Assembly: GCA_947589095.1 (NCBI GenBank)
Contig: CANQBX010000036.1
Coordinates: 1-37,928, forward strand
Direction: 5' to 3'
Length of the DNA: 37,928 nt
Source: an uncultured Lachnospiraceae bacterium
GTDB lineage: Bacteria > Bacillota > Clostridia > Lachnospirales > Lachnospiraceae
The translations under genes were made by a program, and so were the position numbers. Positions within the stretch are counted from its first letter, which is position 1; every line of letters starts with the position of its first letter. Of this stretch, positions 1 to 37,928 are shown piece by piece. The notes under the pieces were generated by a model. That model was not told where the DNA came from, ran no database searches, and saw only the letters and a program-made list of their open reading frames with translations.

Positions 1-24
1 ATAAAATCCGGACTTCCTGCAAGA

Positions 25-83
25 TTCGGTATAATCTGATTTTCGGTATAACCAAAGTTATACCGAATTCGGTATAACTTTGG
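25..83. repeat. 32-bp perfect palindrome with extra half-sites upstream of the response regulator
   Basis: The unit TTCGGTATAA occurs in direct orientation at 25-34, 42-51 and 68-77 and inverted at 58-67. Positions 52-83 form a perfect 32-bp palindrome with half-site CCAAAGTTATACCGAA centred on GAATTC. Positions 42-52 can instead pair with 57-67 (11 bp, loop CAAA), so two hairpins compete. A TATAAT lies at 30-35, overlapping the first half-site, but no good -35 box precedes it. The placement suits an operator for a dimeric regulator, possibly the adjacent response regulator, or a leader RNA switch. Function is inferred; the symmetry is directly visible. Confidence 0.75.
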
Positions 84-112
84 CAAGCAGGGCGCCAGTG
101 ACGCCTTATCTG
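82..112 (+). repeat. Copy A of a dispersed hairpin repeat (39-bp family)
   Basis: This 31-nt stretch matches the intergenic unit at 32815-32845 at about 24 of 31 positions, including the shared core GGCGCC.GTGACG and the end CTG followed by TATT. The two arms are partly complementary through G-U pairs. It ends about 20 nt before the response regulator start, so it lies in that gene's 5' untranslated region. Confidence 0.55.
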
Positions 113-133
113 TATTGTAAGAGGAGGAAAATC

Positions 134-805
134 ATGGCTTACCTTCTGGCGGTCGATGACGAAAAGGACATTGTAGAGCTCATTTCCCGTTTCGCGGAGC
201 ACGAGGGGCATACCGTTGATACGGCGGGCTCCGGCGCGGAAGCGGTCCGTCTGTGTCAAAAGAACGAATACGACCTGATCATTCTCGACATCATGATGCC
301 GGAGATGGACGGGTTCACCGCCTGCAAGGAAATCCGCAGTCAGAAGCAGACACCCATCATCATGCTGTCCGCGTTGGGCTCGGAGTACGACAAGCTGATG
401 GGATTCGAACTGGGCATCGACGACTATGTGGTAAAGCCATTTTCTCCCCGTGAGCTGATGGCGCGGGTAAAGGCTGTCCTCGCGAGAAATACGGCGGGCA
501 GGCCGAAGGATGAAATTCTGATACAGGGCCTTCGGATCGATACGCTGGCCCGCGAGGCCTTTGTGGACGGGGTGAAGACGGAACTGACCGCAAAAGAATA
601 TGAGCTGCTGGTCTTCCTTGTTCGGAACAAAGGGATCGCGCTGACGCGGGAAAATATTTTGAATTCCGTATGGGGCTATGATTATTTCGGGGACGACCGC
701 ACCGTGGACTGGCAGATCAAGCTGCTGCGCGGCAAGCTGGGACCCTATCGGAAATGTATCGTGACTTTGCGGGGAACGGGGTATCGGTTCGATGAGAAAG
801 CGTAG
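134..805 (+). CDS. OmpR/PhoB-family response regulator
   Basis: This is a 223-residue cytoplasmic DNA-binding response regulator. The receiver domain covers about residues 1-115, with the acidic pair D8/D9, phospho-acceptor D52 in LIILDIMMP, S79 and K101 followed by PF. The winged-helix output domain covers about 125-222 and ends with the typical GTGYRF motif. The ATG at 134 is chosen because AGAGGAGG lies just upstream; an upstream in-frame TTG at 80 would start inside the palindrome and lacks a ribosome site. The gene overlaps the following histidine kinase by 14 nt, so the two are translationally coupled and form one two-component system. The family resembles VanR-like regulators of Clostridia, but the target genes and signal cannot be read from the sequence. 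Confidence 0.93.
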   Translation: MAYLLAVDDEKDIVELISRFAEHEGHTVDTAGSGAEAVRLCQKNEYDLIILDIMMPEMDGFTACKEIRSQKQTPIIMLSALGSEYDKLMGFELGIDDYVVKPFSPRELMARVKAVLARNTAGRPKDEILIQGLRIDTLAREAFVDGVKTELTAKEYELLVFLVRNKGIALTRENILNSVWGYDYFGDDRTVDWQIKLLRGKLGPYRKCIVTLRGTGYRFDEKA

Positions 806-2294
806 ATCCTTCGGCGTAAGGCTGTGGCTGTGGTTTGTGGTTTTTTCCGGCGTGATATTCATTGCGCTGTGGCTTTTGCAGACGGTTTTTTTGCAGAGCT
901 TTTATAACGACATGGCGATCCGCGGCGCGGAAAAAGCGGCCGGGGAAATCGCGGAACATTCCGATGACGCGGATTTTTACGATGTGATCGATGAGACGGC
1001 CGCGGAAAACTCCCTGCTGGTGTTCGTCACGGACGGGCAGGGAAACGTTCTGTACAGCGCCGACGAATACAAGCGGCTTTATGGGGAAACCGAACACGAA
1101 CAGGAGGAACGCAGGAACGGAAATCCCTATTTTTCCTCCGATGAGATCATGAACTGGGAAAAAGGCGCTCTGCGGAATCTGCCGTACAGCTACGAATCAT
1201 TCATTGCGAGACTCAGAGAATCCGGCGCGGACAGCGCGGGATTCGTCACAGAGGACAATGCGGCCTATGTGACGGGGAGTATTCTGGACGATGGGACGAT
1301 TCTTTATGTCAGTATGCCGCTCGGCACAGTCGGCGGGACCGTCAGGATACTGCGGCTTCAGCTTGTGTGGGTCTCCGTTTTGTCCCTGATCCTGGGCTTT
1401 GCGTTTGCCTGGGTCATTTCCGGAAGGTTCGGGAAACCGATAGAGAAAATAGCCGGTTCCGCCAGGGAGATCGCCGCGGGCAATTATCATCCGGAGCTTC
1501 CGAAAGGCTTTTGCACGGAGCTGGATGAACTGTCCGATACGCTGGGCGAAATGGCGCTGAGCCTGGAAAAAGCGAAAAACGCCCAGCGGGAATTCCTCGC
1601 GAACGTCTCCCACGACTTACGGACGCCTCTCACCATGATCAGGGGCTACGCGGAGATGGTCAGAGAAATCTCGTGGAGCGATGCAAAAAAGCGGGAACAG
1701 GATCTTGACATCATCACGCGCGAGGCCGACCGGCTGACGGCGCTCGTAAATGAGATATTGGAGTTTTCCGCCATGCAGTCGGGAAGCACGCCGCAGGAGT
1801 TCGGCGTTATCGACTTGAGCCGCGCGGTCCGCGAGGTGACCGGACAGTTTGCGCCCTTCTGCGAACAGAACGGTTTCGTGATCGAGGCGGAGATCGCGGA
1901 CGGGGTCGCTGTGTCCGCCGACGAGGCGCAGATCCGTCGGGTCATTTATAATTTCATCGACAACGCCGTCAATCACACGGATGAAAGCAAAAAGATCAAG
2001 GTGTCGCTGAGCCAGAAGGACGGCTCTGCGCGGTTTGCGGTGACGGACTTCGGGAAAGGGATCACCAATGAAGAGATCCCCTATATATGGGACCGCTATT
2101 ACACTGCCCGGAACAGAAAGAACAAAGCGGCCGTGTCCGGGCTGGGGCTGACCATCGCAAAGGAGATTTTGACGGCCCATAAGGCGAAATTTGGCGTCGA
2201 TACGCGAAATGGATGCACGTTCTGGTTTGAGCTGGAGAATATGTTGATAAATGACGGCAACATCGGCAGGGCGGCGGTAAAAAACGTATATTAA
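792..2294 (+). CDS. Membrane sensor histidine kinase, partner of the upstream regulator
   Basis: A 500-residue sensor kinase with two membrane helices at about residues 10-34 and 190-210, enclosing a roughly 155-residue extracytoplasmic sensor region. A HAMP segment follows (about 211-262), then a HisKA dimerisation domain with the phospho-acceptor H274 in NVSHDLRTPL, then an ATPase domain with the N box (N387, N391), DFGKG at 419-423 and GLGL at 450-453. All catalytic motifs are intact. It starts inside the end of the response regulator gene, which fixes it as the cognate kinase. The sensor domain has no family I recognise, so the stimulus is unknown. A tail of about 20 residues beyond the usual FWFEL end is present. 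Confidence 0.93.
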   Translation: MRKRRSFGVRLWLWFVVFSGVIFIALWLLQTVFLQSFYNDMAIRGAEKAAGEIAEHSDDADFYDVIDETAAENSLLVFVTDGQGNVLYSADEYKRLYGETEHEQEERRNGNPYFSSDEIMNWEKGALRNLPYSYESFIARLRESGADSAGFVTEDNAAYVTGSILDDGTILYVSMPLGTVGGTVRILRLQLVWVSVLSLILGFAFAWVISGRFGKPIEKIAGSAREIAAGNYHPELPKGFCTELDELSDTLGEMALSLEKAKNAQREFLANVSHDLRTPLTMIRGYAEMVREISWSDAKKREQDLDIITREADRLTALVNEILEFSAMQSGSTPQEFGVIDLSRAVREVTGQFAPFCEQNGFVIEAEIADGVAVSADEAQIRRVIYNFIDNAVNHTDESKKIKVSLSQKDGSARFAVTDFGKGITNEEIPYIWDRYYTARNRKNKAAVSGLGLTIAKEILTAHKAKFGVDTRNGCTFWFELENMLINDGNIGRAAVKNVY

Positions 2295-2301
2295 CATTAG
2301 T

Positions 2302-2328
2302 CAAAAATGCGTGCTTGCACATTTTTGT
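2302..2328. terminator. Hairpin after the two-component operon
   Basis: The arms CAAAAAT (2302-2308) and ATTTTTG (2322-2328) pair, with an inner GTG/CAC around a small loop and a 2-nt bulge. The A- and T-rich outer arms fit a bidirectional intrinsic terminator, though no long T-run follows. It lies 8 nt after the kinase stop codon. Confidence 0.5.
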
Positions 2329-2433
2329 CGAAAGACCAGCTATGATACAATGATGAAAATGGAATTGCATTCTCGAAGCATAGAATAAGCAGCAGGCAAT
2401 ACAACGTTTCTCTTATCTTCATCTGAAGAATCG

Positions 2434-2462
2434 TTGACTTTTTGCATACAATAGCGTACAAT
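2434..2462 (+). promoter_or_regulatory. Sigma-70-type promoter of the RelB/PIN pair
   Basis: TTGACT at 2434-2439 and TACAAT at 2457-2462 are separated by 17 bp, 38 bp before the antitoxin start codon. Confidence 0.7.
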
Positions 2463-2499
2463 AATAATACAAATGAATGTCGTAAAGGAGTGAAGGAAT

Positions 2500-2823
2500 A
2501 TGGCAACCAATGTGCTGCAGGTAAGGGTAGACGAAAATCTTCGTGCGGAGGCCGCAGCGATTTATGCGGATCTTGGGATTGACCTACAGACTGCCGTGCG
2601 GATTTTTCTGAAACGGTCCGTGATGGTAAACGGGCTTCCGTTCAGCATGACACTTGGAGAACGTCAGGATACGGCGGCCGTCGCGGGGATCCGGGCGATT
2701 CAGAGCATGAGGGAGTCAGCGGAAAAGGCCGGTCTTTCCGAGATGAGCCTTGACGAGATTAATGCGGAAATCGCTGCATCCAGGAGAGAGCGCCATGCAC
2801 GAAAAGAGGGAGGTGCGGAGTAA
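2500..2823 (+). CDS. RelB/DinJ-family antitoxin
   Basis: A 107-residue protein beginning with the ribbon-helix-helix pattern of RelB/DinJ antitoxins: a short basic strand (VLQVRVDENLR) followed by helices containing AAAIYADLGIDLQTAVRIFLKRS. The N-terminal part binds operator DNA and the more charged C-terminal part (about residues 60-107) would bind and neutralise the toxin. AAAGGAGTG sits upstream of the ATG. The toxin-like PIN gene starts 5 nt after its stop, so they form one operon. RelB antitoxins classically neutralise RelE/YafQ-fold RNases, whereas here the partner is a PIN nuclease. That combination is known in Firmicutes but is not the textbook pairing. Confidence 0.85.
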   Translation: MATNVLQVRVDENLRAEAAAIYADLGIDLQTAVRIFLKRSVMVNGLPFSMTLGERQDTAAVAGIRAIQSMRESAEKAGLSEMSLDEINAEIAASRRERHARKEGGAE

Positions 2824-2828
2824 GCGAT

Positions 2829-3248
2829 ATGAAATATTATGCCGTTCTGGATACGAACGTATTGGTTTCCGCTCTCCTTGCGAGGAAATCTGTTCCTGCC
2901 CAAGTTTTGGACGAAGCTGTCGACGGAAGGATTGTGCCGCTGTACGATGACGAAATACTGGCGGAATATGAAGACGTACTCCGCCGTGACAAGTTCCCAT
3001 TTCAGGAACACGAGGTCCAAGCGGTCATCAACGCGATCTGCAGGCGGGGAATCTGCGTAGAAGCGGAGCAGATAGATGTTCTCCTGCCGGATCCGGACGA
3101 TGTGGTGTTTTATGCGGTCGTCATGCAAAAGAAGAAGGAAGGGGACGCATATCTTGTGACGGGAAACCAGAAGCATTTCCCACGGGAGCCCTTTATCGTA
3201 ACACCCAAGGAGATGGTCGAGATCATCGAATCCGGGGTGGAAAAATAG
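2829..3248 (+). CDS. PIN-domain toxin-like nuclease
   Basis: A 139-residue single-domain PIN protein of the type annotated as 'putative toxin-antitoxin system toxin component, PIN family' (COG1569-like). The acidic metal-binding set is visible: D8 in VLDTN, E46 in the helix after YDDEI, and the D88/D90/D91 cluster in LPDPDD, followed by the strand AYLVTGNQKHF. PIN toxins are Mg-dependent RNases that cleave mRNA, tRNA or rRNA; the target here is unknown. It follows the RelB-like antitoxin by 5 nt. No residue needed for catalysis seems to be missing, so it is probably active. Confidence 0.85.
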   Translation: MKYYAVLDTNVLVSALLARKSVPAQVLDEAVDGRIVPLYDDEILAEYEDVLRRDKFPFQEHEVQAVINAICRRGICVEAEQIDVLLPDPDDVVFYAVVMQKKKEGDAYLVTGNQKHFPREPFIVTPKEMVEIIESGVEK

Positions 3249-3260
3249 TACAAGCAATAG

Positions 3261-3947
3261 GAAGAACTGAAACAACTGATTATTTGTTATTCATGCAAGC
3301 CATATCCTGTATGGATATGGACGCCGGATGGAGCGCCGGAAGAAGAAAAGGAAAAAGCTTATGAACTTGTCAGAGAAAATGGGTTGCTCACGAACAGCCA
3401 TGCGTTCAATATGAAATATGATCTGGCAGATTATTTTATCAGCAGATCATCGGAAAGCGCAGCGGCGCTGTTCATTAAGACCAATATGTTTGCCTATGAC
3501 TGTCCGGATTTAAAGGAACCGCATATACGGGCTGACGGCGAATTACATAGATGTGCGCCGAAGGATATGGATGAACTGGTTGAGTTTATTGATTTTTTCC
3601 ATAAAGAAACCGGGATAGATCAGGACAGCCTTGAAGCATACCGCCGCAAGGCGGAGGAAGCCGTAAGAAGCGGCAGCTATTTTATCTGGAGAAATAAAGA
3701 GAGCAAAAGCGTGGCCGTCTGCAGCATCAGGCCAAAGGGCGATCTGGCGAGCGTAGGTTTAGTGTACACGCGCGAGGAGTATCGGCGAAGGCACTATGCG
3801 GAAAATCTTGTTTATCAGGTATCCAAAATGGCAAAGGACGCAGGATATATGCCCATGCTTTATACGGATGCTGATTATGCTGCGTCGAATGCCTGTTATG
3901 AAAAGATCGGCTATGTTCTCAGAGGAAAATTGTGCACAATAGGATAA
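3261..3947 (+). CDS. GNAT-family acetyltransferase with no canonical start codon
   Basis: The reading frame ending at 3947 encodes a GNAT N-acetyltransferase. The acetyl-CoA-binding region is near the C-terminus (VGLVYTREEYRRRHYAENLV, then ASNACYEKIGYV). The first usual start codon, TTG at 3384, falls inside the homologous region: the upstream codons still encode sensible family sequence (PYPVWIWTPDGAPEEE, then KAYELVREN) back to about 3261. There the frame is closed by TAG at 3258, exactly where a start codon would be expected. AGGAAG overlaps this point, and only CTG or ATT codons are available. Either a rare start is used, a shorter protein is made from 3384, or the gene has recently lost its start. 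The substrate is unknown. It follows the toxin gene by about 12 nt. Confidence 0.65.
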   Translation, partial: EELKQLIICYSCKPYPVWIWTPDGAPEEEKEKAYELVRENGLLTNSHAFNMKYDLADYFISRSSESAAALFIKTNMFAYDCPDLKEPHIRADGELHRCAPKDMDELVEFIDFFHKETGIDQDSLEAYRRKAEEAVRSGSYFIWRNKESKSVAVCSIRPKGDLASVGLVYTREEYRRRHYAENLVYQVSKMAKDAGYMPMLYTDADYAASNACYEKIGYVLRGKLCTIG

Positions 3948-4019
3948 TTAGTCTATTCGGTGAAACATCAGATTTAACGATGCTGATTTTTACAAAATCG
4001 AAAAATCGGGCGCCTTAAC

Positions 4020-4049
4020 TTGCATTTTTTGATGAAGCTGTGCTATACT
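4020..4049 (+). promoter_or_regulatory. Promoter of the DUF4143 ATPase gene
   Basis: TTGCAT at 4020-4025 and TATACT at 4044-4049 with an 18-bp spacer and an upstream TGC. GAAGGAGGG and the start codon follow at 4063-4079. Confidence 0.6.
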
Positions 4050-4078
4050 AAAGTCGGAGTCTTGAAGGAGGGCGTTCT

Positions 4079-5308
4079 ATGGACTTGTTCATCAGGGAAA
4101 ACTATCTGAAGAAAATACGTGGATTTTATGATACCGACGATCTTATCAAAGTGATCACTGGCGTCAGACGATGCGGGAAATCCAGTCTGATGCAGATGAT
4201 TGCGGAGGAAGTACGCCAAAGGGGACTCCCTGAGGAAAATATTATCTACCTTGATCTCGATACACGCAAGTACAGGAAAATCAAGACGCCGGATGCGCTG
4301 GAGCGTGTGATTGAAGAAAACGGGTGCGCGGAAGGACTTAAATACCTTTTCATTGACGAGGTACAGAATGTAAAGGGTTTTGAGGAGGTTTTGAACGGAT
4401 TCCGCACAGACGGCGGATGGTCAATCTTTATTACTGGCTCCAACTCCTATCTTTTGAGCGGAGAGATCACGACCAAGCTGACCGGCCGCTTTCTGTCGTT
4501 TGAAATGTTCCCGCTCACTTTTGCCGAATATGAGGAAATGAAGCGTTTCTATCATAAACCGATCGATCCGAACATTTCCGCCGAGCTGGCGGGTTATATT
4601 CAGGAGGGCGGTTTTCCAAGAACGGTTTTGTTTGATACGCTTGCAGACAAACGCCGCTATGTGCAGGAGGTCGTTCAGGAAATATATGAAAAGGATATCC
4701 GCCGGAGAGTGAAGATTCGGGACAAGGAAACCTTTGAAACGGTTCGCCGTTTTGTTACAGGGAATTTTGGCGCTCTTTTCAGTCTGAACAACATCTGCGA
4801 GGAGTTGCACAGGCAGGGCACAAAGATCACAAAGGCAACCGTTTCACGCTATATCAAGGCTCTTCTGGATGCGAAGATACTCTATGAGTGTCCCAGATTT
4901 GATATCAAATCGAAAAAGGCGCTTTCAGGTGAGAAAAAGTATTATCTTTCCGATCTTGGATTCTATTTCGCTGATAACACGGATAATAGGATCAATTACG
5001 GACCGGTGCTTGAAAATATCGTTTTTCTCTATGCGAGATCGCTGGATTATTCTGTCAGCGTCGGACGGTTCGGGAAATTCGAGTGCGATTTTATTTTGCG
5101 GGATATCGATTTGAACTATTCTTATGTTCAGGTCGCGTATACTATCGCCAACAGTAAGGAAACAGAGGAGCGGGAGTATCGCTCGCTTGAAGCGGTGAAG
5201 GATAATTACCCGAAATACGTTTTGACAACCGATTATATTTTTCAGCGGAGGAACGGCATTCATCATGTAAATCTTATGGATTTTATCCTGTCAGGAAAGT
5301 TTTTTTGA
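4079..5308 (+). CDS. AAA-type ATPase with C-terminal DUF4143 domain
   Basis: A 409-residue protein of the COG1373 family. The N-terminal AAA domain has Walker A at residues 28-36 (GVRRCGKSS), Walker B at 90-94 (LFIDE) and a sensor-1-like ITGSNS at 118-123. A winged-helix-like segment follows (LNNICEELHRQGTKITKATVSRYIKALLD). The C-terminal DUF4143 part contains GKFECDFI and YVQVAY, which resemble the core of restriction-endonuclease-like folds. The cellular role of the family is not settled. These genes are common in genome-variable regions of gut anaerobes, and here the gene is flanked by an intact and a fragmentary GNAT gene, which suggests insertion or rearrangement. It has its own promoter and a strong ribosome site. 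Confidence 0.9.
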   Translation: MDLFIRENYLKKIRGFYDTDDLIKVITGVRRCGKSSLMQMIAEEVRQRGLPEENIIYLDLDTRKYRKIKTPDALERVIEENGCAEGLKYLFIDEVQNVKGFEEVLNGFRTDGGWSIFITGSNSYLLSGEITTKLTGRFLSFEMFPLTFAEYEEMKRFYHKPIDPNISAELAGYIQEGGFPRTVLFDTLADKRRYVQEVVQEIYEKDIRRRVKIRDKETFETVRRFVTGNFGALFSLNNICEELHRQGTKITKATVSRYIKALLDAKILYECPRFDIKSKKALSGEKKYYLSDLGFYFADNTDNRINYGPVLENIVFLYARSLDYSVSVGRFGKFECDFILRDIDLNYSYVQVAYTIANSKETEEREYRSLEAVKDNYPKYVLTTDYIFQRRNGIHHVNLMDFILSGKFF

Positions 5309-5357
5309 GAGTCGGAATGATTTGGGAGCAGCCAGGCAGAAAAGGCAAACGCATTAA

Positions 5358-5433
5358 TTGATATACTGCGTCGAATGCCTGTTATGAGAAGATTGGCTAT
5401 GTTCTCAGAGGGAAATTGTGTACAATAGGCTAA
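5358..5433 (+). pseudogene. 3' relic of a second GNAT acetyltransferase
   Basis: The last 23 codons, stop included (5365-5433), correspond to the end of the acetyltransferase gene at 3879-3947. The protein reading is the same except for the first residue (T instead of A). The other five base differences are all synonymous third-position changes. This shows that the fragment comes from a paralogue that evolved under protein-level selection before being cut off. No upstream part of the gene remains; the ATPase gene occupies the space between. Confidence 0.8.
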
Positions 5434-5468
5434 ACGGGAACAGGAAGAACTTTTTCAAAATTGCCTGC

Positions 5469-5497
5469 TTGAATTTTAGGAAAATCCCGGCTATAAT
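5469..5497 (+). promoter_or_regulatory. Promoter of the MATE transporter leader
   Basis: TTGAAT at 5469-5474 and TATAAT at 5492-5497, 17-bp spacer. Transcription would start near 5504, giving a leader of about 175 nt before the MATE start codon. Confidence 0.7.
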
Positions 5498-5503
5498 GAT
5501 AAA

Positions 5504-5679
5504 GCAACGTGTGGCATTTCAACTGCGTAAATCCGGTTGAAGGCTACACGTTTATTTTTGTGCATTCCCCCGGAGGGAGCAGACCGGAGAATGTATCAAA
5601 ACACAATTAGCGCGTGGCCGTCGGCGTAAATCCAGCTGATAACCGCGCGCTTATTATTTTGGGAAAGGAAGTCATTTTC
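5504..5679 (+). ncRNA. Candidate structured leader with twin hairpins sharing one loop
   Basis: Two hairpins with the same architecture flank a third. Hairpin 1 (5507-5551) has outer arms ACGTGTGGC/GCTACACGT and inner arms TTCAACT/GGTTGAA. Hairpin 2 (5610-5650) has outer arms GCGCGTGG/CCGCGCGC and inner arms GTCGGC/GCTGAT. The stems differ in sequence but keep pairing, while the loop GCGTAAATCC is identical (5525-5534 and 5624-5633). Each hairpin is followed by a T-rich run (TTTATTTTT, TTATTATTTT). The middle hairpin pairs CATTC (5563-5567) with GAATG (5589-5593). A conserved loop on diverged stems suggests a functional RNA, possibly a tandem riboswitch or repeat-derived attenuator. I could not match it to a known class. 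Confidence 0.5.
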
Positions 5680-7077
5680 ATGGAAGAACAGACAAATCAG
5701 TTTCTCGGGGAGGAGCGTATCGGCGGACTGATGCGGAAATACGCGATCCCCTGCATCATCTCGCTGCTGGTGGGCGCCCTCTACAATATTGTGGACCAGA
5801 TCTTTATCGCCAACGCCTCGTACCTCGGTTCCTACGGAAACGCGGCCAATACGGTCGTTTTCCCGCTGACAGTCATCGCGCTTGCGGTCGCGGTCATGAT
5901 CGGGGACGGCTGCTGCGCGCTCGTGAGTCTCAGCCTCGGCATGAAGAAACCGGAGACCGCCCGAAAGAGCGTCGGCAATTCGGTCGTCATGGTGATCGTC
6001 TGCGGCCTGGCGCTCTGCGCGGTATATCTGATTTTCAGCAGTCCGATCATTTCCATGTTCAGCGGAACCGTCAATGAGGAGACGTTCCGGTATTCGAAGG
6101 AGTATTTCTTTTACATCACGCTCGGAATCCCGTTCTATATGTTCGGCCAGGCGCTGAATCCCATCATCCGGGCCGACGGGAGCCCCCGCTTCGCGATGGC
6201 GTCCACGCTGGCCGGCGCGGTGATCAATATCATCCTGGATCCGGTCTTCATCTTCATCTTCCGGTGGGGGATGATGGGAGCCGCCGTGGCGACCGTTCTG
6301 GGCCAGCTCGTAACCGCCGCGCTGGCGGTCTGGTACATCGTGCATATGAAGCTGGTGAAGCCCGCAAGGCCGGATTTCCGGCTGGACGGCGGCGTCTGCC
6401 GGAAGACGCTCGTGCTTGGCATGACCAGCTTTCTGTCGCAGATTTCCCTGGTCGCTTCGATGGCCGCGGTCAACAATATGATCCGGAAATACGGCGCGCT
6501 CGACCCGGTGTTCGGGCAGGAGCAGTACGCCCAGATCCCGATGGCGGTGGTCGGCATTGTGATGAAATTCTTCCAGATCGTCATCTCCATCGTCGTCGGC
6601 ATGGCGGCCGGGTGCATTCCTATTGTCGGCTTTAATATGGGCGCCGGGAAGAAAGATCGCGTCCGGGAGCTTTTTACCAGGCTGCTGACGGCGGAGGCGG
6701 CGGTCGGAGCCGCGGCGCTTCTCATCGTGGAGCTGCTCCCGCGGCAGCTGATCCGTATCTTCGGCGCGGCGAACGAAAGCGTTTATTATACGGATTTTGC
6801 GGTCAGGGCGTTCCGCGTGTATCTGTGCATGGTGATCTTTGCCTGTGTCAATAAGGCCTGCTTTATCTTTCTGCAGGCGATGGGCAAGGCGGCGGCCTCC
6901 ACGGCGCTCTCGATGATCCGGGAGATCGTCTTCGGCGTCGGGTTCGCGCTCCTGCTGCCGGTCTTTTTCGGGCTCGACGGTGTTCTGTATTCGATGCCGC
7001 TTTCTGACGCGCTGACATTTGTGATTGCTGTCTGGCTGATTGTGGGGACGTATAGGGAGTTAAGACAGGAGAATTAG
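5680..7077 (+). CDS. MATE-family efflux transporter
   Basis: A 465-residue integral membrane protein with about 12 hydrophobic segments in two MatE halves (roughly residues 15-180 and 235-400). Family features include LVGALYNIVDQIFIA near the N-terminus, the DPVFIFIFRWGMMGAA stretch, and VGFNMGAGKKDRV in the second half. MATE proteins export cationic drugs or metabolites using a Na+ or H+ gradient; the substrate cannot be told. The ATG at 5680 is chosen because GGGAAAGGAAG precedes it; an in-frame ATG at 5614 lies inside the second leader hairpin. The gene has its own promoter and structured leader and is followed immediately by an 18-bp repeat array. Confidence 0.93.
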   Translation: MEEQTNQFLGEERIGGLMRKYAIPCIISLLVGALYNIVDQIFIANASYLGSYGNAANTVVFPLTVIALAVAVMIGDGCCALVSLSLGMKKPETARKSVGNSVVMVIVCGLALCAVYLIFSSPIISMFSGTVNEETFRYSKEYFFYITLGIPFYMFGQALNPIIRADGSPRFAMASTLAGAVINIILDPVFIFIFRWGMMGAAVATVLGQLVTAALAVWYIVHMKLVKPARPDFRLDGGVCRKTLVLGMTSFLSQISLVASMAAVNNMIRKYGALDPVFGQEQYAQIPMAVVGIVMKFFQIVISIVVGMAAGCIPIVGFNMGAGKKDRVRELFTRLLTAEAAVGAAALLIVELLPRQLIRIFGAANESVYYTDFAVRAFRVYLCMVIFACVNKACFIFLQAMGKAAASTALSMIREIVFGVGFALLLPVFFGLDGVLYSMPLSDALTFVIAVWLIVGTYRELRQEN

Positions 7078-7080
7078 CGG

Positions 7081-7296
7081 CGCAGTACAGGCGGCGCTGG
7101 CATACAAGCGGATGCCGCCGTACAAGCGGATGCCGCCATACAAGTGGATGCTGCCATACGAGCGGATGCTGCCATACGAGCGGATGCTGCCATACAAGCG
7201 GATGCCGCCGTACAAGCAGACGCTGCTGTACGAGCGGACACCGCTGTACAAGCAAGCGCCGCCGCGCAGGCAGATGCCGCCATGCAGGCAGCGCAG
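7081..7296. repeat. 18-bp tandem repeat array (about 12 units)
   Basis: Twelve consecutive 18-bp units with consensus close to GCCATACAAGCGGATGCC fill 7081-7296, starting 4 bp after the MATE stop codon. Units in the middle are the most alike, and both edges are more diverged. Because 18 is a multiple of 3 the array leaves several frames open on both strands, giving spurious repetitive peptides. None of these has a ribosome site, so I do not call a gene. The array looks like a minisatellite that could vary in copy number. The rest of the 355-bp gap (7297-7432) holds the promoter of the next gene. Confidence 0.85.
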
Positions 7297-7362
7297 GAGT
7301 GCCTGCTGAAAATACTTAAAAGCAGAAAACAGAAAAGGAAGCTCCCGCGCGCAAACAGGATA

Positions 7363-7391
7363 TTTACATCGCTGCTTCCGTAGACTATAAT
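7363..7391 (+). promoter_or_regulatory. Promoter of the CstA-family gene
   Basis: TTTACA at 7363-7368 and TATAAT at 7386-7391 with a 17-bp spacer; the start codon follows 42 bp later behind GGAAGGAG. Confidence 0.7.
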
Positions 7392-7432
7392 GTAAAAATA
7401 AGTTTTATGTTTACCGGGAAGGAGCGATATAT

Positions 7433-8860
7433 ATGGTTACATTTTGCATCGGACTGGCAATCCTTATTATCGGAGGCGCGCTGTACGGGAAGGTGTGCGA
7501 GAAGGTTTTCGGGCCGGACGACCGCGAAACTCCGGCGGTGCGTTTAAATGACGGAGTCGATTATGTGCCTATGAAGAAATGGAAGAATTCGCTGATCCAG
7601 CTTCTGAATATTGCCGGAACGGGACCGATCTTCGGACCGATCCAGGGGATTCTCTTCGGACCGATTGCGTTTCTTACGATACCGATCGGCTGTGTCCTCG
7701 GCGGAGCGTTTCACGATTATATGTGCGGCATGATCTCTGTGCGCAGCGACGGTACGCAGATGCCGGTTCTGATACGGAAGTATCTGGGCAAATATGTATA
7801 TCCGGCTTACAATGTATTTGTATGCCTGCTTCTGCTTCTTCTCGGTACAGTGTTCATCTATACGCCGGGCGATCTGTTCATAACGCAGATTCTGGGCGCG
7901 AATAACAGCGCCGCGAATCCTGTGGTGTGGCTTGTATACGGCGCGATCTTTGCGTATTATGTGATCGCGACGATGTTCCCGATCGATAAGATCATCGGTA
8001 AGATCTATCCGATTTTCGGGATGCTGCTTATTCTGTCGGCAGTCGGCGTGTTCGTCGGTCTCCTGGTGAAAGGCTATCCGCTTGACGAAATATGGACGAC
8101 CGGCGTTGCCGGCGTTCATCCGCAGGGGCTTCATTTTATTCCGGTGTTTTTTGTGACGGTCGCCTGTGGGATCGTGTCCGGGTTTCATTCCACGCAGGCT
8201 ACGCTTATTTCCCGCACGATGGGGAGCGAGAAGGAAGGCCGCATGACGTTTTACAATATGATGATTGCCGAGGGATTCATCGCGATGATATGGGCGGCAG
8301 CGACGATGGGAGTTATGAAGCTTGGACTGGCCTCCGCCGAGACAAGTACCACGAATGTTGTCGGTATTATCGCTAAGAATCTGCTGGGGAATGTGGGCGG
8401 AATCATAGCGATAACAGGGATCATCATTCTTCCGATCACCTCCGGCGATACGGCGCTTCGTTCGCTTAGGCTTATCATCGCGGATGCGGCGAAGATCGAT
8501 CAGTCCAGAAAGACGAGCCGGCTCGGAGTTTCGCTCGCAATATTCGCGGTCGTGGCGGTGGTTCTTGTATTTGCGAAGATCAACGAGGGCGGATTTAATA
8601 TACTCTGGCGGTATTTCGCGTGGGCGAATCAGACGATCGCGGTGTTCGCGTTCGCGATGATCACGGTTTATATGATGCGGAACAAACAGCCGTTTATCAT
8701 GTCGCTGGCGCCGGGGATGTTTTATATGTTCGTGATATCAAGCTTTATCCTGAACGCGGCGATCGGTTTTCACCTGCCCTGGCCGGCCAGTTACGCGGCA
8801 GCGGGAATCCTTACGGTCTGCTATGGCGCGGCCCTGGTGCGCCGGGGCAGGAAGAAATAA
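7433..8860 (+). CDS. Short CstA-family carrier
   Basis: A 475-residue polytopic membrane protein of the carbon starvation CstA family. Hallmarks are the N-terminal helix with GGALYGKV, a long conserved stretch at about residues 60-107 (IAGTGPIFGPIQGI, GGAFHDYM, SVRSDG) and later CGIVSGFHSTQATLISR and ITSGDTALRSLRLI. Enterobacterial CstA is about 700 residues; this short form lacks the C-terminal region and is common in Firmicutes. Characterised members import peptides or pyruvate, so organic-acid or small-peptide uptake is likely, but the substrate here is unknown. The gene ends 7 bp from the convergent hydF end and no terminator is visible between them. Confidence 0.9.
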   Translation: MVTFCIGLAILIIGGALYGKVCEKVFGPDDRETPAVRLNDGVDYVPMKKWKNSLIQLLNIAGTGPIFGPIQGILFGPIAFLTIPIGCVLGGAFHDYMCGMISVRSDGTQMPVLIRKYLGKYVYPAYNVFVCLLLLLLGTVFIYTPGDLFITQILGANNSAANPVVWLVYGAIFAYYVIATMFPIDKIIGKIYPIFGMLLILSAVGVFVGLLVKGYPLDEIWTTGVAGVHPQGLHFIPVFFVTVACGIVSGFHSTQATLISRTMGSEKEGRMTFYNMMIAEGFIAMIWAAATMGVMKLGLASAETSTTNVVGIIAKNLLGNVGGIIAITGIIILPITSGDTALRSLRLIIADAAKIDQSRKTSRLGVSLAIFAVVAVVLVFAKINEGGFNILWRYFAWANQTIAVFAFAMITVYMMRNKQPFIMSLAPGMFYMFVISSFILNAAIGFHLPWPASYAAAGILTVCYGAALVRRGRKK

Positions 8861-8867
8861 CTGCATA

Positions 8868-10262
8868 TTATTTATTTTCCAGCACCGCCAGAATATCCGG
8901 AAACGCCTGCAGGCTCCGCTTCAGGATCCCGTTCATGCAGGCGATGGCGATGCCGTAGTTGACGATGGGCACGCCGGACTGGACGGCGCGGCCGATGCGG
9001 TGCTTCATTTCCTTCTCGTTCAGCATACAGCCGCCGCAGTGGACCACCAGCGTATAGGCGGACAGATCCTCCGGAAACTCAGTGCCGGAGGTGAAGGTAT
9101 AGACCGGCTTTGCGCCGCTGTACGCTTCGATCCAGTGGGGCAGCTTGACGGTTCCGATGTCGCTGCACTGGCGGTGGTGGGTGCAGCCCTCGCTGATCAG
9201 CACCTTGTCGCCGTCTTTCAAGCGGGAAAGCTGGGCGGCGCCTTCGACCAGCCGCGGCAGACTGCCCTTGTAGCGGGCGAACAGGATGGAAAATGAGGTG
9301 AGCAGCACGTCGTCGGGCGTGTCCGCGGCCACTTTCCTGAATGCCTGGGAGTCGGTGACGACCAGCTTCGGCTTCCGGGAAAGATCCGCCAGCGTCTGCT
9401 TCAGTTCTTCCGGCTGACAGGTGATGAAGGTGCAGTGGATATCCAGGATCTCCCGCATGGTCTGCTGCTGGGGCAGGATCAGGCGGCCCTTGGGTGCGGC
9501 TTCGTCTACCGGAATCACCAGGACGACGATATCGCCGGGGTCCAGAAGATCGGCCAGGATCGATTTGTCTTTGGCGGCGGCCGGCGCGAAGGCGCCGATC
9601 TTCTCTTTCAGCTCATGAATGCCCTCGCGGGTGGCGGCGCTGACGAAGAGTTCGTTGTCTTTGAGCTGCGCCGGGCTATGCTCCGGATGCGTATCTGTAT
9701 TTTTATACGGGTATAGTGCCAGAGCTTCGCTGTTCGCATTTCCAGGCGAACATAGCGCAGGAGCTTCGCTGTTCGTATTTTCGTGCGAACATGGCGCAGG
9801 AGCTTCGCTGTCCATAGTTCCATGCAAACATGGCGTCGATGATACGTTGCCTGCAGTTCTGTCTTCCAGCAGATCCGCTTTATTGTAAGCAATCAGATAT
9901 GGCAGTTTCTTCTCCTCGAATAACGAGATCAATTCTTCATCTGCTTCCGTTCGGCCCCGTGTGGAATCGATCACCAGAACGGCGATGTCCGTCTGGGCCA
10001 GAATCTGCCGGGCTTTCTTAACCCGCTGTGCGCCCAGCTCCCCTTCGTCGTCCAGACCGGGCGTGTCGATGATCACGACCGGACCCAGCGGAAGCAGTTC
10101 CATGGCTTTCTTCACCGGATCGGTGGTAGTGCCCTTTATATCGGAAACGACGGCCAGATCCTGGCCGGTGACCGCGTTGACCAGGCTGGATTTGCCGGCA
10201 TTGCGGACGCCGAAGAAGCCGATGTGCAGGCGTTCGGCGGATACGGTTTCGTTGAGTCCCAT
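8868..10262 (-). CDS. hydF: [FeFe]-hydrogenase H-cluster maturation GTPase HydF with a repeat insertion
   Basis: HydF is the scaffold GTPase that carries the 2Fe precursor of the H-cluster and delivers it to HydA. The 464-residue protein has the G-domain motifs GVRNAGKSS (18-26), DTPG (66-69), NKAD (127-130) and SAA (208-210). The C-terminal cluster ligands are C360 and H362 in EGCTHH, and H408, C409 and C412 in HCGGC. The usual length is about 400-410 residues. The excess lies at about 135-197, between the G4 and G5 motifs, as a repetitive insertion of four 13-residue units encoded by 39-bp DNA repeats. It remains in frame and no catalytic motif is broken. It is co-transcribed with the TM1266-type gene 14 bp upstream. 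hydE, hydG and the hydrogenase are not in the window. Confidence 0.95.
   Translation of the reverse strand: MGLNETVSAERLHIGFFGVRNAGKSSLVNAVTGQDLAVVSDIKGTTTDPVKKAMELLPLGPVVIIDTPGLDDEGELGAQRVKKARQILAQTDIAVLVIDSTRGRTEADEELISLFEEKKLPYLIAYNKADLLEDRTAGNVSSTPCLHGTMDSEAPAPCSHENTNSEAPALCSPGNANSEALALYPYKNTDTHPEHSPAQLKDNELFVSAATREGIHELKEKIGAFAPAAAKDKSILADLLDPGDIVVLVIPVDEAAPKGRLILPQQQTMREILDIHCTFITCQPEELKQTLADLSRKPKLVVTDSQAFRKVAADTPDDVLLTSFSILFARYKGSLPRLVEGAAQLSRLKDGDKVLISEGCTHHRQCSDIGTVKLPHWIEAYSGAKPVYTFTSGTEFPEDLSAYTLVVHCGGCMLNEKEMKHRIGRAVQSGVPIVNYGIAIACMNGILKRSLQAFPDILAVLENK
9694..9849. repeat. Four 39-bp tandem repeats inside hydF
   Basis: Units are 9694-9732, 9733-9771, 9772-9810 and 9811-9849. The shared end AGAGCTTCGCTG/AGGAGCTTCGCTG is strong in the first three; the fourth is diverged. 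Each encodes 13 residues of hydF on the minus strand, such as CSHENTNSEAPAL. A hairpin CGAACA/TGTTCG spans the boundary of units 2 and 3. The start of the unit phased at 9776 (TATTTTC.TGC, then GGCGC) matches the intergenic 39-bp units at 32768-32845, which suggests a common repeat family. Confidence 0.8.
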
Positions 10263-10276
10263 AGATAATTCCCCCT

Positions 10277-10534
10277 TCAGTCGTCGTCCTTTATTTCAGA
10301 AAATGCGGTTTTTACGCTGACGCCGTCCAGATTGCCGATCTTGCCGGCCAGCGCGGAGATCGTGTCCTGGGGCGCGTCGATGGCAATGCTGATGATGTTG
10401 ATGTTCCGCTGCCGGTAAGGAATGCCCATACGGCCGATGATGTACTCGCCGTAATCGTGCAGGATGTGGTTCAGCTTTTCCACTGTATCGCCGCTCTTGA
10501 CGATAATGCTCATGACTGCGACTCGTGTCTTCAT
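10277..10534 (-). CDS. TM1266-family putative hydrogenase system regulator
   Basis: An 85-residue protein beginning MKTRVAVMSIIV, with a ferredoxin-like ACT/NikR-type fold pattern (IGRMGIPYRQRNINIISIAIDAP, later KIGNLDGVSVKTAFSEI). It matches the small family named after Thermotoga TM1266, which recurs in [FeFe]-hydrogenase maturation loci and is presumed to regulate them; a DNA- or metal-binding function has not been shown from sequence. The start at 10534 is supported by AAGGAGGA just upstream. A longer in-frame start near 10627 would place coding sequence across the leader terminator and is rejected. hydF follows after 14 bp in the same operon. Confidence 0.88.
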   Translation of the reverse strand: MKTRVAVMSIIVKSGDTVEKLNHILHDYGEYIIGRMGIPYRQRNINIISIAIDAPQDTISALAGKIGNLDGVSVKTAFSEIKDDD

Positions 10535-10722
10535 GACAGGTTCCTCCTTGATTGTGATCGTTTGCCGTTTTCGGGTAACTGAAAAAGCCGCACCCGAACC
10601 GGTACGGCTGAAATATCTGAATAACATGAACGGAAAAACCGCAGGTCAGAGTCCCTGCTGTTTTCGCTTCATGAATTATGCCGTACCTTTCACGCAGACG
10701 CAGCGTCTTTGTGTCAGGCAAC
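10535..10722 (-). ncRNA. Attenuator-like leader of the hydrogenase maturation operon
   Basis: Read on the minus strand, about 188 nt separate the promoter from the regulator gene. An intrinsic terminator pairs AGCCGTACC (10609-10601) with GGGTGCGGCT (10595-10586), nine pairs including one G-U, followed by TTTTTC. Upstream in the same RNA, GGTACGGC (10687-10680) is exactly complementary to GCCGTACC (10608-10601), the 5' arm of that terminator. The two pairings are mutually exclusive, the signature of an antiterminator/terminator switch. A further stem pairs GCAGG with CCTGC (10658-10641). I do not recognise the aptamer class; ligand or protein control of hydrogenase maturation is an inference. 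Confidence 0.65.
10581..10609 (-). terminator. Leader terminator upstream of the TM1266-type gene
   Basis: Nine-pair GC-rich stem with loop GGTTC followed by a T-run on the minus strand. It lies about 50 nt before the start codon, so it acts within the leader and not at the end of a gene. Confidence 0.75.
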
Positions 10723-10728
10723 AGGGTT

Positions 10729-10757
10729 ATTATACATCATTTTGCCGGTAAACGCAA
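10729..10757 (-). promoter_or_regulatory. Promoter of the TM1266-type gene/hydF operon
   Basis: On the minus strand TTGCGT (10757-10752) and TATAAT (10734-10729) with a 17-bp spacer. It is back-to-back with the promoter of the hybrid kinase, 43 bp away. Confidence 0.7.
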
Positions 10758-10800
10758 CGTTTCTGCGTGTGGGAAAACTGCCTGAAAAAGGCGATTATAT

Positions 10801-10829
10801 TTGACAAGTGTCCGAAAAATTTGTATAGT
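10801..10829 (+). promoter_or_regulatory. Distal promoter of the hybrid kinase gene
   Basis: TTGACA at 10801-10806 and TATAGT at 10824-10829, 17-bp spacer. Confidence 0.7.
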
Positions 10830-10903
10830 ATTTTTATAAAGGGATGGTTTGGAAATGAGGCTGTGATTGTCATGGAAAGAACTGAAAGACGGATCGGGAA
10901 TAC

Positions 10904-10932
10904 TGGACAGTTCTCAAAACATCTGCTATACT
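10904..10932 (+). promoter_or_regulatory. Proximal promoter of the hybrid kinase gene
   Basis: TGGACA at 10904-10909 and TATACT at 10927-10932, 17-bp spacer with TGC just before the -10. It lies 103 bp after the first promoter, and both would drive the same gene. Confidence 0.55.
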
Positions 10933-10962
10933 GGGAACACTATCGGAAGGAGAACGGATCGC

Positions 10963-13554
10963 ATGGGCAATGATTTGACACAGAATAATTACGCGAAAAA
11001 GGATCGGAGCCTGACGGCCACGGGAATCGTGATCGTCGTTATCGCTGTATTGCTGATTTCCGCGTTTCTCAGTATTAATGCGGTGCTCCGCCAGCGGGCT
11101 TTAAGCCGTGTGGAGGAGGGCGCCGACACAGTGATCGAGGAAGTTACTTCCAAGCTGGCGCGGGACAGCCGGATCTTAAACGCCGCGGCGGAGATCATTT
11201 CCCAGGCGGATAATTTTGATCCGGAAGCGACCAGAGATGTCATGATGACGCTCGCTCCGCTGCTCGAGACGATGCAGATACGCGTCCTTATGCCGGACGA
11301 CACGCTCCTGACGCTGGGCGAAAAGGTCGTCAACGCGTCCGGCGTCAATGGGATATCCTTTGCGGAGGAAGCCCCTTTAGGGGAACATGTCTCGAACCGT
11401 CAGACGAGCCTTACGACCGGGAAACCGGTTCTTCGCCACTATGTGCCGATCGTCCAGAACGGGCAGACCGCGGCGCTGCTTTACGGTGTCACGGAGCTCT
11501 CAACTCTGGAGGATAGTCTGAATATTGATAATATTTACAATGCGAGCGCCAGCGTTTACATCATCGACACGCATACCGGCGATTTTATTCTGGATACCTG
11601 GCACGATGAGTTGGGAAATATCGCCGACTACGACGGGTCGGACCGCGAGACGAAGGGAGATACGACCTGGGATGAATATACGGACGATCTGATCAATCTG
11701 AAATCCGGCTATGTCGTCTTTCGGACGCCCCAGATGGATGGGTGGGAATATATGTATTACGCCCCGGCCGGCATCAACGAGTGGTCCATCGCCGTATCCG
11801 TGCCGGAGAAGGAAGCGTTTGCAAGCGTATACGCGGTCCAGCGGGTCTGCCTGATCCTGGGCGTTTTGATGGCGCTCACGATCATTCTGTATTATCTGTG
11901 GGTCCGGCATAACGCGATGCAGATTATGAACCGGGCCGTGGAGCAGGCGGTTCTGGCGGAGAAGCTGCAGAAGGCGGAAGCCGCCGACCGGGCCAAGAGC
12001 GTATTTCTTTCCAATATGTCCCATGACATTCGCACGCCGATGAACGCGATCATCGGGTTCACGACGCTGGCGGAGACGAATATTGACAATAAAGAACGGA
12101 CCCAGGAGTACCTGAGGAAGATCCTCTCCTCCAGCAATCATCTTCTGAGCCTGATCAACGATATCCTGGATATGAGCCGGATCGAGAGCGGGAAACTGAA
12201 CATCGAGGAGAAGGAATGCAGCATCTCCGACATTTTCAAGGATATGCGCAATATCATCCAACCGCAGATGCAGTCCAAGCAGCTGAATTTCTTCATGGAC
12301 ACGGTGGATGTGGTGGACGAGGACATCTACTGCGACAAGCTGCATGTGAATCAGGTGCTCCTTAATCTCCTCTCCAACGCGATCAAGTTCACGCCGGCCG
12401 GCGGGACTATTGCCCTGACGATCAGGCAGAAGCCACGCGCGCCGAAAGGCTACGGCTCCTACGAGATCCGGGTCAAGGACACCGGAATCGGCATGAGCGA
12501 TGAGTTTATCCGCCATATCTTTGAGCCCTTTGAGCGGGAGCGCAATTCCACGGTCAGCGGTATCCAGGGCACCGGCCTGGGCATGGCCATCACGAAGAAT
12601 ATCGTGGACACCATGGGCGGCACCATCGAGGTGCAGTCCGAGCAGGGCAAGGGAACCGAATTCATTATCAATATTGATTTCCGGCTGCAGACGGAGCCGC
12701 AGAAGATCGAGGTTGTTGAGGAGCTAAGGGGCATGCGGGCCCTGGTTGTGGACGACAGCTTCGATACCTGCGACAGCGTGACGAAGATGCTGACCCAGAT
12801 CGGTATGCGCTCCGAGTGGGCCATGCACGGCAAGGAGGCGGTGCTCCGCGCCAGGCAGGCCTATGAAATGGGAGACGAGTACCATGCCTATATCATCGAC
12901 TGGTTCCTTCCGGATCTGGGAGGGCTGGAAGTGGTGCGTCAGATCCGTTCCATCGTGGGCGACAGCGCGCCGATCATCATCGTCACGGCCTATGACTGGA
13001 CTGCCATCGAAGACGAGGCCCGGGCGGCCGGCGTGACCGCGTTCTGCAACAAGCCGATCTTTTTGTCGGAACTGCGGGAAATCCTGCTTTCCGCCACATG
13101 CAGTTCGGTTTCGATGCAGCAGGAGGAGGAGAGCCTGATCCCGGGTCTGTCGGAGCAGCTGAAGGGTACGCGCCTGCTGCTGACGGAGGACAATGAACTG
13201 AATCGGGAGATCGCCGTGGAGCTTCTGACGGACAGCGGCTTTGTGGTGGATACGGCGGAAGACGGCACGGTGGCTGTGGAGAAGGTGAAGAATTCCGAGC
13301 CGGGGTATTACGGCCTGATCCTGATGGATATCCAGATGCCGAAGATGAACGGCTACGAAGCCACGAAGGCAATCCGGGCGCTGGACAGCCCGGTTCTGGC
13401 CAATATTCCGATCGTCGCCATGACGGCGAACGCGTTCGACGAGGACCGGAAGCAGGCGCTGGACAGCGGCATGAACGCGCATATCGCCAAGCCCATCGAT
13501 GTGGAGAAGCTTCTGGAGGTTATTACGAATATTCTGAACCAGAGGGCGGTATAG
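10963..13554 (+). CDS. Hybrid sensor histidine kinase with two receiver domains
   Basis: An 863-residue hybrid kinase. Membrane helices lie at about residues 20-40 and 293-314, bounding a roughly 250-residue extracytoplasmic sensor of likely Cache-type layout (ASVYIIDTHTGDFILD). HisKA follows with H354 in NMSHDIRTPMNAI, then an ATPase domain with N-box around N468/N472, DTGIGM at 506-511 and GTGLGMAI at 536-543. Two receivers follow: REC1 with D646 in YIIDWFLP and K697, and REC2 with D789 in LILMDIQMP and K843. No output domain is present, so the phosphate probably passes to an unlinked Hpt protein, a regulator or a PilZ/GGDEF effector elsewhere. The start at 10963 is chosen for GGAAGGAG upstream; an earlier GTG-type start would lie across the promoter. 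All phospho-residues are intact. Confidence 0.93.
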   Translation: MGNDLTQNNYAKKDRSLTATGIVIVVIAVLLISAFLSINAVLRQRALSRVEEGADTVIEEVTSKLARDSRILNAAAEIISQADNFDPEATRDVMMTLAPLLETMQIRVLMPDDTLLTLGEKVVNASGVNGISFAEEAPLGEHVSNRQTSLTTGKPVLRHYVPIVQNGQTAALLYGVTELSTLEDSLNIDNIYNASASVYIIDTHTGDFILDTWHDELGNIADYDGSDRETKGDTTWDEYTDDLINLKSGYVVFRTPQMDGWEYMYYAPAGINEWSIAVSVPEKEAFASVYAVQRVCLILGVLMALTIILYYLWVRHNAMQIMNRAVEQAVLAEKLQKAEAADRAKSVFLSNMSHDIRTPMNAIIGFTTLAETNIDNKERTQEYLRKILSSSNHLLSLINDILDMSRIESGKLNIEEKECSISDIFKDMRNIIQPQMQSKQLNFFMDTVDVVDEDIYCDKLHVNQVLLNLLSNAIKFTPAGGTIALTIRQKPRAPKGYGSYEIRVKDTGIGMSDEFIRHIFEPFERERNSTVSGIQGTGLGMAITKNIVDTMGGTIEVQSEQGKGTEFIINIDFRLQTEPQKIEVVEELRGMRALVVDDSFDTCDSVTKMLTQIGMRSEWAMHGKEAVLRARQAYEMGDEYHAYIIDWFLPDLGGLEVVRQIRSIVGDSAPIIIVTAYDWTAIEDEARAAGVTAFCNKPIFLSELREILLSATCSSVSMQQEEESLIPGLSEQLKGTRLLLTEDNELNREIAVELLTDSGFVVDTAEDGTVAVEKVKNSEPGYYGLILMDIQMPKMNGYEATKAIRALDSPVLANIPIVAMTANAFDEDRKQALDSGMNAHIAKPIDVEKLLEVITNILNQRAV

Positions 13555-13654
13555 ACGGTCAGCGCGATTTGCAATGATGCCGGCAGTGAGATACAGCGAG
13601 CGGCGGGGCGGAGAATTCCGGGGAATACCGCGAGAAACGGAATAAAATTTCGGG

Positions 13655-13683
13655 TTGACATTTTACGGAAAGGTGTTTAGAAT
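13655..13683 (+). promoter_or_regulatory. Promoter of the T-box operon
   Basis: TTGACA at 13655-13660 and TAGAAT at 13678-13683 with a 17-bp spacer, just before the T-box leader. The preceding 13555-13654 shows no gene. Confidence 0.75.
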
Positions 13684-13689
13684 TACTTT

Positions 13690-14008
13690 AAACCAGTGAA
13701 GAGGAAGTTGCGCTTTGAGAACGGTCTTCAGAGAGTCCGGGACGGTGTGATCCGGGCGATGTCAGTCAGAGCGAGTGGGCCTTGGAGGGCGAGATGAAAG
13801 GAGCCGGCAGGACCGGTTGCGCGGGCGCGGTCAGGGGGCCGCGGCGGGCCGGGACGCAGCGCCGAGTAGTTGAGACGCACAGCCAGCGTTAACGGGCGAG
13901 GGATGTGATGGCATCCCGGGAGAGTGGGCGTACATATATGTATGTCAATAAAGGTGGCACCGCAGGTTAACGGCCTGTCCTTGAAGAGATTCAGGGATGG
14001 GCCTTTTC
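13690..14008 (+). ncRNA. T-box leader, predicted tRNA-Trp specificity
   Basis: A class I T-box riboswitch. The T-box sequence AAGGTGGCACCGCAGG is at 13951-13966. Stem I can be read: GAGG (13701-13704) with CCTT (13780-13783), CGCTTTG (13711-13717) with CAGAGCG (13767-13773), and an apical AGAGAGTCCGGGACGGTGTG region at 13730-13749. The specifier loop between these helices is AGTGGG; the triplet directly before the conserved purine is TGG at 13776-13778, a Trp codon. The T-box bulge reads TGGC, whose C pairs with discriminator base G73 as in tRNA-Trp, which independently supports this. Uncharged tRNA-Trp would stabilise the antiterminator and turn on the genes downstream. The terminator follows. 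Confidence 0.88.
13972..14008 (+). terminator. T-box-controlled intrinsic terminator
   Basis: GGCCTGTCCTTGAA (13972-13985) pairs with TTCAGGGATGGGCC (13990-14003) with three G-U pairs and loop GAGA, followed by TTTTC. This is the terminator that competes with the T-box antiterminator. Confidence 0.85.
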
Positions 14009-14043
14009 ATTTTGCGCGAAGGCAAATAGTTACAGCGCCGGCA

Positions 14044-14195
14044 CCGTGAACAGAGGCCCGACGGTTCCGCTTGCGGAAACCGGCGGGCACCTGCTCACGG
14101 CAGAGCGGGCATTGGAACAATGCCCGCGACCGAGAAAACGCAAAGCGTTTTCGAGGCGGCGCGTACGGAACGCATATACATAGCGGCGCGTACGG
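14044..14195. repeat. String of strong hairpins between the T-box and its first gene
   Basis: Between the T-box terminator and the TTG at 14226 lie three consecutive hairpins. The first (14044-14100) stacks CCGTGA/TCACGG, CAG/CTG, GCCCG/CGGGC and TTCCGC/GCGGAA. The second (14105-14127) pairs GCGGGCATT with AATGCCCGC around GGAAC. The third (14134-14152) pairs GAAAACGC with GCGTTTTC around AAA. A 13-bp direct repeat GCGGCGCGTACGG then occurs at 14156-14168 and 14183-14195. No T-run follows any of them. They may stabilise the processed mRNA or be repeat-derived. No coding potential is evident here. Confidence 0.65.
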
Positions 14196-14225
14196 GCAGC
14201 CAATACACTACAGGAGGACTCAGCA

Positions 14226-14573
14226 TTGGACGACAATTTCACCCTATACGACTTAAAAGTAGAGGTAGTCGCGACAGACAGACCCATGGTCTGCGGCCAC
14301 AAGCCCGGCGACTATTTCCTGGTGGAAGGAGAGAATCTGGTATTTCCGCAGACCCGATCCTTCTCCATGTATTCGCTGTCGGCGCTTCTGCCGCTCCTTC
14401 CGGCCAAGCAGCGGCCGCTGCAGGACAACGACTGGATGCTGTCGGACAGCCTGATTGCCTGCCCGGATCCCAACTGCGGCGCAAAATTCCGGATCACCCG
14501 GATCCGAAAGCGGACACAGAGCCACGGGGAGTGCACGGTGGTGCCAGTGGGGGATTCGCCTGAGCAAGGGTGA
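14226..14573 (+). CDS. TIGR04076-family small protein
   Basis: A 115-residue soluble protein resembling the TIGR04076 family. Conserved features include the start (YDLKVEVV), C23 followed by GHKPGDYFLVEG, a central SLSALLPLLPAKQR helix, and a C79-x4-C84 pair in ACPDPNCGAKFRI. The cysteines suggest metal or redox chemistry, but the family has no established function. The TTG start is supported by AGGAGG 8 nt upstream and by absence of another start. It is the first gene after the T-box, so it should respond to tRNA-Trp charging. The aldo/keto reductase follows after a 312-bp gap; members of this family are often found near oxidoreductases. Confidence 0.75.
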   Translation: MDDNFTLYDLKVEVVATDRPMVCGHKPGDYFLVEGENLVFPQTRSFSMYSLSALLPLLPAKQRPLQDNDWMLSDSLIACPDPNCGAKFRITRIRKRTQSHGECTVVPVGDSPEQG

Positions 14574-14885
14574 AGCCATTCGCCATATTTTCCTGTTTAA
14601 AGCAATACGCATATAAGAGACGGTTTATGTGATGAAAACCTGTTGCCGGGATTGCCCGGCAGGCAGCAGGCGGATCGATCGGCTGGCGGATGGCAGACCC
14701 CAGGCAGCAGAGGCGCTGCCCCGAAATACCGCGGGAAGTGCTGCAGAGGGAAGAAGCGGAGTGAAGAGAACTCTGCAGATGTAAAATAGTAAAGAAACAA
14801 GCGGTATCCGAGGCACAGAACAGAGCGAAAGCGTTCCGCAATGCGGTACGCTGCAGCATAGATAGAACAAGGAGGAGAACACGAG
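14574..14885. other. 312-bp intercistronic region with hairpins, no gene
   Basis: No credible reading frame is seen. One hairpin pairs TGCCGGG (14644-14650) with CCCGGCA (14655-14661). Another pairs AGCGTTCCGCA (14830-14840) with TGCGGTACGCT (14842-14852) with one mismatch, close to the AAGGAGG of the reductase gene at 14869. I see no promoter with both boxes, so the operon is probably read through. Confidence 0.5.
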
Positions 14886-15953
14886 ATGATAGGAAAGATC
14901 ACATCATCACGCATCACGCTTGACAACGGCTACAATTTCAGCCGTGTGATCAACGGCGGCTGGCAGCTGTCAGCCGAGCATTGCCTGAAGGGGCAGCTGG
15001 ACATCGACGACGCGGTGAAGGCATTTCACATGCTGAGTGAGCGGGGTCTGACGACCTTCGACTGCGCGGACATCTACACCGGAGTGGAGGAGATTCTGGG
15101 ACGCTTCGTCAATGAACTGCGGGCCACGGGCAATTACACCCACGACATGATCCAGATCCACACTAAGTTTGTGCCGGACCTGAACATTCTGGATCAGGTG
15201 GATTTCGCCTACACGGAGAAGGTCGTGGACCGGAGCCTGATGCGCATGCACCGGGACTGCCTGGATCTGGTGCAGTTCCACTGGTGGGATTACGATGTGC
15301 CCGGGATGATGGAGACGGCCTTCGATCTGGTGAAGCTTCAGGAGAAGGGCAAGATCCGCAACATCGCCATGTGTAATTTCGATACGCCCCATCTGAAAAT
15401 GATGATCGACGCCGGCATCCATGTAGTCTCCAACCAGACCCAGTACTCCCTCTTCGACCGGCGGCCGGAGCGGGCGCTTCTGGAATACTCGCGGCAGCAT
15501 GACGTCTACTGTTTCTGCTATGGCGCCCTGTCCGGCGGCTTCCTGGCAGAGCGGTGGATCGGCGTAAAGCGTGAGGATTTCGAGCCGGAGACCCGTTCCC
15601 ATGTGAAATACCTGCAGATCATCGAGGACTCCATGGGCTGGGACGGCTACCAGAAGCTGCTGCTGTTCCTGAAGGACATCGCCGACCGGCACCAGGTCAG
15701 CATCTCCAACGTGGCGGTCAAATATATCCTGGATCAGCCGGGCGTCGGCGCGGTCATGGTAGGCTGCCGCAACAGCAAGCATGTAGAGGACAACGCGCGG
15801 CTGGCGGAGTTTGATCTGACGGACGAAGAGCTTCAGAGTATCCGTGATTTCATTTTCCAGTATCCGACGCCGGAAGGCGAACCGTTCACGCTGGAGCGGA
15901 CGCCCGGATCGCGGTACCGTAATATTATGAAGATGAATTTAAATAAAGCATGA
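14886..15953 (+). CDS. Aldo/keto reductase
   Basis: A 355-residue NAD(P)H-dependent aldo/keto reductase of the (beta/alpha)8 barrel type. The catalytic tetrad is recognisable: D59 and Y64 in FDCADIYTG, K94 in IHTKF and H132 in VQFHWWD. The C-terminal cofactor site appears as AVMVGCRNSKHVEDN. It reduces an aldehyde or ketone, with the substrate unknown. AAGGAGG precedes the ATG. The gene is second in the T-box operon and precedes the NhaC-type carrier, so its substrate may be linked to tryptophan, for example an indole-containing carbonyl compound; this link is inference from the T-box specificity only. Confidence 0.92.
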   Translation: MIGKITSSRITLDNGYNFSRVINGGWQLSAEHCLKGQLDIDDAVKAFHMLSERGLTTFDCADIYTGVEEILGRFVNELRATGNYTHDMIQIHTKFVPDLNILDQVDFAYTEKVVDRSLMRMHRDCLDLVQFHWWDYDVPGMMETAFDLVKLQEKGKIRNIAMCNFDTPHLKMMIDAGIHVVSNQTQYSLFDRRPERALLEYSRQHDVYCFCYGALSGGFLAERWIGVKREDFEPETRSHVKYLQIIEDSMGWDGYQKLLLFLKDIADRHQVSISNVAVKYILDQPGVGAVMVGCRNSKHVEDNARLAEFDLTDEELQSIRDFIFQYPTPEGEPFTLERTPGSRYRNIMKMNLNKA

Positions 15954-16149
15954 TGTTAAACGGAGAGGATATACGCGACAAAGTTTCGCATATCTGCAGA
16001 CGGCGCTATGTGAAAAGAGCAGAGGCGGAATCTTCGGCCGGATGGATAGAGTGACTGGGCAGACAATAAGCCGGGCTTCTATCCAAAAGCCTGATAGCGC
16101 TATAGAGTCATGCGCGATAAAAACGAAATGGAATAAGGAGAATTTCAAA
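15954..16149. other. Intercistronic region before the NhaC-type gene
   Basis: About 196 bp without a gene of its own. It contains the 10-bp palindrome ATAGCGCTAT near 16094 and an imperfect inverted repeat near 15970-15996. No convincing promoter was seen; AAGGAG precedes the start at 16150. Confidence 0.35.
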
Positions 16150-17532
16150 ATGAAACAGCAGACCCCCAAATTACAATTCCGCGGCGGCATCGCGTTCTCG
16201 CTGGTCCCCGTGGTGATCTACGTATTTTTCTGTGTGGTACTTTTCATTGGATTCAAAGCTTTTAACATGGAGGCGCTGGCAGTCGGCGGCTTCCTGGCGC
16301 TCCTTGTGGGCGGCCTGTTCTGCACCAGCTATTCCGACTTCTGGGACAGCGTCATCGGCGGCATCTCGTCGGTCACGTCCGTCTCCGTTGTCGTCATCCT
16401 TCTGCTGGTGGGCATGTTCAGCCAGCTGATTAAGACCTGCGGTCTGTCCGGCGGCTTCGTCTGGATGGCCAACGCCCTCGGCATGAAGGGCGGGATCTTC
16501 GTGGCCTTCACGTTCCTGGCCACCTGCGTCGTCTCGACGGCCACCGGTTCGTCCATCGGCACCATGTTCATCGCGTTCCCGATCTTCTACCCGGCGGGCC
16601 TGATTCTGGGCGCCAATGAAATGTTCATGGCCGGAAGCATCGTGTCCGGCGCGATCTTCGGCGACAACCTGGCCCCAATCTCCGACACCACCATCGCCTC
16701 CTCGTCCACCCAGCAGTTTAAGGACGGACGCCCGGCGGACATCGGCGGCGTTGTAGCCAGCCGCATCAAATATTCTGCAGTGGCTGGTCTTGTGACCATC
16801 GTGATCTTCGCCATCTTCGGAGGCATGGGCGGCACCTATCAGGGCGGCGCCATCGACGCCATCGCGAATCCCATGTCCCTGATCATGCTGATCCCGGTGG
16901 CGGTCATGCTGGCGGTAGCCACGAAGACCCGCAACATCTTCGAGGGCATCCTGGTGGGCTTAGGGCTCGGCACGATCGTCGGTCTGGCAGCAGGGCTTTT
17001 CCCGTTCAGCGCCGTCTTCGCCAATGACGCGGCCAACAACGCGGCCACCGGCTTTCTGATCGACGGCGTCAACGGCATCCTGCCCACCTGCGCACTGGTC
17101 ATCTCCGTCTTCGGCATCATGGGCGTGTTAAATGACGCCGGGATGCTGAACCTGATCGCCGATAAGATCCTGAAGAGCAATATGGCTCAGACCGATTCCG
17201 GCGCGGAACTGATCTGCATGGCAGGCATCGCCCTGACCACGATTCTTCTGGGCGGCGTTACCAGCGCGTCCATCCTGACCTTCGGACCGATTCTCAATAA
17301 GATCGGCTCGGCTAAGAACATTCACCCCTACCGCCGCGCCAACCTGCTGGACGGCACCGCCAACAGCCTTCCGGCCATCGTTCCGTTCATGAGCGTCTTC
17401 GTCTTCATCGGCGCGGCGCTGACCGGCCTGTCGCCGCTGGTCGTGGCAGGCGGAACGATCTACGGCTTCGCGCTGTTCATCGTATTCCTGGCCGCGGTCA
17501 TCACCGGCTGGGGACGGAAGAAAGAAGAATAA
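16150..17532 (+). CDS. NhaC-family antiporter or amino-acid carrier
   Basis: A 460-residue polytopic membrane protein of the NhaC superfamily. Hallmarks are TATGSSIGTMFIAFP at about 130-144, GAIFGDNLAPISDTT at 167-181 and, near the end, LDGTANSLPAIVPFMSVF. The ATG at 16150 follows ATAAGGAG; a frame extension to 16042 is hydrophilic and lacks a ribosome site. NhaC proteins include Na+/H+ antiporters and malate-lactate antiporters, and several members regulated by amino-acid riboswitches or T-boxes have been proposed as carriers for methionine, lysine or tyrosine. Being third in an operon controlled by a Trp-type T-box, it is a candidate tryptophan (or Trp-derivative) carrier. The operon ends at a strong terminator. 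Confidence 0.88.
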   Translation: MKQQTPKLQFRGGIAFSLVPVVIYVFFCVVLFIGFKAFNMEALAVGGFLALLVGGLFCTSYSDFWDSVIGGISSVTSVSVVVILLLVGMFSQLIKTCGLSGGFVWMANALGMKGGIFVAFTFLATCVVSTATGSSIGTMFIAFPIFYPAGLILGANEMFMAGSIVSGAIFGDNLAPISDTTIASSSTQQFKDGRPADIGGVVASRIKYSAVAGLVTIVIFAIFGGMGGTYQGGAIDAIANPMSLIMLIPVAVMLAVATKTRNIFEGILVGLGLGTIVGLAAGLFPFSAVFANDAANNAATGFLIDGVNGILPTCALVISVFGIMGVLNDAGMLNLIADKILKSNMAQTDSGAELICMAGIALTTILLGGVTSASILTFGPILNKIGSAKNIHPYRRANLLDGTANSLPAIVPFMSVFVFIGAALTGLSPLVVAGGTIYGFALFIVFLAAVITGWGRKKEE

Positions 17533-17548
17533 TAACGGTAAGAAACGG

Positions 17549-17627
17549 GCTGTCGTAAAGACGGAACTCTCCGCTGTATTAAACGAAAACAGCAGGGAGC
17601 AAAAGCTTTACGACAGCTCTTTTTTAT
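17549..17627 (+). terminator. Terminator of the T-box operon
   Basis: GCTGTCGTAAAG (17549-17560) is perfectly complementary to CTTTACGACAGC (17606-17617), followed by TCTTTTTTAT. An inner stem GCTGT/ACAGC extends the structure. Confidence 0.85.
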
Positions 17628-17711
17628 ACAGCAATCCCGCGCGGCCGTTGCGTTTCAGATATAGCTGATTATTCGTATGCCCGCGCGATTCTTCAATTAC
17701 GAAAACAGCCG

Positions 17712-17915
17712 TCAGCTGTGAAGATAGCTGGCAGCTTTCGGAAACGGGGTATCGGTTTCGAAGATCGACCGGCACTTGATCTCGAAAATACTGCCGTCCT
17801 CGACGGTGATCGTTATCGTATCATTCTGATCCTGAACTTCTATGTCCGCGATCTCAAGGCTGTCCCATTCATTGACCAGATCAAACAGACAATCCTTAAA
17901 ATAATTCAGATTCAT
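17712..17915 (-). CDS. Small acidic protein of unknown function
   Basis: A 67-residue protein starting MNLNYFKDCLFDLVNEWDSLEI, followed by alternating strands (DTITITVEDGSIFEIKCR). It has no signal peptide or membrane helix. AAAGGAG lies 9 nt before the ATG at 17915, which supports a real gene. It is divergent from the HTH gene at 18070, with an operator-like repeat between them. I recognise only a generic small Clostridia protein and no function. Confidence 0.7.
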   Translation of the reverse strand: MNLNYFKDCLFDLVNEWDSLEIADIEVQDQNDTITITVEDGSIFEIKCRSIFETDTPFPKAASYLHS

Positions 17916-18026
17916 ATTGCTTCAGCTCCTTTCCCAATGCGGAGGTTTATGGTGTATTCCGGGAAACGCAGTGCCGCCGGTACAGGATATCGACCGAATG
18001 GGGAGCACACACGCACCATATCATTA

Positions 18027-18040
18027 TAGGGTATCCCCTA
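18027..18040. promoter_or_regulatory. Operator-like inverted repeat
   Basis: TAGGG (18027-18031) and CCCTA (18036-18040) form a symmetric site around TATC, 29 bp before the HTH gene and between the divergent pair. Auto-regulation by the HTH protein is a reasonable guess. Confidence 0.4.
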
Positions 18041-18069
18041 GTAAAATACAAGGGGAAGGAGTGACACAA

Positions 18070-18288
18070 ATGATAAAATACGATCGGCTATGGGAAACAA
18101 TGCGCCGAAACGGCGTAAGCCAGTATAGACTGATCAAGGACTACGGCATCGATAAAGCGCAGCTGCACAGAATACGCAAGAATATGGTAGTCAAGACGAT
18201 CATTTTGAATAATCTCTGCTCCATTCTCCACTGCCGGATCGAAGATATCATGGAGTATGTTCCGGATGAAGAAAAGGCGGATCCGTAA
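18070..18288 (+). CDS. Small XRE/Cro-type HTH regulator
   Basis: A 72-residue protein that is almost entirely one helix-turn-helix domain: KYDRLWETMRRNGVSQYRLI leads into DYGIDKAQLHRIRKN, then a final helix pair NLCSILHCRIEDIMEYV. This is the single-domain Cro/C1-type pattern common in Firmicutes. The ATG at 18070 follows GGGGAAGGAG. It is divergent from the small 67-residue gene and convergent with the large hybrid kinase, ending 16 bp from it. Its likely role is local repression, possibly of itself and the neighbouring small gene. Confidence 0.85.
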   Translation: MIKYDRLWETMRRNGVSQYRLIKDYGIDKAQLHRIRKNMVVKTIILNNLCSILHCRIEDIMEYVPDEEKADP

Positions 18289-18304
18289 GATATAATTGGT
18301 CCGA

Positions 18305-21040
18305 TCACAGCCATCTTTCCAGTGTCTCCAGAAGCTTGGAGATCTCCACCGGTTTCGCCACATGATCGTTCATGCCGGCTTCATGCGCGTTGCGGATGTC
18401 ATCCGCGAAGGCGTTGGCGCTCATGGCCACGATGGGAATATCCGCGGCATCCTTGCGGTCCAGACTGCGGATTGCGCGGACGGCCTCGTAACCGTCCATG
18501 ACCGGCATCTGAATATCCATGAAGATCAGATCATAATAGTTAAGAGGACTATGTTCTACCATTTCCACGGCAATTCTGCCGTTTTCCGCCTGTTCCACCG
18601 CAACGCCGATCACAGAAAGAAGCTCATTCGCGATCTCGCGGTTCAGCTCGTTGTCTTCTACCAGAAGGACGCGATTTCCGCTGAAATCAGCCTGCTTAAG
18701 GGCCGCGATGTCCGCCCGCTGGCGCTTCGCGCCCGTACTGCCGGTCTCCGTCCCGGCCGCAAATTTCTCTGCGTCCGTACTGCCGGTCTCTTCCCCGGCC
18801 CCCGTCCCGGCCGCAAATTTCTCCGCGCCCGCGCCGCCGGTCACTGCTCCGGTCTCTGTCCCGCCGACAAACGCTTCTGACCCCGCGGCAGCCTGTGCCG
18901 CCACATTTTCCCCGGACTCCGTCCCGTTTTCCGCGATGCGAAGCGGGACATTTACCGTGAAGCGTGAGCCTTCGCCTACGGTGCTTTCTACCTGAATGTC
19001 GCCGTTCATCATCCGGACGATATTCCGCGTGATCGCCATTCCGAGCCCGGTTCCCTCTACCTCCCGGCTGGCCGAGCTGTCGGCCCGCGTGAACGGATCG
19101 AAGATAGTCTTTAGAAATTCCGCATCCATTCCGATTCCGGTATCCTGGCAGACAAACTCATAGGAAGTCATCCCTGACGCGCAGATCCCGCATTCCCGCA
19201 CGGAGAATGTGATCGTTCCGCCTTTCGGCGTGAATTTGACCGCGTTGCCAAGGATATTTACCAGTACCTGCCGCAGCCGCAGAGCATCGCCGGACAGGCG
19301 GCTGTGGATGATATCGGATACCTGTATATTCAGCGTCTGGTTCCGGCTGTCTGTCTGGGACTGGATGATCGTGCGGATGCTCTCGATCAGCTCCTGCATC
19401 TCGAACGGCTCTTCCGAGAGCGTCACCTTGCCGCTCTCGATCTTCGACATATCCAGCACATCGTTGATCAGCGCCAGCAGGTGGCGGCTGGAGATCGTGA
19501 TCTTGTCCAGACAGTCGTTCAGCCGGTCTCTATCATCCAGATGCATCAGCGCCACGGCCGTCATGCCGATGATGGCGTTCATCGGCGTGCGGATATCGTG
19601 GGACATCCGGGCCAGGAAATCGGATTTGGCCTGGTTGGCCGCTTCCGCCGCCGCGGAAGCATTCTTGAGGGCCGTGCGGATCTGCTGCTCCTGCTCTTTC
19701 AGGGCCGTCACATCCTGGATCGCGTACAGAAGCCGTACTGGAACGCCGTTCTTCCGCTTCAGGCAGAGTACGGAAATATTCTCCCAGCGGTGACCTTCCA
19801 TATCGATCTCATACTCCCACTGCAGGTAAGGCACATCCTCGGTCAGGTGTTTCTGCACATAATCCCCGGAGATCAGCACGCTCATTTTCTCACCGTCCGG
19901 GCCGTCCGACAGATAATGGGCGTCCAGATAGCGGATCAGATCGGAGTATTTGCCGGTTTCCGGCGCGGAGGTGCCTTTACTTTCCAGATATTCGTAAGTG
20001 TCCTTCTCCAGATCTACCAGCGCAAAGCGGGTGAACAGAAGCGTCGCCGCGTCCACGATCCGCGAGATCTCCTGATTTTCGGAAACCAGCTGTTTCTTCT
20101 GGTACCGGTTCTTCAGAACGAGATAGAGGACATAGCACAAAAACGCGATGATCAGCCGGATCTCCAGCCAGATTCCCGCGGAGTTGGCCTGGCGGGACAT
20201 GTCTTTCGTCAGAGAGGACGGAAAATACTGGACCAGCATCCATTCGCCGTCTTTCAGCGCCGTGATATACGCGCTGCCCGCGCCCACGGAACCTTCGTAA
20301 TTAAAGCTGGTCGAGGTTCCCTGTACGAGCGCCAATACCAGCTTGTGCTGGTCGGCGTCCGACAGCTGGTTCCGGGAGGTCAGTGATTTCAGGAGATTCT
20401 CCGGATCCGAATCGTCGCCCGCGGAAATGATCACATTGCCGTTGCGCTCCAGCAGATAGCTGGAAGCCTGTACGCCGAAATAGCTGGATGTCAGGATATC
20501 GTAGACCGTATCCCCGCGCAGGATCCCGCTGAGCACGCCGATGATCTCATTTTCATAATAAAACGGAGAGTAGAAGATCAGCAGCGTCTCGTTGGTGATC
20601 CTGGAGTTGTAGATCACGCATTTGCCGCTGTTGCCGGCCATTCCGTCCAGGAAATATTCCCGGTCCGACAGATCCGCGGTTCGTCCGTCCGCCGTCAGGT
20701 CGATTCCGTCCCGGGAAATGAATTCCACGTAATCGAAGGTCGACCGGTCGATCATATCCTGGAGCATCTCCGAGTCTACCACCGGTTCCGGCATCGTCGT
20801 GCCGTAGAGGCTGCCCATGATCTCGACGCTGCTCTGGGCCATGCTGATCAGGTCGTTGATGCGGTTGCCGGTCTGCTCCGTCACCGATTCGATGAAGCTG
20901 TTGTTCTGCTCCAGGATCCGCTGGTTGTTGCTCCGTATGAACGCGATAAAGGAGAACGCAATGAACAGAAGGATTGCGCCGACAAACAGGATGTCCAGCA
21001 GGACGGGGCGGGTGTCTTTTTTTACAGTCTGGTCTTTCAT
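18305..21040 (-). CDS. Hybrid sensor histidine kinase with one receiver and a repetitive linker
   Basis: A 911-residue hybrid kinase. Membrane helices at about residues 14-34 and 290-310 bound a roughly 255-residue extracytoplasmic sensor of likely Cache layout (DYVEFISRDGIDLTADG; YSPFYYENEIIGVLSG). A PAS-like segment spans about 325-445, ending LLYAIQDVT. HisKA has H481 in RMSHDIRTPMNAI; the ATPase domain has N595/N599, DTGIGM (633-638) and GTGLGMAI (663-670). A single receiver at about 790-905 has D842 in LIFMDIQMP and K896. The linker at 710-775 is low-complexity (Ala, Gly, Thr, Glu) with an 18-residue repeat. The domain order and kinase core resemble the other hybrid kinase at 10963-13554, which has two receivers. 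Confidence 0.93.
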   Translation of the reverse strand: MKDQTVKKDTRPVLLDILFVGAILLFIAFSFIAFIRSNNQRILEQNNSFIESVTEQTGNRINDLISMAQSSVEIMGSLYGTTMPEPVVDSEMLQDMIDRSTFDYVEFISRDGIDLTADGRTADLSDREYFLDGMAGNSGKCVIYNSRITNETLLIFYSPFYYENEIIGVLSGILRGDTVYDILTSSYFGVQASSYLLERNGNVIISAGDDSDPENLLKSLTSRNQLSDADQHKLVLALVQGTSTSFNYEGSVGAGSAYITALKDGEWMLVQYFPSSLTKDMSRQANSAGIWLEIRLIIAFLCYVLYLVLKNRYQKKQLVSENQEISRIVDAATLLFTRFALVDLEKDTYEYLESKGTSAPETGKYSDLIRYLDAHYLSDGPDGEKMSVLISGDYVQKHLTEDVPYLQWEYEIDMEGHRWENISVLCLKRKNGVPVRLLYAIQDVTALKEQEQQIRTALKNASAAAEAANQAKSDFLARMSHDIRTPMNAIIGMTAVALMHLDDRDRLNDCLDKITISSRHLLALINDVLDMSKIESGKVTLSEEPFEMQELIESIRTIIQSQTDSRNQTLNIQVSDIIHSRLSGDALRLRQVLVNILGNAVKFTPKGGTITFSVRECGICASGMTSYEFVCQDTGIGMDAEFLKTIFDPFTRADSSASREVEGTGLGMAITRNIVRMMNGDIQVESTVGEGSRFTVNVPLRIAENGTESGENVAAQAAAGSEAFVGGTETGAVTGGAGAEKFAAGTGAGEETGSTDAEKFAAGTETGSTGAKRQRADIAALKQADFSGNRVLLVEDNELNREIANELLSVIGVAVEQAENGRIAVEMVEHSPLNYYDLIFMDIQMPVMDGYEAVRAIRSLDRKDAADIPIVAMSANAFADDIRNAHEAGMNDHVAKPVEISKLLETLERWL
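18735..18840. repeat. 54-bp repeat coding for the kinase linker
   Basis: A 21-bp exact repeat occurs at 18749-18769 and 18803-18823, 54 bp apart, with near-identical flanks. It encodes two copies of an 18-residue unit containing AEKFAAGT in the linker between the ATPase and receiver domains. Confidence 0.75.
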
Positions 21041-21159
21041 TCTCTATCTTTCCTAACTATATTTGGATGCGGTTTTGCGGCACGCGGTTCCATGGCGGCA
21101 GCCGCCGGAAAAGCGGCGGACTGTCTGGGCTGCGCCGGCCTGAAACGGCGTGTATTCTG

Positions 21160-21188
21160 ATTATAGAACATCTGCCTGATATTTGCAA
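21160..21188 (-). promoter_or_regulatory. Promoter of the minus-strand hybrid kinase
   Basis: On the minus strand TTGCAA (21188-21183) and TATAAT (21165-21160) with a 17-bp spacer. Confidence 0.7.
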
Positions 21189-21206
21189 TTATGTTTAGGT
21201 GCCGCG

Positions 21207-21236
21207 ATTGCATTTTTCCAATTTTCGTAGTACACT
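21207..21236 (+). promoter_or_regulatory. Promoter of the M3 oligoendopeptidase gene
   Basis: TTGCAT at 21207-21212 and TACACT at 21231-21236, 18-bp spacer. The -35 boxes of the two divergent promoters are only 18 bp apart, so one regulator could affect both. Confidence 0.55.
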
Positions 21237-21307
21237 GCATGTAACTGCGTATTCTGCGCAAGATAGAAGTGTACGAAAACCGATTCGGAAATCGGAGGTG
21301 AAGAAAA

Positions 21308-23011
21308 ATGAAATTTTCGGAAATGCAGTACGCCCGTCCCGACATGGACGAGCTGAAGAGGGAGTACGAGGCTCTGATCAGCCAGCTCAGGGCGGCGGAA
21401 AGCTACGACGAGGCCCGCGGGGTATTTCTTAAGAAGGAGAACCTGGAGGCGGAGGTTTCTACCCGGGAGACGCTGGCCCATGTGCGCCATTCCATCGATA
21501 CCCGCGATGCGTTCTACGACGACGAGGCTCATTTCTGGAACGCGGCGATGCCGGAGCTGGAGGTTTCGATGCAGGAGTGGACAAAGGCAATGCTTGAAAG
21601 CCCGTTTCGGCCTGATTTTGAGAAAGAGTTCGGGAAATTAATGTTTACGCGGGAGGAGATGGCGCTGAAGACGTTCTCGCCGGAGATCATTCCGGACCTG
21701 CAGCGGGAGAATGAACTGGTGCAGGAGTATGAAAAGCTTCTGGCGTCGGCGCAGATCCCCTTTGAAGGCGGCGTCTACACCCTGTCCCAGCTGTCGCCGT
21801 TTAAGACGTCGCCCGACGACACGGTGCGTCTGGCGGCCTGGAAGGCGGAAGGGCAGTGGTATAAAGAGCATCAGGAGCGGATGGACGATATCTACGACCA
21901 GCTGGTCCATCTGCGGGACGGCATGGGCAGGAAGCTGGGGTATGAGGGCTATACCACGCTTGGCTATTACCGCATGGGCCGCGAGTGCTACACGAAGGAA
22001 GACGTGGAGAAATTCCGCGAGGCGGTGCGCCGGTATCTGGTGCCTGTGGCGGTTTCCATTTACGAGGCCCAGGCGAAACGGCTGGGGAAGGAATATCCCA
22101 TGGATTACGCCGACAACGCGCTGCATTTCCGGTCGGGGAATCCCAGGCCGCAGGGGACGCCGGACGAGATCCTGGCCCAGGGCCTTACATTTTATGACGA
22201 ACTGTCGCCGGAGACCGGACGGTTCTTCCATATGATGGTGGACAGCGAGCTTCTGGATGTATTAAGCACCGAGGGCAAGCAGAGCGGCGGTTACTGTACC
22301 AGCATCCAGAAGTACGGCGTGCCGTTCATTTTCGCGAATTTCAACGGAACGCAGCATGATGTGGAGGTGGTCACCCATGAGGCGGGCCATGCGTTCGCGT
22401 ATTATGTGAACCGCGATCGGGTGCCGGCTTCCTATGCCTGGCCCAGCATGGAGGCCTGCGAGGTTCATTCCATGTCGATGGAGTTCATGTCCTGGCCGTG
22501 GGCGGAGGGTTTCTTCGGTCCGGATACACGTAAGTTCTACTACAGCCATTTAACAGGGGCGCTGACATTTATTCCCTACGGCACACTGGTGGATCATTTC
22601 CAGCATGTGGTGTATGAGAAACCGGATATGACGCCGGCGGAGCGACATGCGGTGTGGAAGGAGCTGTCGGGCGTCTATATGCCGTGGGCGAAGCTGGACG
22701 GGCAGATCCCGTTCTACGGCGACGGAGAGGCGTGGCAGCGGCAGCACCACATTTATTCAAGTCCCTTCTATTATATAGACTACTGTCTGGCGCAGACGGT
22801 GTCCCTGCAGTTCTGGGCGCTGATCAGGAAGGACCGTAAGGCCGCGTGGGAGCGCTATATGGCGTATACGAAGCAGGGCGGCAGCCGGGTATTCACGGAG
22901 CTTCTGGCAGAGGCCGGACTGGCCAGCCCGTTCGGGGCGGACTGTCTGCGGGATGTATGCGAGGAGGCCCGGAAATGGCTGGAGGGGTACGACCTGGGGG
23001 ATGTGCGCTGA
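21308..23011 (+). CDS. M3-family oligoendopeptidase (PepF-like)
   Basis: A 567-residue cytoplasmic zinc metallopeptidase of the M3B oligoendopeptidase type. The zinc motif HEAGH lies at 357-361 (preceded by DVEVVT), and the third ligand is probably E385 in ACEVHSMSMEF. Conserved M3 features also include SGGYCTSIQKYGVPFIFANFNGT just upstream and, near the C-terminus, FYYIDYCLAQTVSLQFW. Such enzymes cleave peptides of roughly 6-20 residues after import. It has no signal peptide. GGAGGTG precedes the ATG. The oligopeptide ABC operon starts 245 bp downstream on the same strand, which fits an import-then-hydrolyse peptide nutrition locus. Confidence 0.94.
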   Translation: MKFSEMQYARPDMDELKREYEALISQLRAAESYDEARGVFLKKENLEAEVSTRETLAHVRHSIDTRDAFYDDEAHFWNAAMPELEVSMQEWTKAMLESPFRPDFEKEFGKLMFTREEMALKTFSPEIIPDLQRENELVQEYEKLLASAQIPFEGGVYTLSQLSPFKTSPDDTVRLAAWKAEGQWYKEHQERMDDIYDQLVHLRDGMGRKLGYEGYTTLGYYRMGRECYTKEDVEKFREAVRRYLVPVAVSIYEAQAKRLGKEYPMDYADNALHFRSGNPRPQGTPDEILAQGLTFYDELSPETGRFFHMMVDSELLDVLSTEGKQSGGYCTSIQKYGVPFIFANFNGTQHDVEVVTHEAGHAFAYYVNRDRVPASYAWPSMEACEVHSMSMEFMSWPWAEGFFGPDTRKFYYSHLTGALTFIPYGTLVDHFQHVVYEKPDMTPAERHAVWKELSGVYMPWAKLDGQIPFYGDGEAWQRQHHIYSSPFYYIDYCLAQTVSLQFWALIRKDRKAAWERYMAYTKQGGSRVFTELLAEAGLASPFGADCLRDVCEEARKWLEGYDLGDVR

Positions 23012-23110
23012 GAAGCGTAAGCGTATGATCAATTGACCAAAGTTGTGGCTGTTACAACGCATTGTATGTAATAAAAACCACGAAAACGGCGAAAATCCTG
23101 CGATTTCCGA

Positions 23111-23139
23111 TTGACATCAGCGTAATAAAGCAGTAAAAT
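23111..23139 (+). promoter_or_regulatory. Promoter of the oligopeptide ABC operon
   Basis: TTGACA at 23111-23116 and TAAAAT at 23134-23139 with a 17-bp spacer. The leader of about 110 nt contains a GACAG/CTGTC hairpin and ends with AGAGGAGGAG before the start codon. Confidence 0.75.
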
Positions 23140-23255
23140 GTATTCTAGTTTTTTGGCGGCGGAAGTTTGTTTATCCCGGGCGGACAGGCAGACAGCCGCT
23201 GTCAGAGACTTCAAAAGCAGTATCAAGAATTAAGAAAGAGGAGGAGAAAACAACA

Positions 23256-25541
23256 ATGAAAAAAGCAAACAAAGTGCTGGCCATGCTTCTTGCTGCGGCT
23301 ATGGTAGCATCTTTGGCTGCCTGCGGCGGCGGAAGCGGTTCTCAGACCACGACTGCGGCTCCGGCAGCGGAAGAGACTACAGCGGCTCCGGCAGCAGAGG
23401 AGACCACGGCGGCCCCGGCGGAAGAGACCACTGGGGGGGCTGAAGAAGGCGCCTACACAGGTCCCGACTGGGCAGCGATCGACGCGATGAGCGACGACGA
23501 GCAGTCCGACGCAGTTTATGACTGGAACCTGGGCGAGTTCAACGAGTATTATCAGACTGCCAAGGCAGAGCTGGATGACATTCCGAAGCGTATGGCTCTG
23601 ATGGCGATCGCTGAGGCGAAGCTGATGGAGTCCGGCGCGTTCGTGCCGATCTACGGCGACGGCGGCAACTACGCGATGGGCCGTGTGGTTCCGCGTTCCG
23701 GGACCACTACTTCCTGGGGTCTTGACGAGTATAAGTATTACACCTATCTGGTGACCAATGAGCTGATGAAGGCGGCTGACCGTACCGCTCTGGTAGGTAT
23801 CTGGGGCGAGGCAGCGGATCATGACGACTACATCGACAAGGCGAAGGCTTTTCTGGAAGAGAACGGCTACACCCTGAACGATACTTATAACGTTAACCAG
23901 GGTACATACGATCCCGCTACCTGGGACGTGATCGCTTCTTCCTACACGCAGGATTCTCTGTTCGTAGCGCCGACTTACTCCGGCCTGCTGGAGTATGACG
24001 CGAAGAATGTGCAGCAGCCTGCGCTGGCTACCAGCTATGATATCTCCGACGACGGTACCGTATACACCTTCCATATCCGTGAGGGCGTGAAGTGGGTGGA
24101 TCAGCAGGGCCGTGAGATCGCGGACGTAACCGCGAACGACTGGGTTACTTCCATGATGCATCTGGCTGACAACAACGACGCTCTGGGATACCTGATGACC
24201 AGCACCGACGGCTGCGGCATCAAGAACTATGACGCGTACATTGCCGGCGAGGTTGGCTTCGAGGAAGTCGGCGTTAAGGCTATCGACGACTACACGCTGG
24301 AGTACACGCTGGAGAACAAGTTCCCGGCATTCGCGTCCATGATGGGATACGGCTGCTTCGCTCCGTTAAATTATGACTTCTACAAGTCTCAGGGCGGCAC
24401 CTTCGGCGCAGAGGGCGACGAGTACACCCCCGGCAACTACGGCACCAGCCCCGACACCATCGCTTACTGCGGTGCGTTCCTGGTACAGAGCTACACCTCT
24501 CAGGTGAGGACCGTCTATGTTGCGAACCCGACCTACTGGAACGCGGACAAGATGAACATCCACACCATGAACTACATCTACAATGACGGTACCGATACGA
24601 TGCGTGTCTACAACGACACCAAGTCCGGTGAATTCGCTGCCGGCGGCTTCAACGCTTCCGCTCTGGAAGTTGCGAAGACGGAGGTTCCGGAAGGCGAGAC
24701 CGAGACCTACTTCGATCTGTATCATTACACCACCACCAACTCCGCTACTACTTACTGCGGCTGGATGAATATGAACCGCGGTATCTGGGCGAACTACAAC
24801 GACAGCACGAAGGTCGTTTCTCCGCAGACCGATGAAGACAAGACCCGCACCCGCAGCGCTATGAACAACCAGCACTTCCGTCTGGCGATCGCGTTCGGTC
24901 TGGACCGCGGCGCTTACAATGCGGTATCTGTCGGCGAGGACCTGAAGTACGCTGCGCTGAAGAACTCCTTTGTAACCGGCAACTTCTATCAGTTCGAGGA
25001 TGAAGTGAGCGTCGATATCAACGGAACGGCTACCAGCTTCCCGGCGGGCACCTACTACGGCGAAGTGATGCAGGCCCAGATCGACGCGGACGGCTTCCCG
25101 ATCAAGGTTTGGGATCCGACGCTGGATGACGGCGTAGGTTCCGGCGATGGATTCGACGGCTGGTACAGCGTAGACAACTGCCGCGAGCAGCTGCAGATGG
25201 CGGTTGACGAGCTGGCACAGATCGGCGTTGAGGTTTCTGCTGATCAGCCGATCTACATCGACTATCCGTATGCTGCTTACAGTGAGTCGGCTACCAACAT
25301 GGCCAACGTCCTGAAGCAGTCGGTTGAGGCTTCCACGGAGGGCAAGATCATCGTCAACATCATCGGTGCTGAGGATGCCAAGACCCGTCAGTCCGCTGAC
25401 TATACCTTTGGCAGTGGTCAGGAAGCAAACTTCGATATCTCTCTTGGTTCCGGATGGGGCCCGGACTACGGCGATCCGCAGACCTTCCTGGATACGATCC
25501 AGCCGTGGGGCTACATGACCAAGAACCTGGGCGTATATTGA
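23256..25541 (+). CDS. Oligopeptide-binding lipoprotein with permuted domain order
   Basis: A 761-residue family-5 solute-binding lipoprotein. A signal peptide ends in the lipobox LAAC with lipidated C23, followed by a low-complexity linker (TTAAPAAEE repeats, about 30-62). Residues about 95-165 (AKAELDDIPKRMALMAIAEA, then FVPIYGDGGNYAMGRVVPR) look like the C-terminal end of OppA/DppA proteins. The usual N-terminal start of the family (DPATWDVIAS, then YSGLLEYD) appears only at about 219-248, and the protein stops at 733-761 (GWGPDYGDP, then YMTKNLGVY), where family members normally continue into the C-terminal segment. This reads as a circular permutation. It captures extracellular peptides for the permeases that follow. 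The stop is not a visible frameshift: the missing segment is absent downstream. Confidence 0.9.
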   Translation: MKKANKVLAMLLAAAMVASLAACGGGSGSQTTTAAPAAEETTAAPAAEETTAAPAEETTGGAEEGAYTGPDWAAIDAMSDDEQSDAVYDWNLGEFNEYYQTAKAELDDIPKRMALMAIAEAKLMESGAFVPIYGDGGNYAMGRVVPRSGTTTSWGLDEYKYYTYLVTNELMKAADRTALVGIWGEAADHDDYIDKAKAFLEENGYTLNDTYNVNQGTYDPATWDVIASSYTQDSLFVAPTYSGLLEYDAKNVQQPALATSYDISDDGTVYTFHIREGVKWVDQQGREIADVTANDWVTSMMHLADNNDALGYLMTSTDGCGIKNYDAYIAGEVGFEEVGVKAIDDYTLEYTLENKFPAFASMMGYGCFAPLNYDFYKSQGGTFGAEGDEYTPGNYGTSPDTIAYCGAFLVQSYTSQVRTVYVANPTYWNADKMNIHTMNYIYNDGTDTMRVYNDTKSGEFAAGGFNASALEVAKTEVPEGETETYFDLYHYTTTNSATTYCGWMNMNRGIWANYNDSTKVVSPQTDEDKTRTRSAMNNQHFRLAIAFGLDRGAYNAVSVGEDLKYAALKNSFVTGNFYQFEDEVSVDINGTATSFPAGTYYGEVMQAQIDADGFPIKVWDPTLDDGVGSGDGFDGWYSVDNCREQLQMAVDELAQIGVEVSADQPIYIDYPYAAYSESATNMANVLKQSVEASTEGKIIVNIIGAEDAKTRQSADYTFGSGQEANFDISLGSGWGPDYGDPQTFLDTIQPWGYMTKNLGVY

Positions 25542-25578
25542 TCCTGAGCGATTGATGCGTAAACCTATGTAATTACCT

Positions 25579-25608
25579 GCAAGGGAGTGGGAGTTCCCAC
25601 CCCCTTGC
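25579..25608 (+). terminator. Intercistronic hairpin after the binding-protein gene
   Basis: GCAAGGGAGTGGGA (25579-25592) pairs with TCCCACCCCCTTGC (25595-25608) with one mismatch. There is no T-run, so it probably protects the binding-protein mRNA or reduces read-through into the permeases, as is usual in such operons. Confidence 0.65.
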
Positions 25609-25642
25609 ACTATTTCATAAGAGAGAGAGCGAGGCGTAGTTT

Positions 25643-27232
25643 ATGGGTAAATATATATTGAAGCGGCTTCTGCATGGGGCTTTCTCTGTGATCTGCGTCG
25701 TGATCATCGTTATGGTACTGGTCTATTCGCTTCTGGACCGGTCCCTGATCCTCGCGGGCGATTCCGGTTACAGCCATACGACCAGCAATAACCGCGAGAC
25801 ATATGTGCAGAGCCGTTATGAGGCGTTCGGCTATGTGGATTATATACCGTATTCCGATTATCTGAACGAGCTGGCGCGGAATGGCGAGATCGACGCGGAC
25901 ACGCAGACCGCCGCCGCCAGACTTGGCCGCACTGTGGAGAAGGATTCGGAGATCACGGCCCAGTATGTTCAGAAGTTTACCGAGACCTATGAGTCTCAGG
26001 GTTATCAGGTAGTCCGTCTGGACGCGGATACCAAAAGCAACGGACAGGTGAAGGACGGCGGCGCGGCGGCATTGTACGCTACCCGCGATAAGCCTTTGAT
26101 CAGCCGTGTGATTACTTACTTTACAGGGATGCTTTTCATTGACAACATCCATTTTGTACCCGATACCACAGACATCGGGAAAAGGGGTCTGACCTTTACC
26201 CTGTATGACCCGGTCTACAATCCCACGGGAACGGAGAAGAAGCTTTCTCCGGCCATCATCGGCAATGGCACCAAGCACAAATATCTGCTGTACCTGGATG
26301 ACCAGTTCCCCTATATTCATCAGAATTTTGCCACGTTGAACCTGGGCGAGTCCTATACGGTTAACCGGGGTGTGGACGTGTTCACCACAATGGTCGAATC
26401 CCAGGGCTCCTATGTGCTTCGTTCGCTGACCTTCCCGACCGGCCTTACCGAAGACAGCGCCGATAACCTTCATACTGCGATTTATGCGGAAGGTTCCCGG
26501 GAGATCAACCAGGTGTACGCCGCCCGCTTTAACGACGACTACACCAATATCAATACATTTAAGGCAGGCTTTTCCAAGCTGGGCTTCTCCTTCGTTATCG
26601 GAATCATTTCCACGATCATGGCCTATATCCTGGGCCTGCCGATCGGCCTCCTGATGGCGCTTCAGAAGGACAGGCTGATCGACAAGATCGGTACGATCTA
26701 CATTATGTTCATCATCGCGGTGCCCAGTCTTGCTTACATATTCCTGTTTAAGGCGGTGGGCGGCAAGCTCGGATTCCCGACGCTGTTCAACATGGAATCC
26801 CAGAGTAAGCTGATGTATGTCCTTCCGATCATATCTCTGGCGCTGCCGTCCGTGGCCAGCCTGATGAGATGGATGCGGCGTTACATGATCGACCAGATGA
26901 ATTCCGATTATGTGAAATTTGCCCGGTCCGGCGGTCTGTCCGAGAGGGAGATCTTCACCAAGCATATCTGGAAGAACGCTGCGATCCCCATCGTTCACGG
27001 CGTACCCGGCAGTGTGATCTTCGCCATGACCGGCGCCATTATTACCGAGCGTGTGTACAGCGTTCCCGGCGCCGGCAACCTGCTGACCAACGCGATCAAC
27101 AAGTATGATAATGGCGTAATCGTGGGCGTGACATTGTTCTACGCGGTTTTAAGCGTTGTTTCCCTCCTGCTGGGAGACATCCTGATGAGCGTGGTCGATC
27201 CGAGAATATCCTTCTCGACGAAAGAGAGGTGA
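25643..27232 (+). CDS. Oligopeptide ABC permease, OppB/DppB type, with large external insert
   Basis: A 529-residue inner-membrane permease. One helix at about 12-32 is followed by a roughly 280-residue hydrophilic region (34-312), then the permease core with helices from about 313 on. The EAA loop contacting the ATPase is visible (MNSDYVKFARSGGLSEREIF, then HIWKNAAIPIV). OppB/DppB proteins are usually about 310-340 residues with a short first external loop, so this one carries some 200 extra residues outside the membrane (for example GKRGLTFTLYDPVYN). The insert probably contacts the binding protein. It follows the binding-protein gene and overlaps none; the second permease starts 5 nt after its stop. 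Confidence 0.92.
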   Translation: MGKYILKRLLHGAFSVICVVIIVMVLVYSLLDRSLILAGDSGYSHTTSNNRETYVQSRYEAFGYVDYIPYSDYLNELARNGEIDADTQTAAARLGRTVEKDSEITAQYVQKFTETYESQGYQVVRLDADTKSNGQVKDGGAAALYATRDKPLISRVITYFTGMLFIDNIHFVPDTTDIGKRGLTFTLYDPVYNPTGTEKKLSPAIIGNGTKHKYLLYLDDQFPYIHQNFATLNLGESYTVNRGVDVFTTMVESQGSYVLRSLTFPTGLTEDSADNLHTAIYAEGSREINQVYAARFNDDYTNINTFKAGFSKLGFSFVIGIISTIMAYILGLPIGLLMALQKDRLIDKIGTIYIMFIIAVPSLAYIFLFKAVGGKLGFPTLFNMESQSKLMYVLPIISLALPSVASLMRWMRRYMIDQMNSDYVKFARSGGLSEREIFTKHIWKNAAIPIVHGVPGSVIFAMTGAIITERVYSVPGAGNLLTNAINKYDNGVIVGVTLFYAVLSVVSLLLGDILMSVVDPRISFSTKER

Positions 27233-27237
27233 GCTGA

Positions 27238-28206
27238 ATGGAGATCAATTATAAAGAGCTGGGTTTCACGGAGGAAGAGCTTTTTACCCGTGTGGATCAC
27301 AATGAGCTGGAGTCCGAGAAGATCACGGCGCCCCGGTATTCTTACTGGAAATCCGTGTTCCGCGTGTTCTTCCGCAACAAGCTGAATATCGTTATTCTGG
27401 CTCTGCTGCTGTTTATGATCCTGTTTGCGTATATTTACCCGAGTCTGACGGAGTACGATCCCTACGCGAATCTGATGGATCCGAATTCCAAGCATCTGTC
27501 GCCCATGGCGGCGCTGCAGTATTTCGGTCATAATATCCACTGGATCCTGGGCGCAGGCGCATCCGGCGAGTCGACCTTCGACGCGATCTGGAATGGTTCC
27601 CGTATCTCCATTTCGCTGGCCTTCATCTGCGGCGCCATCAACATGACGATCGGCGTTCTGGTGGGCGCGGTCTGGGGCTTCTCCAAGAAGGTGGACGCGT
27701 TCATGATCGAGATCTACAATATCGTCGGCAATGTGCCTTCGATCCTTCTGATCTCGGTTCTGGCCATGCTGTTTTCACCGACCTTCTGGACCATGGTGTT
27801 CGCGCTGACGGTCATCGGCTGGCTGAGCATCGCGTATTTCATACGTACCCAGGTTATCATCATCCGTGACCGAGAGTACAATCTGGCATCCAAATGCCTC
27901 GGTACATCCACGGTGAAGATCGCGATGAAGAATATCCTGCCGTTCATGACATCGGTGATCGTGACGCTGCTGGCGACAGAGATCCCGTCCTATATCTCCA
28001 CCGAAGTGTTCCTGTCCTATATCGGCATGGGCATGAGCGAGATGTCCCTGGGACGTCTGATCTATGCGGCGGAGGGCGCGATGGTCACGCCCGGCTGGGA
28101 ATTCGAATTCTGGAGCCCGGTTGCCATCGCATCCATCATCACGGTGGTGCTCTATGTAGCCGGTCAGAACTTAGGCGATGCGTCCGATCCGCGGACGCAT
28201 ATGTAA
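27238..28206 (+). CDS. Oligopeptide ABC permease, OppC/DppC type
   Basis: A 322-residue inner-membrane permease with the N-terminal cytoplasmic stretch and first helix typical of OppC (FRVFFRNKLNIVILALLLFM), then five further helices. The EAA loop is IRDREYNLASKCLGTSTVKI, then KNILPF. The end GQNLGDASDPR is the classic OppC/DppC C-terminus. It forms a heterodimer with the preceding permease. The gene starts 5 nt after that gene, behind AAAGAGGTGA. Length is close to the family norm, unlike its neighbours. Confidence 0.94.
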   Translation: MEINYKELGFTEEELFTRVDHNELESEKITAPRYSYWKSVFRVFFRNKLNIVILALLLFMILFAYIYPSLTEYDPYANLMDPNSKHLSPMAALQYFGHNIHWILGAGASGESTFDAIWNGSRISISLAFICGAINMTIGVLVGAVWGFSKKVDAFMIEIYNIVGNVPSILLISVLAMLFSPTFWTMVFALTVIGWLSIAYFIRTQVIIIRDREYNLASKCLGTSTVKIAMKNILPFMTSVIVTLLATEIPSYISTEVFLSYIGMGMSEMSLGRLIYAAEGAMVTPGWEFEFWSPVAIASIITVVLYVAGQNLGDASDPRTHM

Positions 28207-28219
28207 GGAGGACAGCGAT

Positions 28220-29971
28220 ATGGAAGAGAAGAAGAAGGTATTGCTGTCGATCCAGAACCTGACAGTGAAATTCCGTGTCCGCGGCCGTATTCTGACCGCG
28301 ATCCGTGGAATCAGTCTTGATATTTATGAAAATGAGTCTATCGCTATCGTGGGCGAGTCCGGTTCCGGCAAATCCGTTCTGACGAAGACATTTGCGGGAA
28401 TGACGGATTCCAACGGTTATATCGACGAGGGCAAGCTGATCTTCGATGATCCGGAGCTGGCGGATACGGTTGTAAAGCTGACGCCCGGAGCCCGGAAGCT
28501 GATGCAGGGAACCTTGTCGAGGTTAAACGACATTTCCCGGTATGAGCTGGGGGCCGAGACATATAAGAAGATCAAGAAGCTGGAAGCGGAGAAGAAGAGC
28601 CGTGAATCCATAAGCGATGAAGAGCGGGCCGCGATCGAGAAAGAGATCGGCGACATGAAGTTTAAGCGGACCAACCTCTTCAATGAAAAGCAGACCTACG
28701 ATCCGCATCATGAGAAGGACCGCATTAAGGCCGCCGATCAGAAGCTGAAGGAATACGACGAGAAGATCAAGGCTCTGGAGAACAAAGAGGCGGAAGAAGA
28801 GAAGGCCCGCAAAGCGGAGGCTGCGAAGGATACCGCTTTTATCGAGAATTATAATAAGCAAATGGCAGAGCTGAAGGCGAAGTATGAGCAGGAGATCAAA
28901 GGGCAGATTTCCGAGGAGACGAAGAAACGCAATGAGATCCTGGGCAAGGAGATCCGCCTGTCCGTAGGCCGTTACAGCCTTGTGAAGCGCATCCAGCTGA
29001 CCCATAAGCTTCTGCTGGCTCTGAAGCAGGCCATGCAGATCGGCGTGGATCTGAACGATGAGGAGCAGCGCAACGCCGTCTTCGATACGGTGGCGTTCCG
29101 TGTAAAGTATCTGGATGAGACGCCGGGTCAGCTTCACGGAACCTGCGTGCTGAACCTGGCCAGCGTCAAGTACAGCAAGGACTGGCTGCAGATTCGCGGA
29201 CGCAGGATCGCTACGGTATTCCAGGATCCGATGACCAGCTTAAACCCGATCATTACCATCGGCAAGCAGATTTCCTCCGTTATCATCAAGCACCAGCAGT
29301 GCTCGGAGGTGGAAGCCCGCAGGCGCGCCATCGAGCTGATGCATAAGGTAGGGATCCCCAATGCGGAGGCCCGTTTTGACGATTATCCGTTCCAGTATTC
29401 CGGCGGCATGAGACAGCGTATCGTTATCGCGATCGCCCTGTCCTGCCAGCCGAAGATCCTGATCTGCGACGAGCCGACCACGGCTCTGGACGTTACGATC
29501 CAGGCCCAGATCCTGCAGCTGATCAAGGATCTGCAGAAGGAGTTCGGATTCACGATCGTATTCATTACGCATGACCTGGGCGTGGTCGCCAATATCGCTG
29601 ACCGCGTGGCCGTTCTCTATGCCGGACAGGTTGTGGAGGTCGGTAAGGTAGAGGAGGTCTTTTATGACCCGCGCCATCCGTACACCTGGGCGCTTCTGTC
29701 CAGCCTGCCGCAGCTGGCCCAGCGGAATACGCAGCTGTATTCCATTACCGGTACGCCGCCGTCCCTGTACAACAGTATCGTCGGCGACGCGTTTGCGCCC
29801 CGCAATCCGTACTGCTTAAAGATCGATACGCTTCTGGAGCCGCCGATGTTTAAGGTGACGGACACACACTACGCGAAGACCTGGCTTCTGGATCCGCATG
29901 CCCCGAAGGTTGAGAAACCGGAAGGCATCCGCGACATCCACGGCAAGCTGATGGAAGCATTCAATATCTAA
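28220..29971 (+). CDS. Oligopeptide ABC ATPase, DppD/OppD type, with coiled-coil insert
   Basis: A 583-residue ABC ATPase. Walker A is GESGSGKS at 45-52, the Q-loop FQDP has Q335, the signature YSGGMRQR is at 393-400, Walker B ILICDEPT at 413-420 and the switch H451. The C-terminal oligopeptide-binding extension typical of DppD/OppF proteins is present ([12 protein letters not shown], then GTPPSLYN). Walker A to Q-loop is about 284 residues compared with roughly 50-60 normally. The extra region (about 75-325) is charged, Glu/Lys-rich and predicted as coiled coil around 113-240. All catalytic motifs are intact. The start at 28220 follows AAGGAGGACAG; the second ATPase follows after 14 bp. Confidence 0.93.
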
Positions 29972-29985
29972 GGGAGGAAGGAAAA

Positions 29986-31314
29986 ATGGCGAATACTGAA
30001 ACAACGAAAAAAGGCCGTTCCCTCTTCCCCGAGCACGGCCCGATCGCAGAGAATGGCAGAGAGATACTTCTGTCCATTAAGGATATCGATATCACCTTCG
30101 GCAAGGGTGACAGCGCTGTAAAGGCTGTTACAGACGCGTCCTTTGACATCTACAAGGGAGAGACCTTCTCCCTGGTCGGCGAGTCCGGCTCCGGCAAGAC
30201 GACTATCGGCCGCGCGGTCATCCGCGTGAACCCGCTGGCAGCCGGCGAGATCCAGTACAAGGGAGTCCGTATTTCAGGAAAGATCTCCCACGCGCTGGAC
30301 CGGGAGGTCATCCGCAACGTACAGATGGTATTCCAGGACCCGGCGGCCTCACTGAATGAGCGCGCCACCGTGGATTATATCATTTCCGAGGGACTTTACA
30401 ACTTCGGCCTCTTTGAGAATGAGGCGGACCGCGTGCAGAAGGTGGAGAATATGATCAATGAGGTCGGTCTTCTGCCGGAGCACCTGACCCGCTACCCGCA
30501 TGAATTTTCCGGCGGCCAGCGCCAGCGTATCGGAATCGCCCGAGCGATGGTCATGGAGCCGGAGCTGGTAGTGGCCGACGAGCCGATCTCGGCGCTGGAT
30601 GTATCCATCCGCGCGCAGGTGCTGAACCTGATGAAGAAGTTCCAGAAGGAGAAGGACGTTACCTACCTGTTCATCGCCCATGACCTGAGCGTAGTCCGGT
30701 TCATATCCGACCGGATCGGCGTTATCTACAAGGGCCGCATCGTAGAGGTGGCGGAAGCGGAGGAGCTGTTCGACTTCCCGCTGCATCCGTACACCCACTC
30801 GCTGATCTCGGCGATCCCGATCCCGGATCCGCAGCTGGAGAAGAACAAGGTGCAGTATGTATATGATCCTTCGATCCATGACTACAGTGTGGATAAGCCG
30901 GAGTTCGTAAACATCGGCCATGACCACTGGGTCTACGGTAATAAAGCGGAGATCGAGAAGTATAAGGCGCTCCGCGAGAAGGGCGAGCCGGTGAAGGCCG
31001 TCACGATCGTGTCGCCGGATGAGGTGGAGAAGGCCGCGGAGGCCCGCAAGGTCGCCGAGGAGGCGCAGGAGAAGAAGATGGCGAAGGAGCTGGAGGAATT
31101 CCTTCAGGCCCCGACACACGATACAGGAAGTATCTGGTATACGCTTATTTCCTTCTTCCTGCCGGTACTTGGCCTGATCGCGGGTGCGGTGTTTAAGCAT
31201 TTCAGGCATAAGAGGAACGCGAAGGCGTGCTTTAAGGGAGCTGCCATTGGATTTATCGTGCTGGCGGCGATCGTCGTGGTGTTCCTGCTGCTATTGATAC
31301 TGGCGGTGGTGTAG
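29986..31314 (+). CDS. Oligopeptide ABC ATPase, OppF/DppF type, with membrane tail
   Basis: A 442-residue ABC ATPase. Walker A GESGSGKT is at 65-72, Q117 in [10 protein letters not shown], the signature FSGGQRQR at 174-181, Walker B LVVADEP at 194-200 and the switch H232. The oligopeptide family tail ([12 protein letters not shown]) follows. Beyond residue 345 an Ala/Glu/Lys helix leads into two hydrophobic segments at about 383-403 and 418-440 separated by [10 protein letters not shown]. This tail resembles the small membrane module found at the end of several zinc-ribbon proteins in Firmicutes. It would anchor the ATPase to the membrane. The two ATPases should form the heterodimer driving the transporter. 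The next gene starts 6 nt after the stop. Confidence 0.92.
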
Positions 31315-31320
31315 TCGATT

Positions 31321-32718
31321 ATGGGAAGAACGGTGAGAAACCGCCGGCCCTATATAAGACCCGTAGAGAAAGTAGAGATTTCCGAGAAACACATCGGCCG
31401 CAGGCTTATCGCCGCGGCCGTGTTTCTTCTGATCGGCGCGGGGGCGCTTGCGTACTTTTTCGTGAATCTGGTACGGGGTGATACAGGCTGGACGGAGATT
31501 ACAGCCAATACGTCGGAGCTGAACTGCGGCGGAGATTTTACGTTTCTGTATGAGGTGGGGGCGGGCGGAGGTTCGGCCCTGCAGGAGAAGCGGGCGGTGA
31601 CGGCCGCTTATACGGAAGCGGCGGAGAAGGCTTTTTGGATGTTTGAGAATGTGCGGGCGGAAGGCGGCAGTGCAGAAGAACCGAAGGCGGACGGGACCGC
31701 TGCGGCCGGGTCCGTGCAGGAGATCCACGGCATTGCGGCCACAGAGAGCGGCGATAAAAAGGCTATAGCGGCGATGGGAAGCGTCCGCTTCCTCAACGAT
31801 CATCCGAACGAGACTGTCACGGTGGATGCGCCGCTTTATGAGGCGTTTGCAAAACTGGACGCCTCCGGCGGCCGGCATTTGTATCTGCCTGCGATCTATG
31901 AGACGTATAATAATCTCTTCGCCAGCACGTCGGATTCGCTGGCGGCGGAATTTGACCCGCGGCTGAACGGGGATGTGGCGGATTATTTTAAGGAAGTGCT
32001 GGCATACGCCAATGATCCGGCGGCGGTGGACCTGGAACTTCTGGGAGATAACCGGGTAAGGCTTAAGGTGTCGGAGGAATATCTGGCGTTTGCAGCTGAA
32101 AATGAGATCGACAGCTTTATCGATTTCGGTTGGATGAAGAACGCGTTTATCGCGGATTATCTGGCGGAAACACTTTCGGAGGCGGGCTTTACCCACGGCA
32201 GCCTTTCCAGCTTTGACGGGTTCGTGCGCAATCTGGATGGACGGGAACTGGACTATTCGTTCAATGTTTATGACCGCATGAACGGAGATTCGGTTCTTCA
32301 GCTGGCAGCGTTGCAGTACCGGGGCCCGCTGAGCCTGGTCTGGCTTCATGACTATGCGGTAAGTTCCCTGGACCGGAGGTATTTCTACCGAATGGCCGAC
32401 GCTGGTATACGTACCGTCTATATTGATCCGCGTGACGGACTCTGCCGGAATTCCATCGGCAGTCTGGTATCGTATTCCTATGACGGCAGCGTGGGCTGCG
32501 CAGAGATTCTTCTGTCGGTGATTCCGGTTTACATCGCGGACGAATTTGATGCGAATGCGGCGGAGGCGCTGGCAGGGCAGAGCGCCGGAGCGGGCGGTTC
32601 TGCTGCCGCGCCGGACGGAGCGGTCTATTCGATATACCGGCTGGGGAACGAGATTCACGCGAATGACCCGGCGGCGGAATTTACGGCGGTTTATGAGGGA
32701 TATACGATTATTCAATAA
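31321..32718 (+). CDS. Membrane-anchored divergent ApbE-like protein
   Basis: A 465-residue protein with a basic N-terminus and one membrane helix at about 29-51, the rest outside. I do not recognise it as a standard family, but several stretches follow the order of ApbE (FAD:protein FMN transferase): LYLPAIYETYNNLF at about 187-200, IDFGWMKNAFIADYL (267-281) in place of the ApbE DLGGIAKGYA motif, SSFDGFVRNLDG (296-307) in place of the GG loop, YIDPRDG (367-373) in place of IDP.TG, and CAEILLSV (393-400) in place of ADaLaT. Key flavin residues are changed, so it may be a non-catalytic or substrate-shifted relative. It is the last gene of the ABC operon, before a strong terminator. Confidence 0.6.
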   Translation: MGRTVRNRRPYIRPVEKVEISEKHIGRRLIAAAVFLLIGAGALAYFFVNLVRGDTGWTEITANTSELNCGGDFTFLYEVGAGGGSALQEKRAVTAAYTEAAEKAFWMFENVRAEGGSAEEPKADGTAAAGSVQEIHGIAATESGDKKAIAAMGSVRFLNDHPNETVTVDAPLYEAFAKLDASGGRHLYLPAIYETYNNLFASTSDSLAAEFDPRLNGDVADYFKEVLAYANDPAAVDLELLGDNRVRLKVSEEYLAFAAENEIDSFIDFGWMKNAFIADYLAETLSEAGFTHGSLSSFDGFVRNLDGRELDYSFNVYDRMNGDSVLQLAALQYRGPLSLVWLHDYAVSSLDRRYFYRMADAGIRTVYIDPRDGLCRNSIGSLVSYSYDGSVGCAEILLSVIPVYIADEFDANAAEALAGQSAGAGGSAAAPDGAVYSIYRLGNEIHANDPAAEFTAVYEGYTIIQ

Positions 32719-32724
32719 AATAGG

Positions 32725-32772
32725 AACGCACGCAGCGCCGTAAGAAAAAGGCATATGCGTGCGTTTTTGTTT
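32725..32772 (+). terminator. Terminator of the ABC operon
   Basis: AACGCACGCA (32725-32734) is perfectly complementary to TGCGTGCGTT (32756-32765), followed by TTTGTTT. It overlaps the first of two 39-bp repeats by a few bases. Confidence 0.85.
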
Positions 32773-32845
32773 CCATGCGGGCAGGCTGCCAGTGACATCC
32801 TGCTCGTATTTTCATGCAGGCAAGGCGCCCGTGACGTCTTGCCTG
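32768..32845. repeat. Two tandem 39-bp hairpin repeats (copies B and C)
   Basis: Unit B is 32768-32806 and unit C 32807-32845. Each begins T.TTT.CATGC and ends in a hairpin: B pairs CGGGCAGG (32778-32785) with CCTGCTCG (32799-32806), C pairs CAGGCAAG (32817-32824) with CTTGCCTG (32838-32845). The stems differ by compensatory changes, while the core GCC.GTGAC is kept. Copy A lies at 82-112, and related 39-bp units lie in hydF. Confidence 0.75.
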
Positions 32846-32878
32846 TATTTCCGGATGAAGACCGGGAACCGGGCGGAA

Positions 32879-33937
32879 TCAGATCAGCCGCATCCGCATC
32901 TGCTCCGGATCCGTGCTGTAATTAATGCAGGTCTCCTTGTCGATCCTTCCCTGCTGGAACAGGCGCAGAAGACTGTTGTTCATGCTGAACATGCCCTCCG
33001 ACATACTGGTCGCGATCACATTGTCGATCTGGTGGATCTTGTTCTCGCGGATCATGTTGCGGATCGCATTGTTCAGATACATGATCTCGAAGGCGGGGGC
33101 CAGCTTGTTATCCTTCGTGGTCAGAAGCTGCTGGGAAATGACAGCCTGCAGTACCATGGACAGCTGGACGCGCACCTGCTGCTGGCCGTCCGGCGGAAAT
33201 ACGTCTACGATACGGTCGATGGTGTTGGCTGCGCCGACGGTATGCAGCGTGGAGATGACCAGATGACCTGTCTCCGCTGCCGTCATGGCGATGCGGATCG
33301 TTTCGTAGTCGCGCATCTCTCCCAGAAGAATAACATCCGGCGCCTGACGCAGGGCGGCGCGGAGTCCGTTCACATAGCTTTCGGTATCCTGGCCGACCTC
33401 GCGCTGGGTCACGACGGATTTATCATGACGGTGCAGATACTCGATAGGATCTTCCAGCGTGATAATGTGAGCGCCCCGTTCATGATTGATCTTGTCAATG
33501 ACGCAGGCCAGCGTCGTGGATTTGCCGCTGCCGGCCGCGCCGGTCACCAGTACCAGGCCCTTCTTGAGTGTTGAGATATTCATAACTCCGTCCGGAATGC
33601 CCAGCTGGGTGTAATCCGGAAGCTCAAAGCGGACGATACGGATGATGGCGCCCAGGGAGCCGCGCTGTTTCATAATGCTGGCGCGGAAACGGGAGAGCCC
33701 GGGAAGGGCAAAGGAGAAATCATCATCGCCGGAGTCCAGGATATGATCCATCCTCCGATGATTACTGATCTCATAGATCTCGGAGATCAGTTTGTCCATA
33801 GCGTCCGGGAAGATACGTTCGTTATTCATGGGACGGATCTGTCCGTGCACCTTCATGGAGATCGGAATGCCGGGGATCATAAAGATGTCCGATGCTTCCT
33901 GGTCGACAGCCTGCTTTAAAATTTCCTGTATGTTCAT
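32879..33937 (-). CDS. PilT-like retraction ATPase
   Basis: A 352-residue cytoplasmic secretion ATPase of the PilT type. Walker A is GAAGSGKST at 133-141, the Asp box LEDPIEY at 161-167, Walker B APDVILLGE at 199-207 and the His box HTV around H232. The PilT-specific AIRNMIRE (291-298) in place of the family AIRNLIRE motif favours PilT over the extension ATPase PilB. The N-terminal domain matches the usual PilT layout and length. It powers pilus retraction or twitching. It is last in the minus-strand operon; the 83 bp before it contain only the ribosome site GAAAGGAAG. No PilB is in the window. Confidence 0.92.
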   Translation of the reverse strand: MNIQEILKQAVDQEASDIFMIPGIPISMKVHGQIRPMNNERIFPDAMDKLISEIYEISNHRRMDHILDSGDDDFSFALPGLSRFRASIMKQRGSLGAIIRIVRFELPDYTQLGIPDGVMNISTLKKGLVLVTGAAGSGKSTTLACVIDKINHERGAHIITLEDPIEYLHRHDKSVVTQREVGQDTESYVNGLRAALRQAPDVILLGEMRDYETIRIAMTAAETGHLVISTLHTVGAANTIDRIVDVFPPDGQQQVRVQLSMVLQAVISQQLLTTKDNKLAPAFEIMYLNNAIRNMIRENKIHQIDNVIATSMSEGMFSMNNSLLRLFQQGRIDKETCINYSTDPEQMRMRLI

Positions 33938-34020
33938 AGTTAAAGCTTCCTTTCCTGAATGTTTGTTAATAAAGGTACCGGAGCGAACCGGAGATCCGCA
34001 GTCCGCAGCGAGGCCGGCCG

Positions 34021-34473
34021 TTACTGGGGCGGCTGCGCCATATCCGCGCCGAAGACCGGCATGCGTGTGTCGATAACGTATTCGGTGCTGTTGAAAATAT
34101 AGTAGGACAGGACCTCGCAGCCGGAGCCGTCCAGTTCCATGCAGAGCGTCTGGCCGTTCGCAAGAGGCACTTCGCAGCGGAGGACGCCGTCTTCTGCGAC
34201 CGAGACTGTATTGCCTTCCGGGAGCGCCTGCGCCGCGGTCTGCGCGGCGGCTGCTCTATCCGTACCGGATGCCAGCGCCTTTCGGTAATCACGGATGAAT
34301 GTCTGCGCCTGCGCGTCTGCCGTATAGTAGATGCGCACCGCGTCTGTATGCCGCTCCGAAAATGACAGGGCCGTTTTGGCGTCGCTTAGACTCAGAAGGC
34401 TGAATACGGCCAGGCACAGGATCAGGAAGATCAGTACGATCGAGGAGATGCCGATGCTGATACGATTCTTCAT
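34021..34473 (-). CDS. Small membrane protein of the pilus-like operon
   Basis: A 150-residue protein with a short basic start, one N-terminal helix (about residues 8-30) and an external domain with GNTVSVAEDGVLRCEVPLA. The size and topology match a minor pilin or an assembly protein, but there is no GFxxxE prepilin peptidase site. AAAGGAGG precedes the ATG at 34473, and the start overlaps the previous gene by 4 nt. Function is unknown; a structural role in the pilus-like system is inferred from position. Confidence 0.75.
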   Translation of the reverse strand: MKNRISIGISSIVLIFLILCLAVFSLLSLSDAKTALSFSERHTDAVRIYYTADAQAQTFIRDYRKALASGTDRAAAAQTAAQALPEGNTVSVAEDGVLRCEVPLANGQTLCMELDGSGCEVLSYYIFNSTEYVIDTRMPVFGADMAQPPQ

Positions 34474-34898
34474 AGCGACCTCCTTTCTGCGGCGGCCCGT
34501 GCGCCGTTCAGTGTACACAGAACTTCGCCGTCCCGCGCGTCTGTCGCCTGCACGACGACCGTCAGAAGTCCGTCTTCCATATCTGTGGTGACGTCCAGTG
34601 TGAATGTCTCGGAGGAGTAAATATTCCGGATATTCTCGACCTCTGCCGCGAACTCTGTCTGCCCGCCGGCGACGTCGTCGAAGCCTGCGGCGCTTACCGC
34701 GCCGTCAAACGCAGCGTAGATCTCCTCCATGGCGTTTCCGGCCGCCAGCGTGGCTTTGTTCAGTGTTTCCGCCTTGCGGCTCATCTGCTCCGCCTTGGCG
34801 AAGGCCAGAACGAAGATACAGGCGCAGATCAGGAAAAACGCGCATACCCACATCATTTCCATCAGGAAAGCATAAGAAGGACGTTCCCGCTTTTTCAT
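34470..34898 (-). CDS. Small membrane protein, pilin-sized, TadE-like layout
   Basis: A 142-residue protein with one N-terminal helix (about 13-33, WVCAFFLICACIFVLAF) and an external domain ending LTVVVQATDARDGEVLC. The stretch SYAFLMEMM could be read as a non-canonical prepilin site, but it lacks the usual Gly. GGAAGGAGG precedes the ATG. It overlaps both neighbours by 4 nt, a sign of tight translational coupling in the operon. Confidence 0.75.
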   Translation of the reverse strand: MKKRERPSYAFLMEMMWVCAFFLICACIFVLAFAKAEQMSRKAETLNKATLAAGNAMEEIYAAFDGAVSAAGFDDVAGGQTEFAAEVENIRNIYSSETFTLDVTTDMEDGLLTVVVQATDARDGEVLCTLNGARAAAERRSL

Positions 34899-35410
34899 GA
34901 CGCGCCTCCTTCCCGGCCGCTGCGCAGGAGCAGCCTGGCGTTATTGCCGCCGCCCAGAGAGATCGTCAGGATGCGGTCTCCGCCATCCTTTTCCTCAATT
35001 GCGAAGTTCAGGGACTGGCAGTCCATGATGTCCAGACCGTCATCTACGCCCAGGCCGCTGTCGGACCGGGAGAACAGCTCCTTCAGTTTCAGCTGGCCGC
35101 CGCTCTCGTAGATCCAGGTCTCATAATCCGTATCCCCGTAGCGGGAGTACATGACCAGCACGGAACATCCGTCGATGTCGCGCACTTCAATGGCGTCCTG
35201 CTTATCGCTTTGGCGGATCTTGTTGGTAATATAGGCAAGAGCCGTGTCTGTCTCGAAGGAATCGTTGTCCCTTCCGCGGATATTCTCATAGACGCGGCTG
35301 CCGATCAGGATCGTAAAGATCGTACAGATCAGAAACACAAAAAACAGCAGAGCCGGAAAGAGCTGCTCCGCTCCCTGGGAGGGCCGTTTAGATGCCTTTG
35401 CGTTCGCCAT
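34895..35410 (-). CDS. DUF4860-like membrane protein
   Basis: A 171-residue protein with one N-terminal helix (about 17-38, LFPALLFFVFLICTIFTILIG) and an external domain with ALAYITNKIRQSD, then VLVMYSRYGDTDYETWIYE. The sequence matches what I recall of DUF4860, a domain found in type IV pilus-like operons of Clostridia. Its start shares one base with the stop of the preceding gene. It has no canonical prepilin site. Its role is likely to be that of a minor pilin-like or platform protein. Confidence 0.75.
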   Translation of the reverse strand: MANAKASKRPSQGAEQLFPALLFFVFLICTIFTILIGSRVYENIRGRDNDSFETDTALAYITNKIRQSDKQDAIEVRDIDGCSVLVMYSRYGDTDYETWIYESGGQLKLKELFSRSDSGLGVDDGLDIMDCQSLNFAIEEKDGGDRILTISLGGGNNARLLLRSGREGGAS

Positions 35411-35748
35411 CACTCTTCCTCCTCTTCTACCGGGATTATGGTGATGTCCGGCATGATGTTGCTGGCCCATCCGCTGTAGAAGACATTATAGGCGTTCCGG
35501 TCGATGGAAATGCCGTAATGTTCCTCCAGATATTCCACACTGGGCGGATACCGCCCTTCAATGGCATAGCACTGAACAGAAGCACGCTTTACGGCTTCCA
35601 CCAGTGCGTTCAGATTCTCTTCCTTCGTCCGTTCCGCCACACTGCCGGTACCGATCGTGAACAGGTAAAGGCAGGCCGCGACAAGGACCGCGGAAGCCAT
35701 CAGGCCGATGACGGGGAATTTCTTCTTCTGCCGAACTACGTGTATCAT
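35410..35748 (-). CDS. Pseudopilin-like small protein
   Basis: A 112-residue protein with one N-terminal helix (about 12-34) and a domain reading ALVEAVKRASVQCYAIEGRYPPSVEYLEEHYGI, which resembles the conserved C-terminal part of GspG-type pseudopilins (the 'eGrYP.s...L' pattern). Unlike pseudopilins it starts MIHVVRQKKKFPVIG, with no GFxxxE cleavage site. AAGGAGG lies upstream and overlaps the end of the GspF gene. An acidic tail of Glu residues ends the protein. Confidence 0.7.
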   Translation of the reverse strand: MIHVVRQKKKFPVIGLMASAVLVAACLYLFTIGTGSVAERTKEENLNALVEAVKRASVQCYAIEGRYPPSVEYLEEHYGISIDRNAYNVFYSGWASNIMPDITIIPVEEEEE

Positions 35749-35761
35749 CGCCTGCGCCTCC

Positions 35762-36811
35762 TTAACCGATCGCGGACAGGATGCCGGCTAACGGAAGCAT
35801 GACGGACAGAAGTACCAGACCGACAGCGACGGCCAGGATCGTAACGATGGCCGGTTCTAAGCGGGCTACCATGGAATCCAGAGCATCTTCCGTCTTCTGG
35901 TCGTAATCGTCAGCCAGCTTGCGCAGGATGGATTCCAGCTGGCCGGCCCTGCTGGCCACACGGAGAAGCTGCAGATCGAAGCCGGAGAACAGCTCCGCAT
36001 CCTTCACCGCGTCATAGAAGCTGCTGCCCTGAAGCACCAGCTCGTTGGTCTTCCGGATAGAAGCGGATATCTGCGGGTGGTCCGCCAGCTTCTCCGCCAT
36101 GCTCATGCCTTCCTCTAACCGCAGGCCGCAGCGCAGCGTCACGGAAATCGTGCTGCAGAACCGGCGCAGAGCGGACATCCGGCTGATATTCGAATGGGAA
36201 CTGATGAAATTCATGACCGCTGTGGCGAAGGCCGGCTGTTTGCCGCTGCTGCTTAAGAGACGGACGATAACGATGGCCGCCGCCAGAACGACAATAACGG
36301 CCAGTGCTACGCCGCTTAAGATGCCGCCGATGCGGATGGCGGCCTGGGCCACCGGCGGGATCGCCGCGCCAAGCTGCTCATAGACGCCGGAGAAGATCGG
36401 CATGATCCTTGTAAACAGGATAAATAAAATCACAAGAAGCATGAATACCATCATGGCCGGATATGTAAGAGCCCTGCGCAGGCTCTCCGCCAATCTGGTT
36501 TCACGCTCGTAGTAATCGGAAAGTCCTTCCAGGGTCACGTCCAGCGTACCGGTGCGCTCGCCCAGAACGATCATCTCAACCATGTAGGGAGGGAAGCAGT
36601 CCGCCTCGGTGACCGCCTGGCTGAAGGAGCCGCCCATCCGGATCTTGTCGGACATGCCGGTAAGGATCTTCTTCTCGTTCTCATCGGCGGCGTCCTCTGC
36701 CATGACCGCCAGTCCCTCATAGATCGGGACGGCGGATTTAAACAGAAGCGATATCTGCATACAGAAGCCGGCCAGAGCCAGCCCCTTAAACGGTGATTTT
36801 GTCTTCGCCAT
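35762..36811 (-). CDS. Type IV pilus/type II secretion inner-membrane platform protein (PilC/GspF)
   Basis: A 349-residue polytopic protein with two T2SSF domains (about residues 13-138 and 215-340) and three membrane helices at about 118-138, 161-185 and 318-341. Family signatures include GGSFSQAV (60-67), ERTGTLDVTLEGLSDYYE (85-102) and the second-repeat RAGQLESILRKLADDYDQKTE. GspF/PilC forms the base on which pilus subunits are assembled, together with the ATPases. GGAGGTTATC precedes the ATG. It lies between the transglutaminase-like gene and the four small proteins, and its end overlaps the next ribosome site. Confidence 0.94.
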   Translation of the reverse strand: MAKTKSPFKGLALAGFCMQISLLFKSAVPIYEGLAVMAEDAADENEKKILTGMSDKIRMGGSFSQAVTEADCFPPYMVEMIVLGERTGTLDVTLEGLSDYYERETRLAESLRRALTYPAMMVFMLLVILFILFTRIMPIFSGVYEQLGAAIPPVAQAAIRIGGILSGVALAVIVVLAAAIVIVRLLSSSGKQPAFATAVMNFISSHSNISRMSALRRFCSTISVTLRCGLRLEEGMSMAEKLADHPQISASIRKTNELVLQGSSFYDAVKDAELFSGFDLQLLRVASRAGQLESILRKLADDYDQKTEDALDSMVARLEPAIVTILAVAVGLVLLSVMLPLAGILSAIG

Positions 36812-36831
36812 GCTGATAACCTCCGTTCGTC

Positions 36832-37719
36832 TTAATAGGAAAACTTCGCGGAGTAATTGGCGGAGTTCTTAATGTGCTCGATCGTAGCGGGATTGCCCTT
36901 GCCGGTGGAGGCAAAGGTCGGATCCATAAAACGCCAGTCATTGCCGTTAAAGAAGATAACGTTATCGATCCAGCCCTGGGCGTCCGTGTAAACGCTGACC
37001 CATGCGTGGTACTGGCCGCCGGTGTAGCCGATGACCAGCTTGGACGGGATATCCTGCAGCCGCAGCATGGCGACCATCATGGACGCGTAGTCAAAGCAGA
37101 TACCGTTGCGGGTGGCAAGCGTGCTGTCAATGTTAGGCAGATAACCGCTCTGTACGGTAGCGGCCTTATTATAATCGTAGGAAAGAGTGTTTACCGCGTA
37201 ATTGTATACAGCGGCAACCTTCTGGAGCGGATCCGTGATGCCGGCGCATACGGTATCGGAAACGCCGACTACCGCGGACATGGCGTTATAATTGCAGAAC
37301 TGGTTCGGATACAGGAACGGCAGCTTGTCGTTGGACAGGGAGACGTTGATCGTCTGGTTCACCGCCTGGGCGTACATGGTTCCCTGCACCTGCTCGAAGA
37401 TCGCGACGGAGTAGGCGCCGTTGCCTTCTGTCAGCGGGAACGTCTCATAGGCGCCGGATACATTCAGATCATAGGTATACTGGGTGTTCTTGGTAATGCG
37501 GACCTTGATCCTCTTGGCGCTGCCGGTGTACTTGATCATAATATATCCGTCCGAGGTATGGGAGGCGTCGATCACGGCGACACCGTTGCCGTAGGTGACG
37601 CTTCCGTCGGCGGACGGGGTTCGGATGACGGCCGCCCGGGCGGTAGAGACCGGCGTCATTGTGCCGAGTGCGAGCGCGAGAACAAGCGCGGCGGCGCGGC
37701 GAAAGGTTGATTTCTTCAT
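36832..37719 (-). CDS. Secreted transglutaminase-like protein
   Basis: A 295-residue exported protein. A cleavable signal peptide (about 1-29, ending STARA) is followed by a beta-rich N-terminal region and a Transglut_core domain at about 165-270. The catalytic triad is visible as C208 in NGICFDYASMM, H238 in QYHAWV and D266 in FMDPTF. Members of this superfamily act as cysteine proteases, amidases or cross-linking enzymes on cell-wall or surface protein. It is the first gene of the pilus-like operon, 20 bp before the GspF gene, with the promoter just upstream. Its likely target is the pilus or cell envelope, an inference from gene context. Confidence 0.88.
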   Translation of the reverse strand: MKKSTFRRAAALVLALALGTMTPVSTARAAVIRTPSADGSVTYGNGVAVIDASHTSDGYIMIKYTGSAKRIKVRITKNTQYTYDLNVSGAYETFPLTEGNGAYSVAIFEQVQGTMYAQAVNQTINVSLSNDKLPFLYPNQFCNYNAMSAVVGVSDTVCAGITDPLQKVAAVYNYAVNTLSYDYNKAATVQSGYLPNIDSTLATRNGICFDYASMMVAMLRLQDIPSKLVIGYTGGQYHAWVSVYTDAQGWIDNVIFFNGNDWRFMDPTFASTGKGNPATIEHIKNSANYSAKFSY

Positions 37720-37799
37720 AATCGTTCAAGTCCTTTCCTGTGAAGTGTTATATCATAGTCAGATGTTCATGCTAAACACTGTCTCTTCTGATAAGCTAT

Positions 37800-37828
37800 A
37801 TTATACAAAATGTGGTAATAAATTACAA
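37800..37828 (-). promoter_or_regulatory. Promoter of the pilus-like operon
   Basis: On the minus strand TTGTAA (37828-37823) and TATAAT (37805-37800) with a 17-bp spacer, about 80 bp before the transglutaminase-like start codon. An imperfect inverted repeat (AAGTG, AGTTAACT, CACTT) at 37858-37880 lies at about -65 and could bind an activator. The remaining 37881-37928 shows no gene. Confidence 0.65.
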
Positions 37829-37928
37829 GAACTAAACTATGAAGATTTATAACGGTGAAGTGAAAAGTTAACTTCCACTTCTGAGGGGCCCAAGTAGAAA
37901 TTAGTCTTTCTCCAACCTCCACTTGAAA

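Follow-up and report, generated by a model that had tools for sequence, protein, structure and literature searches.

A probable natural circular permutant among the peptide-binding lipoproteins of Opp-type importers, and its likely recurrence in the family

The closest solved relatives of the protein described here, in sequence as in fold, are the receptors AmiA (8a42), AliB (8qlj), AliC (8qlh) and AliD (8qlc) of the pneumococcal Ami system. As the sections of PMC11192437 drawn on here describe them, these are lipoproteins of an Opp-type importer that works with a large AmiC-like permease, and they hold peptide with a tryptophan and an aspartate, W498 and D501 of AliD holding the N-terminus of the peptide. 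The same account defines the lipobox as [L][AST][A][C], gives AmiC 498 residues and proposes that its extracellular region clamps the receptor (PMC11192437). The Ami receptors have the canonical chain order, with the first and last residues both in domain I (lobe 1). Bacillus subtilis OppA (8are) and DppE (8ay0) share the Pfam family and the fold, and they too have the canonical order.

The window, a stretch of 37,928 nucleotides from an uncultured Lachnospiraceae bacterium (contig CANQBX010000036.1), carries a gene that shares the lipobox, the tryptophan and aspartate motif and the large permease with the Ami system and differs from it in chain order. We conclude that it very probably encodes a peptide-binding lipoprotein of an Ami/Opp-type ABC importer whose chain is naturally circularly permuted. 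The features are as follows.

18305-21040, minus strand: sensor kinase of the hybrid type, ahead of the peptidase gene and the importer operon (HisKA, HATPase and receiver domains; dCache match below threshold)
21308..23011, plus strand: M3-family peptidase, upstream (PF01432)
23256..25541, plus strand: predicted circularly permuted oligopeptide-binding lipoprotein, 761 aa (sequence, Pfam, phmmer and profile matches)
23256..23324, plus strand: signal peptide and lipobox LAAC (residues 20-23), the lipidated Cys being residue 23 (sequence, pattern match)
23325..23453, plus strand: low-complexity linker of Ala, Thr, Glu and Pro, residues 24-66 (sequence; model pLDDT <50 for residues 1-64)
23454..23861, plus strand: C-terminal segment of the canonical fold in its displaced position, residues 67-202 as drawn, of which about 80-195 are matched (phmmer, profiles)
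23862..23879, plus strand: putative new junction of old C-terminus to old N-terminus, residues 203-208 (rotation optimum; model helix 189-202 and strand 210-216)
23880..25538, plus strand: residues 209-761, the canonical fold beginning with its N-terminal strand and ending in the loop that follows WGPDYGDPQTFLD (Pfam, phmmer, structure superposition of the core, profile)
25455..25469, plus strand: WGPDY motif, residues 734-738 (invariant in a 25-sequence alignment)
25643..27232, plus strand: OppB/AmiC-type permease, 529 aa, with a large region ahead of the permease domain (PF00528 at 331-523)
27238..28206, plus strand: OppC permease (PF00528, PF12911)
28178..29971, plus strand: OppD ATPase, 597 aa (PF00005, PF08352)
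29986..31314, plus strand: OppF ATPase, 442 aa (PF00005, PF08352)

The gene is thus followed by an adjacent oppBCDF set, the mark of an Ami/Opp lipoprotein. The surroundings of permuted genes of every type were scanned in 33 stretches selected for length (L012 and L197 are the same gene), and opp genes together with a single SBP5 gene were present in each. The permuted gene of L190 and that of L191 lie near the opp cluster but on the opposite strand, L199 ends within oppB, and L186 and L196 have their SBP gene split between two open reading frames. Among stretches carrying the window type of permuted protein (hereafter type A), those with a whole oppB had an oppB frame of 525-552 aa (stop to stop). 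The frame measured 324, 325, 335 and 498 aa in four canonical Ami-like loci (L200, L130, L129 and L128), and as these reach 498 aa, permuted receptors are not alone in having a large OppB. The type A relatives L197 (586 aa) and L198 (592 aa) also have a long OppD, and L198 a long OppF (443 aa); in most other clusters scanned OppD and OppF run to about 320-390 aa.

SBP_bac_5 (PF00496) was the only Pfam match of the open reading frame (residues 254-748, 145.6 bits against a cut-off of 32.4), and none of the 17 NCBIfam families listed for the protein rose above its own cut-off. The predicted structure was of moderate quality (pLDDT 68.4, pTM 0.65), with pLDDT also below 50 at residues 716-736, which hold the start of WGPD, and at 747-761. 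Judged by the motif, WGPDY would correspond to W498 and D501 of AliD, and the model helix at residues 189-202, within the displaced segment, is probably the equivalent of the canonical C-terminal helix.

A phmmer search against solved structures ranked AmiA, AliC, AliB and AliD first and revealed the swapped order. AmiA 21-499 matched residues 217-750 of the window protein (190.9 bits), and AmiA 512-602 matched residues 80-168 (14.9 bits, i-Evalue 0.052). AliC and AliB gave the same pattern of two swapped stretches, their second stretches alone not being significant (i-Evalue 2 and 8.1). As the second stretch was weak for any single sequence, we tested it with profiles. A tail profile built from 24 homologous tail segments and searched against 177,635 distinct PDB sequences found only four at E<=1, namely AliC (3e-9), AmiA (1.2e-8), AliB (1.4e-4) and AliD (1.8e-4), all matched at the C-terminal ends of their chains (positions of about 499-626).

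We then compared the mature protein with a profile of 17 nearer canonical relatives (622 positions). It aligned in two pieces, model positions 515-608 with residues 88-181 and model positions 49-497 with residues 221-748. When 143 rotated versions were scored, the one starting at residue 203 was best and gave one match over model positions 49-605 of 622 (282.9 bits); starts from 198 to 218 all came within half a bit of this optimum. The tail alone reached 39.0 bits against this profile, the best of 200 shuffles 9.4. The rotation test with a more general profile of 56 canonical sequences was uninformative, as matches were fragmented in any order. The cut falls in a stretch that varies in length and sequence among five canonical relatives. 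Every matched part of the fold is present once and in rotated order, as in a circular permutant, with the C-terminal segment ahead of the core contrary to the canonical N-to-C order of the PF00496 fold. Read from the sequence, this order, the completeness of the fold and the clean cut together make the chain a circular permutation.

The earlier note had placed a permuted family-5 binding protein at 23256-25541, and both the frame and the reading held up in the two-stretch, tail-profile and rotation matches. Its boundaries were nearly right: it set the displaced segment at residues 95-165 and the canonical start at about 219, while tail matches extend over about 80-195 and the first core strand is predicted at 210-216. 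It also described no remnant of the missing end downstream, only a hairpin. Between the stop codon and oppB we count 101 bases, too few for the missing 120 or so residues, and the hairpin is likewise there as read by eye. The recurrence of such permutations was not anticipated in the earlier note.

Pfam and the sequential structural aligners cover the core only, the aligners superposing residues 207-761 on AmiA. This pattern would be expected if the N-terminal segment were an unrelated extra domain on a binding protein with a truncated C-terminus. We regard that reading as very improbable, since the tail profile matched Ami/Ali C-termini and nothing else among PDB sequences, the native termini and the cut complement each other, and the arrangement is conserved in 38 distinct proteins. 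Modelled alone, the N-terminal region gave no confident domain (pLDDT 58.2, pTM 0.41). A separate N-terminal domain with the tail elsewhere, which the earlier note had named as the outcome that would speak against permutation, was not seen, although the N-terminal region's lack of a confident model is weak evidence. A structure search with the low-confidence tail-only model returned helical-hairpin matches and no binding-protein row, and was uninformative.

The sequences analysed include 38 distinct type A proteins, the window's among them; contig ends truncate L021, L023 and L039. The tail stands before the core in all 38, which supports the reading as a circular permutation, and no second copy of the tail was found in type A proteins. 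In all eight distinct canonical relatives (11 loci) with both parts found by phmmer it stands after the core. This breadth bears on whether a frameshift, an assembly error or a chimeric gene could have produced the arrangement. Other permuted genes are indeed broken, L121/L196 at ambiguous bases and L139/L186 by an in-frame stop, yet the 38 type A proteins come from many contigs and genomes (three ended by contig ends) and other permuted types occur in G236 and G768, each listed with one contig. We give such an artefact next to no weight and retain natural permutation.

Among the matches listed, a type A protein occurs in 9 of 200 genomes of the family and in 5 of 391 genomes of the class, the window's own genome included in both counts. 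Scanning the genome collection across all phyla, for close relatives only, yielded 27 loci, of which L018, from Pseudoflavonifractor sp. MSJ-30, is the sole record not titled as a metagenome-assembled genome. Two of the genes, L001 and L002, lie on contigs of Muribaculaceae and Rikenella metagenome-assembled genomes and are 74% identical to the window's; these contigs are possibly mis-binned, type A otherwise being found in records titled as Clostridia-like organisms. In the type A relative L026 (2507-5419) a linker of TEAPTEA-type repeats spans about 240 residues from lipobox to permuted domain, whereas the window protein has about 43 there. Searching the window's genome with PF00496 listed three matches, the window protein and two others; one of these two, the receptor L029, falls within the canonical sister clade and comes with an oppBCDF set of its own.

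Further permuted family-5 proteins are cut elsewhere, the first three having come from the class-genome search. On the general profile (56 canonical sequences, 549 positions; it misses the tails of L034, L035 and L063) the cuts fall at three places, about 308, 385 and 475. Type A is cut at about 475, as are L120 and L167 outside it; L077, L076, L083, L131-L138 and L168 are cut at about 385, and L119, L166, L140 and L169 at about 308. OppA and DppE, canonical themselves, gave near-complete two-piece matches to these other types. The second part of L077 corresponds to B. subtilis OppA 16-364 and its first part to 367-508, L119 matches OppA 17-287 and 294-522, and L120 matches DppE 28-444 and 451-512. 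In twelve non-A proteins the old ends are joined by at most 7 residues. Two of the permuted genes are interrupted: L139/L186 (G943) by an in-frame TGA, with L138 as an intact relative, and L121/L196 (G227), a gene cut at about 385, by a split into two overlapping frames at ambiguous assembly bases.

We also built a junction profile, A2, from four non-A permuted proteins and used it within the window's phylum and class. It separates permuted from canonical genes because only permuted genes match to at most 3 positions from both ends. A2 found a permuted gene in 10 of 398 phylum genomes among the matches listed, none of them used to build it, and in 9 of 382 class genomes, four of which are in the profile. 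These counts are lower bounds, since the window's type A gene fell below the threshold of both searches. The canonical profile confirmed the order in 9 of the 10 phylum cases (G943 only as two separate frames) and in all 9 class cases. Of four A2 matches of the kind that starts at position 36-50 (L176, L177, L180 and one in G697), the first three were checked and proved canonical.

As alignment columns were set by profile position, rotated and canonical chains could be placed in one tree. For the careful tree the 147 rows were thinned to 72, keeping 9 of 35 from type A, 15 of 18 from the other permuted types and 48 of 94 that are canonical. Core and tail lie in canonical order in one frame in 47 of the 48 canonical rows, and L096 ends before the tail; the core pieces of two broken genes (L092, L139) are in neither tree. 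The arrangement label needs 8 changes on the 72-row tree, as it does on the first FastTree tree of 147 rows. If only permuted and canonical are distinguished, 7 changes are needed, and well-supported branches force at least 6 of these; the individual cuts need 2 (475), 3 (385) and 3 (308). AU tests rejected a single clade of all permuted rows (p 2e-38), of cut 475 (p 4.8e-5), of cut 385 (p 3.3e-6) and of cut 308 (p 6.4e-7). Clustering of cut 308 on the tree was not beyond chance (27 of 500 shuffles were equally low), as it has only four rows. One shared permutation for type A and L120/L167, which are cut in the same loop, was also tried and rejected by the AU test. Type A itself forms a clade with support 100/100, beside a canonical Ami-like clade that includes L029 (95/79 with L070, 100/100 without). 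Under the tree model, permutation has arisen repeatedly in this family. The breadth of the canonical order suggests that it is ancestral, the tree itself being blind to gain versus loss.

In Borrelia OppA4, domain III is given as residues 286-503 in the relevant part of PMC5736914. The 308 cut maps to about 296 of OppA4 and the 475 cut to about 445 (chain positions, assumed near the entry numbers), with 385 between them, so that all three cut places fall in domain III (lobe 2). A2 should be able to reveal cuts over much of lobe 1 as well, yet none was found there among its matches, an absence that is no more than suggestive given 7 or 8 events. With cuts in lobe 2, an N-terminal anchor would move from lobe 1 to lobe 2. 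We consider it likely that, in this phylum, circular permutation has occurred in family-5 (cluster C) proteins six times or more, each time with the cut in lobe 2 and repeatedly at one of the same three loops. Chain order would then be evolutionarily labile, and the tether could shift from lobe 1 to the peptide-gripping lobe 2.

Could selection have favoured permutation for attaching the lipid anchor to lobe 2 and giving the receptor a new orientation above the permease? The cut positions found, which map to domain III, would fit, and the authors of the TpMglB-2 study, in the part of PMC4990184 concerned, also raised tethering as a possible cause. A simple pattern finds a lipobox in 43 of 56 permuted rows. 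The other 13, from three lineages, are L002, L019-L021 (type A, close relatives), L131-L138 and L167, and several of their signal sequences look like signal peptidase I substrates. A move of the lipid anchor therefore cannot be the general reason for permutation. Long flexible linkers should weaken such an effect, and a neutral origin explains the recurrence equally well; we judge selection for re-anchoring unlikely.

For the window protein, the sequence shows that the segment which normally ends the fold (the C-terminal helix, preceded by the end of lobe 2 and the final stretch of domain I) now stands at the front, followed by the old N-terminal part, with the chain ending in a lobe 2 loop. 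Because each of the old termini would sit in domain I, a chain with the two joined should still be able to adopt the usual two-lobed shape, which would explain why the change is tolerated. Peptide would be bound through the retained WGPD motif and handed to the OppB/AmiC-OppC permease encoded by the adjacent genes. Physically, the chief effect would be on the lipid anchor and its linker, which would emerge from lobe 2 rather than lobe 1. The displaced segment might otherwise complete the fold of a second molecule in a domain-swapped dimer, as AliC was crystallised in that form (PMC11192437). Here, the segment is joined by a short stretch to the domain I strand that it should pack beside, which would favour packing within the same chain, and we hold the dimer to be improbable. 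The permuted gene probably arose by tandem duplication and fusion, after which the front of copy one, behind the signal peptide, and the end of copy two may have been lost. Duplication, fusion and trimming are the standard route to circular permutation.

As a rule, a natural circular permutation is encountered as an isolated case. Here one receptor family has several; they use three loops again and again, lie in the setting of ordinary operons and have canonical relatives to be compared with, and the effect of chain order and of the anchored lobe on peptide capture and hand-over is therefore directly testable. For annotation, they are a warning that Pfam marks only part of permuted proteins and that a comparison assuming linear order may overlook almost half of the chain in the extreme case, the cut at about 308. 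The naturally opened loops may serve as insertion sites for biosensors. A literature search of open-licence PMC found no description of a permuted OppA-class receptor, an absence that is weak evidence because of this coverage.

The nearest parallel is TpMglB-2 (Tp0684), a Treponema pallidum protein with Gram-positive relatives. It too is a naturally permuted ABC binding protein on a tether, with an arrangement that a clade conserves, according to the sections of PMC4990184 used here, which make no mention of repeated origins. Its last strands correspond to the first strands of MglB, and it binds glucose and closes, changing shape on binding (PMC4990184). It has the Type I, cluster B sugar-binding fold (PMC4990184), which would set it apart from the window protein; the 50 structure matches listed for the latter were dominated by OppA-kind peptide binders. 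Permuted tethered binding proteins are thus known in another structural class, and the surprising part of the present case is the recurrence.
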